Assembly: GCF_029846175.1 (NCBI RefSeq)
Contig: NZ_JARWAC010000031.1
Span: 1 to 64,000, forward strand
Direction of reading: 5' to 3'
Source of the DNA: Sphaerisporangium sp. TRM90804
Lineage (GTDB): Bacteria > Actinomycetota > Actinomycetes > Streptosporangiales > Streptosporangiaceae
DNA length: 64,000 nucleotides
The notes beneath the pieces were generated by a model. That model saw only the letters and a list, made by a program, of their open reading frames with translations, was not told where the DNA came from and searched no databases. The position numbers and the translations under genes are program-made. Positions within the stretch are counted from its first letter, which is position 1. Each line of letters starts with the position of its first letter. Shown here in pieces: positions 1 to 64,000 of this stretch.

Positions 1-116
1 TGACCCTCAAAGTCATCCAACGACGGGTCATACGCCTGCAACATCGTGCCCATGGCCCCATCCGCGACCAGGACACGCTGGGCCATAGCTGTTCTGAAGG
101 AGGGCGCGCTGTTCAT
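1..116 (-). CDS. metH: Methionine synthase MetH, N-terminal fragment (cut by the window edge)
   Basis: Only the first 38 codons lie in the window; the gene continues to the left. The translation contains AQRVLVADGAMGTMLQAYDP, the start of the homocysteine-binding (S-methyltransferase) barrel of cobalamin-dependent methionine synthase, which transfers a methyl group from methyltetrahydrofolate through methylcobalamin to homocysteine. I chose the ATG at 116 because FRTAMAQRV matches the usual FR-A-A-RV lead-in and because a TAGTCT -10 element ends seven bases before it, which suggests a leaderless start; no ribosome binding site precedes it. An in-frame ATG at 86 is the alternative. It is divergent from the PAC2 gene. 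Confidence 0.85.
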   Translation of the reverse strand, partial: MNSAPSFRTAMAQRVLVADGAMGTMLQAYDPSLDDFEG

Positions 117-123
117 GGGCTTA

Positions 124-129
124 AGACTA
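124..129 (-). promoter_or_regulatory. Candidate -10 element of a leaderless metH promoter
   Basis: TAGTCT on the minus strand, seven bases before the chosen metH ATG, so transcription would begin at or next to the start codon. No convincing -35 is visible. Leaderless mRNAs are common in Actinobacteria. Confidence 0.4.
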
Positions 130-232
130 GCGGGGCCCCCTCCGTCGTCGCCCTCGCCCGCGGGCGTGGACCACCCGCGCCGGGGCCGGTACGGGGCCCG
201 GCCGGTCGGCCGCATCCGGCTCCCCCCGTCCG

Positions 233-262
233 TGACACTGAACGCCTGTCAACGAATAGTCT
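233..262 (+). promoter_or_regulatory. Candidate promoter of the PAC2 gene
   Basis: TGACAC (233-238) and TAGTCT (257-262) separated by 18 bases, pointing toward the PAC2 gene with a leader of about 80 bases. The same TAGTCT -10 serves divergent metH. Judged by eye only; the rest of 117-347 shows no gene and no cobalamin-riboswitch-like core. Confidence 0.35.
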
Positions 263-347
263 TAGTTGGGCACAAGGGCCGCCGCCGGCGGCCGAGAGGA
301 CGTTCCGGTCACCGGGCGCCCTCAGCCGGGCAAGGAGGAGGCGGCGC

Positions 348-1202
348 GTGATCGAGCTCGAAGGACTTCCCGAGCTCGTCGACCCGGTGTTGATCGCCGC
401 GTTCGAAGGCTGGAACGACGCGGGTGAGGCATCGAGCGGCGCGCTCGCGCACCTGGAGACGGAGTGGAAGGCCACCCCGCTGGTCGAGCTCGACCCCGAG
501 GACTACTACGACTTCCAGGTGACCCGCCCGATGGTCGAGCTGGGCGACGGGCTGACCCGGTCCATCGTGTGGCCGACGACCCGCCTGCTGGTCGCGCGTC
601 CCCCGGGCAGCGAGCGCGACGTCGTGCTGCTGCGCGGCATCGAGCCCAACATGCGCTGGCGCACCTTCTGCTCCGAGATCGTCGGCATCTGCCTGGAGCT
701 GGGCGTGGAGACCGCCGTGCTGCTGGGGGCGCTGCTCAACGACTCCCCCCACACGCGGCCGGTGCCCATCGTCGGCACCGTCAGCGACCCCGGCCTGGCG
801 CGCTCGCTCAACCTGGAGATGACCCGTTACGAGGGTCCCACCGGCATCGTCGGGGTGCTCGGCCATTCTCTGGGGGCCGCGGGCACCAAGACGGTGTCGC
901 TGTGGGCCTCGGTGCCGCACTACGTCGCCCAGCCGCCCAACCCCAAGGCCACGCTGGCGCTGCTGCGCCGCATGGAGGATCTGCTCGACATCCCGATGCC
1001 GCTGGGCGAGCTGCCCGACGAGGCCCGGGCGTGGGAGCACGGGGTCGACGAGCTCGCCGCCCAGGACTCCGAGGTGGCCGAGTACGTGCGCGAGCTGGAG
1101 GAGCGCAAGGACGCCGCCGACCTCCCCGAGGCCAGCGGAGACGCCATCGCCGCGGAGTTCGAGCGCTACCTGCGCCGCCGCGACCACGACACCGACGGCT
1201 GA
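348..1202 (+). CDS. PAC2 family protein
   Basis: 284-residue protein of the PAC2 (proteasome assembly chaperone-like) family. The N-terminal block with AFEGWNDAGEASSGAL is the family signature and the length is typical. Actinobacterial PAC2 proteins are conserved, and a link to proteasome biology is suspected from homology to the eukaryotic chaperone but not proven. The GTG start is fixed by a strong AAGGAGGAGG box about eight bases upstream. The C-terminus is acidic and helical. It stands divergent from metH, an arrangement that as I recall is also found in mycobacteria, so it looks like core chromosome. Confidence 0.85.
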   Translation: MIELEGLPELVDPVLIAAFEGWNDAGEASSGALAHLETEWKATPLVELDPEDYYDFQVTRPMVELGDGLTRSIVWPTTRLLVARPPGSERDVVLLRGIEPNMRWRTFCSEIVGICLELGVETAVLLGALLNDSPHTRPVPIVGTVSDPGLARSLNLEMTRYEGPTGIVGVLGHSLGAAGTKTVSLWASVPHYVAQPPNPKATLALLRRMEDLLDIPMPLGELPDEARAWEHGVDELAAQDSEVAEYVRELEERKDAADLPEASGDAIAAEFERYLRRRDHDTDG

Positions 1203-1216
1203 GCGGAACGTTCCGC
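1203..1216. repeat. 14-bp perfect palindrome directly after the PAC2 stop codon
   Basis: GCGGAACGTTCCGC begins at the base after the stop codon. It could be a small stem-loop or a protein-binding site. The remainder of the 211-base gap to the next gene shows nothing else recognisable. Confidence 0.4.
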
Positions 1217-1413
1217 GGCTTACCGTCGCGTTTCGCATAGTTGGTGATATGGGCGGCGCGACCGCCGTCCCCCGGGTAATAATTGGCCGCTGCGCCGATC
1301 CGTAATCCTCACGCCTGGGCGCCATCGTCACGCGGGGCAACGATCCGATAACGGAGCGGAAGACGCTCACGAACATCGTAAACCAACGCCCCCCGTGCGC
1401 CGACTCTGTACAT

Positions 1414-2049
1414 GTGACCGCGCACCTTGGGACTCCCATGGCGACTGCATATTCCGATCCGCACAAGAGAGCACAGGAGACGCGGCGACGCGTCCTGGAG
1501 ATGGCCGACCTCATCAGGCACGACGGCGGCGACGCGGCCGTCTACCCGCAGATGCGCGGCACGACGCCGGCGCAGGCGATCGAGATGTTCCTGGCCCTGC
1601 TCCAAGACCGCCTGCCGGTCTGGCTGCGCACCCTGGACCACCTCGTCTACTCGGCCGGGAAGGGCCGGGTCAACGACAACCTGCTGCCGGTGGCACGCGC
1701 CGGCATCGACTACTACGCCGAGGTGCAGGCCGTGGCGATGCCCGCGTTCATCTCGCCGTCGATCACCGTGCGCTACCGCGAGGCGTTGCGCGCGACCAAG
1801 CTCGGGCCCGCCTCCGAGATCGGCCCGCTGGCCGAGTACCTCGCCCTGGAGTTGCGGCTCGGGCGCGTGTCCCCCGACGTGACGCCGGAGGCCAGCGCCC
1901 GGCTGCTGCTGGCGGGGTGCTTCCGGCACGCCTACTACGAGATGTTCATCGGCCCCGGCATGGGCCTGTCCCGCGACGACGGCGCCCGCGAGATCGTCCG
2001 GGAGCTGCGACTGGAGGTGGTCACGCCCCGCGCGCCGGCACTGTCGTGA
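1414..2049 (+). CDS. TetR-like C-terminal ligand-binding domain protein lacking the HTH
   Basis: 211 residues (GTG start at 1414; ATG at 1438 is an alternative, neither with a clear ribosome site). From about residue 50 onward the sequence looks like the all-helical C-terminal ligand-binding and dimerisation domain of TetR regulators, ending with FRHAYYEMFIG and a basic tail. The first 45 residues are Arg/Ala-rich and hold no recognisable helix-turn-helix, so DNA binding is not expected from this chain. It may be a remnant, a dominant-negative partner or a ligand-binding protein. It lies just downstream of the siroheme chelatase gene, convergent with it and overlapping it by 29 bases. Assignment rests on overall pattern and is moderate. 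Confidence 0.5.
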   Translation: MTAHLGTPMATAYSDPHKRAQETRRRVLEMADLIRHDGGDAAVYPQMRGTTPAQAIEMFLALLQDRLPVWLRTLDHLVYSAGKGRVNDNLLPVARAGIDYYAEVQAVAMPAFISPSITVRYREALRATKLGPASEIGPLAEYLALELRLGRVSPDVTPEASARLLLAGCFRHAYYEMFIGPGMGLSRDDGAREIVRELRLEVVTPRAPALS

Positions 2050-2779
2050 GGGCTCCCCCGGCGCGCCGCCAGGCGGCGGGAGCGGCGGCCGCGGCCTCGT
2101 CGGCGCGGTGCCAGACCAGCGCGGCCAGGTCGTCGTCGACGCCCAGCGGCGGGCTGACCAGGTCGGCGCCGCACCTCTCCAGCCGGTCGTGGAAGAAGCC
2201 GGGGGCGAGCAGGTAGGAGGCGATCGCCACCCGGGGCGCCGGGCCCGATCGCACCCGCTCCATGACCTGCGCGACGGACGGGCTGCCCGCCGAGGCGAAG
2301 GCCGCCCTGGCCGGGCGGGCCAGCCGCACCGACAGCAGACGGGCGGCGGCGCGCACGTCGGCGAGGGCCGCGGGGTCGGAGGATCCGGCGGCGCCGAGCA
2401 CGACGGTGTCGGTGGCCCGCAGCCCGCTGGACGCCAGCCTGCGGGCCAGCACCGAGGTGAGCAGCGGGTGCGGCCCGAGCGGGCCGGCGAGCACGGCGTC
2501 GGGCCGCGCCGCCGCCACGATGGTCGGCAGGTCGATGTGCACGTGGTAGCCGCCCGCCAGCAGCAGCGGGACCACGACGACCGGGCCCGGCACGCGGGCC
2601 AGCACCTCTGCCAGCGGCGGCGAGCTGATCTCCAGGAACCCGAGCTCCACCCGGCGGCCCGGCCGCGTCCTGCGGACCCGGGCGGCGAGTGCGGCCAGCG
2701 TGGCCTCGCCCGGGGCGCTGCGCGTGCCGTGGGCGGCCAGGACGACGGTCCCGGCCCACGCCGGGCGGGGAGCGGTCAA
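2021..2779 (-). CDS. Sirohydrochlorin chelatase (CbiX/SirB family)
   Basis: 252-residue CbiX-family chelatase with two half-domains. The N-terminal LAAHGTRSAPGEATL holds the metal/substrate histidine, and PLLLAGGYHVHIDLP is the second family histidine block. It probably inserts Fe2+ into sirohydrochlorin to give siroheme, the cofactor NirB needs; a cobalt role in B12 synthesis is the alternative. The start is TTG: the codon overlaps the preceding gene's stop (TTGA), the box GGGGAGAGG sits just upstream, and no other start fits. It is the last gene of the nitrate/nitrite operon. Confidence 0.85.
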   Translation of the reverse strand: MTAPRPAWAGTVVLAAHGTRSAPGEATLAALAARVRRTRPGRRVELGFLEISSPPLAEVLARVPGPVVVVPLLLAGGYHVHIDLPTIVAAARPDAVLAGPLGPHPLLTSVLARRLASSGLRATDTVVLGAAGSSDPAALADVRAAARLLSVRLARPARAAFASAGSPSVAQVMERVRSGPAPRVAIASYLLAPGFFHDRLERCGADLVSPPLGVDDDLAALVWHRADEAAAAAPAAWRRAGGALTTVPARGA

Positions 2780-3945
2780 CGAACCTCTCCCCGCTGGCAG
2801 GCCAGCCGGTAACCGCGTTTGACGACGGTCTCGACGATGCCGGCCGGGCCCAGGGCGCGGCGGAGCCGGGTGATCGCCATCTCGACCGCGTGCTCGGCTG
2901 AGTCCCTGGTAGGCCCGCCGGGCAGCACCACGCGCAGCTCGGAGCGGGCGACGACGTGGCCGGGCCGCTCGGCGAGCCGCTTGAGCACGGCCATGGGCGC
3001 GGGCGGCAGCGGCTTGAGCTCGCCGTCGACGGCGACGGCGTGCCCGCGGATCTCCAGCTCGTGGGCGCCGGCCGTCACCCGGGTGACGCTGTGCTCGGGC
3101 AGGTGCCGGGCGAGGGCGCGGGCCAGCGCGCCGAGGCGGGCACGCTCCGGCTGGATCACCTGGATGCCCTTGGCCAGCAGCGGGGAGGCGGTCACCGGGC
3201 CCACGCAGGCGGCGACCAGCGGGCCCTTGAACGCCTCGACCAGCGTGTCCTCCAGGCCCTCGGCGCGGGCGGCGTTCAGCATCGCGTGCACGGCGGGCGC
3301 GCTGGTGAAGGCCACGGCGTCCACCGACCCGGAGATCGACTGGGTGATGAGGCGGCGCAGCGGCGAGGTGTCGCGGTAGGGCAGCCAGCGGTAGACCGGC
3401 ACCTCGATCACGGTCGCGCCGGCGCCGCGCAGCGCGGCCACGAAGCCGGTGAGCGGCTCGCCGTGCAGCTGGACCACGATGCGCCGCCCGCGCAGGTCCT
3501 GGTCGAGCAGGTACTTCTTGATCTCGTCGCAGGACTCGGTGAGCGGCGTCCAGTGGTCGGTGAGCCCGGCCGCGCGCACCGCCCCGCGCGCCTTGGGGCC
3601 GCGCGTCAGCAGCCGCGCCCCCGCCAGGTGCCCGGCCAGGTCTGCGGACAGCCCCCACCCTTCGGCGGCGGCCATCCACCCCCGGAAGCCGACGCCGGTG
3701 GTGACGACGACGTCGTCGACCCGCACCTCCAGGCTCTCGCGGGTGGCCGCCAGCAGGTCGGCGTCCTCGGCGAGCGGCACGAGCCGGATGGCCGGGGCGC
3801 GCACGACCCGGGCGCCCCGCCGCTCCAGCAGGGCGGCGAACTCCTCGCGCCGGCGGGTCGCGGTCACTCCGATCGTGAAGCCCGCCAGCGCGTCGGGCGC
3901 CGTTTCGAGGGACGTCAGGGGATTGTCCATAAGCGCGGCTGTCAT
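2776..3945 (-). CDS. Uroporphyrinogen-III synthase fused to a winged-helix DNA-binding domain
   Basis: 389 residues. Residues 20-265 are a HemD-like uroporphyrinogen-III synthase domain (ITVGVTATRRREEF-type opening, tandem Rossmann-like lobes). Residues about 285-385 are an OmpR/PhoB-type winged helix, recognisable by MAVLKRLAERPGHVVARSEL and the terminal VVKRGYRLAC. HemD closes hydroxymethylbilane into uroporphyrinogen III, the siroheme precursor; the added domain suggests a regulator that reads tetrapyrrole or uses the HemD fold as a sensor. HemD-winged-helix fusions next to nirBD are known in Actinobacteria and may control nitrite reduction. The ATG overlaps the nirD stop (ATGA), with GGAGGTGAG upstream. 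Whether catalysis is retained cannot be told from sequence. Confidence 0.85.
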   Translation of the reverse strand: MTAALMDNPLTSLETAPDALAGFTIGVTATRRREEFAALLERRGARVVRAPAIRLVPLAEDADLLAATRESLEVRVDDVVVTTGVGFRGWMAAAEGWGLSADLAGHLAGARLLTRGPKARGAVRAAGLTDHWTPLTESCDEIKKYLLDQDLRGRRIVVQLHGEPLTGFVAALRGAGATVIEVPVYRWLPYRDTSPLRRLITQSISGSVDAVAFTSAPAVHAMLNAARAEGLEDTLVEAFKGPLVAACVGPVTASPLLAKGIQVIQPERARLGALARALARHLPEHSVTRVTAGAHELEIRGHAVAVDGELKPLPPAPMAVLKRLAERPGHVVARSELRVVLPGGPTRDSAEHAVEMAITRLRRALGPAGIVETVVKRGYRLACQRGEVR

Positions 3946-4298
3946 TCCACGCTCACCTCCACGGTGCCGTTGGTGACGCGGGTTGGATATGTCGGCAATG
4001 CTGTCGTGGGGTCGTCCAGGCAGACCCCGGTGATCAGGGAGAACGTCTGCTTGTGCATCGGGGCGGCCACCACGGGCTCCTCGCCGCGGGTGCCGGCGAT
4101 CCCGCGGGACATCACGTGCGCCCCGCTGAACGGGTCGCGGTTGCCGACGGCGAACAGGCGGTCGTCGTGGGTGCGGAACACCGCCACCTGCCGCCCGCGC
4201 ACCAGCGCGGCGGCCCCGCGCTCGGGGATGAGGTCGGTGTAGGGGCAGATCGGGATCCAGGTGCGCGTCCCGGCGGCGATTCCCTGTACGGCGGTCAT
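3942..4298 (-). CDS. nirD: Nitrite reductase small subunit NirD
   Basis: 118-residue Rieske-like small subunit of assimilatory NADH-nitrite reductase. It has the NirD fold (WIPICPYTDLIPERGAAALV at the start, PMHKQTF in the core) without the Cys/His pairs of true Rieske clusters, as expected for NirD. It partners with NirB in reducing nitrite to ammonium in the cytoplasm. The ATG overlaps the nirB stop (ATGA) and its own stop overlaps the next ATG, so translation is probably coupled to both neighbours. GGAGGTGGGAAGG provides a ribosome site. Confidence 0.93.
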   Translation of the reverse strand: MTAVQGIAAGTRTWIPICPYTDLIPERGAAALVRGRQVAVFRTHDDRLFAVGNRDPFSGAHVMSRGIAGTRGEEPVVAAPMHKQTFSLITGVCLDDPTTALPTYPTRVTNGTVEVSVE

Positions 4299-6709
4299 GA
4301 CCTTCCCACCTCCACGAGCACCGGCTTGATCTGGCCGCGCTCGGTCTCGAAGACGATCGACGGATCGGGGATCCCCGGGGCGTTGACGAAGCTGACGAAC
4401 CGGCGCAGCTTCTCGGGGTCGTCCAGGGTGGCGCGCCACTCGTCGAAGTAGGTGGCCACGTGCCGCGCCATGGCGGCGTCGAGGTCGGCGCAGATGCCGA
4501 GCGAGTCCCGCAGGATCACCTCGCGCAGGTAGTCGAGCCCGATGGACTCCACCCAGGCGGAGGTGCGCTGCAGCCGGTCGGCGGTGCGGATGTAGAACAT
4601 GAGGAAACGGTCGATCGCGCGCACCAGCTCCTCGTCGGACAGGTCGTTGGCCAGCAGGTCGGCGTGGCGCGGGGTGAAGCCGCCGTTGCCGCCGACGTAA
4701 AGGTTCCAGCCGGTCTCGGTGGCGATGATCCCGAAGTCCTTGCTCCGGGCCTCGGCGCACTCGCGCGCGCAGCCGGAGACCGCGGACTTGAGCTTGTGCG
4801 GCGAGCGCAGCCCCCGGTAGCGCATCTCCAGGGCGATGGCCATGCCGACCGAGTCCTGCACACCGTAGCGGCACCAGGCCGACCCGACGCACGACTTCAC
4901 GGTGCGCAGCGCCTTGCCGTAGGCGTGGCCGGACTCGAACCCGGCCTCGACCAGCCGCTTCCAGATGTCGGGGAGCTGCTCGACGCGGGCGCCGAACAGG
5001 TCGATCCGCTGACCACCGGTGATCTTGGTGTAGAGGCCGAAGTCGCGGGCGACCTCGCCGATCACGATGAGCTTCTCGGGGGTGATCTCGCCGCCGGGGA
5101 TGCGCGGCACCACCGAGTAGGTGCCGTTCTTCTGGATGTTGGCCAGGAAGTGGTCGTTGGTGTCCTGCAGCGCCGCCCGCTCCCCCTCCAGCACGTGCCC
5201 GTTGTTGAGCGACGCCAGGATGGAGGCGACGACCGGCTTGCAGATGTCGCAGCCGCGCCCCCTGCCGTGCTCGGCGATGAGCCGGGAGAAGGTGCTGATG
5301 CCGCGCACGCGGGCGATGTCGAACAGCTCCGGCCTGCTGTGGTCGAAGTGCTCGCACAGCGCCTTGCTCTGGACCACGCCCTCCGAGGCGAGGATGGACG
5401 CCAGCGCCGGCACGCAGCTGCCGCAGGTGGTGCCCGCGCGGGTGCACTTCTTGACGGCGGCGACGTCGGTGCAGCCGTGCTCGGCGACCGCGGCGCGCAC
5501 CTGCCCCCGGGTGACGTTGTTGCAGGTGCACACGGGCGCGTCGTCGGGCAGCTCCACCGTCACGGAGGTGCCGGCGAACAGCAGGTCGCCGGGCGCGGCC
5601 GGCAGCTCGCGGCCGACCAGGGGGCGCAGCGTGGCGTAGGGGGTGGCGTCGCCGACGCAGATGCCGCCGAGCAGCGTGCGGGCGTCGTCGCTGACGAACA
5701 GCTTCTTGTAGACGCCGCTCACCGGGTCCATGTAGGTGACGTCCAGCGCGCCGGACAGCTCGCCGAAGCTGGCGACGTCGACGCCGAGCAGCTTCAGCTT
5801 GGCCGACTGGTCGGCGCCGGCGAACACCGCCCGGCCCCCGAGGATGCGGTCGGCGGCCACCTCGGCCATCGCGTTGCACGGCGCCACCAGCCCGTAGACC
5901 ACGCCGCCGGCCAGGGCGCACTCCCCCACGGCGTAGATCGACGGGTCGCTGGTGCGCATGCCCTCGTCGACGGCGACGCCGCCGCGTGCCCCCACCTCCA
6001 GGCCGGCCTGCCGGGCCAGCTCGTCGCGGGGCCGGACGCCGGCGGAGAACACCACGACTCCGGCCTCGATCGCCGTGCCGTCGGCGAGCAGCACCCGGCC
6101 GTCCTCCAGCCGGTCGAGCCCGACGCCGGTGTGCACGGTGATGCCGAGCCCCTCGACGTGCTTGCGCAGCACCGCGCCGCCGCCCTCGTCGACCTGGCGC
6201 GGCATGAGCCGGCCGGCCATCTCGACGACGTGGGTGGCCAGGCCGAGGCCGCGCAGGGCGTCCGCGGCCTCCAGGCCGAGCAGCCCGCCGCCGACGACCA
6301 CGCCGGCTTCGGCCTCCCGGGAGGCGTCGCGGATGGCGTCAAGGTCCTCGATGGTGCGGTAGACGAACGCGCCCTCGGCGCCGGGGACGGGTGGCACGAA
6401 GGGGGCCGACCCGGTGGCCAGCACCAGGACGTCGTACGGCTGGACGTGGCCGGACCGGGTGGTCACCGTGCGGCCCTCGCGGTCGACCGCGGTCACGCGG
6501 TCGGCGAGCCGGGTGGCGATCCCGCCGGGGACGGGGTAGGTGAGGGCCTCGGCGCCGGTGCCCGACAGATAGGACGTCAGGGCGACCCGGTCGTAGGCCG
6601 GCCTCGGCTCCTCGCCGATGACCGTGATCGACCCGGTGAAGCCCTTGGCGGCCAGTGTCTCGACAAGACGATGGGCCGTGGGCCCGTACCCTACGACGAC
6701 GACGTTCAC
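4295..6709 (-). CDS. nirB: Nitrite reductase large subunit NirB (NAD(P)H, FAD, siroheme)
   Basis: 804 residues, the usual NirB length. Domains in order: FAD/NAD(P)-dependent reductase (VVVVGYGPTAHRLVETLAAKG, then VVVGGGLLGLEAADAL), BFD-like [2Fe-2S] module (VCTCNNVTRGQVRAAV followed by KKCTRAGTTCGSC), ferredoxin-like half-domain, and the siroheme/4Fe-4S domain with CVGSAWCRYG and SGCARECAE as cysteine clusters. It performs the six-electron reduction of nitrite to ammonium with NirD. The GTG start overlaps the stop of the upstream reductase gene (GTGA). Confidence 0.95.
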   Translation of the reverse strand: MNVVVVGYGPTAHRLVETLAAKGFTGSITVIGEEPRPAYDRVALTSYLSGTGAEALTYPVPGGIATRLADRVTAVDREGRTVTTRSGHVQPYDVLVLATGSAPFVPPVPGAEGAFVYRTIEDLDAIRDASREAEAGVVVGGGLLGLEAADALRGLGLATHVVEMAGRLMPRQVDEGGGAVLRKHVEGLGITVHTGVGLDRLEDGRVLLADGTAIEAGVVVFSAGVRPRDELARQAGLEVGARGGVAVDEGMRTSDPSIYAVGECALAGGVVYGLVAPCNAMAEVAADRILGGRAVFAGADQSAKLKLLGVDVASFGELSGALDVTYMDPVSGVYKKLFVSDDARTLLGGICVGDATPYATLRPLVGRELPAAPGDLLFAGTSVTVELPDDAPVCTCNNVTRGQVRAAVAEHGCTDVAAVKKCTRAGTTCGSCVPALASILASEGVVQSKALCEHFDHSRPELFDIARVRGISTFSRLIAEHGRGRGCDICKPVVASILASLNNGHVLEGERAALQDTNDHFLANIQKNGTYSVVPRIPGGEITPEKLIVIGEVARDFGLYTKITGGQRIDLFGARVEQLPDIWKRLVEAGFESGHAYGKALRTVKSCVGSAWCRYGVQDSVGMAIALEMRYRGLRSPHKLKSAVSGCARECAEARSKDFGIIATETGWNLYVGGNGGFTPRHADLLANDLSDEELVRAIDRFLMFYIRTADRLQRTSAWVESIGLDYLREVILRDSLGICADLDAAMARHVATYFDEWRATLDDPEKLRRFVSFVNAPGIPDPSIVFETERGQIKPVLVEVGRS

Positions 6710-8108
6710 GCGCGCACCTCCTCTTGCTGGGACAGCCATTCCACGAGCCCCTCGACGGCGTCGCGGCAGGTGCCGCACCCCGTCGTGGCCCTGGTGGCCG
6801 CCACCACGGCGGCCGCGTCGCGGGCTCCCTTCTCCCAGCAGGCGCGGATGCGCCCCTTGGTCACGTTGTTGCACTCGCACACGCGCGCGGAGTCGGGCAT
6901 GCGCAGCGGGCTGTCGGCCGGCGTGGCGGCGTCCAGGCCGTTGAACAGCAGGCCCGCCGGGTCGCCGGGAAGGTGGGCGCCGCGGTCGTAGAGCTGGGTG
7001 AGCGTGCCGACGGTGGGCGCCTCGCCGAGCAGGATCGCGCCGACCAGGCGGTCGTTCCTGATCACGAGCTTGCGGTAGATGCCCCGGGCGCGGTGGCTGA
7101 AGCAGACGACCTCCACGGCGCCGCCGGCGTCCCCGGGGTCGTCGGTCAGGTGGGTCTCGCCCATCGCGGCGAGCTCGATGCTCCTGGCCTTCAGGCGGGT
7201 GACCAGGCGTGACCCGCGGTAGCGGGCCTCCGGGACGGCCCCGGTGACCAGGTCGGCCACCACGGCGGCCTGCTCCCAGGCGGGGGCCACCAGGCCGTAC
7301 ACCGTGCCGTCGTGCTGCGCGCACTCGCCGATCGCGTAGATCGCCGGGTCGGCGGTGCGCATGTGGTCGTCCACGATGATGCCCCGGTCGACCGGCAGGC
7401 CGGCGTCCCTGGCCAGCCCGACCACCGGCCGCACGCCGCAGGCCAGCACCACCAGGCCGGACTCCAGCAGCTCCCCGGTAGAGAGCTCGGCCCCGTGGGG
7501 GTGGATCGCGCTGACGCGGACTCCGGTGCGCACGGTCACGCCGAGGGCGGTCAGCGCCTCTTCGAGCACCAGGCCCGCCTCGGCGTCGAGCTGGCGTTCC
7601 ATCAGGTGCGCGCCGTGGTGCAGCAGGGTGACGTGCAGCCCTCGCCCGGCCAGGCCGCGGGCGGCCTCGACGCCGAGCAGGCCGCCGCCGACGACCACCG
7701 CGCCGGGCGTGTTCGCCGCGGCGGCGATGATGCGGTCGCAGTCGTCCATGGTGCGGAACGCGATGGCCCGCGCGGCGCCGGGGATCGGCGGCACGACGGG
7801 CTCGCTTCCGGTGGCCAGCACCAGGACGTCGTACGGTTCGACGTCGCCGGCGGAGGTGCGGACCGTGCGGGAGGCGCGGTCGACGGCGGTGACCGTGACG
7901 CCGAGACGGGCGGTCACCCCGCCGCCGGGCGCGGGCAGGCACACCTGGTCGGCGCTGGCGGTGCCGGCCAGGACGTTGGACAGCAGGACCCGGTTGTAGG
8001 GCCTGCGGGTCTCGGTGCCGAACACCGTGACGGCGACGTCGGCGTCCCTCTGGCGGATCTCGGCGGCCAGGCGCGTGCCCGCCATGCCGCCCCCCGCGAT
8101 GACGACCC

Positions 8109-8112
<4 letters not shown>
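6706..8112 (-). CDS. NAD(P)H/FAD electron-transfer subunit with BFD [2Fe-2S] domain (NasB-like)
   Basis: 468 residues. Residues 1-390 are a pyridine-nucleotide disulfide-type reductase with two dinucleotide motifs (VVIAGGGMAGTRLAAE and VVVGGGLLGVEAARGL). Residues about 400-460 are a BFD-like [2Fe-2S] domain (VCECNNVTKGRIRACW, then TTGCGTC). It resembles the N-terminal two thirds of NirB, so the two genes are probably paralogous. Sitting between the nitrate reductase gene and nirB, it most likely passes electrons from NAD(P)H to the molybdoenzyme, as NasB does in Bacillus. The GTG start overlaps the previous stop (GTGA). Confidence 0.85.
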
Positions 8113-10307
<2,195 letters not shown>

Positions 10308-10311
10308 CGGG

Positions 10312-10349
10312 GGGTCCCTCCTGTTACCTCTGTGCTACAAGCCACTAAC
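10312..10349 (-). promoter_or_regulatory. Possible GlnR-like box overlapping the nitrate reductase ribosome site
   Basis: On the minus strand GTTAG, GTAGC, GTAAC and GACCC follow each other with six-base spacers, the geometry described for actinobacterial GlnR boxes (GTnAC-n6-GAAAC repeated). Only GTAAC matches fully, so this is a weak candidate. The position over the ribosome binding site would fit repression better than activation. Confidence 0.2.
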
Positions 10350-10516
10350 GGCGTTCACTTCGGCGCCCGGTCCGCTGTGCGCACTTCGTGCCCGCCCCGG
10401 CGGTGCGGGGGACGGGCGCGCGCCGCCCCGGGCCGGGCCGGCGCGGGCCGGAGCGCGCCCGTCGTGGCGGCCCGTGGTCGCCGGGCCGCCACGACGGGCG
10501 TGGTGGGGTCGGTCGG

Positions 10517-11881
10517 CTAGATGCGCACCGCCGCGAGGCTGGGCGCGCGTCCGACGCCGGCCGTGCGCAGGTAGCAGAACCAGGTCAGCGCGGCGCACGC
10601 GACGTAGAAGGCGGCGAAGGCGGTCAGCGCGGCGCCCGCGCCGCCGGTGGCGCCGATCGAGGTGCCGAACCCGCGGTTGATGAAGAAGCCGCCGAAGGCG
10701 CCGACCGCCGAGATGAGCCCGACGGCGGCCGCGCTGTCGCGCCTGCCCCTCGCCACGGCCTCGGCGTGCGCCACGTCGTCTCCCGGAGCCACGCCCTGGA
10801 CGGCCTTCGCCTTGAAGATCGCCGGGATCATGCGGTACGTCGAGCCGTTGCCCACGCCGGTCAGGCCGACGAGCAGCAGGTAGGCGCAGAAGAACAGGAC
10901 GAACGAGCGGGTGGCCAGCCCGGCGCCGACCAGCGCGACGGCCCCTCCCATGACCGCGAAGTTCCACAGCGTCACCCGGGCCCCGCCCAGGCGGTCCGAC
11001 AGGCGCCCGCCGAGCGGCCGGGTCGCCGAGCCGATCAGGGCGCCGAGGAAGGCCCAGGTGACCATCGCGGTCTGGTCGGGGAACTGGCTCTTGATGAGCA
11101 GGGGGAACGCGGTGGTGTATCCGATGAAGGAGCCGAAGGTGCCGATGTAGAGGAAGGACATGATCCAGGTCTGGGCCCTGCCCGCGATCTTGAGCTGCTG
11201 GCGGGGGCTGGCCTTGGCGGTGGCCAGGTTGTCCATGAAGAAGTACGCGCAGGCCGCGGCGGCGACGATGAGCGGCACCCAGAACAGGCCCGCCGCCGCC
11301 AGCCCGAAGGCGCCGATCACCAGGGGCATGAGGAGCTGCACCGAGCTGACGCCGATGTTGCCGCCCGCGGCGTTGAGGCCGAGCGCCCAGCCCTGCTTCC
11401 GCTCGGGGTAGAAGTAGGTGATGTTGGCCATGCTGGAGGCGAAGTTGCCGCCGCCCAGCCCCGCGGTGGCGGCGATCAGGAGGAAGATCCAGTAGGGCGT
11501 GCCGGGGTCGCTGACCGCCACGGCCAGCAGCCCCGCCGGGATCAGCAGCAGCAGCGCGCTGACCACGGTCCAGTTCCTGCCGCCGAACCGCGCGGGCGCG
11601 AAGGTGTAGGGCAGCCGCAGGGCCGATCCGACGAGGTTCGGCAGCGACACCAGCCAGAAGAGCTGGTCGGTGGAGAAGCGGTAGGCGCCGAGCTTGACGG
11701 CGACGATGCTCCAGACCGTCCACAGGGTGAAACCGAGGTGCTCGGCGAGGATCGAGAAGACCAGGTTCCGTCGGGCGACGCCCTTGCCCCCGCCTTCCCA
11801 GAATGCGGAGTCGTCCGGGTTCCAGTGGGTTATCCAGCGGCCTTTCCGTGGCGCGGCCTGTGGGGCTTCGGTCACCGTCAC
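10517..11881 (-). CDS. narK: NarK-family nitrate/nitrite transporter
   Basis: 454-residue major facilitator with about twelve membrane segments. GLGGGNFASSMANITYFYPE is the first nitrate signature (GGG-NFASSM-NI--F-P) and VGNGSTYRMIPAIF is the second (G-GNG--F--IP), so substrate assignment to nitrate/nitrite is strong. It brings nitrate to the downstream cytoplasmic reductase and could also export nitrite. I take the GTG at 11881, four bases after AGGAGG; a second in-frame GTG at 11875 is also possible, and the longer ATG-less extension upstream lacks a ribosome site. It is followed by a 209-base gap before the operon. Confidence 0.93.
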   Translation of the reverse strand: MTVTEAPQAAPRKGRWITHWNPDDSAFWEGGGKGVARRNLVFSILAEHLGFTLWTVWSIVAVKLGAYRFSTDQLFWLVSLPNLVGSALRLPYTFAPARFGGRNWTVVSALLLLIPAGLLAVAVSDPGTPYWIFLLIAATAGLGGGNFASSMANITYFYPERKQGWALGLNAAGGNIGVSSVQLLMPLVIGAFGLAAAGLFWVPLIVAAAACAYFFMDNLATAKASPRQQLKIAGRAQTWIMSFLYIGTFGSFIGYTTAFPLLIKSQFPDQTAMVTWAFLGALIGSATRPLGGRLSDRLGGARVTLWNFAVMGGAVALVGAGLATRSFVLFFCAYLLLVGLTGVGNGSTYRMIPAIFKAKAVQGVAPGDDVAHAEAVARGRRDSAAAVGLISAVGAFGGFFINRGFGTSIGATGGAGAALTAFAAFYVACAALTWFCYLRTAGVGRAPSLAAVRI

Positions 11882-12106
11882 GGTTCCTCCTGCTCTGCGG
11901 TCGATCAAGAGGTTCCGACGCTACGTGGGCCCATCACACATTCCGGAGACAGTTGTTAGATATGCCCGTTACGAGGCCCGCACCTGGGAAACGCGTCATC
12001 TATAGGCCTCACGAAAGCAACATGGATTTAACAACGGTTGCCTTCGCGGGCGGCTGGGAACCTCATTCCAGGAACCGCCCGCCGAGCCGTCACCCTGGGA
12101 GCGCGC
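11882..12106. other. Divergent intergenic region between narK and the deformylase gene
   Basis: 225 bases, richer in A/T than its surroundings, that must carry the narK promoter (minus) and the deformylase promoter (plus). On the minus strand GTAAC and GTCTC occur with GlnR-like spacing but the intervening half-sites do not match, so I do not call an operator. Confidence 0.3.
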
Positions 12107-12586
12107 ATGACCAGCGTCCAGCCGATCAGGCTGTACTCCGATCCCGTGCTCCGCGCCGTCGCCGCCCCGGTGACGGAGTTCGACCGCTCTTTGCGCGACC
12201 TGGTCAAGGCCCTGCAGGCCACCACACGCGCCGGGGCCGGGCGCGCCGGGCTGGCCGCGCCGCAGATCGGCGTGCCGCTGCGCGTGATCGTCTTCGACGT
12301 GGAGGGCAGGTCGGGGCACCTGGTCAACCCGCGCGTCGAGCCGTCCGGGCGCAGGCTCGTCGCCGACGAGGCGTGCCTTTCGGCACCCGGGCTGTGGTGG
12401 CCCCTGGAGCGTTCCTACGCGGCCCTGGCCCGCGGGCGCGACGTGTCGGGAAAGCCCGTCACCATCAGGGCGCTGGGCACGCTGGCCCGCGTCCTGCAGC
12501 ACGAGGCCGACCACCTGGACGGGGTCCTGTTCAGCGACCGGCTCCCCGCCGACGAGCAGGAGCGGTTCCTGGCCGCCCTCGGCTGA
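12107..12586 (+). CDS. def: Peptide deformylase
   Basis: 159 residues with the three deformylase motifs: GLAAPQIG (48-55), EACLS (88-92; the usual form is EGCLS) and HEADH (132-136). The metal is held by C90, H132 and H136, and E133 is catalytic. The enzyme removes the formyl group from nascent N-terminal methionine. The ATG at 12107 has GGGAG six bases upstream; longer in-frame starts lack one. The Gly-to-Ala change in motif 2 hints at a second, specialised copy rather than the housekeeping enzyme, which is usually beside fmt; that is an inference. Confidence 0.9.
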   Translation: MTSVQPIRLYSDPVLRAVAAPVTEFDRSLRDLVKALQATTRAGAGRAGLAAPQIGVPLRVIVFDVEGRSGHLVNPRVEPSGRRLVADEACLSAPGLWWPLERSYAALARGRDVSGKPVTIRALGTLARVLQHEADHLDGVLFSDRLPADEQERFLAALG

Positions 12587-12670
12587 CCTCGGCCGGCACC
12601 CGGCGGCCGTCGCGCCGGCCGGTCACACGTTCGACGACGTGGTGAATTTCGCCGCCCGGGCAAACGAATA

Positions 12671-12709
12671 GCCCACTGCTCCCTCTGTCGCTTTTTTCCT
12701 GTAGTGGGC
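12671..12709 (+). other. Long-loop inverted repeat upstream of the gas vesicle cluster
   Basis: GCCCACT (12671-12677) and AGTGGGC (12703-12709) can pair around a 25-base pyrimidine-rich loop that contains a run of six T. The 273-base gap 12587-12859 should hold the gas vesicle promoter; this element could be the deformylase terminator or part of a leader. Confidence 0.35.
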
Positions 12710-12859
12710 GTTGTGTAGCCCGATGGGCGGGTAAGGCAACCGTGGGTAGAAAACCATGATTTTCGGCACATGCCTGAGCCTCGGCTCCCGACCCTCTCCG
12801 CTTCCCGGCAGAGCCGGCGGACGCGGCGGTCGCGAGCGACGCCGGACAAGGAGGCATCC

Positions 12860-13567
12860 GTGAAAGGTGGACTGCAGGTAGCCCTGGCCATGGCCGTCGG
12901 CTACCTTCTCGGCCGCCACCGCAAGTTCAAGCTGCTGATCGGTCTGGCGGTGGCCGGCGCGACCGGCAAGCTGGGCGGGGCGCGGGGCAACATCCTGGAA
13001 CAGGGGTTCAAGCTGCTCGGCTCCTCCCCCGACCTGGAGAAGATCGTCGACAGCGTGCGCGGCGACCTGTTCCAGGCCGGCAAGGCGGCCGCCAAGGCGA
13101 CCGCGAGCCGGCAGGTCAGCTCGCTGAGCGGCCGGTTGCAGGAGCGGGCGGAGGCGCTCCAGCACGCGGCCAACGTCGCCGCCGGGCTGGAGGAGGCCAC
13201 CACGGACGCCGCCGCCGGCGCCGCGGGTGCGGCGAAGGGCGGCGCCTCCGGACTGCGGGACACCGCGACCGGGCGGCTGCGCGCGGCCCGCGGGCGGATG
13301 CGCCGGCGGCCCGCGGCCGAAGAGGAAGAGGAGCCCTACGAGGCCGGCGAGTACGACGAGTTCGAGGACGACGACGAGGAGTACGAGGAGGAGCCGCGGC
13401 CTTCGCGCAGGCCCGCCGCCCAGGAGGGCCGGGCGCGCGCCGCGCGCGAGCCGCTGGACGAGCCTGACGACGACGAGGACGAGGACGAGGAGTCCGCGCC
13501 CCGTGGCCGCGTCCAGCGCGAGGAGCCTTCGCGGCGCTCGCGCCCGATCCGCCGGAACCGGGGGTGA
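12860..13567 (+). CDS. Gas vesicle cluster protein with acidic tail (GvpY-like position)
   Basis: 235 residues. The first 40 residues form a small hydrophobic/basic module (LQVALAMAVGYLLGRHRKFK). Residues 45-150 are helical and Ala/Lys-rich. From about residue 155 the chain is a disordered polyampholyte, with acidic runs such as EFEDDDEEYEEE broken by Arg/Pro stretches. GTG start with AAGGAGG six bases upstream. Similar proteins, sometimes labelled DNA primase for no visible reason, occur in Streptomyces gas vesicle clusters, where I recall the name GvpY. It opens the cluster, and its tail could scaffold assembly or bind other Gvp proteins. Confidence 0.6.
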   Translation: MKGGLQVALAMAVGYLLGRHRKFKLLIGLAVAGATGKLGGARGNILEQGFKLLGSSPDLEKIVDSVRGDLFQAGKAAAKATASRQVSSLSGRLQERAEALQHAANVAAGLEEATTDAAAGAAGAAKGGASGLRDTATGRLRAARGRMRRRPAAEEEEEPYEAGEYDEFEDDDEEYEEEPRPSRRPAAQEGRARAAREPLDEPDDDEDEDEESAPRGRVQREEPSRRSRPIRRNRG

Positions 13568-13571
13568 GTCC

Positions 13572-14921
13572 ATGGCCGACGACGGAAAGCAGGCGGGGAA
13601 CCCGCTGAAGCACCAGATAGCGGGGCTCGCGAAGATGGCGGGCAAGCTGGCGCTCTCCGCGCTGCGGCACCGGGTGGAGGGCGTGACCAAGCAGCTCACC
13701 GGCGTCGCCGAGGGCGGCGGCCTGAAGACGATGGGCCAGCTCGCGGGCGCCGAGGGCGGCACCGGCCGGATCAAGGGCCTGGCCAAGATGGCGTGGGGCG
13801 GGATCAAGAAGAAGCTGGGGTTCGGCGGCGGCAAGGGCAAGAAGTTCAAGTTCCTCAACATCATCGAGTCCCTGGACATCGGCGCCCCCAGGCGCCTGGT
13901 CTACGACCAGTGGACCCAGTTCCAGGACTTCCCGAGCTTCATGAAGAAGGTCGAGAAGGTCGTCCAGGAGAGCGACGAGAAGCTGACCTGGCAGGCGAAG
14001 ATCTTCTGGTCGCGCCGCACCTGGCAGTCCACGATCAGCGAGCAGGAGCCGGACGAGAAGATCATCTGGCGCTCGCAGGGCGCCAAGGGCTACGTCGACG
14101 GCGCCGTGACCTTCCACGAGCAGACACCGGACATGACCCGGGTGCTGATGTCGCTGGAGTACTACCCCAAGGGCCTGATGGAGCACATCGGCATCATCTG
14201 GCGGGCACAGGGCCGCCGGGCGCGGCTGGAGTTCAAGCACTTCCGGCGCCACGTCATGACCGTGTGCCTGCTCAACCCCGACGAGGTCGAGGGCTGGCGC
14301 GGCGTCATCCACGAGGGCGAGGTGGTCAAGGACCACGAGACCGCCGTGCGTGAGGAGGAGGAGCGCGAGGAGCAGGAGGAGCGGGAGCGCCGCGAACGTG
14401 AGGGCGAGCCCGAGGACGCCGAGCGCGATGAGGAAGAGGACCTGGAAGAGGGCGAGGAGCCCGAGGAAGGCGAGGAGCCCGAGGAGGGTGAGGAGGCCGC
14501 GTCCGAGGCCGAGGACCAGGAGGCCGAGGAGGGCGCCGAGCCTGAGGACGAGGAGGACGGCGAGCAGGCCGCCGACGAGCCGCGCCGCCGCCGCCGTCCC
14601 TGGCCCGTCGGGCGCCGTGGCCGGTCGCGCGAGGCCGGGGTGTCCGAGCGGATCGACGCCGACGGCGAGGAGCCCGAACAGGACGAGGAGCCGGAGGAGG
14701 AACGGCCCGCGCGCCGGCGGTCCAGCCCGGAGGAGCGGCGGGCACGGCGCGGAGCGGCGGGCGAGGAGGGCCGCCGCCCGGCGCGGAGCCGGTCGGCGGA
14801 CGAGGAGTCCGAGGAGCCGCGGCCGCGACGGCGCCGGGAGCCGGGCGAGCGCCCGGAGCCACCGCCCCGGAGACGTGCGCGCGGCGGCGAGCCGGAGGAG
14901 TCCCGCGGACCGCGCCGCTGA
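13572..14921 (+). CDS. SRPBCC-domain gas vesicle cluster protein with long charged tail (GvpZ-like)
   Basis: 449 residues. An N-terminal basic helical segment (1-85) precedes a START/SRPBCC lipid-binding-like domain (about 90-235; LNIIESLDIGAPRRLVYDQW, then FPSFMKKVEKV). The last 190 residues are almost only Glu, Asp, Arg, Pro and Ala, including EEGEEPEEGEEPEEGEE. Cyclase/dehydrase-like proteins of this kind are found inside Streptomyces gvp clusters. It starts four bases after the previous stop. The hydrophobic pocket may bind a lipid or a Gvp hydrophobic segment; the tail is probably disordered. No biochemical role is established. Confidence 0.65.
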   Translation: MADDGKQAGNPLKHQIAGLAKMAGKLALSALRHRVEGVTKQLTGVAEGGGLKTMGQLAGAEGGTGRIKGLAKMAWGGIKKKLGFGGGKGKKFKFLNIIESLDIGAPRRLVYDQWTQFQDFPSFMKKVEKVVQESDEKLTWQAKIFWSRRTWQSTISEQEPDEKIIWRSQGAKGYVDGAVTFHEQTPDMTRVLMSLEYYPKGLMEHIGIIWRAQGRRARLEFKHFRRHVMTVCLLNPDEVEGWRGVIHEGEVVKDHETAVREEEEREEQEERERREREGEPEDAERDEEEDLEEGEEPEEGEEPEEGEEAASEAEDQEAEEGAEPEDEEDGEQAADEPRRRRRPWPVGRRGRSREAGVSERIDADGEEPEQDEEPEEERPARRRSSPEERRARRGAAGEEGRRPARSRSADEESEEPRPRRRREPGERPEPPPRRRARGGEPEESRGPRR

Positions 14922-14981
14922 GCCCGCCTTCACGGGACGGCCGAGGGGGCGTCCCCTGGATCGACACCAAGGAGTGAGCGA

Positions 14982-15395
14982 ATGACCATCGTGCAGCCCT
15001 CAGGGGGCGGAGCGGCGGGCGGCGGTCCGTCGTCGTCGGGCGGCGGGCTCGCCGACGTCATCGACACGATCCTCGACAAGGGCCTCGTCATCGACGCCTA
15101 CGTCAGCGTCGCGCTGGTGGGCATCGAGCTGCTGACCATCAACGCCCGCATCGTCGTGGCCAGCGTCGACACCTATCTCCGTTTCGCCCAGGCGGTCAAC
15201 AGGCTCGACCTGAGCGAGAAGCAGAAGGGGCTGCCCGAGGTCATGCAGGACATGACCCAGGGCGTGGCCAAGTCCAAGTCCAAGGGCGTCGCCCAGGGCG
15301 CCCTGGAGGCGGCGGGCGACAAGCTCCGCGACTTCATCGGCGAGCCGGCCGAGCAGCCCGCGCCGCGCCGCCGCCGCGGGCGAGAGGAGTACTGA
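14982..15395 (+). CDS. gvpA: Gas vesicle structural protein GvpA
   Basis: 137 residues. The core from about residue 22 to 75 ([20 protein letters not shown], then [20 protein letters not shown]) is the GvpA signature: helix, beta-hairpin, helix that polymerises into the gas-permeable ribbed wall. The 20-residue Gly/Ser-rich front and a 50-residue basic C-terminal tail ([19 protein letters not shown]) resemble Streptomyces GvpA rather than the compact cyanobacterial form. Start fixed by AAGGAG upstream. The conserved [10 protein letters not shown] distinguishes it from the GvpJ and GvpS relatives downstream. Confidence 0.92.
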
Positions 15396-15396
15396 G

Positions 15397-16383
15397 ATGG
15401 CACGTCCGACCACGACTTCCGCCAAGACGGGCTCCGAGCGCCAGGCGGAGGAGGCGAAGGCCCACGGCGGCGCCGCCGAGGCCCCGCCGCGCGCGGGCGA
15501 GGCGAAGGCGCCGGGCCGCGCGAGCCCTGCCGAGGCCCCGCGCGGCCCCGGCCGGGCCAAGGTCCCCGACGGCGCCGGGCAGGCCGAGGCCTCCGGTGAC
15601 GCGGAGCGGGGGAAGGCCCCGCCGCCGGCCGCGCGGGCCGTCGGGATCTACGTCTACGGCGTCGTGCCCGCCGACGTGGAGCTCACGCCCGAGCCCCGCG
15701 GCGTCGGGGAGCCGCCGGGCGAGATCGGCCTGGTCCGGCACGGGGACGTCGCGGCGCTGGTCAGCCCCCTGCACGTGACTCGCCCGATCGGCAAGCCCCA
15801 GGACCTGGTCGCCCACCAGCAGCTCCTGGACGACGTCGCCACCGAGGTGCCGGTGCTGCCGTTCCGCTTCGGCGCGGTCCTGGAGAGCCCCGAGGCGATC
15901 GTCGGCGAGCTGCTGACGCCGCACCACGACCAGTTCGCCTCCGCACTGGCGGAGCTGGAGGGCCGGGTGCAGTTCGTCGTCAAGGCTCGCTACGACGAGC
16001 ACACGGTGCTCAGGGAGGTGCTCGTCGAGCGCCCGGAGGCCGCCCGGATGCGCGACCAGATCCGCGACCTGCCCGAGGACGCGAGCTGGGACGCGCGCAT
16101 CAGGCTCGGCGAGCTCGTCAACGAGGCGATCGAGGCCAAGCGGGACGCCGACACGCGGACGCTCGCCGAAGGGCTGGCGCCGCACGCGGTCGCGATCGCC
16201 ATCCGGCCGCCCACCCACGAGGAGGACGCCGCGCACCTGGCCGTCCTGGTGGAGACCGAGCGGCAGGCGGAGTTCGAGGAGGCGCTGGACGGGTTCGGCG
16301 TCCGGTGGGACGGCCGGATCACGCTGCGCCTGCTCGGGCCGCAGGCGCCCTACGACTTCGTGCAGACGCGGCAGGAGATGTGA
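15397..16383 (+). CDS. gvpF: Gas vesicle protein GvpF
   Basis: 328 residues, of which about 250 form the GvpF/GvpL two-domain fold (GIYVYGVVPADVELTP near residue 85, VPVLPFRFGAVLESPEAIV in the middle, APYDFV at the end). The first 80 residues are an Ala/Pro/Gly/Lys-rich extension not present in canonical GvpF. GvpF is a minor protein that binds GvpA and works in early assembly. The ATG follows the gvpA stop by one base, with AGAGGAG upstream. Confidence 0.92.
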   Translation: MARPTTTSAKTGSERQAEEAKAHGGAAEAPPRAGEAKAPGRASPAEAPRGPGRAKVPDGAGQAEASGDAERGKAPPPAARAVGIYVYGVVPADVELTPEPRGVGEPPGEIGLVRHGDVAALVSPLHVTRPIGKPQDLVAHQQLLDDVATEVPVLPFRFGAVLESPEAIVGELLTPHHDQFASALAELEGRVQFVVKARYDEHTVLREVLVERPEAARMRDQIRDLPEDASWDARIRLGELVNEAIEAKRDADTRTLAEGLAPHAVAIAIRPPTHEEDAAHLAVLVETERQAEFEEALDGFGVRWDGRITLRLLGPQAPYDFVQTRQEM

Positions 16384-16398
16384 GAGGCGGGCTGACGG

Positions 16399-16620
16399 AT
16401 GGGACTGTTCACGGCGCTCGTCGGCTGGCCGCTGGCTCCCGTACGACTGCTGATCAAGGTCGGTGAGCTGATCGAGCAGCAGGTGGACGCGCAGCTGCAC
16501 GATCCGGCGATGGTGAGGCGCCGGCTGGAGGAGGTCGAGGAGGCGCGGGCGGCCGGCCTGATCTCCGAGGAGGAGGAGGCTCGGGCCGTCGAGGACATCC
16601 TCGGACAGATGATCACCTGA
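16399..16620 (+). CDS. gvpG: Gas vesicle protein GvpG
   Basis: 73 residues, the normal size of GvpG. It has a hydrophobic first helix (MGLFTALVGWPLAPVRLLIK) followed by an acidic coiled-coil-like helix with RRLEEVEEARAAGLISEEEE. GvpG is an accessory assembly protein interacting with GvpF/L. It sits 15 bases after gvpF. Confidence 0.9.
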   Translation: MGLFTALVGWPLAPVRLLIKVGELIEQQVDAQLHDPAMVRRRLEEVEEARAAGLISEEEEARAVEDILGQMIT

Positions 16621-16669
16621 CCAGGCCCTCGGCGGCCCGCCGAGGGCGGTGCCGGAAGGAAGTGATGTC

Positions 16670-17164
16670 GTGCCCGCGAGTCGGAGACCGCGTGACCCGG
16701 ACGCCCCCCGCGTGTACGGCGCGGGCCGCCGGGCGAGGGCCGGCGCGCCGCTCGACGCGGACGTCGAGGCGTACGACTCCGGCGAGGAGGTCCTGGACGA
16801 GGCGGGCGACCTCGCCGAGGAGGAGTACGAGGACGACGACCTCGCCGGCGAGGAGCCGGAGCGGCGGCCGGGACGGCGGGACGGCGGCGGGGCGGGGCGC
16901 CTGACGGCCGCCACCGCCGGGCGGGCCGGGCTCGGGTACATGACCGAGCTGACCGGCAAGGACGTCGAGGGCGTCACGCTGGTGAAGCCGTCGGGCGACG
17001 GCTGGGCCGTGGAGGTCGAGGTCGTCGAGGACCACCGCGTCCCGTCCTCGGGCGACACCCTGGCCGTCTACGCCGTCGACCTCGACTCGCGCGGCGACCT
17101 GGTCTCCTACCGGCGGGTGCGCAGCTACAAACGCGCCAAGGGCGACACGGGCGGGGCGTACTGA
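16670..17164 (+). CDS. gvpO: Gas vesicle protein GvpO
   Basis: 164 residues. The C-terminal 75 residues match GvpO (GWAVEVEVVEDHRVPSSGDT, then LAVYAVDLDSRGDLVSYRRV). The first 85 residues are acidic and Arg/Gly-rich with EEEYEDDDLAGEEPE, longer than usual. I prefer the GTG at 16670, nine bases after GGAAGGAAG, over the in-frame GTG at 16649. GvpO is needed for vesicle formation and may affect expression in haloarchaea. Its stop shares bases with the gvpJ start (TGATG). Confidence 0.88.
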   Translation: MPASRRPRDPDAPRVYGAGRRARAGAPLDADVEAYDSGEEVLDEAGDLAEEEYEDDDLAGEEPERRPGRRDGGGAGRLTAATAGRAGLGYMTELTGKDVEGVTLVKPSGDGWAVEVEVVEDHRVPSSGDTLAVYAVDLDSRGDLVSYRRVRSYKRAKGDTGGAY

Positions 17165-17613
17165 TGTCGGACCCGACGTGGGCCGGTCGCGGCGCCTCCC
17201 AGCCGTACGGCACCGCCAGGGCGCCGGCGCCGTCGCGCGACTCGGGCGGCAACCTCGGCGACATCCTGGAGCGGGTGCTCGACCGGGGCGTGGTGATCGT
17301 GGGCGACATCCGCGTGAACCTCCTGGACATCGAGCTGCTGACGATCAAGCTGCGGCTGCTGATCGCCTCGGTCGACACCGCGCGCGAGCTGGGGATCGAC
17401 TGGTGGGAGCACGACCCGTGGCTCAGCTCCAAGGACCGCGACGTCGTCGAGGAGAACCGCCGCCTGCGCCGCAGGCTGGCCGCCATCGAGGACGCCGAGT
17501 CCGAGCCCCGGTCCCTTGACCGCGACGCCTCCGCCGCGCCGGCCGGCGACGCCTACGTGCCCCGCGAGGAGCCCCGCCGCGCCCGCCGCGCCCGGGAGGA
17601 CCGCGATGGCTGA
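17164..17613 (+). CDS. gvpJ: Gas vesicle protein GvpJ (GvpA-related minor protein)
   Basis: 149 residues with a GvpA-like core (about 30-75; ILERVLDRGVVIVGDIRVNL, then DIELLTIKLRLLIASVDTA) that leads into GIDWWEHDPWLSS, the mark of the GvpJ branch. The C-terminal half is charged and probably coiled coil then disordered. GvpJ is thought to form the cone tips or the nucleation complex. It overlaps gvpO at TGATG and gvpL by eight bases. Confidence 0.88.
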   Translation: MSDPTWAGRGASQPYGTARAPAPSRDSGGNLGDILERVLDRGVVIVGDIRVNLLDIELLTIKLRLLIASVDTARELGIDWWEHDPWLSSKDRDVVEENRRLRRRLAAIEDAESEPRSLDRDASAAPAGDAYVPREEPRRARRAREDRDG

Positions 17614-18547
17614 GACCGGCACGTACCTGTACGCGGTGTCCGGCGAGTCCGGCCGCCCGGAGCCCGCCGTGCTCGACGCGCTGACCGGTGTGGCGGGGAC
17701 GCCGGTGCGGGCCGTGGCGCACGGCGGGCTGGTCGCCTACGTCAGCACCGTGCCGCTGGAGGAGTTCGGCGAGGAGCCGCTGCGGCGGTCCCTGGAGGAC
17801 CTCGACTGGGTCGGCGCGACCGCCCGCGCCCACCACCACGTCGTGGAGACGGTGGCCGCGACGGCCGCCACCGCGCCGGTGCGCCTGGTCACGGTGTACA
17901 GCGGCGAGGACAAGATCCGCGAGATGCTCGACCGGCGGCACGACGACCTCGTGGCCGTGCTGTCCCGGGTGGCCGGGCGGCGCGAGTGGGGCGTCAAGGC
18001 GTACACGCCGCGCGTCGCCGAACCGGCCGCCGCAGGGGCGGCCGGACGGGACGAGGGGGAGGCGGGCCGCGGCGCCTCCGGAGGCGGGCGCGGCGCGCCG
18101 TCCGGGGAGCCCGGGGCCCGGGAGGGCGGCGGCGCGTCCGGCGGGGCGGCGTCCGGCGTGCGCGCGGAAGACGGCGCGAGCGGGCGCGGAGGGGTGGGGC
18201 CCGGCACGGCCTACCTCCAGCGCCGCAAGAACAGCCTGCGCGACCGCGACTCCGCGTGGCGGATCTCGGCCGAGCGCGCCGAGCAGCTGCACGCCGCGCT
18301 CGCGGCCGTCGCGGTGGACAGCAGGCGCCACCGCCCCCAGGACCCGCAGCTCTCCGGCCGCGACGACCTGATGCTGCTCAACGGCGCCTACCTCGTCGAC
18401 GACGACCGCCGCGAGGAGTTCGCCGCCACGCTGGAGGCGCTGAGCGAGCCGGGCATCGTGATCGAGCTCACCGGCCCCTGGGCGCCGTACTCCTTCGCCG
18501 CCCCCGACGCGCCCGCGCACGAACGGGGAGACCGCGATGGCGGCTGA
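17606..18547 (+). CDS. gvpL: Gas vesicle protein GvpL (GvpF/L family) with low-complexity insert
   Basis: 313 residues. Both GvpF/L halves are present: TYLYAVSGESGRPEP at the start with HHHVVETVAAT, and the second half with AYLQRRKNSLRDRDSAWR and WAPYSF at the end. Between them, residues about 138-200 are a Gly/Ala/Ser/Glu/Arg-rich insert that looks disordered. The ATG at 17606, with GGGAGGA before it, lies inside the end of gvpJ, so translation is probably coupled. GvpL binds many other Gvp proteins and is regarded as an assembly hub. Confidence 0.9.
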   Translation: MAETGTYLYAVSGESGRPEPAVLDALTGVAGTPVRAVAHGGLVAYVSTVPLEEFGEEPLRRSLEDLDWVGATARAHHHVVETVAATAATAPVRLVTVYSGEDKIREMLDRRHDDLVAVLSRVAGRREWGVKAYTPRVAEPAAAGAAGRDEGEAGRGASGGGRGAPSGEPGAREGGGASGGAASGVRAEDGASGRGGVGPGTAYLQRRKNSLRDRDSAWRISAERAEQLHAALAAVAVDSRRHRPQDPQLSGRDDLMLLNGAYLVDDDRREEFAATLEALSEPGIVIELTGPWAPYSFAAPDAPAHERGDRDGG

Positions 18548-18782
18548 GACCGCCTCGCGCGGCGCCGCGCTGGCCGCCGAGGGGCGACTGCCGGCCGAGC
18601 GGGTGGCCCTGGTCGACCTGCTCGACCGCCTGCTGGCGGGCGGCGTCGTGATCACCGGCGACATCGTGCTGTCCATCGCCGACATCGACCTGGTGCGCGT
18701 GTCGCTGCGCGCGCTGCTGATGTCGGTCCGCGAGTCCCAGCCGCTCGACACGGGGGTCCGCCATGAACCGTCCCGGCTCTGA
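18537..18782 (+). CDS. gvpS: Gas vesicle protein GvpS (small GvpA/J/M-like protein)
   Basis: 81 residues. The centre (LVDLLDRLLAGGVVITGDIV, then LSIADIDLVRVSLRALLMSV) is a GvpA-family core with the GvpJ/M/S type of hairpin and no long tail. The place between gvpL and gvpK matches gvpS in Streptomyces; the M-type label would also fit. It overlaps gvpL by 11 bases and gvpK by 20. Confidence 0.82.
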   Translation: MAAETASRGAALAAEGRLPAERVALVDLLDRLLAGGVVITGDIVLSIADIDLVRVSLRALLMSVRESQPLDTGVRHEPSRL

Positions 18783-19212
18783 GGCCGCCGGCCGCCACGC
18801 CGTCAGGCTGAACGGCGCCGCGTCGCGTCCCGAGACCCGCCAGAGGCGCCGGGACCCCGGCGAGGAGCCGGAGGCCGGCTCCGGAACCCGCGGGCACGCC
18901 GGCACGCCGGAGGCCCGTCCGGACACCGCGCGCGCCGACCGCTTCCGGATCAGGGCCGATCCCGAGACGGTCGAGCGCGACCTGACCCGCCTGGTGCTGA
19001 CGCTGGTCGAGCTCCTGCGGCAGCTCGTGGAGCGGCAGGCCGTGCGGCGGATGGACCAGGACGACCTGTCGGACGACCAGATCGAGACGCTGGGGCTCAC
19101 CCTGATGCGCCTGGAAGAGGCGATGACGGAGCTGTGCGAGCGCTTCGGTCTGTCGCCGTCGGACCTGAACCTGGACCTCGGCCCGCTCGGCACCCTCCTG
19201 CCGACCGACTGA
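18763..19212 (+). CDS. gvpK: Gas vesicle protein GvpK
   Basis: 149 residues. The C-terminal 85 match GvpK (RADPETVERDLTRLVLTLVE, then LLRQLVERQAVRRMDQDDLS and the end LNLDLGPLGTLL). The first 60 residues are an Arg/Pro/Gly-rich extension. GvpK is an essential minor component of unknown exact role. It closes the cluster. No gvpN-type AAA ATPase gene is present, as in the Streptomyces clusters. Confidence 0.9.
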   Translation: MNRPGSEAAGRHAVRLNGAASRPETRQRRRDPGEEPEAGSGTRGHAGTPEARPDTARADRFRIRADPETVERDLTRLVLTLVELLRQLVERQAVRRMDQDDLSDDQIETLGLTLMRLEEAMTELCERFGLSPSDLNLDLGPLGTLLPTD

Positions 19213-19234
19213 CCCGCCGGCACGCGGGCCGCGC

Positions 19235-19268
19235 GGACGGCCGGGCGACACGGACGGCCGGGCGACAC
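19235..19268. repeat. Perfect 17-bp tandem duplication
   Basis: GGACGGCCGGGCGACAC occurs twice head to tail (19235-19251 and 19252-19268) in the short gap between the convergent gvpK and mshC genes. It is probably a slippage product with no coding role. Confidence 0.7.
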
Positions 19269-19352
19269 AGGACGCGGACACGGGCCGGCCGGGGCCGCCG
19301 TCACAGGCCGCGCGCCACCGCCCGCGGCCCCCGCGACGGCGGGCCGTCGAGG

Positions 19353-20576
19353 CTACAGGGCGACGCCGAGCAGGGTGTCGACGGTGGCGCGCACCAGCGC
19401 GGGGGCGCCGCGGTCGTCGCCCTCGCCGGCGAGGGCCCGCTCGGCCCAGGCGTCGACGGCGGCGACCGCGCCCGGCGTGTCCAGGTCGTCGCTCATGTGC
19501 CGCCTGACCCGCCGGAGCAGCTCGGCCCCGTCGGGCCCCGACGCGACCTCGACGGCCGCGCGCCAGCGCGCCAGCCGCGCCTCCGCCGTGACGATCTGGT
19601 CGGCGGTCCACTCCCAGTCGGCGCGGTAGTGGTGCGCCAGCAGCGCCAGGCGCACGGCCATCGGCTCGTGCTCGGCGCGGAGCCGGGAGACGAACACCAG
19701 GTTGCCTCGCGACTTGGACATCTTCTCGCCGTCGAGCGCCACCATGCCCACGTGCACGTACGCCTTGGCGAACGGCCACTCCCCCGTGGCCACGTGGCCC
19801 TCGCTGGCGCCCATCTCGTGGTGGGGGAAGATCAGGTCGGATCCGCCGCCGGACACGTCGAAGCCGCTGCCCAGGCGGTTCAGCGCGATCGCGGTGCACT
19901 CGACGTGCCAGCCGGGCCGGCCGGGCCCGAACGGCGACGGCCACGACGGCTCGCCGGGCCGCTCGGCGCGCCACAGCAGCCAGTCGAGCGGGTGCCTCTT
20001 GCCGGGCCGGCCCGGGTCGCCGCCCCGCTCGGCGAAGAGCTCCAGCATGCGCTCGTCGGAGTAGCCGGAGACGGCGCCGAACTTCGGCGAGGTGGCGACC
20101 GAGAAGTACACGTCGCCGTCCACCTGGTAGGTGGCGCCCTTGTCGCGCAGCACCTCGACGAGCGCGGCCACCTGGTCGACGACCTCGGTGACGCCGACGT
20201 ACTCGTCGGGGGGCAGGATGCGCAGCGCCTCCATGTCGGAGCGGAACAGCTCGATCTGGTCGTCGGCGAGGTCGCGCCAGTCGACGCCGGTCTGCGCGGC
20301 GCGCTCCAGCAGGGGGTCGTCGACGTCGGTGGCGTTCTGGGTGAAGTGGACGTGGTGGCCGGCGTCCCGCCAGACGCGGTTCACGAGGTCGAACGCCAGG
20401 TAGGTGTTGGCGTGCCCGAGGTGGGTGGCGTCGTACGGCGTGATGCCGCAGACGTACATCCGCGCCGTGGGGTCCGGCGCGGTGTCCCGGACCTCCCCCG
20501 CCGCGGTGTCGTACAACCGGAGGGCGGGGCCCGCACCGGGCAGTGGGGACGTCTTCGGGGCGGGCCACGATCGCAT
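19353..20576 (-). CDS. mshC: Mycothiol ligase MshC (cysteine:GlcN-Ins ligase)
   Basis: 407 residues beginning MRSWPAP, the typical MshC N-terminus, so I take the ATG at 20576 rather than 20648. The class I tRNA-synthetase-like fold shows [16 protein letters not shown] (Zn ligand C43, HIGH-type HLGH at 52-55), WHVECTAIA as the second zinc cysteine and EKMSKSRGN as the KMSKS loop. It joins cysteine to GlcN-Ins using ATP, the third committed step of mycothiol synthesis. Mycothiol is restricted to Actinobacteria, so this anchors the taxonomy. Convergent with the gvp cluster. Confidence 0.96.
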
Positions 20577-20759
20577 GTCCCTGAGCCTATCCATGGCCCG
20601 GGGTGGTCCGATCACACCGGGGTGTCCGTTTTGCTGACGACACGGCACGGCGTGGCCAATGCCGCAAATGCGAGTTTCAACGGCCCTCGTCGTGAAAGAA
20701 TCCTGCCTTCACGGGTCGGGGGCTCGGCACCGCGGAACGCGCCAATTTGAGAGGGCATT

Positions 20760-22592
20760 TTGCCGGCTTTCAGGTCCCTAGAACCCACTGACCCCCAGCA
20801 GATCGCCTCCTACCGGGTGACCGGGCGGATCGGTGAGGGCGGGCAGGGCGTCGTCTACGCCGGCGAGACCGGCTCCGGCGCCACGGTGGCCGTGAAGCTG
20901 CTGCATCCCCGGTTCTACGAGGACGCGCACGCCCGGCGCACGTTCGGGGTCGAACTGAGGCGCGCTCAGCGGGTGACCGACCGTCACGTCGCGCGGATCC
21001 TGGCCTACGGCGTGCACGACCGGCACCTGTACTACGTGGGCGAGTACGTCGACGGCCCCTCGCTGGGCGAGGTGGTGGAGCGGCGCGGCCCGCTGCCCGC
21101 CCAGGAGATGGCCGGGCTGGCCGTCGCCACGCTGACGGCGCTGGCGGCCGTCCACGGGTCGGGGGCGGTGCACGGCGACTTCCGGCCCGGGTGCGTGCTG
21201 CTCGGACCGGACGGCCCGCGCGTGATCGACTTCGGCGTCGTGCGCGCCCTCGACGGCCGTCCCGCCGCCGGGCGGGTGATCGGCACCTCCCCGTTCACCG
21301 CGCCCGAGCACCTGGCCGGGACCGCTCCGGGCCCGGAGAGCGACATGTTCGCGTGGGCGGGCACCATGGTCTACGCGGCCACCGGGCGCCCCCCGTTCGG
21401 CCAGGACTCGGTGCCGGCGGTGATCAACCGGATCCTCAACGGGCTGCCCGACGTGTCGGCGCTCTCCGGGACGCTGCTGCGGGCCGTCACCGCGTGCCTG
21501 GACAAGACCCCCGCCGGGCGGCCGTCCGCCCGGGACGCGCTGGCCATCCTCCAGGGCGGCGCGACCGGCGGCCCGGCCGCCGTCCCGGCGCCGGGGCCGG
21601 ACGCCGCGCCGCCCCCGGCCTCCATCGCCGCCTGGCAGGCCGCGCCCCCGGCGCGACCGGCGGCCGGCCCGCCGCCGTACGAAGGCCCGGTGCCGCCCGC
21701 GCCCCGGCCGCGCTCGCCCGCGTCGCCGCAGGCCGGCCCGCTCGTCGCCCCCTCGCTCACCGCGACGGCCGCGACCCCGGCGTCGCGCATGGAGGCCGCG
21801 CCCGCCGCCGGGGCCGCCTCATGGGAACGATCCCAGGCGACCGGCCCGGCGTCCGGGCCCGCGAACCCGCGGCCGGACACCCCGGTCGCCGGGCGGCCGG
21901 GCGGAGCCGCGGGCCCCGGGCGGCCCGAGGAACGGCGCGGGGAGCCGGGGCGGCGGGAACCGCTCTCCCCCGGGCCCGCCGCCTTCGCCGGCGCCGAGCC
22001 GCCCAGGCACCGCCACCGGGGCCGTCACACCCGTGCCGTCGTCATCGCGGGGGCGGCCATCGTGCTCGCCGCCGTGGTCGCGGTCGCCCTGGTGGTGATC
22101 CCGGGCGACCCGGCGGGCACACCGGATCCGGGAGCGGCGCCGCTCCCCGTGCCGGTCCCGCCCGTGACGTCCGCGGCCCCGTCCCCCACGCCCACCCCGG
22201 GCGTCGGCGCGGACCCGACCACCGAGCCGACCCCGGTGCCCTCCCCCAGCCCGGAGAAGACCGAGCCCACCCGGACGCCGCCGGCCTCCCGGCCGCCCAG
22301 CACCCCGCCGCCACGGCCGGTGCTGCTGGTCAGCCCGAATAGCGTGCGCGTGAAGTCCGACTACATCTTCCACGTCAACATCAAGCTCAGGGCCCCCGGC
22401 GGCGCCGTACGCTGGCGTGCGTCGATCACCGAGGGCGGCGTGCTCAGCTCGACCCATGGCCGCATCCGCGCGGGCAGCTCGGCCACGATCACGGCGTACG
22501 GCACCCCGTACTGCAGCACCTCTCGCGTCCGGTTCACCTCCAACGGGGGCGGCAAGACGGTGACGATCGCCTGGGGCGGCGTCCTGTGCTGA
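20760..22592 (+). CDS. Membrane Ser/Thr kinase-like protein with degenerate catalytic loop
   Basis: 610 residues, TTG start preceded by GAGAGGG. Residues 18-270 are a Hanks-type kinase domain: GEGGQG loop (25-30), K46 in VAVK, E65, DFG at 157-159. The catalytic loop is HGDFRPGC instead of HRDLKPxN: D140 is kept, but the Lys is R142 and the metal-binding Asn is C145. A Pro/Ala-rich linker leads to one membrane segment (about 425-447), then a Thr/Pro-rich stalk and a C-terminal extracytoplasmic domain of about 85 residues with two cysteines. It could be a weak kinase or a pseudokinase scaffold. There are no PASTA repeats. Confidence 0.82.
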   Translation: MPAFRSLEPTDPQQIASYRVTGRIGEGGQGVVYAGETGSGATVAVKLLHPRFYEDAHARRTFGVELRRAQRVTDRHVARILAYGVHDRHLYYVGEYVDGPSLGEVVERRGPLPAQEMAGLAVATLTALAAVHGSGAVHGDFRPGCVLLGPDGPRVIDFGVVRALDGRPAAGRVIGTSPFTAPEHLAGTAPGPESDMFAWAGTMVYAATGRPPFGQDSVPAVINRILNGLPDVSALSGTLLRAVTACLDKTPAGRPSARDALAILQGGATGGPAAVPAPGPDAAPPPASIAAWQAAPPARPAAGPPPYEGPVPPAPRPRSPASPQAGPLVAPSLTATAATPASRMEAAPAAGAASWERSQATGPASGPANPRPDTPVAGRPGGAAGPGRPEERRGEPGRREPLSPGPAAFAGAEPPRHRHRGRHTRAVVIAGAAIVLAAVVAVALVVIPGDPAGTPDPGAAPLPVPVPPVTSAAPSPTPTPGVGADPTTEPTPVPSPSPEKTEPTRTPPASRPPSTPPPRPVLLVSPNSVRVKSDYIFHVNIKLRAPGGAVRWRASITEGGVLSSTHGRIRAGSSATITAYGTPYCSTSRVRFTSNGGGKTVTIAWGGVLC

Positions 22593-22595
22593 GGC

Positions 22596-23342
22596 TCAGC
22601 GGGCCGGCGGGCGGGGCACGGTGTACCAGGACGCCTGGTCTTGCGGGCGCGGGCAGAAGTCGTGACGCATGGCGCCGGCGCCCAGGGCCACCAGCGTGAT
22701 CGAGGACGTGCCCCACACGCGGCCGTCCTCCAGCTCGCGGAGCGCCACCAGCGCCTCCGGGTGGGTGACCGGCAACCCGTCTCCCCCCGCGAGCGCGCGC
22801 CACGCCCGCCACGCCCCGTCGTCGCCCGCGACGTGCGCGGAGGGCCGGGGGGCGGCGGCGAAGCGCGGCCGGAAGCGGGCGGCGCGGGGATCGCCGTCGC
22901 CGGGCTCCCAGCCGGAGTTGACCACGACGTGCACGCCGTCGGGCAGCTTGTTCTCGGTGACCCGCCGGCCGTCCCAGCTCCACAGCCGCACGCCGCCGGG
23001 CTCGGCGACCAGCAGGTGGAACGGGTCGTAACACTCCAGGGACCCCTCGGGCAGCCCGCCCGCGCGCACCGCGCGCAACGGGAGGTCGCCGCGGGACCTG
23101 CGGATCGGCGCGGGCGCCTCCGGGCCGATCCCGTTCAGCAGCGCGGCCACGCGGGGCAGGCCGGGATCGGCCGCCAGCCAGGTGCCGCCCGCCTGCGCGT
23201 CGCGCCCGCCGACCACGCCGGGAAGGCCGGGCCAGTGCGCCGCGGGCGGCTGCCAGGGCCGCGCGGCGAACTCGTCACGCACCCCCGCCAGCACGACCGG
23301 CGTCTCGGCCCCGGCCTCGAAAGCGACAATCACCGTACACAA
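22596..23342 (-). CDS. NRDE family protein (TANGO2-like)
   Basis: 248 residues of the NRDE/TANGO2 family. It begins MCTVIVAF, with the nearly invariant Cys2 exposed if the initiator is removed, followed by GVRDEFAARP, which is the family N-R-D-E block with Val for Asn. Family members have been linked to haem handling and to N-terminal-nucleophile hydrolase folds; the reaction is unknown. TTG start (23342) with GGAGG eight bases upstream. It is convergent with the kinase gene, three bases between stops. Confidence 0.8.
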   Translation of the reverse strand: MCTVIVAFEAGAETPVVLAGVRDEFAARPWQPPAAHWPGLPGVVGGRDAQAGGTWLAADPGLPRVAALLNGIGPEAPAPIRRSRGDLPLRAVRAGGLPEGSLECYDPFHLLVAEPGGVRLWSWDGRRVTENKLPDGVHVVVNSGWEPGDGDPRAARFRPRFAAAPRPSAHVAGDDGAWRAWRALAGGDGLPVTHPEALVALRELEDGRVWGTSSITLVALGAGAMRHDFCPRPQDQASWYTVPRPPAR

Positions 23343-23534
23343 CCCCGTTCCCTCCAGATCGGTAGAGATGGCACATCGTGTGCAGGGTACGCCTCAGCCG
23401 CCGGTGGCCGGGGACGGGCGCGGCACGCCGGGAGGGGGCCGGGGCACGACGGCGAGGACCCGGCGTGGTGGACGGCTCTCGGCCGGAGGGGGCGAAGCGG
23501 GTCGGACGGGCGGAGCGGTCGGACGAGCCGGTGG

Positions 23535-24299
23535 TCAGATGGGCGGCCAGGGGATGGCGGGCCAGTCTTCGGAGGGGAACGGATGCACGCCGGTGCTCAG
23601 CAGGCGCCGCACGCGATCCCATGTGGCCTCGACCTCCGAGAGGGTGAGCAGCTCGCGCAGCCGGCGGCCCAGCCTGCCGCGTTCGATCTCGCGCTCCAGC
23701 CGGGCCAGGACGTTGACCGCCTCGCGGGGAAGCGGCTTGCCCCGCCACTGCCACAGCACCGTGCGCAGCTTGTCCTCGGCGGAGAAGCAGACGCCGTGGT
23801 CGACGCCGTAGATGTGGCCGTCGGGCAGCGGCAGCAGGTGGCCGCCCTTGCGGTCGGCGTTGTTGACCACCGCGTCGAAGATGGCCATGCGGCGCAGCGC
23901 CGGGTCGCGGCTGCGCATCAGGGCCAGCAGGTCGACCTCGGGGTCGGTGTCGATCCACAGCTGGCACATGCCCGGGCCGAAGGGGCCGTCGCGGTACACG
24001 CTCGGCGGCACGATGCGCCAGCCCGTGGCGGCCGATACCTCGAAGGCGGCCACCTCGCGGGCGGCCAGCGTGCCGTCGGGGAAGTCCCACAGCGGGCGCT
24101 CGCCCCGCACCGGCTTGTACACGCACTCGGCCACCACGCCGTCGAGGCGGACCGAGCAGTACAGGGTCATGTTCGTGGCCTCGACGAGACGGCCCGCGAC
24201 CTCCAGGGTGCCCTCGCGCAGCAGGCGCAGAGCGGTGGCGTCGTCGAGCCCGGAGGCGCCGGGGATGCTGCTGAGCCGGGGGTCGCTCTCTGCACTCAC
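23535..24299 (-). CDS. SCO1664 family protein (PI3/4-kinase-like fold)
   Basis: 254 residues. A family conserved in Actinobacteria with distant similarity to phosphatidylinositol 3/4-kinases: FDAVVNNADRKGGHLL resembles their catalytic HRD-like segment and GHIYGVDHGVCF their metal-binding DFG-like segment. Function unknown. The GTG start overlaps the DUF3090 stop (GTGA), so both are probably co-translated. Confidence 0.8.
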   Translation of the reverse strand: MSAESDPRLSSIPGASGLDDATALRLLREGTLEVAGRLVEATNMTLYCSVRLDGVVAECVYKPVRGERPLWDFPDGTLAAREVAAFEVSAATGWRIVPPSVYRDGPFGPGMCQLWIDTDPEVDLLALMRSRDPALRRMAIFDAVVNNADRKGGHLLPLPDGHIYGVDHGVCFSAEDKLRTVLWQWRGKPLPREAVNVLARLEREIERGRLGRRLRELLTLSEVEATWDRVRRLLSTGVHPFPSEDWPAIPWPPI

Positions 24300-24862
24300 G
24301 TAGGGTCCCCCCGGTGGCCGTTCAGGCGGACGCAGATGTGGCCCTCGGCGTCGAGCGGCTGCCCGCACAGCGGGCACGGCGGGCGGCCCGCGGAGACGAC
24401 CTCCAGGGCGCGCTTGGTGAACGCGCGGGCCTCCGCGGCGCTGATGTGCACCCGCAGGACGGCGGAGTCGGGCCTGTCGACCAGGACCTCCGGCTCGTCC
24501 TCCTCGCCCTCCTCGCCGGTGATCTCCTGCGCCTCGATGACGACCTGCGCGGTCTCGGGGTCCCAGGCGAGCGCCATGGTGCCCACGCGGAAGTCCTCGT
24601 CGATGGGCTGGTCGAGGGGAGCCTTGTCGGACAGCTCGACGGGGGCCATCGCGGGCACGGGGGCGGTTCCGCCGCTGCGGCGCAGCACTTCGTCCAGCAG
24701 CTCGTCGAGCCGGTCGGCCAGCACCGCGACCTGGAACTTCTCCAGGCCGACGGTCGTCATGCGTCCATGACCCCGCGCCTGGAGAAAGAAGGCGCGGGAA
24801 CCCGGCTGCCCGACGGCACCGGCCACGAACCTCTCTGGCGGATCGTAATCGAACACCGGCAT
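24296..24862 (-). CDS. DUF3090 family protein
   Basis: 188 residues. Conserved actinobacterial family of unknown function. The C-terminus carries a zinc-ribbon-like CPLCGQPL ... GHIC set (Cys-x2-Cys with His and Cys 12-14 residues on). The middle is acidic. It lies between the histidine phosphatase and SCO1664-type genes, an association kept across the phylum, so the three products probably share a pathway. Confidence 0.82.
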   Translation of the reverse strand: MPVFDYDPPERFVAGAVGQPGSRAFFLQARGHGRMTTVGLEKFQVAVLADRLDELLDEVLRRSGGTAPVPAMAPVELSDKAPLDQPIDEDFRVGTMALAWDPETAQVVIEAQEITGEEGEEDEPEVLVDRPDSAVLRVHISAAEARAFTKRALEVVSAGRPPCPLCGQPLDAEGHICVRLNGHRGDPT

Positions 24863-24871
24863 AGCCCGACC

Positions 24872-25591
24872 TTACGTGGTCCCGGCTCCGCCGCCGACAG
24901 CGGCGTCGCTCCCGGTGAGGTTTTCTCCCCCGTCCTGCTCCTCCGTACTCTCAGGTGGAGGGGGCGGGGGTAGCAAATTATCCACCCCGCCGCCCACGTC
25001 GTTCACTCGTATGACGAACGGGCGCAGCTCGGTGTAGCGGATGACTGTCAAGGACGCGGGGTCCGCCGTGACGCGCTGGAAGTGGTCCAGATGGGCGCCG
25101 AGCGCGTCGGCCACGATGGCCTTGATCACGTCGCCGTGGCTGCACACCAGGTAGACGGCGTCCTCGCCCAGCTTGGCGTTCCAGTGACGCACACCGGCCA
25201 CCGCCCGGCGCTGGACGCCCGCGAGCGACTCGCCGCCGGGGAAGACCGCCGCGCTCGGGTGGTACTGCACCACCCGCCACATGGGCTCCTCGGCCAGCTC
25301 CTTCAGCGGCCGGCCGGTCCACTCGCCGTAGCCGCACTCGCCGAACCGCTCGTCGGACTGGACCGAGAGGCCCTCGCGCCCCGCCAGCACCGCCTGAGCG
25401 GTCTCCTGGCAGCGTTCCAGCGGGCTGGAGACGATCGCGTCCAGACGCAGGGGCGCCAGCCGCGCCGCCAGGGCGCCGGCCTGCTCCCTGCCGCGCTCGC
25501 TGAGATGGACCCCGGGGGTCCAGCCGGCGAGCACCGGCCCTGTCATGTCGGTCAGCCCGTGCCGCACCAGAAGCAAAGTGGTCACAAACAC
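24872..25591 (-). CDS. Histidine phosphatase family protein (MSMEG_4193 type)
   Basis: 239 residues. LLLVRHGLTD has the RHG catalytic histidine, with SSPLERCQETA and CSHGDVIKAI as the other phosphate-pocket blocks. The C-terminal 45 residues are disordered and start with a run of prolines. Substrate unknown; the family travels with DUF3090. GTG start at 25591, with a second GTG six bases on; the gene begins three bases after the uppP stop. Confidence 0.85.
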   Translation of the reverse strand: MFVTTLLLVRHGLTDMTGPVLAGWTPGVHLSERGREQAGALAARLAPLRLDAIVSSPLERCQETAQAVLAGREGLSVQSDERFGECGYGEWTGRPLKELAEEPMWRVVQYHPSAAVFPGGESLAGVQRRAVAGVRHWNAKLGEDAVYLVCSHGDVIKAIVADALGAHLDHFQRVTADPASLTVIRYTELRPFVIRVNDVGGGVDNLLPPPPPPESTEEQDGGENLTGSDAAVGGGAGTT

Positions 25592-25594
25592 AGC

Positions 25595-26416
25595 CTATTG
25601 CGCGGTGATCACTCCGAGCGACAGCAGGGTCAGCAGGAAGGCGCCGGCGAAGACCCGGTAGGCGACGAAGACCATCATGGAATGCCTGGTGATGTATCTC
25701 AGGAGCCAGGCGATCGAGGCGTATCCCACGGCGAACGAGACGACGGTCGCGATCACGGTGGGTACGGTGCCGGGCCCGCCGCCCGCCCCCAGGTGGCGCA
25801 GCTCGAACACGCCCGAGAGCACCACCGCGGGGATCGACAGCAGGAAGGAGTAGCGGGCCGCCGCCTCCCGGGTGAACCCGAGGAACAGGCCGCCGGTGAT
25901 CGTCGAGCCGGAGCGGGACGCGCCGGGCACCAGGGCGAGCGCCTGGAAGCCGCCGATGATCAGGCCGTCCCTGAGGGTGAGCTCGGTGATCGGGGTGCGC
26001 TGCCGGCCCACCTGCTCCGCCAGCAGCAGGAGCAGGCCGAAGACGATCAGCACGGTCGCGTTCAGCCACAGGTTGCGCGCCGGCCCCCCGATGGCGTCCT
26101 GGAACAGCAGGCCGAGCACGGCGAGCGGGATCGTGCCCAGGCCGATGTACCAGCCCATGCGGGCGTCCATGTCGCCGCGTAGCGCCGGGGTCCACAGACT
26201 GCGCAGCCACGTCCACAGGATGCGCGTGATGTCGCGCCGGAAGTAGATGACCACGGCCAGCATGGTGCCGAGCTGGATCACCGCGGTGAAGGCGGCTCCG
26301 GGGTCCGACCAGCCGAACATTCTGGGGATGATGAGCAGGTGGGCGGAGCTGGAGATCGGCAGGAACTCGGTCAGGCCCTGCACGACGCCGAGCACGATGG
26401 CTTGCAGTGCGTCCAT
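25595..26416 (-). CDS. uppP: Undecaprenyl-diphosphatase UppP (BacA)
   Basis: 273 residues with about eight membrane segments. QGLTEFLPISSSAHL and LVPGASRSGSTITGGLFLG are the two catalytic motifs. It dephosphorylates undecaprenyl diphosphate to recycle the carrier for cell-wall synthesis and can give bacitracin resistance. The ATG at 26416 has no ribosome site but lies ten bases after a TAGGCT -10 element, so a leaderless mRNA is likely and the phosphatase/DUF3090/SCO1664 genes may be co-transcribed with it. Confidence 0.94.
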   Translation of the reverse strand: MDALQAIVLGVVQGLTEFLPISSSAHLLIIPRMFGWSDPGAAFTAVIQLGTMLAVVIYFRRDITRILWTWLRSLWTPALRGDMDARMGWYIGLGTIPLAVLGLLFQDAIGGPARNLWLNATVLIVFGLLLLLAEQVGRQRTPITELTLRDGLIIGGFQALALVPGASRSGSTITGGLFLGFTREAAARYSFLLSIPAVVLSGVFELRHLGAGGGPGTVPTVIATVVSFAVGYASIAWLLRYITRHSMMVFVAYRVFAGAFLLTLLSLGVITAQ

Positions 26417-26426
26417 AGTGCGCGCC

Positions 26427-26432
26427 AGCCTA
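26427..26432 (-). promoter_or_regulatory. -10 element for uppP (leaderless)
   Basis: TAGGCT on the minus strand ends ten bases before the uppP ATG, placing the transcript start at or very near the initiation codon. It matches the actinobacterial TAnnnT -10 consensus; the -35 is unclear. Confidence 0.5.
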
Positions 26433-26617
26433 GGGCAGCCTCCCGCTCTCGACCGGCCGTGTCCGGTGTCTGTGGGGACGTGCCGGGCCGGCACCCGGGA
26501 GGAAGCCCCGCAATCCACGCGCGGCGGGCGGGAGCCGCCGCGCCCGGGCCGCCCGCCACGGGGGCGAGGGGACAGGCCGGTCCCGCGCCGTCGCGAGGGT
26601 AACGCGTTCCAAGGCGG

Positions 26618-26623
26618 TAACCT
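26618..26623 (+). promoter_or_regulatory. -10 element for the aldo/keto reductase (leaderless)
   Basis: TAACCT nine bases before the ATG at 26633, without any purine-rich ribosome site between them. A leaderless transcript is expected. Confidence 0.45.
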
Positions 26624-26632
26624 GGCCGGATC

Positions 26633-27580
26633 ATGGATCAGCGATTGGTGGGCCGTAGCGGTCTCTCGGTGTCGCGGCTGGGGCTGGGCACCATGACCTG
26701 GGGCAGGGACACCGGGGCCGACGAGGCCGCCGCCCAGCTCGCCGCCTTCGCCGACGCCGGCGGAACCCTCGTCGACACCGCCGACGTCTACGCCGGCGGC
26801 GACGCCGAGCGGCTGCTCGGGCGCCTGCTCAGGGACACCGTGTCGCGCCCGGAGATGGTCGTCGCCACCAAGGCCGTGCTCACGCCGCACGGCCCCCGGT
26901 CAAGGAACGCCTCCCGGCGCAGCCTCATCTCGGCGCTGGACGCCTCGCTGCACCGCCTCGGGCTCGACGAGGTCGACCTGTGGCAGTTGCACGCGTTCGA
27001 CTTCGACGTGCCCCTGGAGGAGACCCTCGCGGCGGTCGACACCGCCGTCTGCTCGGGTCGCGCCGTCTACGCGGGCGTCTGCAACTACGCGGCGTGGCAG
27101 CTCGCGGCGGCGGGCGTCTGGCAGCGGTCGGCTCCCGGGCGGGTGCCCATCGTGTCGGCGCAGGTGGAGTACTCCCTGCTCGCCCGCGACGCCGAGCGCG
27201 AGGTCCTGGCCGCCGCCGAGCACGTCGGCGCCGGCGTGCTGGCGTGGTCCCCCCTGGGGCGCGGCGTCCTCACCGGCAAGTACCGCACCGGCATCCCCGC
27301 CGACTCCCGCGCCGCCAGCCCGCACTTCTCCGACTTCGTCGCCCCCTACCTCGACGAGCGTTCCCGCCGCGTGGTCGAGTCGGTCACCACGGCTGCCGAG
27401 GGGCTGGGGGCCTCCCCGCTGGCCGTCGCCCTGGCCTGGGTGCGCGACCAGCCCGGCGTCTCGGCCGCCGTCGTCGGCGCCCGCACCCACGTCCAGCTCA
27501 AAGGCGCCCTGCAGGCCGAAGAGCTGACGTTGCCGGTGGAGATACGCGAGGCCCTCGACGACGTGTCGGCCCCCGACTAG
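26633..27580 (+). CDS. Aldo/keto reductase
   Basis: 315-residue NADPH-dependent aldo/keto reductase. The tetrad is D48, Y53 (DTADVYAGG), K80 (VVATKA) and H120 (LWQLHAFD). GARTHVQLKGAL near the C-terminus is the cofactor-binding end. The fold is the YajO/Tas-like branch. The substrate is not predictable. It neighbours uppP divergently, an association I recall from other Actinobacteria. Confidence 0.88.
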   Translation: MDQRLVGRSGLSVSRLGLGTMTWGRDTGADEAAAQLAAFADAGGTLVDTADVYAGGDAERLLGRLLRDTVSRPEMVVATKAVLTPHGPRSRNASRRSLISALDASLHRLGLDEVDLWQLHAFDFDVPLEETLAAVDTAVCSGRAVYAGVCNYAAWQLAAAGVWQRSAPGRVPIVSAQVEYSLLARDAEREVLAAAEHVGAGVLAWSPLGRGVLTGKYRTGIPADSRAASPHFSDFVAPYLDERSRRVVESVTTAAEGLGASPLAVALAWVRDQPGVSAAVVGARTHVQLKGALQAEELTLPVEIREALDDVSAPD

Positions 27581-27828
27581 CCTCGGCGGGCACCCGGCCG
27601 ACGCCGCCCGCCCCGCCCCGCCGCCCGCCGGTCGCGAAGCCCGCGCATTTCGCCGGAAACGGCCCGCCGTGTCCTCCATGGCCGCCGAACAGGAGTCTTG
27701 TTCACGTATCACTAGTCGATACCGAATCGCTACTTGTCGGGGAATGACCGGCTGGGTGGCACACGATTGTCCGTGGAGACCGTGGAGGGGAGCCCGGTCT
27801 CCGACCTGCACGACGATGGAGGGGAACC

Positions 27829-28977
27829 ATGCGCAAGGGCACTACCGCCCTTTCGGCAGGGGCGCTGGCGCTCGCCCTGAGCGGGGGGGCGACGCTGCTG
27901 GTCAGCGTGCCGGCCTCCGCGTCGGCCCAGCGTCCGAGCGCCTGCGACCCGGCGGGGCCGCTGTCCGTGCTCACCGGCCCGTGCACCCCGGCCGCCCGGG
28001 ACGACGCCCCAGCCGGCCCGCCAGCCCCTCTCATCGGCACGCTGGACGACCTCGCCGGCGGCCGCCCGGAGCCCGCGACCGAGACCGTGGAGGACCGTGC
28101 GGAAGGCCGTCCCGACCACGTGACCGAGACCGTGGACGACCTCACCGGCGCTCGCCCCGGGCCCGTGGGCGAGACCGTGGACGACCTCACCGGCGGCCAC
28201 CTCGCCCCGGTGACCGAGGCGGTGGACGACCTCGCCGGGGGCGTGGGCGCGCCCGCCGCCGAGACGGTGACGCGGCACGCCGGCGACGAGATCGACCGGA
28301 TCATCACCACCCTCGACGAGACCGCCGACCGCCTCCTCGGCGGGGGCGGCGACCCGCCGCCCGTCGCGGAGCCCACCGCCCCCGGGCCGCTCTCGAGCCC
28401 GACTCCCACGCCCCCGGCCGAGCCGGACGCCGGCGCCGGCCTTCTCGACCCGCCCGTGCCGCTGGACGCCCGCTGCCTGCCCGTCGTCGCCCCGTGCGAG
28501 GAGGACACGGCCACCCCCGCGCCTTCCAGCCCCCAGGATCGTTCCACCCTCGCCCCGGCGCCCGGCGCGCCCCGCCGCCCCGGCGACGCCGACGGGCCGT
28601 CCGCGCCCGGCCCGACCCCGGGCCATCCCGCCGTCACCGGCGGGGACCGCCCGCGGGGCGCGGCAGGCGGGCACGGCATGGAGCGTTCCCGGCCGTCCTC
28701 CCCCGCCTCGCCCGTGGCCGACGCGGAGGCGCCGCCGCTGACGCCGCTGTGGCCGGGCCACCCGCTGCCCGCGCTCGCCGACGACCGCCTGCGGGCCCGG
28801 CAGGTCGTGCCCGGCAGGCACAACGACGCCGTGGGAACCGTGCTGACCGCGGTGCTGCTCGCCTCGGCGATCCTGGCGGCACGCCTCGTGCACGCCCGCA
28901 GGAGGACCGAGGGCCAGGGCTCGATGCCGTTCGAGGGGCTGCGCCGCTCCGACCCGCGCCGCGAACGCCTGGCCTGA
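27829..28977 (+). CDS. Secreted, membrane-anchored repeat protein of unknown function
   Basis: 382 residues. A Sec signal peptide (MRKGTTALSAGALALALSGG, cleavage near SASA-Q) is followed by a short Cys pair (CDPAGPLSVLTGPC), five 15-residue tandem repeats (residues 74-148; consensus DLTGGRPxPVTETVD), a Pro-rich central region with a second Cys pair (CLPVVAPC), and near the C-terminus one membrane helix (AVGTVLTAVLLASAILAARL) with a basic cytoplasmic tail. No enzyme domain is seen. The architecture is that of a surface stalk protein. GGAGGGG precedes the ATG. A terminator hairpin follows. Standing alone, it gives no pathway clue. Confidence 0.7.
   Translation: MRKGTTALSAGALALALSGGATLLVSVPASASAQRPSACDPAGPLSVLTGPCTPAARDDAPAGPPAPLIGTLDDLAGGRPEPATETVEDRAEGRPDHVTETVDDLTGARPGPVGETVDDLTGGHLAPVTEAVDDLAGGVGAPAAETVTRHAGDEIDRIITTLDETADRLLGGGGDPPPVAEPTAPGPLSSPTPTPPAEPDAGAGLLDPPVPLDARCLPVVAPCEEDTATPAPSSPQDRSTLAPAPGAPRRPGDADGPSAPGPTPGHPAVTGGDRPRGAAGGHGMERSRPSSPASPVADAEAPPLTPLWPGHPLPALADDRLRARQVVPGRHNDAVGTVLTAVLLASAILAARLVHARRRTEGQGSMPFEGLRRSDPRRERLA
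28048..28272 (+). repeat. Five 45-bp tandem coding repeats
   Basis: Five in-frame units of 45 bases encode the 15-residue repeats of the surface protein. GAGACCGTGGA recurs at 45-base spacing. Units two to four are the most alike, so copy number could vary between strains. Confidence 0.8.
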
Positions 28978-28986
28978 CCTGTGAGA

Positions 28987-29014
28987 ACGCCCCCGGCCGG
29001 GCGGCCGGGGGCGT
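28987..29014. terminator. Bidirectional terminator-like hairpin
   Basis: ACGCCCCCGGCC and GGCCGGGGGCGT form a perfect 12-bp stem around GGGC, placed between two convergent genes. There is no T run, as is usual in GC-rich Actinobacteria. Confidence 0.8.
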
Positions 29015-29028
29015 GCGGGCTCTCGTGC

Positions 29029-29793
29029 TCAGGCGCCCATCGCGTGGACGCCGCCGTCCACGTGGACGATCTCGCCGGTGGTGGCGGGGAACCAGTCGGA
29101 CATCAGCGCCACGCACGCCTTGGCGGCGGGCAGCGGGTCGCCGAGATCCCACCCGATGGGCGCCTTGGCCGGCCAGCTCTCCTCGAACTCCTGGAAGCCG
29201 GGGATGTTCCGGGCCGCCATGGTGCGCAGCGGGCCCGCCGCGACGAGGTTCACCCGGATGCCGTGCTTGCCGAGATCACGGGCCAGGTAACGCGAGCAGG
29301 ACTCCAGGCCGGCCTTGGCGACGCCCATCCAGTCGTAGACGGGCCAGGCCTTGGAGGCGTCGAAGTCGAGGCCGACGACCGCGCCGCCCTCCTTCATCAG
29401 CGGCAGGCAGGCGACCGCCAGCGACTTGAAGGAGAACGTGGAGATGTGCACGGCCGTGGCGACGTCCTCCCAGGCGGTGTTGAGGAAGTTGCCGCCGAGG
29501 GCCGTCTGGGGCGCGAAGCCGATGGAGTGCACGACGCCGTCGAGGCCGTCGAGGTGCTCGCCGACGCGGTCGGCGAGGGTGTCGAGGTGATCGGTGTTCT
29601 GCACGTCGAGCTCGATCACCGGGGGCGTCTCGGGGAGACGCTTGGCGATGCGCTCGACCAGGCTGACCCGGCCGAAGCCGGTGAGGACGACCTGGGCGCC
29701 CTCCTGCTGGGCGAGCCGGGCCACCGAGAACGCGATCGAGGACTCGGTGAGCACCCCGCTGACCAGAATGCGCTTGCCGTCGAGGATTCCCAT
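29029..29793 (-). CDS. fabI: Enoyl-ACP reductase FabI (InhA type)
   Basis: 254 residues. SGVLTESSIAFSVARLAQQE is the FabI/InhA NADH-binding opening, and VYDWMGVAKAGLES provides the Tyr-x6-Lys catalytic pair. It carries out the last reduction in each fatty acid elongation round and is the target class of isoniazid and triclosan. It starts one base after the fabG stop, the mabA-inhA arrangement of Actinobacteria. Confidence 0.95.
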   Translation of the reverse strand: MGILDGKRILVSGVLTESSIAFSVARLAQQEGAQVVLTGFGRVSLVERIAKRLPETPPVIELDVQNTDHLDTLADRVGEHLDGLDGVVHSIGFAPQTALGGNFLNTAWEDVATAVHISTFSFKSLAVACLPLMKEGGAVVGLDFDASKAWPVYDWMGVAKAGLESCSRYLARDLGKHGIRVNLVAAGPLRTMAARNIPGFQEFEESWPAKAPIGWDLGDPLPAAKACVALMSDWFPATTGEIVHVDGGVHAMGA

Positions 29794-29794
29794 G

Positions 29795-33438
<3,644 letters not shown>

Positions 33439-33544
33439 CCCCGCGGCCCCCTACCGGCGGGCCGCCGCCCCCCGCCCGCCACCCGCCCCGGGCCCCTGTC
33501 TCGCGCCCGGGGCACGGCCGCCGGGACGGCGCCGCGCGCCGTGG

Positions 33545-33757
33545 TCAGGAGTCCTCCAGGCGGAAGCCCACCTTCATGCCCACCTGGAAGTGGCCGACCT
33601 CCCCGCCCTCGATGTGCCCTCGAACCTCGGTGACCTCGAACCAGTCGAGGTGCCGCAGGGTCTCCGACGCGCGGCGGATCCCGTTGCGGATCGCCTGGTC
33701 GACGCTCTCGGTGGACGTGCCGACGATCTCGGTCACGCGGTAGGTACGGTCCGACAT
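33545..33757 (-). CDS. Dodecin family flavin-binding protein
   Basis: 70 residues, the standard dodecin size. The chain begins MSDRTYRVTEIVGTSTESVD and contains RHLDWFEVTEVRGHI, where the Trp stacks on the flavin. Dodecins are dodecameric spheres that store or buffer riboflavin/FMN. Single gene with an AAGGAGAATGG ribosome region. Confidence 0.9.
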   Translation of the reverse strand: MSDRTYRVTEIVGTSTESVDQAIRNGIRRASETLRHLDWFEVTEVRGHIEGGEVGHFQVGMKVGFRLEDS

Positions 33758-33840
33758 CCCATTCTCCTTCGCTCGATCTTGATCGTATGCCGGGCGGCCC
33801 GCGGCGGCCGCCGTCCACCCCGGCCACCGGTGGGTCTACC

Positions 33841-34161
33841 GTGGAAGGTGTGAAGGTCTGGCACGGCCGAACGGTCGTACATCAGGTCACCGACGCCCAG
33901 CCATCCCTGTCATCCGACATCGGGAAGCGCGAGAAGCGGTACTTCATCCAGATGGGCATCCGCACCATGTGCCTCATCCTGGCCGTCGTGCTCACCGTGC
34001 CGTGGCCGGTCAGGGCGCTCCTCGTCGCCGGCGCGATCTTTTTGCCGTACTTCGCGGTGATCGGGGCCAACCAGCCGAACCGTGGCATGAGCTCGGGCTT
34101 TGACTATGAGAAACCTAACCAAACCGAGATACCAAGGCACCGACGCGAGATCGGGTCGTGA
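33841..34161 (+). CDS. DUF3099 family small membrane protein
   Basis: 106 residues. The soluble N-terminus (VVHQVTDAQPSLSSDIGKRE) precedes two membrane helices around residues 45-85 and a short polar tail. Conserved in Actinobacteria, unknown role. The start is either the GTG at 33841 or the one at 33850. It stands just before the 6C-like RNA. Confidence 0.75.
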   Translation: MEGVKVWHGRTVVHQVTDAQPSLSSDIGKREKRYFIQMGIRTMCLILAVVLTVPWPVRALLVAGAIFLPYFAVIGANQPNRGMSSGFDYEKPNQTEIPRHRREIGS

Positions 34162-34168
34162 CTAACTC

Positions 34169-34200
34169 TTGACGCACCCCATGGGTTGTAGGTGTACGCT
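34169..34200 (+). promoter_or_regulatory. Candidate promoter of the 6C-like small RNA
   Basis: TTGACG at 34169-34174 and TACGCT at 34195-34200, spacer 20 bases, which is longer than the normal 17-18. The -10 placement puts the start near 34207, right before the first stem. Confidence 0.45.
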
Positions 34201-34204
34201 TTAG

Positions 34205-34316
34205 ACAAGCGCTCTGGTCCCCCGTCGGAGCGCTCGTGCCGGCGTTCCGGGCCCCCGTCGGAACGCCGATGAAGCGACGCCGGGTGGTTTGCCCCCGTAA
34301 CCACCCGGCGTCGCCC
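34205..34316 (+). ncRNA. 6C-like small RNA (C-rich-loop hairpins)
   Basis: Three consecutive perfect stem-loops: AGCGCTC/GAGCGCT (34208-34234), CGGCGTTCC/GGAACGCCG (34240-34268) and a 16-bp stem (34274-34289 with 34299-34314). Each loop holds CCCCCGT. Two hairpins with runs of C in the loops followed by a terminator define the 6C RNA class of Actinobacteria (the homologue in M. tuberculosis is ncRv13661). A -10 lies just upstream and T5 follows at 34328-34332. 6C RNAs are thought to pair through the C-loops with G-rich ribosome sites. The third C-loop inside the terminator is notable. Confidence 0.75.
34274..34314 (+). terminator. Terminator stem of the 6C-like RNA
   Basis: Perfect 16-bp stem GCGACGCCGGGTGGTT/AACCACCCGGCGTCGC with loop TGCCCCCGT. 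A run of five T is 13 bases farther on. It may also stop readthrough from DUF3099 or from the opposite strand. Confidence 0.75.
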
Positions 34317-34355
34317 ATTCCCGGAACTTTTTGGCGCCTGTCGCTTTCGAACGGT

Positions 34356-34613
34356 TCAGCGGTCGCCCAAAGTCTCCGCCGTCGCCTGTCCCCAGTTCTT
34401 CGCCATCGCCGACAGCCGCTCCAGCGCGTCCGGCGAGGCCGTTCCCCCGCCCTGGGCGAGGCCGAGGAGGTAGGCGGTCAGCGGCGCCGCGGGCCGGGCC
34501 ACCCCGTGGGCGACGTCCCTGGTCAGGTCGAGAACGGCGTCGCGGTCGACTTGCTCCTGGTCGATGCCCAGCTCCTTGCACACCAGCGCGGTCCACTCGG
34601 CCAGCACGTTCAT
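34356..34613 (-). CDS. DUF6457 small protein
   Basis: 85 residues, helical. It contains LAEWTALVCKELGIDQEQVD and the core VARPAAPLTAYLLGLAQGGG. This small family is found beside mobA/moaA in Actinobacteria and has at times been labelled as a molybdopterin-guanine dinucleotide protein from that context alone. The ATG at 34613 has AAAGGGA six bases upstream; the ATG at 34628 lacks one. Confidence 0.7.
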   Translation of the reverse strand: MNVLAEWTALVCKELGIDQEQVDRDAVLDLTRDVAHGVARPAAPLTAYLLGLAQGGGTASPDALERLSAMAKNWGQATAETLGDR

Positions 34614-34666
34614 CGCGGTCCCTTTCACCTGGTGAGAGCGGCACGGGCCGCTTTCTCGATTGCGCC

Positions 34667-35311
34667 CTAGTTTTCGTATTCATCGGTTACCACGGAGAGT
34701 TTCTCCCTCGCGACCGTCACGTCGTCGACGGTGTCGCAATCGAACCACGGAACCCGCCCGTCGTCCTCCACCGCGAGGCTGAGCCGCACCGGGTCGAGCG
34801 GCCCCAGCAGCCCGTAGAGGGACCTGCCCTCGTAGGCGGCCAGAGCGGGCGTCAGGGCGTCCGCGCGCCACACCCCGGTGAGCCACTGCTCCCGCCCGCG
34901 TTCGTCCACCAGGACGGCCCCCGCGGGCCCGGGGGAGCCGGCGGCGGCCGCGAGGAGCGCGGCGATGTGCGCCGGCAGCAGGAACGGAAGATCGGCGGCC
35001 AGCAGCGCCACCCACGGCGCCGAGGTGGCCGCCAGCCCGGCCCGCAGCGCGGGCACCGGGCCGCCGCCCGGCGGCCGTTCCTGGACGAACCTGGCGCGCG
35101 GCAGCCCCGCCCGGCGGGGGGCGACCACGACGAGGCGGGCGGCGTCCGGCACCGCCGCCACCACCCGCTCGATCAGCGTCAGCCCGCCGACGTCCACCCC
35201 CGGCTTGTCGGCGCCGCCGAGCCGCCGCGCCCCTCCCCCGGCCAGCACCACCGCGTCGTACGGCGCCGCCGGGCCGGGACCGGCCCGGCCGGACGGCCCG
35301 TCGTGCGGCAC
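34667..35311 (-). CDS. mobA: Molybdenum cofactor guanylyltransferase MobA-like
   Basis: 214 residues of the MobA nucleotidyltransferase family: VVLAGGGARRLGGADKP is the GTP-binding loop and LLAADLPFL the Mg-binding DLP. It adds GMP to molybdopterin, giving the dinucleotide cofactor that the nitrate reductase binds. GTG start one base after the moaA stop, so the two are an operon. Confidence 0.88.
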   Translation of the reverse strand: MPHDGPSGRAGPGPAAPYDAVVLAGGGARRLGGADKPGVDVGGLTLIERVVAAVPDAARLVVVAPRRAGLPRARFVQERPPGGGPVPALRAGLAATSAPWVALLAADLPFLLPAHIAALLAAAAGSPGPAGAVLVDERGREQWLTGVWRADALTPALAAYEGRSLYGLLGPLDPVRLSLAVEDDGRVPWFDCDTVDDVTVAREKLSVVTDEYEN

Positions 35312-35312
35312 C

Positions 35313-36302
35313 TCAGCCGCCGATGGCCGACATCGGTCGCACCGGCTGCAGGAAGCTGGGGTCGTCGATGCCGTGGCCGGCCCGCTTGCGCCGGACGGCC
35401 GCGAGCCAGCGCTCGGCCAGCTCTGAGTCGGAGGCGCCGGCGCGCATGGCCGCGCGCAGGTCGGACTCCTCGGTGGCGAACAGGCAGTTGCGGATCTGGC
35501 CGTCGGCGGTGAGCCGCACGCGGTCGCAGGACCCGCAGAACGGGCGGGTGACCGAGCCGATGACGCCGACCCGTGCCGGGCCGCCGTCCACCTCGAAGAC
35601 CTCGGCGGGGGCGCTGCCCCGCTCGGCGGGGTCGTCGGGCGTGAGCGTGAACTCCGGCTCCAGGATGCGCAGGATCTCGTCAGCGGTGATCATGTCCTCG
35701 CGCCGCCAGCCGTGCTGGGCGTCCAGCGGCATCTGCTCGATGAACCGCAGCTCGTAGCCGTGCTCCAGGCAGAACCTGAGCAGGCCGGGCGCCTCGTGGT
35801 CGTTGACGCCGCGCATGAGGACGGCGTTCACCTTGACCGGGCGCAGGCCCGCCGCCGCCGCGGCGGCGAGGCCGGCCAGGACGTCCGCCAGCCGGTCGCG
35901 GTGGGCCAGCTTGACGAAGACGTCGCGGTCGAGGGTGTCCAGGGAGATGTTGACGCGGTCGAGGCCCGCGGCCGCCAGCGGCTCGGCGAGCCGGGCCAGC
36001 CCGATGCCGTTGGAGGTGATCGACACCTGCGGCCGGGGGGTGAGCGCCGTCGTGCGCGCCACGATGTCGACGACCTCGCGCCGCAGCAGCGGCTCGCCGC
36101 CGGTGTAGCGCACCTCGGTGACGCCGAGCCGCTCGACGGCGACGGCGACGAGGCGTGCGATCTCGTCGGCGGTGAGCAGGTCGGGCTTGGGAAGCCAGTC
36201 GAGCCCTTCCGGCGGCATGCAGTATGAGCAGCGCAGGTTGCACCGGTCTGTCAACGAGACCCGCAGGTCCGTCGCCACGCGCCCGAAGGTGTCGACTAGC
36301 AC
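35313..36302 (-). CDS. moaA: GTP 3',8-cyclase MoaA
   Basis: 329 residues. Radical-SAM cluster cysteines C21, C25, C28 (CNLRCSYC); second 4Fe-4S cluster C256, C259, C273 (FCGSC ... RNC); and the essential C-terminal Gly-Gly. It starts molybdopterin synthesis by turning GTP into cyclic 3',8-dihydro-GTP. GTG start with CAGGAGGAA upstream. It supplies cofactor for the nitrate reductase at the left of the window. Confidence 0.96.
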   Translation of the reverse strand: MLVDTFGRVATDLRVSLTDRCNLRCSYCMPPEGLDWLPKPDLLTADEIARLVAVAVERLGVTEVRYTGGEPLLRREVVDIVARTTALTPRPQVSITSNGIGLARLAEPLAAAGLDRVNISLDTLDRDVFVKLAHRDRLADVLAGLAAAAAAGLRPVKVNAVLMRGVNDHEAPGLLRFCLEHGYELRFIEQMPLDAQHGWRREDMITADEILRILEPEFTLTPDDPAERGSAPAEVFEVDGGPARVGVIGSVTRPFCGSCDRVRLTADGQIRNCLFATEESDLRAAMRAGASDSELAERWLAAVRRKRAGHGIDDPSFLQPVRPMSAIGG

Positions 36303-36346
36303 CGAGTTCCTCCTGTCGCCCCGGAAGGCGTTGTCGCTCGACTGTC

Positions 36347-36352
36347 AGCCTA
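36347..36352 (-). promoter_or_regulatory. Candidate -10 element of moaA
   Basis: TAGGCT on the minus strand, giving a leader of about 38 bases before the moaA GTG. The leader is too short for a molybdenum cofactor riboswitch. Confidence 0.35.
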
Positions 36353-36917
36353 CGGTCCGCACCGAACCGCCGATCACGGCGTTCCCCGGCGGCACGGCCC
36401 GCGATCGGGGACGGTGCCGGTGCCCGCCACCGTTCTCGCAGGTGGGAACCCTTCCACGCGCCCTCCGCACCTCACAGGCACCCGTCGACGGAATAGTGAA
36501 TACAGTAGACCCTTATACCGACAACTCCCGCCGACACCACCTGATTCCGCTCAACCCCCGCCCACAGGCCACTTCTCCCCTTCGCCCCGCCACCCCCCCG
36601 GTTGATCACCCCCCGCCCCCGGACGGCCCCCACCCACCCCCCAGCGAGGGGCCCGCGCCCGCGGCGCGACGGCCGGCCATCACGGCATGACAGGTCCGCG
36701 CCGAGGACCCCGCCCGCCCGCGGCGCGAGGGCCGGCCATCACGGCATGACAGGGCCGTGCCGAGGGCCCCGCCCGCCCGCGGCGCGATGCCGCGCGCGAT
36801 TCCAGGCCCACGGCCGTCCCGCGGGCCCGCGCGGGGACCGGCGGGCCCGTCGACGGACCGCGCGGCGGCGACGAAATGACGTGCGGGCGGCGACGTCCCT
36901 CGGGCAGGATGCGCGCC
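36353..36917. other. Long non-coding gap between moaA and the GNAT gene
   Basis: Holds an A/T-rich patch around 36490-36545 that may be a promoter, a very C-rich stretch (36550-36650), and the 59-bp tandem repeat listed separately. Open frames crossing it on both strands are Arg/Pro-rich composition artefacts. Confidence 0.5.
36661..36787. repeat. 59-bp tandem repeat, two full copies and a stub
   Basis: Copies at 36661-36719 and 36720-36778 differ at four positions; the third starts at 36779 and stops after about nine bases (GCGGCGCGA). Each unit contains GGCCGGCCATCACGGCATGA, with a GGCCGGCC palindrome. No gene covers it. Confidence 0.85.
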
Positions 36918-37949
36918 GTGACGTTCTCTCCCGGCCGCATCACCGTGTCCCCGTACACCGGCCCGCACGACCTGCGCGCGATGCAGGACCTCGCGACCCG
37001 CCTCTGGTCGCCGTCGGCGCGGTGGCACCCCGGCGACCTGGCGTGGGGCCGCTTCCAGCACGCGGGCCGGGAGCGGGAGTGGCCCACCGCGCGCTGGCAC
37101 GCCGGCGGCCGCACGCTCGCCTGGGGCTGGATCGAGCTCCCCGGCCACCTCGACCTGATGGTCGACCCCGCCCACCCGCACCTGGCCGACGAGGTGCTCA
37201 CCTGGTTCGCCGAGACCACCAAGCCCGCCACCACCACGATCGGCGCCACCACGACCACCGCCACCACCGGCGGCGGCACGACCGGTGCTCCCACGACCGG
37301 CGCCACCACCACCCCGACCGGCCTCACCGCCGAAGACACCACCGCCGGCACCGACGGCGACGGCGACGGCGACGGCGAGCGGACGGTCGTCGTGTCGGAG
37401 GCCGACGTCCATCTGCTGCCCGCGCTGGCGCGTCACGGCTACGCGGCCCGCGACGACGGCCCGTTCTTCGTCACCATGACGCGCGACCTCGACCGCCTCC
37501 CGGCCGCCTCGCCGCCCGCCGGTTTCCGGCTCCGCGCCGTCGCCGGCGCGGACGTCCCCCGGCGGGTCGCCGTCCACCGCGCGGCCTACCATCCCTCGCG
37601 GGTGACCGAGGAGAGCTACCGAGCCGTGCGCGCCGCCCGGCCGTACCGCCCGGGGCTCGACTGGATCGCCGAGGCCCCGGACGGCACCGCCGCCGCGTTC
37701 TGCCTGGTGTGGCTGGACGAGGCCACGGGCGCCGCCCTGATCGAGCCCACGGGCACCGCCCCCGCCCACCGCCGCCTGGGCCTGGCCCGGGCGGTCTGCC
37801 TGGCCGCCCTCACCGCGGCCCGCGCCCAGGGCGCCACCCGAGCCACCGTCTCCCCCCGCGGCGACGCCGCCCACCCCACCCCGTCCCACCTCTACCGCAC
37901 CCTGGGCTTCCGCCCCCGCGCCAGGACCCTGCACTTCCGCGCCCCCTGA
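36918..37949 (+). CDS. GNAT family acetyltransferase with Thr-rich linker
   Basis: 343 residues from the GTG at 36918 (ATG at 36909 also possible). Residues 1-100 look like a degenerate N-terminal GNAT half. Residues about 100-155 are a Thr/Gly/Ala linker with TTTIGATTTTATTGGGTTG and GDGDGDGE. The rest is a GNAT domain with APAHRRLGLARAVCLAAL as the acetyl-CoA loop and HLYRTLGFRPRARTLHF at the end. Acceptor unknown. The stop codon lies inside the terminator stem. Confidence 0.78.
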   Translation: MTFSPGRITVSPYTGPHDLRAMQDLATRLWSPSARWHPGDLAWGRFQHAGREREWPTARWHAGGRTLAWGWIELPGHLDLMVDPAHPHLADEVLTWFAETTKPATTTIGATTTTATTGGGTTGAPTTGATTTPTGLTAEDTTAGTDGDGDGDGERTVVVSEADVHLLPALARHGYAARDDGPFFVTMTRDLDRLPAASPPAGFRLRAVAGADVPRRVAVHRAAYHPSRVTEESYRAVRAARPYRPGLDWIAEAPDGTAAAFCLVWLDEATGAALIEPTGTAPAHRRLGLARAVCLAALTAARAQGATRATVSPRGDAAHPTPSHLYRTLGFRPRARTLHFRAP

Positions 37950-37976
37950 CCCGCCGGGCGGCGGGTCAGGGGGCGC
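37939..37976. terminator. Bidirectional terminator hairpin
   Basis: Perfect 17-bp stem (37939-37955 with 37960-37976) around GGGC, between the convergent GNAT and rtcB genes. It includes the GNAT stop codon. Confidence 0.85.
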
Positions 37977-37999
37977 GGGCCCCCGCCGGAGCGCGGCCG

Positions 38000-39187
38000 T
38001 CAGCCCTTGACGCAGATGACCTGGCGGAGCCGGGCCACCACCCGCACCAGATCGGTCTGGGCGGCCATGACCGACTCCAGGTCCTTGTAGGCGCCCGGGA
38101 TCTCGTCCAGCACCCCGGCGTCCTTGCGGCACTCGACCCCGCTGGTCTGCGCCTTCAGGTCGCCGACGGTGAAGGTCTTCTTGGCCTTCGTCCGGCTCAT
38201 CCTCCGGCCGGCCCCGTGGGAGGCCGAGTTGAACGCGGAGGCGTTGCCGAGGCCCTCGACGATGTAGGTGCCGGTCGCCATGGAGCCGGGGATGATCCCC
38301 AGGTCGCCCGCGCCGGCCCGGATCGCCCCCTTGCGGGTGACGAGCAGGCCCACCCCGTCGTAGGTCTCCTCCGACACGTAGTTGTGGTGGCAGGAGATCG
38401 GCTCGTGGAAGGTGACGCCGGCGAAGTGCTTGCGCAGGACGTCGCAGACCAGGGCCGTCATGACGGCGCGGTTGCGGCGGGCGTAGTCCTGGGCCCAGAA
38501 CAGGTCGCGCCGGTAGGCCGCCATCTCCGGCGTCCCGGACACGAAGACCGCGAGGTCGCGGTCGGGCAGGTCCTGGTTGTGCGGCAGGTCGCGGGCCTGT
38601 GAGATGTGGTGCTCGGCCAGCTCCTTGCCGATGTTGCGCGACCCGGAGTGCAGCACCACCCAGACGGCGCTCGCGTCGTCGGCGCACAGCTCCAGGAAGT
38701 GGTTGCCGCCGCCGAGCGTGCCCATCTGGACCTCGGCCTTGTCGCGCCTGGACCGAACCGCCGGCGCCAGGTTCTCGAACGCCTTCCAGAAGCCGGCCCA
38801 GCCGGCGCCGGCGACGCCGTGCAGCCTGGCGGGGTCCACCGGGCGCTTGTGCGCGCTGAAGCCCACCGGGATCGCCTGCTCCAGCCGCGACCGCAGGTAG
38901 GGCAGGTTGTCGGGAAGGTCGCCGGTCGTCAGGGAGGTCTTGACCGCGGTCATCCCGCAGCCGATGTCGACGCCCACCGCCGCCGGCGACACGGCGTCGC
39001 GCATGGCGATCACCGACCCGACGGTGGCGCCCTTGCCGTAGTGCACGTCGGGCATCACGGCGACGCCGTGGGTCCAGGGAAGGTTCGCCACGTTCCGCAG
39101 CTGCTGCATGGCCTGCGGCTCGACCTCCCCCGGGGCCGCCCACATGCGGACGGGCGCCCGTCCACCGGTCACCTCGTTGTACGCCAT
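38000..39187 (-). CDS. rtcB: RtcB family RNA ligase
   Basis: 395 residues. GVDIGCGM (C77), GGGNHF (N162, H163), LHSGSRNIG (H180) and SASHGAGR (H324, the residue that takes GMP) are the RtcB metal and guanylylation motifs. It joins 2',3'-cyclic phosphate or 3'-phosphate ends to 5'-OH RNA. ATG at 39187 with GGAGGCG upstream. No rtcA or archease gene and no RNA-cleaving toxin gene adjoins it, so the repair target is unknown. Confidence 0.93.
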   Translation of the reverse strand: MAYNEVTGGRAPVRMWAAPGEVEPQAMQQLRNVANLPWTHGVAVMPDVHYGKGATVGSVIAMRDAVSPAAVGVDIGCGMTAVKTSLTTGDLPDNLPYLRSRLEQAIPVGFSAHKRPVDPARLHGVAGAGWAGFWKAFENLAPAVRSRRDKAEVQMGTLGGGNHFLELCADDASAVWVVLHSGSRNIGKELAEHHISQARDLPHNQDLPDRDLAVFVSGTPEMAAYRRDLFWAQDYARRNRAVMTALVCDVLRKHFAGVTFHEPISCHHNYVSEETYDGVGLLVTRKGAIRAGAGDLGIIPGSMATGTYIVEGLGNASAFNSASHGAGRRMSRTKAKKTFTVGDLKAQTSGVECRKDAGVLDEIPGAYKDLESVMAAQTDLVRVVARLRQVICVKG

Positions 39188-39527
39188 CACGTATCGCCTC
39201 CTCCCGCCGTGCTCTGCTCCGGCCTCAATGACGCCAGACGGCGGGACGCGCCGCAACCGGATTACGATCACCTGGGCACGCCCGGCGCGGCCTTTCGCCA
39301 CCCGTCACGGGCATCGTGCGCGGCGCCCCCGTACGCGTGGGACGGGGGCCGGCGGGCCGCCGCGAGTGGCCACGGCGACGGCGCGCCGTGGGTGGGGCGG
39401 GCGGGGTTCGCCGGGCCCGCAATGGCGCCGATTCGTGACGCGTCCGGGCTGGCCGGTGAACCTTTCTCGTGAGAGAAGACTCTTATGGGTGGGGGCCCAT
39501 ACGCCTACGAAACGGGGAAGATCTGAC
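39188..39527. other. Divergent gap between rtcB and the Dyp peroxidase gene
   Basis: 340 bases without a supported gene. Near the right end TATGGG (39484-39489) and CCCATA (39496-39501) can form a small hairpin 26 bases before the peroxidase ATG. The left 40 bases must carry the rtcB ribosome site and start signals. Confidence 0.4.
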
Positions 39528-40913
39528 ATGCCGGTCAATCTGTCCAACACCAAACCGCTGGCCTGGGATTCGGCGAACCTGAACGCCGACACCAAGGCGA
39601 TGCTCGACAACCTGCAGCCGAACATCCTGCAGGGGCACGTCCGCGAGCACCTTTCGGTGCTGTTCCTGCACTTCGGGAACGCGGCGGACGGCAAGCGGCT
39701 CCTGCGGGGGCTGGTGCCGCTGATGAAGTCGGCCAGGCGGCACCTGGAGGAGGTGCGCGAGTTCAACACCTCGAAGGCGCCGGGCACGCCTTACGTCGGG
39801 GTCGGCATCAGCAAGCTCGGCTACCTCAAGCTGGGGCACTCCACGACGAGCTTCACCGACGACGCCTTCAAGTCGGGGCTCAAGCGGCGCAAGGACACGC
39901 TCAACGACCCCTTCGTGAGCGCGTGGGAGAAGCCGTACCAGGAGGAGATCCACGCCGTCGTGCTCGTCGGCGACGCCACCGCCGAGCCGGTCGCCGCCAC
40001 CCGTGAGCGCGTGCTGGCGCTGCTGCCGGCGACCGTCAAGGTCGTGGGCGAGGAGACCGGGCTCGGGCAGCGCAACCCCGCCGGCAACGGCATCGAGCAC
40101 TTCGGCTACATCGACGGCCGCAGCCAGCCGCTCTTCCTGGCCGACCAGGTGGCCGCCGAGCGCGGCGTGAACTGGGAGCCGTTCTTCCCGCTCAGCCACG
40201 TGCTGGTGGCCGACCCGCTCGCGCCCAGGCCCGAGCGGCACTTCGGCAGCTACCTCGTCTTCCGCAAGCTGGAGCAGAACGTCCGGGCCTTCCGCGAGGC
40301 CGAGGAGCAGCTCGCCGACGGGCTCGGCCTGACGGGCAAGGACCGGGCGCTCGCCGGCGCCATGCTGGTCGGCCGGTTCCGCAACGGGACGCCGCTGCGG
40401 CTGCACGGCAAGCCCAGCTCGGACGGGCATCCGGTGCAGAACGACTTCAGCTACCGCGACGACCCCGGCTCCAAGTGCCCGGTCGGCGCGCACATCCGCA
40501 AGGCCAACCCCCGCGACTCCCGCGACGGCGGACTGGAGCGCGTGCTCGGCGTGATGATGGCCCGGCGCGGCCAGACCTACGGCACGCGCACCGACGCCCC
40601 GTGGGACGACGCGCCGCCGGAGACCCGCCCGACCGGCGGCGTCGGGCTGCTGTTCATGGCGTTCAACTCCAGCATCCAGTCGCAGTTCGAGTTCACCCAG
40701 CAGTCCTGGGCCGACAACTCCGGCTTCCCGCGGGAGGGCACCGGCAACGACCCGATCACCGGGCAGGGGTCGCGGGACACCAAGATCAGGCTGCCGAAGG
40801 CCTGGGGCAGCGACAAGCTGAGCGCGCCGCAGTCCGAGGTGCCCCAGACGGTGACGATGAAGGGCGGGGAGTACTTCTTCACGCCGTCCCTCGCCTACCT
40901 CAAGAGCCTGTGA
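39528..40913 (+). CDS. Dyp-type haem peroxidase
   Basis: 461 residues. FGYIDGRSQP contains the GxxDG motif with distal D196, and KCPVGAHIRKANPR contains the proximal haem ligand H322. The protein is long for the family and has no Tat signal or encapsulin-targeting tail at its C-terminus, so it is probably cytoplasmic. Dyp enzymes oxidise dyes, phenols and lignin-like compounds with H2O2; the physiological donor is unknown. The start has GGGGAAG about eight bases before it. Confidence 0.92.
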   Translation: MPVNLSNTKPLAWDSANLNADTKAMLDNLQPNILQGHVREHLSVLFLHFGNAADGKRLLRGLVPLMKSARRHLEEVREFNTSKAPGTPYVGVGISKLGYLKLGHSTTSFTDDAFKSGLKRRKDTLNDPFVSAWEKPYQEEIHAVVLVGDATAEPVAATRERVLALLPATVKVVGEETGLGQRNPAGNGIEHFGYIDGRSQPLFLADQVAAERGVNWEPFFPLSHVLVADPLAPRPERHFGSYLVFRKLEQNVRAFREAEEQLADGLGLTGKDRALAGAMLVGRFRNGTPLRLHGKPSSDGHPVQNDFSYRDDPGSKCPVGAHIRKANPRDSRDGGLERVLGVMMARRGQTYGTRTDAPWDDAPPETRPTGGVGLLFMAFNSSIQSQFEFTQQSWADNSGFPREGTGNDPITGQGSRDTKIRLPKAWGSDKLSAPQSEVPQTVTMKGGEYFFTPSLAYLKSL

Positions 40914-40954
40914 GCGCGCGGGCCTGAGCGCGGGCGTCACGGCCCGTTTCCGGC

Positions 40955-41000
40955 GGCGGAGCCGGCGAGCCGGCGCCCGGGGCCGGCCGCCGGCTCCGCC
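40955..41000 (+). terminator. Terminator-like stem after the Dyp gene
   Basis: GGCGGAGCCGGC and GCCGGCTCCGCC form a perfect 12-bp outer stem with a G/C-rich 22-base loop that can fold further. No T run. Confidence 0.6.
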
Positions 41001-41144
41001 CTCCCGGAGCCGGCCCGGGCGGCTCCGGGCGCCCGCCGTTAACCGGATGCGGTTAATAGAAAGACGATTTCCGTTTACGGCGAAGTGGCCATTCACTAAT
41101 TCCACGCGAAATAACTCGCCATAGTGATTTCCGGCGCCTTCCCC

Positions 41145-41150
41145 TAGCAT
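41145..41150 (+). promoter_or_regulatory. -10 element for the glycosyltransferase (leaderless)
   Basis: TAGCAT eight bases before the GTG at 41159 in an A/T-richer stretch (41040-41150). It supports that GTG as a leaderless start. Confidence 0.4.
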
Positions 41151-41158
41151 GTGGGAAT

Positions 41159-42307
41159 GTGGCCTTGATGAGGGAAAGAATTCGGCGCAGCCGTGAACGC
41201 GGCGGGCCGCCGCACGGAATCGCCCCGCCGGCGCGCGCCGGCGCGGCCGCGCATCCGAACAGTTCTGATGAACATACTCCGCACGCGCCGCTGCAGGTCA
41301 GCGTGGTTTCGGAGTCGAGTTTCACCGTACGCGGCCACGGGGTGCACAGCGTTTACGAGGAAAGCGTCCGCGCGATAAAGCGGATGCCCGATCTCGAAAT
41401 CGCCTCCGGATGCCGCGCGTACGGCGCGGACGTGATCCTGCACGTCCACACGATGGGTCCTTTCGCGGCGATCCGGATGCTGGCGCACCGCGGCCCCATC
41501 CTGGTGAGCGCGCACGTCACGCCCGGCACGCTGGCCGGCAGCATCCGGGGCGCCCATGTGGTGCGCGGGCTCGTCCGCCGGTACATGAGGGCCGTCTTCG
41601 ACATGGCGACCCTGGTGCTGTCGGTGAGCAAGGCCACGACCGCCGAGCTGGAGGAGCTGGGCGTGCGCGGCCCGATCCTCCCGATGAGCAACGCGATCGA
41701 CGAGCGTCGCATCCGCCCGCTCGCCGAGCGGCGCGAGGAGCTGCGCCGGGGGTTCGGATGGGACGACCGCATGGTCGTGCTCGGCGTCGGGCAGATCCAG
41801 CCGAGGAAGGGCGTCGAGGAGTTCGTCGCCTGCGCCAGGAGCATGCCGCACGTGCGGTTCGTCTGGGTGGGCGGCATGCAGTTCGGGATGCTGTCGGACT
41901 CCCGCGACGCCCTGACCCGGCTGCGCGCCGAGGCGCCCGGCAACGTGACCTTCACCGGGCTCGTCCCGCGCGAGGAGGTCTTCGCGTACTGCGCGGCGGC
42001 CGACGTGTTCTTCCTGCCGTCCCGGCACGAGACGTTCGGCCTGGCCACGCTGGAGGCGGCGACGGCCGGGATGCCGCTCGTCCTCACCGACCTGCCCTGT
42101 TACCGCGAGTGGCTCAAGGACTCCTACCTGCACGGCCGGACCGTCGAGGAGCACGTCGCGCTGCTGCGGGAGCTGGAGGACGCCGGCGCGCGCGCCGAGT
42201 GGGGCGAGCGCGCCTCGCGGGCCGCGGCGGGCTACGACTCCCGGATGCTCATGGACGGCCTGCGCGAGGCGTACCTCCTGGCCGCGGCGCGGGGCCGGCG
42301 GGGCTGA
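41159..42307 (+). CDS. Glycosyltransferase family 4 protein
   Basis: 382 residues. The N-terminal 45 are disordered and basic; the GT-B domain begins at VSVVSESSFTVRGHGVHSVY. The C-terminal donor half has LGVGQIQPRKGVEEFV and FFLPSRHETFGLATLEAATA (the E-x7-E nucleotide-sugar motif). It moves a sugar from a nucleotide donor to an unknown lipid or polymer. GTG 41159 is chosen from the -10 position; ATG at 41168 is possible. It stands alone, convergent with the tetR gene and overlapping it by 59 bases. Confidence 0.85.
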   Translation: MALMRERIRRSRERGGPPHGIAPPARAGAAAHPNSSDEHTPHAPLQVSVVSESSFTVRGHGVHSVYEESVRAIKRMPDLEIASGCRAYGADVILHVHTMGPFAAIRMLAHRGPILVSAHVTPGTLAGSIRGAHVVRGLVRRYMRAVFDMATLVLSVSKATTAELEELGVRGPILPMSNAIDERRIRPLAERREELRRGFGWDDRMVVLGVGQIQPRKGVEEFVACARSMPHVRFVWVGGMQFGMLSDSRDALTRLRAEAPGNVTFTGLVPREEVFAYCAAADVFFLPSRHETFGLATLEAATAGMPLVLTDLPCYREWLKDSYLHGRTVEEHVALLRELEDAGARAEWGERASRAAAGYDSRMLMDGLREAYLLAAARGRRG

Positions 42308-43013
42308 CCGGCGCGCCGCGGTCGTCGTCCATGAGGGGGGCCAGCCGGGCCGCGGCGGCGTCCAGGCCGTCGACCAGCGCGGGGATCGGCGGCAGGCCGT
42401 GGCGGGGCAGGCGGGACGCCAGGGCGGCGCCGAGGCCCGAGGCGCGCACCGTGTGGTCGACCAGGGCCTCCAGGTCGTCCGGCCAGGGGAACGCCGGCTG
42501 GGCGATGAGCAGCGACACCAGGCCGTGGACGCCCGCCCACAGCCCGAGGGCGAGATGGCGGGGGTCGCCGCGCATCACCCCGGCCTCGACGCAGGCGGCC
42601 GTCGCGCCGGCGAGGACGTCGAAGCACCGCCGGCCGGCCCGCGCGACGGGTTCGGCGGTGCACGGCCGCATCATCACCAGCCGGTACTGCACCGGGTGGT
42701 CCAGGGCGAACCAGACATAGGCGCGGGCGCAGCGCCCGAGCGCGGCGAACGGCTCCGGCGCGCCGGAGACGTCGCCCACCCGCCGGGCGAGCTCGTCCCA
42801 CACGCGCAGGCAGACCGCCTCGACGAGGGCCTCCTTGTCGGCGAAGTGCAGGTACACCGACGGTGTGGAGACGCCCGTGCGCGCGGCGACGGCGCGCAGC
42901 GTGAGCGCCTCCTCGCTCCCCGCCTCGGCCAGCAGCGCCTCGGCGGCCCGCAGGATCTCCTCCCGGAGCAGGGCGCCCTCTCCGGGCCTGGCGCGTACCC
43001 GTCTGTCAGCCAT
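42249..43013 (-). CDS. TetR/AcrR family transcriptional regulator
   Basis: 254 residues. The HTH at about 20-65 reads LREEILRAAEALLAEAG, then LRAVAARTGVSTPSVYLHFA, a textbook TetR N-terminus, and the rest is the helical ligand domain (TetR_C-like). It probably represses the divergent thioesterase gene and itself through the palindrome 43022-43050. The last 20 residues are Pro/Arg-rich and overlap the glycosyltransferase gene on the other strand. Confidence 0.92.
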   Translation of the reverse strand: MADRRVRARPGEGALLREEILRAAEALLAEAGSEEALTLRAVAARTGVSTPSVYLHFADKEALVEAVCLRVWDELARRVGDVSGAPEPFAALGRCARAYVWFALDHPVQYRLVMMRPCTAEPVARAGRRCFDVLAGATAACVEAGVMRGDPRHLALGLWAGVHGLVSLLIAQPAFPWPDDLEALVDHTVRASGLGAALASRLPRHGLPPIPALVDGLDAAAARLAPLMDDDRGAPVSPAGPAPRPGGTPRAGRP

Positions 43014-43021
43014 GCGTCTTA

Positions 43022-43050
43022 GTTGACGCCGTCAGCTTGACGCTGTCAAC
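43022..43050. promoter_or_regulatory. TetR-family operator palindrome
   Basis: GTTGACGCCGTCA, a three-base centre GCT, then TGACGCTGTCAAC: inverted halves matching at 11 of 13 positions. It lies between the divergent tetR and thioesterase genes, nine bases from the tetR start. It also contains two TTGACG-like -35 hexamers, so a bound repressor would cover the promoter. Confidence 0.8.
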
Positions 43051-43073
43051 ATGAGTCGAGCCAAGGGGGGCAC

Positions 43074-43898
43074 ATGGGGACGTTCAGCGAGGCGACACGG
43101 CTGGTGGCGCGCGAGGGGACGACGGACCGGCGCGAATTCGGCGCGACGCTCGACCCGCAGTGGGCCATCGGCGACAAACCGCACGGCGGATACCTGCTCT
43201 CGGTGCTCAGCCGGGCCGCGTCCGAGGCCGCCGGTGAGCGCCATCCGCACCTGACGGCGATCGGCGGGTCCTTCCTGGAGGCTCCCGCCGCCGGCCCCGC
43301 CGATGTGCGGGTGGAGATCCTGCGCGAGGGGCGCGGCGCCACCCAGGTGAGGGCCCGGCTCTCGCAGGACGGGCGCCCGTGCGTCGAGGCGCTGATCACG
43401 CTGGGACGGCTGGAGACGGCCGGCTCCTGGTGGTCCAGCGGGCCGCCGGTGGAGCTCCCCGCCGAGCGGGACTGCCTCCGCGCGCCTCCCGAGGCGCCCG
43501 GCGCGGACTTCCGGGTGCCGCTGATGGAGGTGGTCGAGCTGCGCCTCGACCCCGCGCAGCTCGGCTTCGCGTTCGGCGCCCCCGCCCGCGAGGGGCGGCT
43601 CTCCGGCTGGTGGCGGCTGGCCGACGGCAGCGACTGGGACCCGGCGTCCCTGCTGGTGGCCCTGGACCCCGCTCCCCCGGTCTCCTTCGAGCTCGGCCTG
43701 GGCGGGTGGGTCCCGACCATCCAGTTCAGCGCGTCCATCCGCAGGCTTCCCGCGCCGGGCCCGGTGCGGGCCGCCTGGCGCACCATGGACGTGAGCAACG
43801 ACCGCATGGACCAGACGACGCACGTCTGGGACGAGGCGGGCCTGCTCGTCGGCCAGTCCTCCCAGATCCACGGCGTCCGCATCCCGGCCGCCCTCTGA
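43074..43898 (+). CDS. Acyl-CoA thioesterase-like protein (double hotdog, TesB type)
   Basis: 274 residues. WAIGDKPHGGYLLSVLSRAA and SFLEAPAAGPADVRVEILRE mark the first hotdog, and the C-terminal VSNDRMDQTTHVWDEAGLLV the second. It hydrolyses acyl-CoA esters; chain length is not predictable. Control by the adjacent TetR suggests response to a fatty acid or acyl-CoA ligand. Confidence 0.82.
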   Translation: MGTFSEATRLVAREGTTDRREFGATLDPQWAIGDKPHGGYLLSVLSRAASEAAGERHPHLTAIGGSFLEAPAAGPADVRVEILREGRGATQVRARLSQDGRPCVEALITLGRLETAGSWWSSGPPVELPAERDCLRAPPEAPGADFRVPLMEVVELRLDPAQLGFAFGAPAREGRLSGWWRLADGSDWDPASLLVALDPAPPVSFELGLGGWVPTIQFSASIRRLPAPGPVRAAWRTMDVSNDRMDQTTHVWDEAGLLVGQSSQIHGVRIPAAL

Positions 43899-44035
43899 CC
43901 CCTTACCGCCCTCCAGCCGCCCGGCCGGGCTCCACCACGCGCACGGCGGGAGCGGCGAACGCGTGGAGCGCGGAACGGCGTCGGTTTGGCAACGGTCGCC
44001 GGAAAACGCTACTTATCGGGTGATTTAGCAGAAAA

Positions 44036-44099
44036 ATCAGCCCCTGGTGTGCCGTAAGTCGGTTCCCACGGACGGGCCGCCGGCACCGAAGGGGCTGAT
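44036..44099 (+). promoter_or_regulatory. Structured leader that sequesters a ribosome binding site
   Basis: ATCAGCCCC (44036-44044) pairs perfectly with GGGGCTGAT (44091-44099), which contains the ribosome site and touches the ATG at 44100. Inside it GGTG-TG-CCG can pair with CGG-CACC. This is a closed 5' hairpin that would block translation until opened. It does not match a riboswitch class I know. Confidence 0.55.
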
Positions 44100-45671
44100 A
44101 TGAGAAGGACCGTCGCCACGCTGGCCATTGCCGGCGTCGGTCTGAGCGTCCTGACGGGCGCTCTTCCCGCCAACGCCGCCCAGGCCCGGGTCGCGGCCAA
44201 GCCGGCGGTGACCGCCGCGCCCTCCACCGTCACCTGGGCGCCGTGCACCGGCGGCCTCGAGGGTCTGGAGTGCGCGAAGATCCCCGTGCCGCTGGACTAC
44301 TCCAAGCCGACGGGCCAGAAGATCAGCATCGCGGTCAGCCGTAAGAAGCACACCGTCAGCGAGGCCGACTACCAGGGCATCCTGCTGATGAACCCGGGCG
44401 GCCCCGGCGGCAGCGGGCTGTCGGCGCCGGGCTGGTTCGAGGGCAGCGTCGCGCAGGAGGCCTCCGGCGCCTACGACCTGATCGGCTTCGACCCGCGCGG
44501 CGTCGGCCAGAGCGAGCCCCGCCTGGTCTGCGGCTCCTCCTACGGCCAGCCGGTCCGCCCGGACTACGTGCCGGCGAACGCCGCCGAGGAGCGGGCCTGG
44601 CTGGCCCGCGCCAAGGACTTCTCCGCCAAGTGCGGCGCGGCCTTCGGCCGGCTGCTGAAGCACATGAAGACCGTCGACTCCGCCCGCGACCTGGACACGA
44701 TCCGCCAGGCGCTCGGCCAGCGGAAGATCAACTACTTCGGTTACTCGTGGGGCACCTACCTCGGCGCCACCTACGCCACGCTGTTCCCGAACAAGGTGCG
44801 GCGCTTCGTGCTGGACAGCGTAGTGCGGCCCAGCGGCGTGTGGTACGAGGCCAACCTCGACCAGGACCGCGCCTTCGAGGTGCGGGCCAAGGACTTCTTC
44901 GCCTGGACGGCCAAGTACGACTCGGTCTACCACCTGGGGACCACCGGCGCCGCCGTCGAGAAGAAGTACTACGAGCTCCGCGCCAAGCTGAAGGCGTCCC
45001 CGGCGCAGGACAGGGTCGGCCCGTCCGAGCTGGACGACACCTACCTGGTCGGCGGCTACACCAACTCGGTGTGGATCCCGCTCGCCACCGGCCTGTCGCA
45101 GGCCGCGCAGGGCAGCGACGACTTCCTCGTCACGCTGTACGACGCCTTCGCCGCCAGCGACGACGACAGCGGCCACGCGCTGTACCTGGCGACGTCGTGC
45201 ACCGACGCCAGGTGGCCGAAGAACTGGGACAGGTGGCGCCGCGACAACTGGGCCACCTACCGCACCGCGCCGTTCCTGACGTGGGGCAACGCCTGGTTCA
45301 ACGCGCCGTGCATCACCTGGCCCGCCAAGGCGGGCACCCCGCTGCCGATCTCCGGCAAGGGCCTGCCGCCCGTCCTGCTCTTCCAGGCCACCAAGGACGC
45401 CGCCACGCCGTACCCCGGCGCGGTGGAGATGCACAAGCTGCTGCCCTCGTCGCGTCTCATCGTCGAGAACGGCGGCGGCAACCACGGCATCAGCCTCAGC
45501 GGCAACGAGTGCCTGGACGCCCACCTCTCGGCGTACCTGACCGACGGAACGGTGCCCGCCCAGAGGCGCGGCGTGGACGCCACGTGCGCCCCGCTGCCCG
45601 ACCCGGTGCCGTCCGACGGCGTCACCACCCGCTCGGCGCCGGCCCTGCCCGACATCAGGGTCCGCCGCTAG
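44100..45671 (+). CDS. Secreted alpha/beta hydrolase, tripeptidyl aminopeptidase-like
   Basis: 523 residues. Signal peptide MRRTVATLAIAGVGLSVLTG with cleavage near ANA-AQ. The hydrolase fold has an oxyanion loop MNPGGPGGSG, nucleophile S216 in GYSWG, an acid in TKDAATPY and a histidine in GGNHGIS. The C-terminal TAP-like domain is that of Streptomyces secreted tripeptidyl aminopeptidases (Tap/SlpD/E). It should clip N-terminal peptides from extracellular proteins. The leader hairpin suggests translational control. Confidence 0.9.
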   Translation: MRRTVATLAIAGVGLSVLTGALPANAAQARVAAKPAVTAAPSTVTWAPCTGGLEGLECAKIPVPLDYSKPTGQKISIAVSRKKHTVSEADYQGILLMNPGGPGGSGLSAPGWFEGSVAQEASGAYDLIGFDPRGVGQSEPRLVCGSSYGQPVRPDYVPANAAEERAWLARAKDFSAKCGAAFGRLLKHMKTVDSARDLDTIRQALGQRKINYFGYSWGTYLGATYATLFPNKVRRFVLDSVVRPSGVWYEANLDQDRAFEVRAKDFFAWTAKYDSVYHLGTTGAAVEKKYYELRAKLKASPAQDRVGPSELDDTYLVGGYTNSVWIPLATGLSQAAQGSDDFLVTLYDAFAASDDDSGHALYLATSCTDARWPKNWDRWRRDNWATYRTAPFLTWGNAWFNAPCITWPAKAGTPLPISGKGLPPVLLFQATKDAATPYPGAVEMHKLLPSSRLIVENGGGNHGISLSGNECLDAHLSAYLTDGTVPAQRRGVDATCAPLPDPVPSDGVTTRSAPALPDIRVRR

Positions 45672-45691
45672 CCGGATCCGCGGCATGAGGG

Positions 45692-45721
45692 AGGGGCGCC
45701 CGGCTCGCCGGGCGCCCCTTT
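45692..45721 (+). terminator. Intrinsic terminator of the hydrolase gene
   Basis: GGGGCGCCCGGC and GCCGGGCGCCCC form a perfect stem with a tight loop, followed by TTT. It is one of the few in the window with a T run. Confidence 0.85.
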
Positions 45722-45839
45722 CACGTCGGCGGAGCCGGCGCGGGCGTGTCGCGGCCACGCCGACGGGGCGAGCGGGGTACGCTGCCCGGCCTGTGGGCAA
45801 GACAGAGGTGTCCCCCACTGTCAGCGAAGCGGGAATCCT

Positions 45840-46898
45840 ATGACCCGAATTGCCGCTGTCCGCGGTGCCGTTCCCCCGAACCGTCACCCCCAGAGTGAGA
45901 TCACCGACGCGTTCGCCCAGATATGTCTCCCCGAGGGTGCCGACCAGCGGCTCCTGCGCCGCCTGCACTCCTCGGTGCGGGTGGACCACCGCAACCTCGC
46001 GCTCCCGCTCGACCAGTACGCCAAGCTCGACGGCTTCGGCGCGTCCAACCGCGCTTTCGTCGAGACCGCCGTCGAGCTGGGCGCCGAAGCGGTCGGCGCC
46101 GCGCTGGCCGCGGCGGGGCTCGCCCCCGAGGACGTCGACATGATCATGTTCACGTCCGTGACCGGCATCGCCGCGCCGTCGATCGACGCCAGGCTGGTCG
46201 GCCGCCTGGGCATGCGCCCGGACGTCAAGCGGGTGCCGATATTCGGCCTCGGCTGCGTCGCGGGGGCGGCGGGCATCGCCCGTCTGCACGACTACCTGCG
46301 GGGATGGCCCGACCACGTGGCCGTCCTGCTGTCGGTGGAGCTGTGCTCGCTGACCCTGCAGCGCGACGACTCCTCGACGGTCAACCTCGTCGCCAGCGGC
46401 CTGTTCGGCGACGGCGCCGCCGCCGTGGTCGCCTGCGGCGCCGACCGCACGGACGTGCCGGCCGGGCCGGCCGTGGTCGCCTCGCGCAGCCACCTGTACC
46501 CCGACTCCGAGGGCGTGATGGGCTGGGACGTGACCGACAACGGCTTCCGGGTGGTGCTGGACACCAGCGTGCCGCAGGTGGTGCAGACCTACCTGGCCGA
46601 CGACGTGCACGACTTCCTGCGCGACCACGGCCTGACCACCCGCGACGTGACGGCCTGGGTCTGCCACCCGGGCGGCCCCAAGGTGCTCCAGGCGGTCGCC
46701 GAGACGCTCGACCTCCCCGACGGCGCGCTCGACCTCACCTGGAGCTCGCTGGCCGACAACGGCAACCTGTCGTCGTCGTCGGTGCTGTACGTGCTGCGCG
46801 ACACCCTCGCCCTGCGCCCGCCGCCGCCCGGCACGCCCGGGGTGCTCATCGCCATGGGGCCGGGCTTCTGCTCCGAACTCGTGCTGCTGCGCTGGTAG
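45840..46898 (+). CDS. Type III polyketide synthase (SrsA-like)
   Basis: 352 residues of the chalcone/stilbene synthase family. Catalytic triad: C139 (FGLGCVAGA), H276 (CHPGGPK), N309 (GNLSSSS). It condenses malonyl-CoA units on an acyl starter. Together with the methyltransferase and flavoprotein that follow, the order matches srsABC of Streptomyces griseus, which makes methylated phenolic lipids (alkylresorcinols/alkylquinones), so a fatty acyl starter is likely. An RppA-like role (tetrahydroxynaphthalene) is less likely because no P450 or cupin neighbours it. Confidence 0.9.
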   Translation: MTRIAAVRGAVPPNRHPQSEITDAFAQICLPEGADQRLLRRLHSSVRVDHRNLALPLDQYAKLDGFGASNRAFVETAVELGAEAVGAALAAAGLAPEDVDMIMFTSVTGIAAPSIDARLVGRLGMRPDVKRVPIFGLGCVAGAAGIARLHDYLRGWPDHVAVLLSVELCSLTLQRDDSSTVNLVASGLFGDGAAAVVACGADRTDVPAGPAVVASRSHLYPDSEGVMGWDVTDNGFRVVLDTSVPQVVQTYLADDVHDFLRDHGLTTRDVTAWVCHPGGPKVLQAVAETLDLPDGALDLTWSSLADNGNLSSSSVLYVLRDTLALRPPPPGTPGVLIAMGPGFCSELVLLRW

Positions 46899-46960
46899 GG
46901 CCGGTGTCGCCGCCGCGGTCCCTCGATCTCCTGCTCGCCGAGCCCGTATCGTCTCAGGGC

Positions 46961-47608
46961 ATGTCGTACTGGTACTTGGTACTCGTCCTGCTCGTCGGCG
47001 CGGAACGCCTGGCCGAGCTCGTGGTCGCACGCCGCAACGCGCGCTGGAGCCTCGCGCGGGGCGGCCGGGTGTTCGGCCGGGGCCACTACCCCTTCATGGT
47101 CGCGCTGCACACGGGCCTGCTCGCCGGCTGCCTCCTGGAGGTGGGCCTCGCCGACCGGCCGTTCACGCCGGCGCTGGGCTGGCCGATGGTGGCGCTGGTC
47201 GTCGCGGCGCAGGGCCTGCGCTGGTGGTGCATCACCGCCCTGGGGCCGCAGTGGAACACCGAGGTCATCGTGGTCCCGGGTCTGTCCCTGGTGCGGCGCG
47301 GGCCCTACCGGCTGCGCTGGCTGCGGCATCCCAACTACGTCGCGGTGGCCGTGGAGGGCGCGGCCCTGCCGCTCGTGCACGGGGCGTGGGTGACCGCCCT
47401 GGTGTTCACCGTGCTGAACGCCGCGCTGATGGTCGTGCGCATCCGGTGCGAGAACGACGCCCTGGCGTCCCTGTCCGGCCCGGCCGGCGCGCCGGCCCCG
47501 GACGCGACGGCGGACGGCGGCCGGGCGCGCACCGCACCGGCACCGGCGGGGCCGGGGCGCGCGGAGCCGGCCCCTGAGACGGCGGCGCCGGGCGAGGGCG
47601 CTGGATGA
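46961..47608 (+). CDS. Isoprenylcysteine carboxyl methyltransferase-like membrane protein (SrsB-like)
   Basis: 215 residues with four to five membrane helices. GPYRLRWLRHPNYVAVAVEG is the ICMT family SAM-binding block (R-HP-Y). Located between the type III PKS and the monooxygenase, it probably O-methylates the alkylresorcinol ring in the membrane. The last 45 residues are Ala/Pro/Gly-rich. Its stop overlaps the next start (ATGA). Confidence 0.85.
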   Translation: MSYWYLVLVLLVGAERLAELVVARRNARWSLARGGRVFGRGHYPFMVALHTGLLAGCLLEVGLADRPFTPALGWPMVALVVAAQGLRWWCITALGPQWNTEVIVVPGLSLVRRGPYRLRWLRHPNYVAVAVEGAALPLVHGAWVTALVFTVLNAALMVVRIRCENDALASLSGPAGAPAPDATADGGRARTAPAPAGPGRAEPAPETAAPGEGAG

Positions 47609-48618
47609 TCGACGTCCTGGTCGCGGGGGGCGGGCCCGCGGGGCTGGCCACCGCCATCCACGCCGCGCTGGCCGGGATGGAGGCGGTGGTGGTGGAGCCG
47701 AGACCCACCCCGGTCGACAAGGCGTGCGGCGAGGGGCTGATGCCGACCGGCGTGGCCGCCCTGGGCGCGCTCGGCGTCGAGGTGGAGGGGTGGCCGCTGC
47801 GCGGGATCCGCTACCTCGACGGGCGCCGCTCGGCGCAGGCCGCGTTCCGCAGGGGCACGGGCCTGGGGGTGCGCCGCACGACCCTGCACGCCGCCCTGGC
47901 GGCCCGCGCGGCCGCGCTCGGGGTCAAGACCGTGTCCGGCAGGGTGGAGGACGTGCGGCAGGCTCCGGACGCCGTCGAGGCGGCGGGGATGCGGGCCCGC
48001 TGGCTGGTCGCCGCCGACGGCCTGCGCTCCCCGCTGCGCCGCCGCCTGGGCCTGGAGGTCCCGGGCGCCGTGCCGCGCAGGTACGGCCTTCGCCGGCACT
48101 ACCGGGTGGCCCCGTGGACCGGTTTCGTGGAGGTGCACTGGGCGGGCCGGGGCGAGGCGTACGTGACGCCGGTCGCGCCCGACCTGGTGGGCGTCGCGGT
48201 GCTGAGCTCGGAGCGGCGCGGCTACGACGAGCACCTGGCGGCGTTCCCCGCCCTGCTCGCCCGCCTGGACGGCCCGCCCGCGACCTCGGTGCGGGGGGCG
48301 GGCCCGCTGCGCCAGCGCGTCCGCGGCAGGGTCGCCGGGCGGGTGCTCCTGGTGGGGGACGCCGCCGGGTACATGGACGCGCTGACCGGCGAGGGGGTCT
48401 CGCTGGCGCTGTTGTCGGCCCGCGCGCTGGTCGACTGCCTGCGGGCCGGACGCCCGGAGGCCTACGAGCGCGCTTGGGGCCGCCTGTCCCTGCGCCACCG
48501 CGTGCTGACCGGGGCCCTGCTGGCCGCGCGCCGCCACCCCGCCACCGCGACCATGATCGTCCCAGCCGCCCGCCGGCTGCCGCCGGCCTTCACCGCCGCC
48601 GTCAACGCCCTGGCGTGA
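47605..48618 (+). CDS. FAD-dependent monooxygenase (SrsC-like)
   Basis: 337 residues. VLVAGGGPAGLATAIHAALA is the FAD-binding loop, ARWLVAADGLRSPLRR the DG motif and VLLVGDAAGYMDALTGEGV the GD motif of group A flavin hydroxylases; geranylgeranyl reductases are related. In the srs pathway the equivalent enzyme hydroxylates the ring to a quinol that oxidises to a quinone. Translationally coupled to the methyltransferase gene. Confidence 0.87.
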   Translation: MIDVLVAGGGPAGLATAIHAALAGMEAVVVEPRPTPVDKACGEGLMPTGVAALGALGVEVEGWPLRGIRYLDGRRSAQAAFRRGTGLGVRRTTLHAALAARAAALGVKTVSGRVEDVRQAPDAVEAAGMRARWLVAADGLRSPLRRRLGLEVPGAVPRRYGLRRHYRVAPWTGFVEVHWAGRGEAYVTPVAPDLVGVAVLSSERRGYDEHLAAFPALLARLDGPPATSVRGAGPLRQRVRGRVAGRVLLVGDAAGYMDALTGEGVSLALLSARALVDCLRAGRPEAYERAWGRLSLRHRVLTGALLAARRHPATATMIVPAARRLPPAFTAAVNALA

Positions 48619-48689
48619 CGGCCCTCGCCGGCGAAGGCCTCCGGCCGGCCCCGGCGCCGTCCTGGCGTGACGGCGCTCCCGGGACGACG

Positions 48690-48892
48690 GGCGGCGGCCG
48701 GTGCGCGTTCGACGCGCCTGAAGCGCACGCGGGACGAGCGGCCGTCCCGTGACCGGTCAACGCGCCGGGAAACGCTCTCGGGACGACGTGCGACCGGCCG
48801 GTGCGCTTTCGCAGCGACCGACCCCCTCGCGGGAGGAGCGCCGCGACCGGCCGGTGCGCCGTCAGCGCGCCTGGAAGCGCTCGCGGCGGACG
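48690..48892. repeat. Degenerate repeats including the 3' end of the helicase gene
   Basis: About four diverged units of 45-60 bases share CCGGCCGGTGCGC and CGCGCCTGGAAGCGCTCGCG-like segments, starting near 48690, 48748, 48790 and 48850. The last unit covers the final codons of the helicase (minus strand). They look like decayed duplications of the gene's 3' end. Confidence 0.55.
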
Positions 48893-50547
48893 GTGGGCTT
48901 CCTGCCCTTGATGGTGCTCTGGCGCAGGGCCGCGATGACGTCCTCGGCGGCGGGGTCGGGCACCTCCACCAGGGAGAAGCGGTCGGCTATCTCGATGGCC
49001 CCGATGTCGCGGCCGCTGAGGCTGGACTCGTTGGCGATGGCGCCCACCAGGTCCTGCGGGCGGATGCCCGCGCTGCGGCCTGCGCCGATGAAGATGCGGG
49101 TCATGCCGCGGGTGGGCGTGCGGGGCGGGCGGCGCTCGTCGCGGCCGGCGCCCTCGCGGCGGGTGCGCCCGTCGCGTTCGGTGCGCAGGGGGGCCTCGGG
49201 GATCTCCTCCTCGTCGGCGGCGGCGCCGCTGGCCTCGTGGGCCAGCTTGACGGCCGCCATGGCGATCTCCATGACGTCGAACTCGTCGGCGAGGGTGTCC
49301 ACCACGACCCGGAAGTGCTCCAGGTCGTCCTCCAGGATGCTCTCCTCCAGGGCCGAGCGGGTCAGCTCCAGGCGGCGGGCGCGGAGGTCGGCGACGGTGG
49401 GAACCTTCTCGACCGTGATGCGGCTCTTGGTGACCCGCTCGATGGTCTTGAGCATGCGGTGCTCGCGCGGCTCGGCGAGCGTGATGGCGACGCCCTCGCG
49501 ACCGGCGCGGCCGACCCTGCCGATGCGGTGCACGTACGACTCGGGGGCCGAGGGGACGTTGTAGTTGACCACATGGGTCAGGTGCTCGATGTCCAGGCCG
49601 CGGGCCGCGACGTCGGTGGCCACGAGGAGGTCGGCGGTGCCGCTGCGCAGGCGCGCCATCACGCGGTCACGCTGCTCCTGGCCCATGCCGCCGTGCAGGG
49701 CCTCGGCACGGTAGCCGCGGCCGTTCATGGTCTCGGTGAGCGTGTCGACCTCCTCGCGCGTGCGGCAGAACACGATGGTGGCCTCGGGCGCCTCGACGTC
49801 GAGCACCCGGCCGAGGGCGGCGGGCTTGTGGGCACGCGGCACGACGTAGGCGCTCTGCCGCACCAGCGGCCCCTCGCCGGGGACGGTGGGCTCGCGGCCG
49901 ATCTCGATGCGCACCGGCTCGCGCAGGTGCTGGCGGGCGATCGAGTTGATGCGCGGCGGCATGGTGGCGGAGAACAGCACCGTCTGGCGGCCCTCGGGCG
50001 TCTCCTGGAGGATCGACTCGATGTCGTCGGCGAAGCCCATGTCGAGCATCTCGTCGGCCTCGTCCAGGACGACCATGGCGAGGTCGTCGAGCAGGAGCGT
50101 CTTGCGGCCGATGTGGTCGAGCGCGCGGCCCGGAGTGGCCACCACGACGTCGATGCCGCGCTGGAGCTCCCTGAGCTGGCGGCCGATCGGCTGCCCGCCG
50201 TAGATCGGCAGCACCCGCGCGCCGAGGTCGCGGCCGTAGCGGTGGACGGCCTCCGACACCTGGACGGCGAGCTCACGCGTGGGGACGAGCACGAGGGCCT
50301 TCGGCCGCTCGCCGCCGGCGCCGATCTCGGCCATGCGCTGGAGGATGGGCAGGGCGAACGCGGCGGTCTTGCCGGTGCCCGTGGCGGCCTGGCCGAGCAG
50401 ATCGCGGCCCTCGAGCAGGGGCGGGATCGCCTCGCGCTGGATGGGCGTGGGCTCCTCGTAGCCGAGGCCGGCGAGCGCGCGGAGGAGCTCGGGCCTCAAC
50501 CCCAGGTCGGCGAAGCCTGTCGCTTCTTCGATGTCGTCGGGGGTCAT
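48862..50547 (-). CDS. DEAD-box RNA helicase with DbpA-like RNA-binding domain
   Basis: 561 residues. Q motif EEPTPIQREAIPP, Walker A ATGTGK (55-60), DEAD (162-165), SAT, and HRIGRVGRAG (motif VI). After an acidic/Arg linker (about 435-480) the C-terminal DbpA-type RRM reads TRIFIGAGRSAGIRPQDLVG. This is the CsdA/DeaD layout, used in ribosome assembly and cold growth. The ATG at 50547 has GAGGAG upstream; the start at 50601 does not. Confidence 0.93.
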   Translation of the reverse strand: MTPDDIEEATGFADLGLRPELLRALAGLGYEEPTPIQREAIPPLLEGRDLLGQAATGTGKTAAFALPILQRMAEIGAGGERPKALVLVPTRELAVQVSEAVHRYGRDLGARVLPIYGGQPIGRQLRELQRGIDVVVATPGRALDHIGRKTLLLDDLAMVVLDEADEMLDMGFADDIESILQETPEGRQTVLFSATMPPRINSIARQHLREPVRIEIGREPTVPGEGPLVRQSAYVVPRAHKPAALGRVLDVEAPEATIVFCRTREEVDTLTETMNGRGYRAEALHGGMGQEQRDRVMARLRSGTADLLVATDVAARGLDIEHLTHVVNYNVPSAPESYVHRIGRVGRAGREGVAITLAEPREHRMLKTIERVTKSRITVEKVPTVADLRARRLELTRSALEESILEDDLEHFRVVVDTLADEFDVMEIAMAAVKLAHEASGAAADEEEIPEAPLRTERDGRTRREGAGRDERRPPRTPTRGMTRIFIGAGRSAGIRPQDLVGAIANESSLSGRDIGAIEIADRFSLVEVPDPAAEDVIAALRQSTIKGRKPTVRRERFQAR

Positions 50548-50602
50548 TGTCGGGCTCCTCGTTGACGGTGCGCGTGAGTCGCTGTCGACTCCATGTTCCA
50601 CT

Positions 50603-50631
50603 GCCCCGGCGTGCTCGCCGACCGCCGGGGC
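50603..50631 (-). promoter_or_regulatory. Stem-loop in the helicase mRNA leader
   Basis: GCCCCGGC and GCCGGGGC pair around 13 bases, 56 bases before the helicase ATG. A TAAGCT -10 at 50727-50732 (minus) would give a leader of about 170 bases. Long structured leaders are common for cold-shock RNA helicases. Confidence 0.4.
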
Positions 50632-50826
50632 TCCGCACCGGCGCCTTGAGGCGCCCGGGCACGGTTCCCTCGGGGTGCGAAGGCCGCCCGTTGGACGGGA
50701 GATCCTTCACGCTCGCGGGACAGGAAAGCTTACCCAACCCCGCGGACCGCGGCGCCCGCGCCGGGGCGTCCCGAGCCCGGCGACGGCCGCCCGGCCGGCG
50801 TGGGCGTGCCCCGCGGGCGGTGCCGC

Positions 50827-51816
50827 TCAGCGGTGCAGGGCGTGCATCTGGGCGGCCGGGTAGCGGTCGCCCGAGGCGACGCCGCGCGGGGCGACGGCGT
50901 CCACGGCCGCGAGGTCGTCGGGGGTGAGGGTGATCTCGACGGCGGCCGCGTTGGCCTCCAGGTAGGCGCGGCGCTTGGTGCCGGGGATGGCGACGACGTC
51001 GTGCCCCTGCGCCAGCACCCAGGCCAGGGCGAGCTGCGAGGAGGTGACGCCCTTGGCCTCGGCCAGCACCCGGATCCGGTCGACCACCGCGAGGTTCCTG
51101 GCGAAGTTGCCGCCCTGGAAGCGAGGGGTGACGCGGCGCCGGTCGTCGTCGGCCAGGTCGTCGACGCTGCGGATGGTGCCGGTGAGGAAGCCCCGGCCCA
51201 GCGGGCTGTAGGCGACGAAGCCGATGCCCAGCTCACGGACGGCGTCCAGGACGCCGTTCTCCTCGACGTCCCGGGTGAACAGGGAGTACTCGGTCTGCAC
51301 GGCGGTCAGCGGGTGGACCGCGTGGGCCCGGCGGATGGTGGCCGGTGCGGCCTCGGAGATGCCGAGGTGGCGCACCTTGCCGGCGGCGACCAGGTCGGCC
51401 AGCGCGCCGAAGGTCTCCTCCACGGGGACGTCGGGATCGACCCGGTGCTGGTAGTACAGGTCGACGTGGTCGACGCCCAGGCGCCGCAGCGACCCGTCGA
51501 GGGCCTGGCGCAGGTAGCCGGGGCGGCCGTTGACGCGGCCGGTCAGGCGGCCGTCGTCGACCTCGTTGCCGAACTTGGTGGCCAGCACGACCTCGTCGCG
51601 GCGCCCGGCGACGGCCCGGCCGACCAGGCTCTCGTTGGCCCATGGCCCGTACATGTCGGCGGTGTCGAGGAAGGTGATGCCGAGGTCGAGGGCGCGGTGG
51701 ACGGTCGCGACGGCCTCGCGCTCGTCGGCGGGGCCGTAGGCGGTGCTCATGCCCATGCAGCCGAGCCCCTCGGCGGAGACGAGAAGGCCTTGGCCGCCGA
51801 GCTTTCGCTGCCGCAT
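50827..51816 (-). CDS. Aldo/keto reductase (AKR11/13-like)
   Basis: 329 residues. Tetrad D51, Y56 (DTADMYGPW), K81 (ATKFGNE), H124 (YYQHRVD). The chain starts [21 protein letters not shown] take the ATG at 51816, eight bases after GGGGAG, rather than the one at 51831. NADPH-dependent reduction of an unknown carbonyl. A 14-bp palindrome lies 16 bases upstream of the start and may be its operator. Confidence 0.9.
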
Positions 51817-51831
51817 CGCTGTACTCCCCAT

Positions 51832-51845
51832 GTCGATATATCGAC
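51832..51845. promoter_or_regulatory. Perfect 14-bp palindrome upstream of the aldo/keto reductase
   Basis: GTCGATATATCGAC, an A/T-centred palindrome in GC-rich surroundings, directly before the ribosome site. It is likely an operator for a dimeric repressor, whose gene is not adjacent. Confidence 0.6.
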
Positions 51846-52123
51846 GGTCCGTCCCTGTGCGGAGGGTGACGGCCGCTTGTTCCCCCCTATGCACGATCTT
51901 CGCGCCTCGCCCGCGTCCGCGCCACCACCTCTGGTGCTGCCCGGCAAAACGCCCGCCAAAGCGCATGTCAAACCTTTCACCGGTTCCACCGGCGTCCGGC
52001 GGAGGCGACACGCCGGCGGACGGGGTCCGCCGGCCGGGAAGGGCGGCCCGGCCGGCGGACGTCAGGGTCGGGCCGCGGCGGCGGGCGTGAACCGGCCGCC
52101 GCGGTGCCCGAGGGCTCGGGCCG

Positions 52124-53398
52124 CTAGCAGTACTGGGCGGCCTTGCCGATGATGCGGTACACGCAGTCGGAGTACTCCAGGAAGCGCAGCACGGCCTCCC
52201 TGTTGCGGGTGGTCTGGGTCACGATCTGCTCGTCGGGCGGGTAGAAGCCCGGCGAGGACCCTCGGGGGTACATCTCGAAGGTGTAGGTGAAGATCTTGTA
52301 GGTGCCCCACAGCCAGTCGTCGATGCTGCCGTCGGTGATGTAGAGGTCGCTGGCCTGCTGCGGGGTGTATCCGTTGGTGGAGGCCATGTTCCGGCCGAGC
52401 GTCTCCAGCGCGTCGTGGTCGTCCTGGGTGAGACCGGCCGCGGTGTCGGCGTAGGTGTAGCCGTACGGCCACAGGATCAGCTCGCTGTAGGTGTGCCAGT
52501 CGATGTGGCTCTTGATCTGCTGGACGCCGCCGACGACCCTGCCGCGGACGAAGTTGGCGACCGCGCGCACCTCGGGGGCGGACTCGGCGGAGGGGCCGCG
52601 GTAGGTGTCGCTGCCGGTGGAGCCGGAGGAGCCGCCGCAGCAGCCCCAGCGGTAGGCCCAGTTGCGGTTCAGGTCGGTGCCGACCGAGGAGGAGCCGGAG
52701 TTCGGCTGCCGGTTCTTGCGCCAGGACCGGTAGGCGCCGGTGGCGATGTCGTACTCGCCGCCGTCGGGGTTGAGGTCGGGCAGGATCCAGATCTCCCTGG
52801 AGTTCACCAGGCCGGTGATCCTGCTGTCGGAGCCGTAGCCGGTCGTGAACAGCCTCAGCAGGTAGATCGCCATCTCGACGGTGAGGTGCTCGCGGGCGTG
52901 CTGGTGGTGGGTGAACAGCACCTCCGGCTCGCCCTCGTCGGTCGCGGCGTTGTCGCTGATCTTCACGGCGATCAGGTCGCGGCCGCCGTAGGAGGTGCCG
53001 TAGCTGTACTTCCTGGCGATCGACGGGTAGCTGCCGACGAGCTGGTTGATCACCGCTGTCATCTCGGCGTAGTTGTGGTAGCCGGAGTCGGCGGACGGGA
53101 AGTCCTGCGGAGTGGGAAGCGACGGGGCCATCGGCCGGGGGATGCGGGTGACGGTGAACCCGAGCTTCTTGATCTCGGCGATCTCGGCGTCCGACGCGGT
53201 GACCACCACCGATCCGTCCGCCACCTCGTCGATCGCGGCGCCGGTGGCCGCGACGGCGGTGCGCTGTTGTGCGGTGTTCGGTCCCTGGACCCGGTACTGG
53301 TAGCCGGGCGGCGGTTCCGCCGAGGCCCCCACCCCGGTGATCCCGCTGACGCAGAGCAGCGCCAGGATCGCGAGCCCGACGATCAGTCGACGTCTCAC
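52124..53398 (-). CDS. Secreted M14 zinc carboxypeptidase
   Basis: 424 residues. Signal peptide [20 protein letters not shown]; a pro-segment follows to about residue 100. The carboxypeptidase T-like domain has zinc ligands H167 and E170 (HHQHARE) and H302 ([11 protein letters not shown]), and catalytic E375 (YTFEMYP). GCC pairs suggest disulfides. It removes C-terminal residues from extracellular peptides. GTG start with AAGGAGGAA upstream. Confidence 0.92.
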
Positions 53399-53648
53399 TG
53401 TTCCTCCTTGGGCGCGCGCTCTGGGTTGTCACGCGCCTCCACTGAGAGTCAGGTCAACGGTCCGAACTTTGAAGGCCCAAATTTCACGACTTGTGCGACA
53501 GGCTCCGGGGAGAGCGGCCGTGCGACGGGTAGCCATCATCGCGGCGAAACCATGATTAACGCCCGTAGTAGGGGTAACACACTTGCGGACCACGCCAGCG
53601 GCCGACATGCGGCCCATGACCACTTTCGATCCGCCAAGGAGAAACCCC

Positions 53649-53954
53649 ATGGCACTCCCCGTCCTCACCCCCGAGCAGCGTCAGGCGGCCCTCGTCAAGG
53701 CCACCGAGGCACGGCAGGCGCGCGCCGCACTCCTCGCCCAGCTCAAGAAGGGCGACCTCACCCTCGCCGAGCTCCTCAAGCGTGACGACGAGACGGTGAA
53801 AAGGATCAAGGTCTCCCAGGCGCTGCGCGCGCTGTCGGGAATCGGGCCCACCAAGGCGGCGGCTCTCATGCAGCGCGCCGGCGTGGACGACAAGCGGCGC
53901 ATCGGCGGCCTCGGCGTGCAGCAGCGCCGCAAGCTGGTCGAGGCGCTCTCCTAG
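53649..53954 (+). CDS. Actinobacterial integration host factor (sIHF/mIHF)
   Basis: 101 residues. ALPVLTPEQRQAALVKATEA begins the long N-terminal helix, and LRALSGIGPTKAAALMQRAG is the helix-two-turn-helix. This basic nucleoid protein is unrelated to E. coli IHF, is abundant in Actinobacteria and bends DNA, affecting supercoiling and specialised metabolism. The ATG at 53649 has AAGGAG seven bases upstream; longer starts are unsupported. In many relatives it lies next to gmk, which is not the case here, so this may be a second copy. Confidence 0.92.
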   Translation: MALPVLTPEQRQAALVKATEARQARAALLAQLKKGDLTLAELLKRDDETVKRIKVSQALRALSGIGPTKAAALMQRAGVDDKRRIGGLGVQQRRKLVEALS

Positions 53955-54067
53955 TCGCCCGTCGCCCGTCGAGGCGCGCCGGCGCCGCGGCCCCCGGAGG
54001 CGTTTCCCCGGCCGTCCCAAGCGCATAGTCTCCCGGGTGTGACCACACCGGCTCCCGGAGGCGACCT

Positions 54068-54358
54068 TTGAGCAAGCTCACGGACGACGAGCGAGGGGAT
54101 CTGGCGGCCATCCTGGCCAGCCCGGAGCTCAACGATCCCCGAGTCCACGCCGACCGCGAGGTGGCACAGCAGCTCGCCGACTTCTTCCGCCGGGACATGC
54201 CCGACGTGGACGAGGTGATCATCGGCCGGGTCTTCCTGCGCACCGCCGTCACCATGACGCAGCTCGGCGACCGCGGGATGCCCCTGGAGCGCATCGCCAA
54301 CATCCTCACGTTGAGCGCCGTCGACTTGACCGCCCTGGAGCTCGCGGAAGAGTCCTGA
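54068..54358 (+). CDS. Small helical protein of unknown function
   Basis: 96 residues, TTG start with GGAGG about eight bases upstream. It begins MSKLTDDERGDLAAILASPE; mostly helical, slightly acidic, no membrane segment, no cysteines. I do not recognise the family. It follows the sIHF gene by 113 bases on the same strand and could be co-transcribed with it. Confidence 0.6.
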   Translation: MSKLTDDERGDLAAILASPELNDPRVHADREVAQQLADFFRRDMPDVDEVIIGRVFLRTAVTMTQLGDRGMPLERIANILTLSAVDLTALELAEES

Positions 54359-54396
54359 ACCGCCGGGCGCGCCCGCCGCGCGCCCCGCGACGTACA

Positions 54397-54432
54397 GAAC
54401 GCCCGGCCCCCGACGAGGGGGGCCAGGCGTTC
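54397..54432. terminator. Bidirectional terminator hairpin
   Basis: GAACGCCCGGCCCCC pairs with GGGGGCCAGGCGTTC apart from one C/A mismatch and one extra G, around GACGA, between two convergent genes. Confidence 0.75.
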
Positions 54433-54485
54433 CGCTCGCTCACCGGCGCGCACCGGCGAGGGCCTTCGGTGTCAGCCTCCGGCGG

Positions 54486-55331
54486 TCAGCGGACGACCTT
54501 CACGTAGTCGGCGTCCGACGATCCGCGCAGGCCGCGGGCGCCGGTGAACACCGCCTTCCACGTGCCCGACCCGTAGGCCCGGATCTTGGTGGCGAAGGAC
54601 CCGTCGCGCTCGGTCTCGACCGTGCCGACGTACTTCCACTTGCCCCCGCTGCGGTGGAAGTACAGGTCGACGTCCTGCCGGCCGACGTACCGCCACTTGT
54701 GCCAGCCGCCGGCGTCACGGCAGCGGTCGCCGCCGATGACGTAGGCGTCGCCGTCCCACCACCAGTCGCTGTAGCAGCGGGCGGCCTCCAGCTTGCCCGC
54801 GAGCGTCAGCTTGCGGCCCTTCTTGACCGGTTCGGGGCTGGCGTCGAACCCGAGCCGCGTCGCGCGGGGGCCCTGGTGCGCGCGCACGTGCTTCACGTAG
54901 AAGCGCGAGGTGGCCTTGGCGACGACCCCGTTCGCACCGGTCGCCTCGACGTGCACCAGCCATCGGCCGTCGGGGTCGCCGCGGTCGAGCACGATGGTCC
55001 TCTTCCACACGCCCTTGCCCGCGTCGCCCGCCTTCGCGGGAGAGGGCCCGCGCTCGTCCAGCGGCTCGAAGGCGATCTTGACGTGCTCGGCGGCGACCGT
55101 CTCCACGGTGGCGGTGACGGCGACGCGGGCGCGGCCGCGGATGACCACGTGGCCGGGGCTGACCTTGACGGACGTGACGTCGACCTTCGGCGGGCTCGGC
55201 GTCGGGGTGGGGCTCGGCGAAGGGCTCGGCGTCGTGACGGGGGCCGGCTCGGCGAAAGCCGGCGCCGTCCCCACGAGCGTCGAGGCGCCCATGGCCGCCG
55301 CGGCCAAAGAGGCGGCGATGCGTTTCCTCAT
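54486..55331 (-). CDS. Secreted beta-rich protein of unknown function
   Basis: 281 residues. Signal peptide MRKRIAASLAAAAMGASTLV, cleavage near AFA-EP; a Ser/Pro/Thr linker (SPSPSPTPTPSPP); then an Ig-like half (50-150) and a C-terminal half with GKLEAARCYSDWWWDGDAYV and GTWKAVFTGARGL. Four cysteines lie in the second half. The next gene upstream encodes a relative. Probably an extracellular or wall-associated binding protein; no catalytic motif is seen. Confidence 0.7.
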   Translation of the reverse strand: MRKRIAASLAAAAMGASTLVGTAPAFAEPAPVTTPSPSPSPTPTPSPPKVDVTSVKVSPGHVVIRGRARVAVTATVETVAAEHVKIAFEPLDERGPSPAKAGDAGKGVWKRTIVLDRGDPDGRWLVHVEATGANGVVAKATSRFYVKHVRAHQGPRATRLGFDASPEPVKKGRKLTLAGKLEAARCYSDWWWDGDAYVIGGDRCRDAGGWHKWRYVGRQDVDLYFHRSGGKWKYVGTVETERDGSFATKIRAYGSGTWKAVFTGARGLRGSSDADYVKVVR

Positions 55332-55470
55332 GCGAACTTCCTCTCCCCGTGAGAAGGCGACCCAGGGGGGCCGCCTTCCCTCCTAGACGCCACTTCGGGC
55401 AGAAAAGTTGCGCATATCCGGAAAACTCCGTTTTGTTGGCGGCAGAGAACGCGCGCCTGCGCGGAAAATC

Positions 55471-56361
55471 CTATTTCGTAGCCTTAATCCGTTTCGTAGC
55501 CACATGTCCAATGGGGCTGACCGTGGCGGCGTAGTGCGGCGTGCCGCGGTAGACGGCGCGCCAGGCCCCGCGCGCGGCCTTCCCGCGCCCGGCGAAGTAG
55601 CCGTTGCGGTCGCTCACGACCCGGGCGGCGTCGCGCCACGTGCTCGTGCCGTGCCTCCTGAACTGCAGCGTGACCGCCTGCCCGCGGTAGGGCCAGTACC
55701 CGGACCTGCCCCGTGGGTCCACGCGCATGAGCGTCCCGGTGATCCGCACCGCCCCCGACCGGCCGCCCGTACGGGCGGCCCGCAGGCCGGTCACCCTCGT
55801 GGCCTTCCTGAACAGGAAGGACGAGGACGCGCGCGCCGTCGCCCCCTCGGCGTTCCTGGCCGTCGCGACCGCCCGCCATCTGCCCGAGGGGTACCACCGG
55901 TTCAGGCGGATCGGCGGGGTGAACCGCCACAGCTCCCACCCCCCGCCGGCGTCCCCCTCGGGCGTCACCGCCTCGGCGCGGCGCGGCGCGCCGCCGTGCT
56001 CGACCTTCAGCGTGACCCCGTCGCGGCCGGCCGCGCCGCGCGCGACCACGTCCACCACCAGGCGGACGGTCTGCCGGGCGCCGGCGACCGGTGCGCGCGG
56101 GCGCACGCGCACCGAACGGATCGCGGGCGGCTCCGGCTCCCGCGGCCCGGCGACGAGGGCCGCGAAGGACGGCCCGGAGCCGGTCGCGCCGGGTGCCGGG
56201 GGCGTGTGCGCCGTCCCGGGGACCCGCGGCCCGGGGACGGCCGCCCGCGCGGAGCGGGCGTCGTCCCCGGCGTGCGCGACCGGGGAAAGGGACGTCTCGG
56301 CCAGGACCGTGAGCGCGGCCATCGCGACCGCGGACGGCGTGAGCAGACCTCTCGTAGTCAT
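55471..56361 (-). CDS. Secreted beta-rich protein related to its neighbour
   Basis: 296 residues from the ATG at 56361 (MTTRGLLTPSAVAMAALTVL signal, cleavage near AHA-GD). An Ig-like segment (105-200) and a C-terminal segment with VTGLRAARTG, then VVSDRNGYFAGRGKAARGAW and RAVYRGTPHY, match the layout of the 54486-55331 product, including a final W-R/K-A-V-x-x-G turn. It has no cysteines in the corresponding half. The pair looks like an old duplication. Function unknown. Confidence 0.68.
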   Translation of the reverse strand: MTTRGLLTPSAVAMAALTVLAETSLSPVAHAGDDARSARAAVPGPRVPGTAHTPPAPGATGSGPSFAALVAGPREPEPPAIRSVRVRPRAPVAGARQTVRLVVDVVARGAAGRDGVTLKVEHGGAPRRAEAVTPEGDAGGGWELWRFTPPIRLNRWYPSGRWRAVATARNAEGATARASSSFLFRKATRVTGLRAARTGGRSGAVRITGTLMRVDPRGRSGYWPYRGQAVTLQFRRHGTSTWRDAARVVSDRNGYFAGRGKAARGAWRAVYRGTPHYAATVSPIGHVATKRIKATK

Positions 56362-56443
56362 GGCCAAGGACGGTAGGCACTCGCGGGCAAACGCCCGTGG
56401 GCCGACACGCGCCCGGCCCGGCAAAGTCGGCCCGGCCCCGCGG

Positions 56444-58285
56444 CTACCCCTCGTACATGGAGTCGATCACGTCGGCGTACTTGGCGTGGATGACACGGCG
56501 CTTGAGCTTCAGGCTCGGCGTCAGCTCCTCGGTCTCGGCGGTCCACTCGACCGGCAGCACCCGCCACTTCTTGACCTGCTGCACCCGGGCCAGCTTCTCG
56601 TTGGCCGCGCCGATCGCCGCCTCGATCTCCTTTACCACGTCGGGGTGCTCGGCCAGCTCGGCGAGCGAGCCGAACTCGATGCCGCGCCCGCGCGCCCACA
56701 CCGGGGCGACCTCGCCGTCCAGCGTGAGGACCGCCACGACGTACGGCCTGCGGTCGCCGTACGCCAGGGCCTGGCCGACGAGCGGGTGCTCCTTGAGGTG
56801 GTTCTCGGTGTTGGCGGGCGAGATGTTCTCGCCGCCGGAGGTGATGATGAGCTCCTTCTTGCGGTCGACGACGCTGACGAACCCGTCCTCGTCGAGGGAG
56901 CCGACGTCGCCGGTGTGCAGCCAGCCGTCGGCGTCCAGCAGGTCGGCGGTCGCCTCGGGGCGGTTGAGGTAGCCCGCGGTGTTGGCGGGGCTGCGGGTGA
57001 GGATCTCGCCGTCCTCGGCGATGCGCACCTCCATGCCCGGCGCCGGGCGGCCGACCGTGCCCAGCTTGAAGGCCTCGTTGCTGTTGGCCGTGAACGCGCC
57101 GGTCGTCTCGGTCATGCCGTAGACGTCCAGCACCCGCAGGCCGAGCCCGGCGAAGAAGCGCTGCACCTCCAGCGGCATGGGGGCGGCGGCGGTGCCGAGC
57201 CACAGGGCGTTGTCGAACCCGACCAGGGAGCGGATGAGCGACAGCAGCGCGGCGTCGGCCTCCTCGTAGGCGGCGGCGACCTCCGGGGACGGGGTGCGGC
57301 CGTGCTGGGAGCCCTCGACGAAGGCGAGCCCGGCGGCCATGGCGACGCGGACGCCTTCCTGCTGCTCGGGCGGCTGGGTGGCGAGCAGCGCCTGCAGCCG
57401 GGCCATCATCTTCTCCCAGACCCGCGGCACGCCGAAGAACAGCGTCGGCTTCACCTGGCCGAGCACCGTGCCCAGCTGCGCCAGGTCGCGGCAGAAGTGG
57501 ACGTGCGAGACCTTGAACAGCGGCAGGTACAGGCTGAGCACTCGCTCGGCGATGTGGGCGTAGGTCAGGTAGGAGATCTGGGCGCCGCGGTCGGGCAGCG
57601 TGGTCATGCGGTCGGTGGCGACCACCTCGTAGAAGACGTTGGCGTGCGTGAGCGGCACGCCCTTGGGGTTGCCGGTGGTCCCCGAGGTGTACAGGACCGT
57701 GACCACGTCGTCGGCGCGGACGGCGGCGGCGCGCTCCTCCACCGCGGCGGGGTCGGCGGCCAGCTCGCGCTCCCCCAGGGCCAGCAGGTCGTCCCAGCTC
57801 ATGAACAGGTCGCCCTCGGGGACGTCCTCCAGCATGATCACCTTGCGCAGGCCGGTGAGCTCGCCGAGCACCGGCTCCCAGCGCGCGAGGTCGGCGGCGC
57901 CCCCCAGCACCGCGACGGCGGCCTGGACGTCCCGCGTCACGAAGGCGACCTGGTCGGGCGCGAACGTGGCGTAGATGGAGCAGGGCACGCCTCCCGCGTG
58001 GACGGCGCCGAGGTCGGCGAGCACGTGCTCGCTGCGGTTGACCATCATCAGCGCCACGGCCTCGCCCCGCCGCAGGCCGAGGGCGTGCAGCCCGGCGGCG
58101 ATCACGAGCACCCGCCTGCGGGCCTGCGCGAAGCTCAGCGTCGCCCAGCCGTCGCCGTCCTGGTCGGAGTAGGCCGGCATGTCGGGGTGGCGCTCGGCCG
58201 TGATCCTCAGCTGCTCGCAGATGGTGTTGCCGGCGATCTGCCGCTCGATCTCGGAACGTTCCGCATGGACGCGGGGGTCGGCCAT
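56444..58285 (-). CDS. Long-chain fatty acid-CoA ligase (FadD15 type)
   Basis: 613 residues. P-loop VLYTSGTTGNPKGVPLTHAN, adenylation motif DVYGMTETTG, and WLHTGDVGSLDEDGFVSVVD with the hinge ending KLKRRVIHAKYADVID. It activates long-chain fatty acids to acyl-AMP and then acyl-CoA. The ATG at 58285 has TGGAGGCG seven bases upstream, better than the start at 58309. It is divergent from the POT transporter gene. Confidence 0.93.
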   Translation of the reverse strand: MADPRVHAERSEIERQIAGNTICEQLRITAERHPDMPAYSDQDGDGWATLSFAQARRRVLVIAAGLHALGLRRGEAVALMMVNRSEHVLADLGAVHAGGVPCSIYATFAPDQVAFVTRDVQAAVAVLGGAADLARWEPVLGELTGLRKVIMLEDVPEGDLFMSWDDLLALGERELAADPAAVEERAAAVRADDVVTVLYTSGTTGNPKGVPLTHANVFYEVVATDRMTTLPDRGAQISYLTYAHIAERVLSLYLPLFKVSHVHFCRDLAQLGTVLGQVKPTLFFGVPRVWEKMMARLQALLATQPPEQQEGVRVAMAAGLAFVEGSQHGRTPSPEVAAAYEEADAALLSLIRSLVGFDNALWLGTAAAPMPLEVQRFFAGLGLRVLDVYGMTETTGAFTANSNEAFKLGTVGRPAPGMEVRIAEDGEILTRSPANTAGYLNRPEATADLLDADGWLHTGDVGSLDEDGFVSVVDRKKELIITSGGENISPANTENHLKEHPLVGQALAYGDRRPYVVAVLTLDGEVAPVWARGRGIEFGSLAELAEHPDVVKEIEAAIGAANEKLARVQQVKKWRVLPVEWTAETEELTPSLKLKRRVIHAKYADVIDSMYEG

Positions 58286-58461
58286 GTAGCGCCTCCAGAA
58301 AGTGCCCACTAGCTATGAGTGGGATGCATCGCACCACAGCGGCCGACCCGAGACAAGAGCCCGGAAGCCAGAAGAACGACCAGGTGCGCGGGCCGTTGAC
58401 GGTCCGGGACGCATCGATCACCCGCAGTGACCCTAGGATCGACATGCGGCCCGAACGAAAC

Positions 58462-58491
58462 GGACGTTTAGCTATATATCAGGACATTTAG
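58462..58491 (+). promoter_or_regulatory. Direct repeats 20 bp apart upstream of the POT transporter
   Basis: GGACGTTTAG (58462-58471) and GGACATTTAG (58482-58491) have a 20-bp period, two helical turns, in an A/T-rich patch containing CTATATATC. This is the likely divergent promoter zone for the ligase and transporter, and the repeats could bind an activator or a dimer of dimers. Confidence 0.5.
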
Positions 58492-58560
58492 TACATTCGC
58501 CGGTATTCAGGGCGGCCTCCGGGCCGGCGAGGCGCACGACGGCACGAGAGGCGGACCGGC

Positions 58561-60066
58561 ATGCCCCAGGAGGTCGGCTTGGGCACGGAGGGGAAGACGG
58601 TCCTCGGGCACCCGCGGGGCCTGGTCACGCTCTTCCTCATGGAGATGTGGGAGCGGTTCAGCTTCTACGGCCTGCGGGCGATCCTGTTCTTCTTCCTCGT
58701 CGCCACCGTGTCCGGCGGCGGTCTCGGCCTGCCCAAGCCCACCGCCACCGCGGTGGTGGGCGTCTACGGGGCGCTCATCTACCTGCTCGCGCTGCCCGGC
58801 GGCTGGATCGCCGACCGGGTGCTCGGGGCGCGCAGGGCCGTGCTGACCGGCGGGTGCGTCATCATGCTCGGCCACATCTGCATGGCCCTCCCGCTCGGAG
58901 GGCCCGCGCTCATCTGGCTGGGCCTCGGGCTGATCATGGTGGGCACCGGGCTGCTCAAGCCGAACATCGCGACGATGGTCGGCGGCCTGTACCCCCAGGA
59001 CGCCAACGCCCGGCGCGACGCCGGGTTCTCCATCTTCTACCTGGGCATCAACATCGGCGCTTTCATCGCCCCGTACGTGGTGGGGACGCTCGCCGAGGGG
59101 GGCCGCTGGCACCTGGGTTTCGGCGCCGCAGCGGTCGGCATGGCGATCGGGCTGACCCAGTACGTCCTCGGCGGGCGCCACCTGCGCGGCGCCGGCGAGG
59201 AACCCGGGCACCGGCTGACGCCCGCCGAGCGCCGGCACTTCGGCGTGATCGCGCTGGCCGGCGCGCTCGCGACCGGAGCGGCCTTCCTGCTGTGGGCGCT
59301 TTCCGGCACGCTGACCGTCGACCGGTTCACCGTGGTGCTGACCGCCGTCGCCGTCGTCGTGCCGGCCGTCTACTTCGCCTACATCCTGCTGGGCAGCCAC
59401 GACCTGTCGCCCGAGGAGCGCGCGAGGACCAAGGCCTACATCTGGTTGTTCGCCGCCGCGGCGGTCTTCTGGATGATCTACGACCTGGCGCCCACCGTCC
59501 TCAACGACTTCGCCGCCGAGAAGACCGACCTCACGCTGTTCGGGCACCGCATCGCCGCCGCCACCACCCAGTCGTTCAACCCGCTGCTCATCCTGATCTT
59601 CGTCCCGGTCTTCGCGTTCCTGTGGGTCAGGCTCGGCGACCGCGTGAGCGCCGCCCACAAGTTCGCCGCCGGCCTGCTGCTGATCGGCGTCAGCTTCGTG
59701 GTGATGGCGCTGGCCGCCCACCTGGCCGCGTCCGGGCGCATCTCGGTGTGGTGGCTGTTCCTGGTCTACCTGATCCAGGTGTTCGGCGAGCTGTCCCTCA
59801 GCCCGGTCGGGCTCTCGGTCACCGTCGAGCTGGCCCCGCGGGCGTTCCGGAGCCAGATGCTCGGCGTGTGGTACCTCTCGTTCGCCGTCGGCGACGCCGT
59901 CGGCGGGCAGACCGGGCGGCTGCTGGACCACGTGTCCCAGCCGGTGTACTTCCTCACGCTGGCCGCCGTGGCCCTGGTCGCGGGCGCCGTCCTGCTCGGG
60001 TTCTCCCGCCGGCTGCGCGCCCTCATGGGCGAGGACCGCAGGGTCCGGCCCGCCCGGCCGGCCTGA
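58561..60066 (+). CDS. POT family proton-coupled oligopeptide transporter
   Basis: 501 residues, about 14 membrane segments. MEMWERFSFYGLRAI is the ExxERFxYYG proton-coupling motif, FSIFYLGINIGAFIAP the FYxxINxG signature, and GELSLSPVGLSVTVELAP the later one. It imports di- and tripeptides with protons. Upstream lie the A/T-rich direct repeats. Secreted peptidases elsewhere in the window could feed it. Confidence 0.94.
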   Translation: MPQEVGLGTEGKTVLGHPRGLVTLFLMEMWERFSFYGLRAILFFFLVATVSGGGLGLPKPTATAVVGVYGALIYLLALPGGWIADRVLGARRAVLTGGCVIMLGHICMALPLGGPALIWLGLGLIMVGTGLLKPNIATMVGGLYPQDANARRDAGFSIFYLGINIGAFIAPYVVGTLAEGGRWHLGFGAAAVGMAIGLTQYVLGGRHLRGAGEEPGHRLTPAERRHFGVIALAGALATGAAFLLWALSGTLTVDRFTVVLTAVAVVVPAVYFAYILLGSHDLSPEERARTKAYIWLFAAAAVFWMIYDLAPTVLNDFAAEKTDLTLFGHRIAAATTQSFNPLLILIFVPVFAFLWVRLGDRVSAAHKFAAGLLLIGVSFVVMALAAHLAASGRISVWWLFLVYLIQVFGELSLSPVGLSVTVELAPRAFRSQMLGVWYLSFAVGDAVGGQTGRLLDHVSQPVYFLTLAAVALVAGAVLLGFSRRLRALMGEDRRVRPARPA

Positions 60067-60079
60067 GCCGGCCCTCCGC

Positions 60080-61528
60080 TCACAGCGTGGGGGTGAGCGT
60101 CGCCCCCGCGCCGAAGGCGCGCTCACGCGGGGCGTCCGCGCCCTGCGCGCGGGCGGCGGCCAGGCGGTGGACGGCGCCGGTGAGCGCCTGGGGCGGCATG
60201 GTGAAGGGAAGCCTGAGATAGCGCTCCAGCGTGCCGTCCACGCCGAACCAGGGCCCGGGCGCGAGGCGCACGCCCCGGGCCGCGGCGGCGTCGGCCAGCG
60301 GCGTGGCCACGGGGGCCTCCAGCCGCACCCACAGCGACCCGCCTCCGGCCGGCACCGTGAAGTCCCACTCGGGCATCCGGTCGCGCAGGGCCTCGACCAG
60401 CGCCGAGCGGGAGGCCCCGAGCAGGCGGCGTCGCTCGGCCCTGGTCTCCTCGATGCGGCCGAACAGGTGCGCCACCACGAGCTGCTCGAACAGCGGCGCG
60501 GCGATGTCCACCGAGGCGCGCAGCACGGCCAGGCGGCGCACCAGGGCGGCGGTGGTCCGGATCCAGCCGATACGCAGCCCGCCCCACCACAGCTTGGACG
60601 CCGAGCCGATGCTGATCACCCGGCCGTCGGTGTCGAAGGCCGCGAGCGGGGAGGTGGGCGGCACCTCGTCGATCGCGGTCTCCGCCCAGCTCTCGTCCGA
60701 CACCAGCGTCGTGTCGTACCGCCGCGCCGCGCCGGCCAGGGCGGCGCGGTCGGCGTCGGACATCAGCCATCCCGTCGGGTTCTGGAAGTCGGGGATGACG
60801 TAGGCCAGCCGCGCCGCCGACTGCCGCATGGCGCAGGTCATCAGGTCGAGGTGCCGGCCGTCGTCGGGGATGCCGACCGGCACCAGGCGCGCGCCGCGCA
60901 GGCGGGCGGAGTCGAGCACGTGCGGGTAGGTGGGCGACTCGACGAGCACCGGGTCGCCCTGGGAGGCCAGCAGCGTCGTCAGCAGGTGGATGGCGTGCTG
61001 GGCGCCCGCGGTGATCATGATCTGGTCGGGCCGGGTCGCCAGGCCGTGCTGCTCGTAGCGGGCCGCGACGCGCTCGCGCAGTTCGGGGATGCCGACGGGG
61101 TGGTAGCCCATGCCGAGGGTGTGGCGGGGGTAGGCCTCGGTCGCGGCGGCGACGGCGTCCGGAAGCAGGGCCGTGGCGGGCGGGGCCGCGGAGTGCAGCG
61201 GCACCAGGCCGTCGTCGTTGCCCGCGATCCACGGGCTCTCGGTGCCCAGGGCCCCGGGGTCGGGCAGGGTGGTCCAGCTTCCCGCCCCCCGCCGGCTCTC
61301 CAGGTAGCCGCGCTCGCGCAGCCGGTCGTAGGCCGCGGTGACGGTCGTCCTGCTCACGCCGAGCGCCTCCGCCAGGTGGCGCTCGGCCGGCATGCGGACC
61401 CTGGTCGGCAGCCGCCCGTCCAGGATGAGGCCGCGCACCGACTCGGCGAGCGCGCGGTAGAACGGCCGGGCGGCGGGGTCGACGTCCACGAGCCGGGCGA
61501 GCTGTGGCCCGCTGAGATAGCGCTCCAT
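60080..61528 (-). CDS. MocR-type regulator (GntR HTH plus aminotransferase domain), YczR-like
   Basis: 482 residues. A GntR winged helix at about 20-90 (RVRMPAERHLAEALGVSRTT) is joined to a fold-type I aminotransferase domain with VIPDFQNPTGW and IGSASKLWWGGLRIGW, where the Lys of SASKL binds PLP. MocR proteins sense PLP or an amine. It is divergent from the YczE-like gene, and this pairing is the YczR/YczE arrangement, so it probably controls that neighbour through 61544-61589. ATG at 61528; no strong ribosome site. Confidence 0.9.
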   Translation of the reverse strand: MERYLSGPQLARLVDVDPAARPFYRALAESVRGLILDGRLPTRVRMPAERHLAEALGVSRTTVTAAYDRLRERGYLESRRGAGSWTTLPDPGALGTESPWIAGNDDGLVPLHSAAPPATALLPDAVAAATEAYPRHTLGMGYHPVGIPELRERVAARYEQHGLATRPDQIMITAGAQHAIHLLTTLLASQGDPVLVESPTYPHVLDSARLRGARLVPVGIPDDGRHLDLMTCAMRQSAARLAYVIPDFQNPTGWLMSDADRAALAGAARRYDTTLVSDESWAETAIDEVPPTSPLAAFDTDGRVISIGSASKLWWGGLRIGWIRTTAALVRRLAVLRASVDIAAPLFEQLVVAHLFGRIEETRAERRRLLGASRSALVEALRDRMPEWDFTVPAGGGSLWVRLEAPVATPLADAAAARGVRLAPGPWFGVDGTLERYLRLPFTMPPQALTGAVHRLAAARAQGADAPRERAFGAGATLTPTL

Positions 61529-61543
61529 AAGGCCACTTTCTCT

Positions 61544-61589
61544 GATTGGCCCTTTAGTGACAAGCCAATCCGCCCGACCATTGGTACCA
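61544..61589. promoter_or_regulatory. Inverted repeats between the MocR and YczE genes
   Basis: GATTGGC (61544-61550) and GCCAATC (61564-61570) form a perfect inverted repeat with a 13-base spacer. CCATTGG (61578-61584) and the palindrome TGGTACCA (61582-61589) follow. Repeated TTGG/CCAA units in a 63-base divergent gap are the likely MocR sites. Confidence 0.6.
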
Positions 61590-61591
61590 CT

Positions 61592-62212
61592 ATGAGCGAA
61601 GCATCCCTCCCCCACCTCGGGTCACTCCCCAACCGCCTGCTGCGCCTCTACACCGGTCTCGCGCTCTACGGGGCGGGCATCGGCCTTCAGGTGGAGTCCG
61701 CACTTGGCAACGACCCCTGGGACGTGTTCCACCAGGGCCTCTCGGTGCGGACCGGCTGGTCGATCGGAACGTGGATCATCCTGGTCGGCGCGCTGGTGAT
61801 GGTGTTCTGGATCCCCCTGCGGCAGCGTCCCGGAATCGGCACGGTGAGCAACATCGTCCTGCTCGGCCTGTTCGCCGACCTCACCATCTGGCTGTCGCCC
61901 ACTCCCGAGCCGCTCGCCGTGCGCTGGATCTACCTGCTGTCGGCCGTGGTGTTCATCGCCGTCGCCACCGGCCTCTACATCGGCGCCGGCCTCGGCCCCG
62001 GGCCCCGGGACGGCCTGATGACGGGGCTGAACCGGCTCGGCCTGTCGATCCGCGTGGCCCGCACCCTCATCGAGGTGACCGTCCTGGTGGCCGGATGGCT
62101 GCTCGGCGGCACCGTGGGCGTCGGCACGGTGGTCTTCGCCGTGGCCATCGGACCGCTCACGCAGATGTTCATGCCGCTGATGCGTCCTCGACCGGACGTG
62201 ACGCGGCCGTAG
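61592..62212 (+). CDS. YczE/YyaS/YitT family membrane protein
   Basis: 206 residues with five to six membrane helices. YTGLALYGAGIGLQVESALG and GNDPWDVFHQGLS are the YczE family opening, and GLGPGPRDGLMTGLNR an internal repeat of it. Probably a small-molecule transporter under the adjacent MocR regulator, perhaps for a vitamin B6-related or amine substrate. No ribosome site is visible before the ATG. Confidence 0.85.
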   Translation: MSEASLPHLGSLPNRLLRLYTGLALYGAGIGLQVESALGNDPWDVFHQGLSVRTGWSIGTWIILVGALVMVFWIPLRQRPGIGTVSNIVLLGLFADLTIWLSPTPEPLAVRWIYLLSAVVFIAVATGLYIGAGLGPGPRDGLMTGLNRLGLSIRVARTLIEVTVLVAGWLLGGTVGVGTVVFAVAIGPLTQMFMPLMRPRPDVTRP

Positions 62213-62221
62213 CCTACTAGC

Positions 62222-64000
62222 GTGACCACCATGCGGATCGAGGACTACGCCATCATCGGCGACATGCAGTCGGCCGCCCTCGTCGGGCGAGACGGTTCGG
62301 TCGACTGGCTCTGCCTGCCCCGTTTCGACTCCCCCGCCTGCTTCGCCTCCCTGCTCGGCGACGAACGCAACGGCCACTGGTGGATCGGCCCGGCCGGCCC
62401 CGAGCGGCGGCTCAGCACCCGGCGTCGCTACCGGGAGAACACGCTGATCCTGGAGACCGAGTGGGACACCGAGAGCGGCACGGTGCGCGTCACCGACTTC
62501 ATGCCGCCCCGGGAGGCCAACCCCGACCTGGTGCGCATCGTCGAGTGCGTGTCGGGCAGCGTCGACATGGCCACGCAGATCCGCATCCGGTTCGACTACG
62601 GGCGCATCGTGCCCTGGGTGCGGCGCAGCGACGGCCTGCTGCAGGCGGTCGGCGGGCCCGACTCCGTCTGGCTGCACTCCCCCGTGCCGCTGCAGGGCGG
62701 CGACTACGCCCACAAGGCGTCGTGGCGGATGTCGGCCGGCGACCGCCTGGCGTTCGTGTTCATCTGGCACCCCTCCCACTCACCCAGGCCCGAGCTGGTC
62801 GACCCGGTCGAGGAGCTGGAGGAGACCGAGGCCATCTGGCACGAGTGGGTGGGCAGGTCCGACCCCAAGGTGGAGGACCAGTGGCGTGACGCGGTGGTCC
62901 GCTCGCTGATCACCCTGAAGGGGCTCACCTACGCCCCCACCGGCGGCATCGTCGCGGCGGCGACCACCTCGCTGCCGGAGGACCTCGGCGGGGTGCGCAA
63001 CTGGGACTACCGCTACTGCTGGCTGCGCGACGCCACGATGACGCTGGACGCGCTGATCGACGCCGGGTACATCGACGAGGCGCGCGACTGGCGCGAGTGG
63101 CTGTTGCGCGCCATCGCCGGCCGCCCCCAGGACCTGCAGATCATGTACGGCGTGGCCGGGGAGCGCCGCCTGCCCGAGATGGAGCTCCCCTGGCTGGAGG
63201 GCTACGAGGACTCCCGGCCGGTGCGCATCGGCAACGCCGCCGTCGACCAGCTCCAGCTCGACGTCTACGGCGAGGTGATGAACTGCCTGTACGTGTCGAG
63301 GGCGTCGGGGCTGTCGGCGATCTCGCGCACCTGGGCGATCCAGCGCTCGCTGATGGACTTCCTGGAGTCGCACTGGGACGAGCCCGACGAGGGGCTGTGG
63401 GAGGTGCGCGGGCCGCGCCGCCACTTCGTGCACTCCAAGGTCATGGCCTGGGTGGCGGCCGACCGCTCGGTACGCCAGGTAGAGCGGTTCGGCCAGAACG
63501 GCCCGGTCAGGCGCTGGCGGGCGCTGCGCGCCCGCATCCACGCCGAGGTGCTGGAGAAGGGCTACGACCCCGTGAGGAACACCTTCACCCAGTCCTACGG
63601 CTCTCGCGAGCTCGACTCCGCCCTGCTGCTGATCCCGCACACCGGGTTCCTGCCGGTCGACGACCCCCGGGTCCTGGGCACCATCGAGGCCGTCGAGCGC
63701 GAGCTGATGTCCGACGACTTCCTGCTGCGCTACCCGATCGCCCACACCAACTCCGTCGACGGCCTGCCCGGCGGCGAGGGGGCGTTCCTGGCGTGCAGCT
63801 TCTGGCTGGCCGAGGCCAAAGCCATGGTGGGCAGGCGGCGCGAGGCGGTGGAGCTGTTCGAGCGGCTGCTTGCGCTGCGCAACGACGTCGGCCTGCTGGC
63901 GGAGGAGTACGACCCGCGCTACGGCCGGCTGGTCGGCAACTTCCCCCAGGCCTTCAGCCACGTCCCGCTCATCCACACCGCGCACACCCTGTCACGGCCC
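62222..64000 (+). CDS. Glycoside hydrolase family 15 protein, partial (runs off the right edge)
   Basis: 593 codons are present without a stop. IEDYAIIGDMQSAALVGRDG and SVDWLCLPRFDSPACFA form the N-terminal beta domain, and GVRNWDYRYCWLRDATMTLD opens the catalytic (alpha/alpha)6 barrel. ALLLIPHTGFLPVDDPR and GLPGGEGAFLACSFWLAEAK are GH15 blocks. Family members are glucoamylases, or trehalases in mycobacteria. Start GTG 62222 or ATG 62231; TAGCCT/TACTAG just upstream suggests a leaderless message. Most of the protein is included. Confidence 0.9.
   Translation, partial: MTTMRIEDYAIIGDMQSAALVGRDGSVDWLCLPRFDSPACFASLLGDERNGHWWIGPAGPERRLSTRRRYRENTLILETEWDTESGTVRVTDFMPPREANPDLVRIVECVSGSVDMATQIRIRFDYGRIVPWVRRSDGLLQAVGGPDSVWLHSPVPLQGGDYAHKASWRMSAGDRLAFVFIWHPSHSPRPELVDPVEELEETEAIWHEWVGRSDPKVEDQWRDAVVRSLITLKGLTYAPTGGIVAAATTSLPEDLGGVRNWDYRYCWLRDATMTLDALIDAGYIDEARDWREWLLRAIAGRPQDLQIMYGVAGERRLPEMELPWLEGYEDSRPVRIGNAAVDQLQLDVYGEVMNCLYVSRASGLSAISRTWAIQRSLMDFLESHWDEPDEGLWEVRGPRRHFVHSKVMAWVAADRSVRQVERFGQNGPVRRWRALRARIHAEVLEKGYDPVRNTFTQSYGSRELDSALLLIPHTGFLPVDDPRVLGTIEAVERELMSDDFLLRYPIAHTNSVDGLPGGEGAFLACSFWLAEAKAMVGRRREAVELFERLLALRNDVGLLAEEYDPRYGRLVGNFPQAFSHVPLIHTAHTLSRP

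Follow-up and report, generated by a model that had tools for sequence, protein, structure and literature searches.

The window analysed here is the whole 64,000-nucleotide stretch of Sphaerisporangium sp. TRM90804 DNA. In this window, a DUF3099 gene and a convergent moaA gene frame a short segment of the forward strand, and a dodecin gene lies further out (Table 1). The segment contains three hairpins at positions 34209-34314. Direct reading gives stems of 8, 10 and 16 bp, each closing a loop of 9 nt, and the loops have the sequence NNCCCCCGU in common. The sequence-only reading of this DNA had described three successive stem-loops, each with CCCCCGT in its loop, and they are real; hairpin 1 (hp1) contains a single G-U pair.

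Table 1. Features of the C-loop locus in the window.
Feature	Position	Strand	Description
Dodecin gene	33545..33757	-	Outer neighbour in many lineages; Pfam 1.7e-29
DUF3099 gene (PF11298)	33850..34161	+	Conserved upstream neighbour; Pfam 1.8e-22
Promoter, putative	34169..34200	+	TTGACG (34169-34174), 20-base spacer, TACGCT (34195-34200); from sequence
Whole transcript, predicted from promoter and terminator	34205..34322	+	About 110-118 nt
Hairpin 1 (hp1)	34209..34233	+	34209-34216 with 34226-34233; 8 bp, one G-U; stem GCGCTCTG/CGGAGCGC
hp1 loop	34217..34225	+	GUCCCCCGU
Hairpin 2 (hp2)	34240..34268	+	34240-34249 with 34259-34268; 10 bp; stem CGGCGTTCCG/CGGAACGCCG; loop GGCCCCCGU
Hairpin 3 (hp3)	34274..34314	+	34274-34289 with 34299-34314; 16 bp; stem GCGACGCCGGGTGGTT/AACCACCCGGCGTCGC; loop UGCCCCCGU; terminator-type
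moaA	35313..36302	-	Conserved convergent downstream neighbour; Pfam PF06463/PF04055

The loop motif is not common in the window, which holds 19 copies of CCCCCGT against 28.5 expected. Long stems flank only three of these copies, all in the C-loop element, and the other 16 have stems of 5 bp or less. A looser count by script, in which G-U pairs are allowed, gives 10, 11 and 16 bp for the three hairpins. In 30 first-order Markov simulations, CCCCCGT hairpins with at least eight pairs occurred at 0.3 per simulated window. The element has a folding z-score of -6.81, and none of 200 shuffled sequences was as stable. The alignment-based fold (RNAalifold) recovers the three hairpins and closes one or two more pairs inside each loop. 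The single-sequence optimum of 34205-34336 is not exactly three hairpins, as the 5' arm of hp2 pairs with CCCGGAAC after hp3. This stretch, at 34320-34327, can pair with GTTCCGGG of hp2, and it is not conserved in the relatives.

A promoter-like sequence precedes the hairpins. The sequence-only reading had pointed to a TACGCT -10 element upstream and a T5 tract downstream. Both are present, but the gap of 20 bases between TTGACG and TACGCT is long for a promoter spacer, and T5 (34328-34332) lies 13 bases beyond the hp3 stem, so that it does not form a tight U-tract in the source genome. TTGAC-N20-TAnnnT occurs immediately 5' of hp1 in 48 of the 53 own-family loci tested, duplicates included. 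In other-family loci, an extended -10 of the TGnnATAcT type lies roughly 40-60 bases 5' of hp3 (28 of 39 loci, compared with 0 of 1380 background stretches). Because of these two regularities, the C-loop RNA very probably has its own promoter, and transcription is predicted to start near 34205-34207. In the window, a short inverted CACC/GGTG pair stands at the two ends of the unusually long spacer (34175-34194). Long spacers of this sort are used by MerR-type activators.

The element is well conserved in the Streptosporangiaceae. A DNA search of 41 genomes found it in 27, comprising all 11 of the genus (its own genome included), 13 of 14 from the rest of the family (24 of 25 for the family in total), one of four other members of the order and two of 12 other members of the class. 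Two covariance models were built, one for the three-hairpin form and one for a two-hairpin core of hp2 and hp3. The three-hairpin model matched all 28 sampled family genomes, a count read from the unmatched genomes, which, listed by kinship, include no family member; in the class sample as a whole it matched 80 of 296 genomes. Second matches in three genomes (G127, G065 and G250) are the first site picked up again on the opposite strand. A second match in G242 (L080), a hairpin that lacks a C-loop, was rejected as a member.

The structure of the element appears to be under selection. In an alignment of 23 family sequences, 22 of them distinct, 100% of the cells in the 34 base pairs hold standard pairs and nine pairs have changed on both sides, which none of 500 shuffles equalled. 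Changes on both sides affect three of the eight pairs of hp1, where 100% of cells are paired in the 22 distinct sequences, and four of the ten pairs of hp2. The loops of hp1 and hp3 are each identical in all 23 aligned sequences, and that of hp2 reads CCCCCGU in 22 and CCCCCGC in one. Among the 28 family sequences, hp3 carries CCCCCGU in every one and all three loops are exactly CCCCCGU in 25; two of the three deviants have CCCCCGC in hp1, and the third has four C in hp1 and hp2. Judged by these sequences, the loops are nearly constant while the stems vary, although they are not absolutely fixed. The sequence directly 3' of hp3 gave no alignment among the family relatives.

The two-hairpin core extends the family to other actinomycetes. 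The weaker matches that were fetched and read, L080 apart, are equivalents of hp2 and hp3 or keep the C-loop in hp3 only. In 33 sequences from several families, 97.4% of the cells are paired and 13 pairs are doubly changed (0 of 500 shuffles). For hp3 alone, 99.6% of cells are paired across families and 8 of 16 pairs are doubly changed; in hp2, 5 of 8 core pairs are. The core model matched 118 of the 296 class genomes, some through hp3 alone, and 9 of 246 genomes in a phylum sample, with no match outside the class. Both searches, like the three-hairpin search of the class and the 6C survey described below, used stricter filters, at the cost of weak matches. A pattern scan of named genomes gave at least 118 stretches, mostly from Streptomyces among the matches listed, which also include Kitasatospora, Streptacidiphilus, Embleya, Jiangella, Nonomuraea, Microbispora and Rhizohabitans, among others. 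At least 11 of these stretches, again among the matches listed, have three loops, ten of them by a stricter pattern, which missed L120; they are labelled Nonomuraea, Microbispora, Rhizohabitans, [Actinomadura] parvosata or Streptosporangiaceae, and one only Actinomycetota.

The number of C-loops varies by lineage, and their position follows a pattern. A script that read 194 loci, with duplicates included and strict patterns, scored three C-loops in 55, two in 122 and one in four, and left 13 unparsed; one locus scored as one-loop (L058) has two further loops of four C. Where a single C-loop survives in other-family loci, it is that of hp3, the terminator hairpin. By script, 38 of 39 other-family loci have at least five C and then a G in the hp3 loop, and the exception has four C; in two of the 38 (L287 and L288) hp2 was scored in place of hp3, and the stems of L070 and L293 were undercounted through one mismatch. 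A second C-loop was scored in at least 24 of the 39, with the hp2 C-loop of L282 missed. Many relatives, Streptomyces included, have six C in hp3 but five in hp2. In two loci of one family (L294 and L295, family f15), the hp3 stem is largely rewritten (GCGAACCGGGGCGGC) and the loop UCCCCCGU is retained.

By these comparisons, the C-loop of the terminator hairpin hp3 is the most constant and most widely conserved part of the RNA. The sequence-only reading had stressed this loop as the additional one, and the emphasis has to be reversed. The extra part is hp1, which belongs to the form found in Streptosporangiaceae and close kin, while Streptomyces, Jiangella and others share hp2 and hp3. As for known families, no Rfam model reached its gathering threshold on the element, and none of 20 relative loci reached the Rfam thresholds. 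On this comparative evidence, the window element is a three-loop member of an actinomycete C-loop RNA family that is not listed in Rfam 15, and the C-loop RNA is a candidate new Rfam family.

The genes around the RNA are largely the same across lineages. Among the matches listed, 112 of the at least 118 named loci have DUF3099 upstream in the same orientation, as do 34 of 39 loci from 14 other families. A convergent moaA lies downstream in 101 of the named loci (matches listed, loci cut at 8 kb) and in 33 of the 39. A dodecin gene further upstream was found in 10 of the at least 118 mostly Streptomyces loci listed, and in 27 of the 39. Since the locus is largely fixed, the copies at DUF3099-moaA are probably orthologous. 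In 101 of the at least 118 named loci (matches listed), the RNA is also followed by a small same-strand gene encoding an ICSAKGC protein, often within about 100 bases.

This arrangement, with DUF3099 before and the ICSAKGC gene closely after, would suit a cis element, either a leader or attenuator for the ICSAKGC gene or the terminating 3' end of the DUF3099 mRNA. We regard such a role as improbable. The ICSAKGC gene was detected in only 20 of the 39 other-family loci, and a leader function is disfavoured because the Pfam-supported genes 3' of the RNA in the window are on the opposite strand. The putative promoter stands between DUF3099 and the RNA, and terminator function does not require constant loops. 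A mere DUF3099 terminator was rejected on the grounds of this promoter, of loops that are kept as stems change, and of five of the 39 loci (L066, L078, L296, L297 and L299) that retain the RNA without a detected upstream DUF3099. Conservation solely as a DUF3099 terminator, the outcome that the sequence-only reading had set against itself, is therefore not what these loci display.

The C-loop RNA resembles 6C (RF01066; B11 of mycobacteria), an actinobacterial small RNA with C-rich hairpin loops. On the 301 bases of 34100-34400 the 6C model, which requires at least 47 bits for membership, gave no match even at E up to 10, and it gave none in 20 relative loci. The six sub-threshold Rfam matches on 34100-34400 belong to other families, the best being an enterovirus element (E 0.017). 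The true 6C of the source genome scores 61.3 bits and lies on another contig (C4:24675-24750, with the C-loop element on C25), next to a gene that reads in translation as MinD/CpaE-like. 6C is described as having two stem-loops with at least six C each (PMC8388888). The element has three stem-loops with exactly five C each.

Across the class, the two RNAs often occur in one genome. Among the 296 genomes, 142 have a 6C match at E up to 0.001, of which 112 exceed the Rfam cut-off; 83 genomes have both RNAs, 35 only the C-loop family and 59 only 6C. The two share a contig in 16 of the 83 genomes, always at least 2.0 Mb apart; elsewhere they are on separate contigs. All eight sampled genomes of one genus, g31 (G065, G099, G127, G216, G224, G250, G294 and G310, from the 28 of the own family), match the three-hairpin model and lack any match to 6C at E up to 0.001.

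Membership in 6C was rejected on the absence of model matches, the five-C loops and the separate locus. The element is, by sequence comparison, a second RNA beside 6C, built like one. That it is instead a diverged 6C copy would account for the common architecture of C-loop hairpins with the last as terminator, but we consider this very improbable given the lack of any match at E up to 10 and the distance between the two RNAs in genomes that have both. A very old common origin may nevertheless link them. Of the designation "6C-like small RNA" in the sequence-only reading, the apparently independent, conserved RNA gene, the thrice-repeated C-loop and a plausibly 6C-like action stand; the model search that it had proposed removes the name 6C and leaves the RNA.

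The terminator is a further point of likeness. 6C had been taken to consist of two loops plus a separate terminator, and nine 6C copies contradict this, for in each the second C-loop hairpin runs directly into CCCTT(T). A C-loop in the terminator is thus a trait shared with 6C. The last C-loop hairpin of 6C runs into a U-tract. For the C-loop RNA, 28 of 51 parsed family loci (duplicates included) have TTTT no more than 10 bases past hp3, and T5 in the window lies 13 bases on. In the window, the C-loop RNA differs from 6C in its loops of five C then GU, as opposed to six or more C, in its three hairpins and in its DUF3099-moaA locus. The presence of 6C-like C-loops in at least two separate genes per genome (83 of 296) calls for caution.

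Other known RNAs were compared as well. By Streptomyces numbering, we take the DUF3099-moaA locus to lie near SCO1820, and for this reason the scr5583 and scr1434 RNAs of Streptomyces are probably other genes than the C-loop RNA. Like the C-loop RNA, these two sRNA families are conserved and have a C-rich loop; they are highly expressed and named for their right-hand neighbour genes SCO5583 and SCO1434 (PMC3765725). The Moco RNA motif (PMC2408646) is also found near molybdenum-cofactor genes but upstream of them, while moaA is here convergent and downstream. A search of open-licence main texts gave no description of the C-loop RNA, which RNA-seq supplementary tables may list, and no papers on DUF3099.

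The element carries the sequence marks of an sRNA gene, namely its own putative promoter, a terminator-type hairpin, a structure under selection and no strict dependence on a neighbour. We favour, as reasonably probable, a stand-alone trans-acting sRNA of about 110-118 nt that represses or modulates several mRNAs by pairing redundant loops with G-rich sites. The sequences show the position of the gene, its conserved structure and promoter, the nearly constant loops, the synteny and the separateness from 6C; expression, the pairing mechanism and repression as its result are inferred. The RNA would be transcribed from its own promoter and ended by an intrinsic-type terminator. By analogy with B11, its CCCCCGU loops would pair first with ACGGGGG-like sequences at ribosome-binding sites or close by, several mRNAs would be repressed or modulated through such pairing, and the C-loops would act redundantly. 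To our knowledge, how actinomycete sRNAs find their targets is largely an open question. Mycobacteria and Streptomyces have no identifiable Hfq, and overexpression of B11 in mycobacteria is lethal or slows growth (PMC2764107). In B11, either C-loop is enough to repress eccB4, and repression is lost only when both loops are mutated; B11 acts through the eccB4 5' UTR, which contains a six-G tract (PMC10470900). The C-loop family is matched in 118 of 296 genomes, lies in a fixed neighbourhood and keeps its loops nearly constant; with its naturally occurring one-, two- and three-loop forms, it lends itself to the study of loop redundancy.

Complementary sites are not generally abundant. The window had been described as full of GGAGG and GGGGG, which is wrong for GGGGG (236 observed, 483 expected) and amounts to 295 against 274 expected for GGAGG. 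The complement of the loop motif, ACGGGGG, occurs 19 times where 28.6 are expected. The comparison of CCCCCGU with start regions that had been suggested gave no G-rich excess: ACGGGGG is not enriched before starts, ranking 22 of 42 permutations for 586 ORFs that a crude caller predicted in 864 kb of the genome's 8.3 Mb. Because of this, the C-loop RNA does not appear to be a blanket Shine-Dalgarno blocker.

The same result would fit a protein sponge, in which the repeated identical loops titrate an RNA-binding protein instead of pairing with mRNA. CsrB and RsmZ are sponges of this kind, with several hairpins and one loop motif; their motif is GGA and binds CsrA. Near-identical repeated loops on variable stems, and a loop number of one to three by lineage, also agree with a sponge. 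We nevertheless hold it to be unlikely. No actinomycete protein is known to us to bind CCCCCGU loops, and 6C/B11, the most similar kind of RNA that has been studied, targets a G-tract through its loops.

For the favoured trans-acting sRNA, whiA is a candidate target, picked post hoc from 36 loosely matching places. The genome has 161 places where a start codon follows AYGGGGGA; the reversed pattern, a poor control, gives 50. It is possible, though speculative, that the C-loop RNA is a second C-loop regulon RNA beside 6C, with a CCCCCGU code in one, two or three interchangeable hairpins, a constant terminator loop, a multivalent three-loop form in Streptosporangiaceae and close kin, and targets that include sporulation control (whiA). 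In the source genome, the extended Shine-Dalgarno stretch of whiA reads ACGGGGGAGG (L280, about 14490-14545, minus strand). The need for a Shine-Dalgarno sequence may alone explain this stretch. A[C/U]GGGGGA complements 8 nt of the hp1 loop, the U form with one G-U pair. The fetched flanks reached the whiA start in 23 loci. Among 16 family genomes, A[C/U]GGGGGA is absent at whiA in five and present in 11; the stretch reads ACGGGGGAGG here, AUGGGGGA in 10 others, UUGGGGGA in three and otherwise in two.
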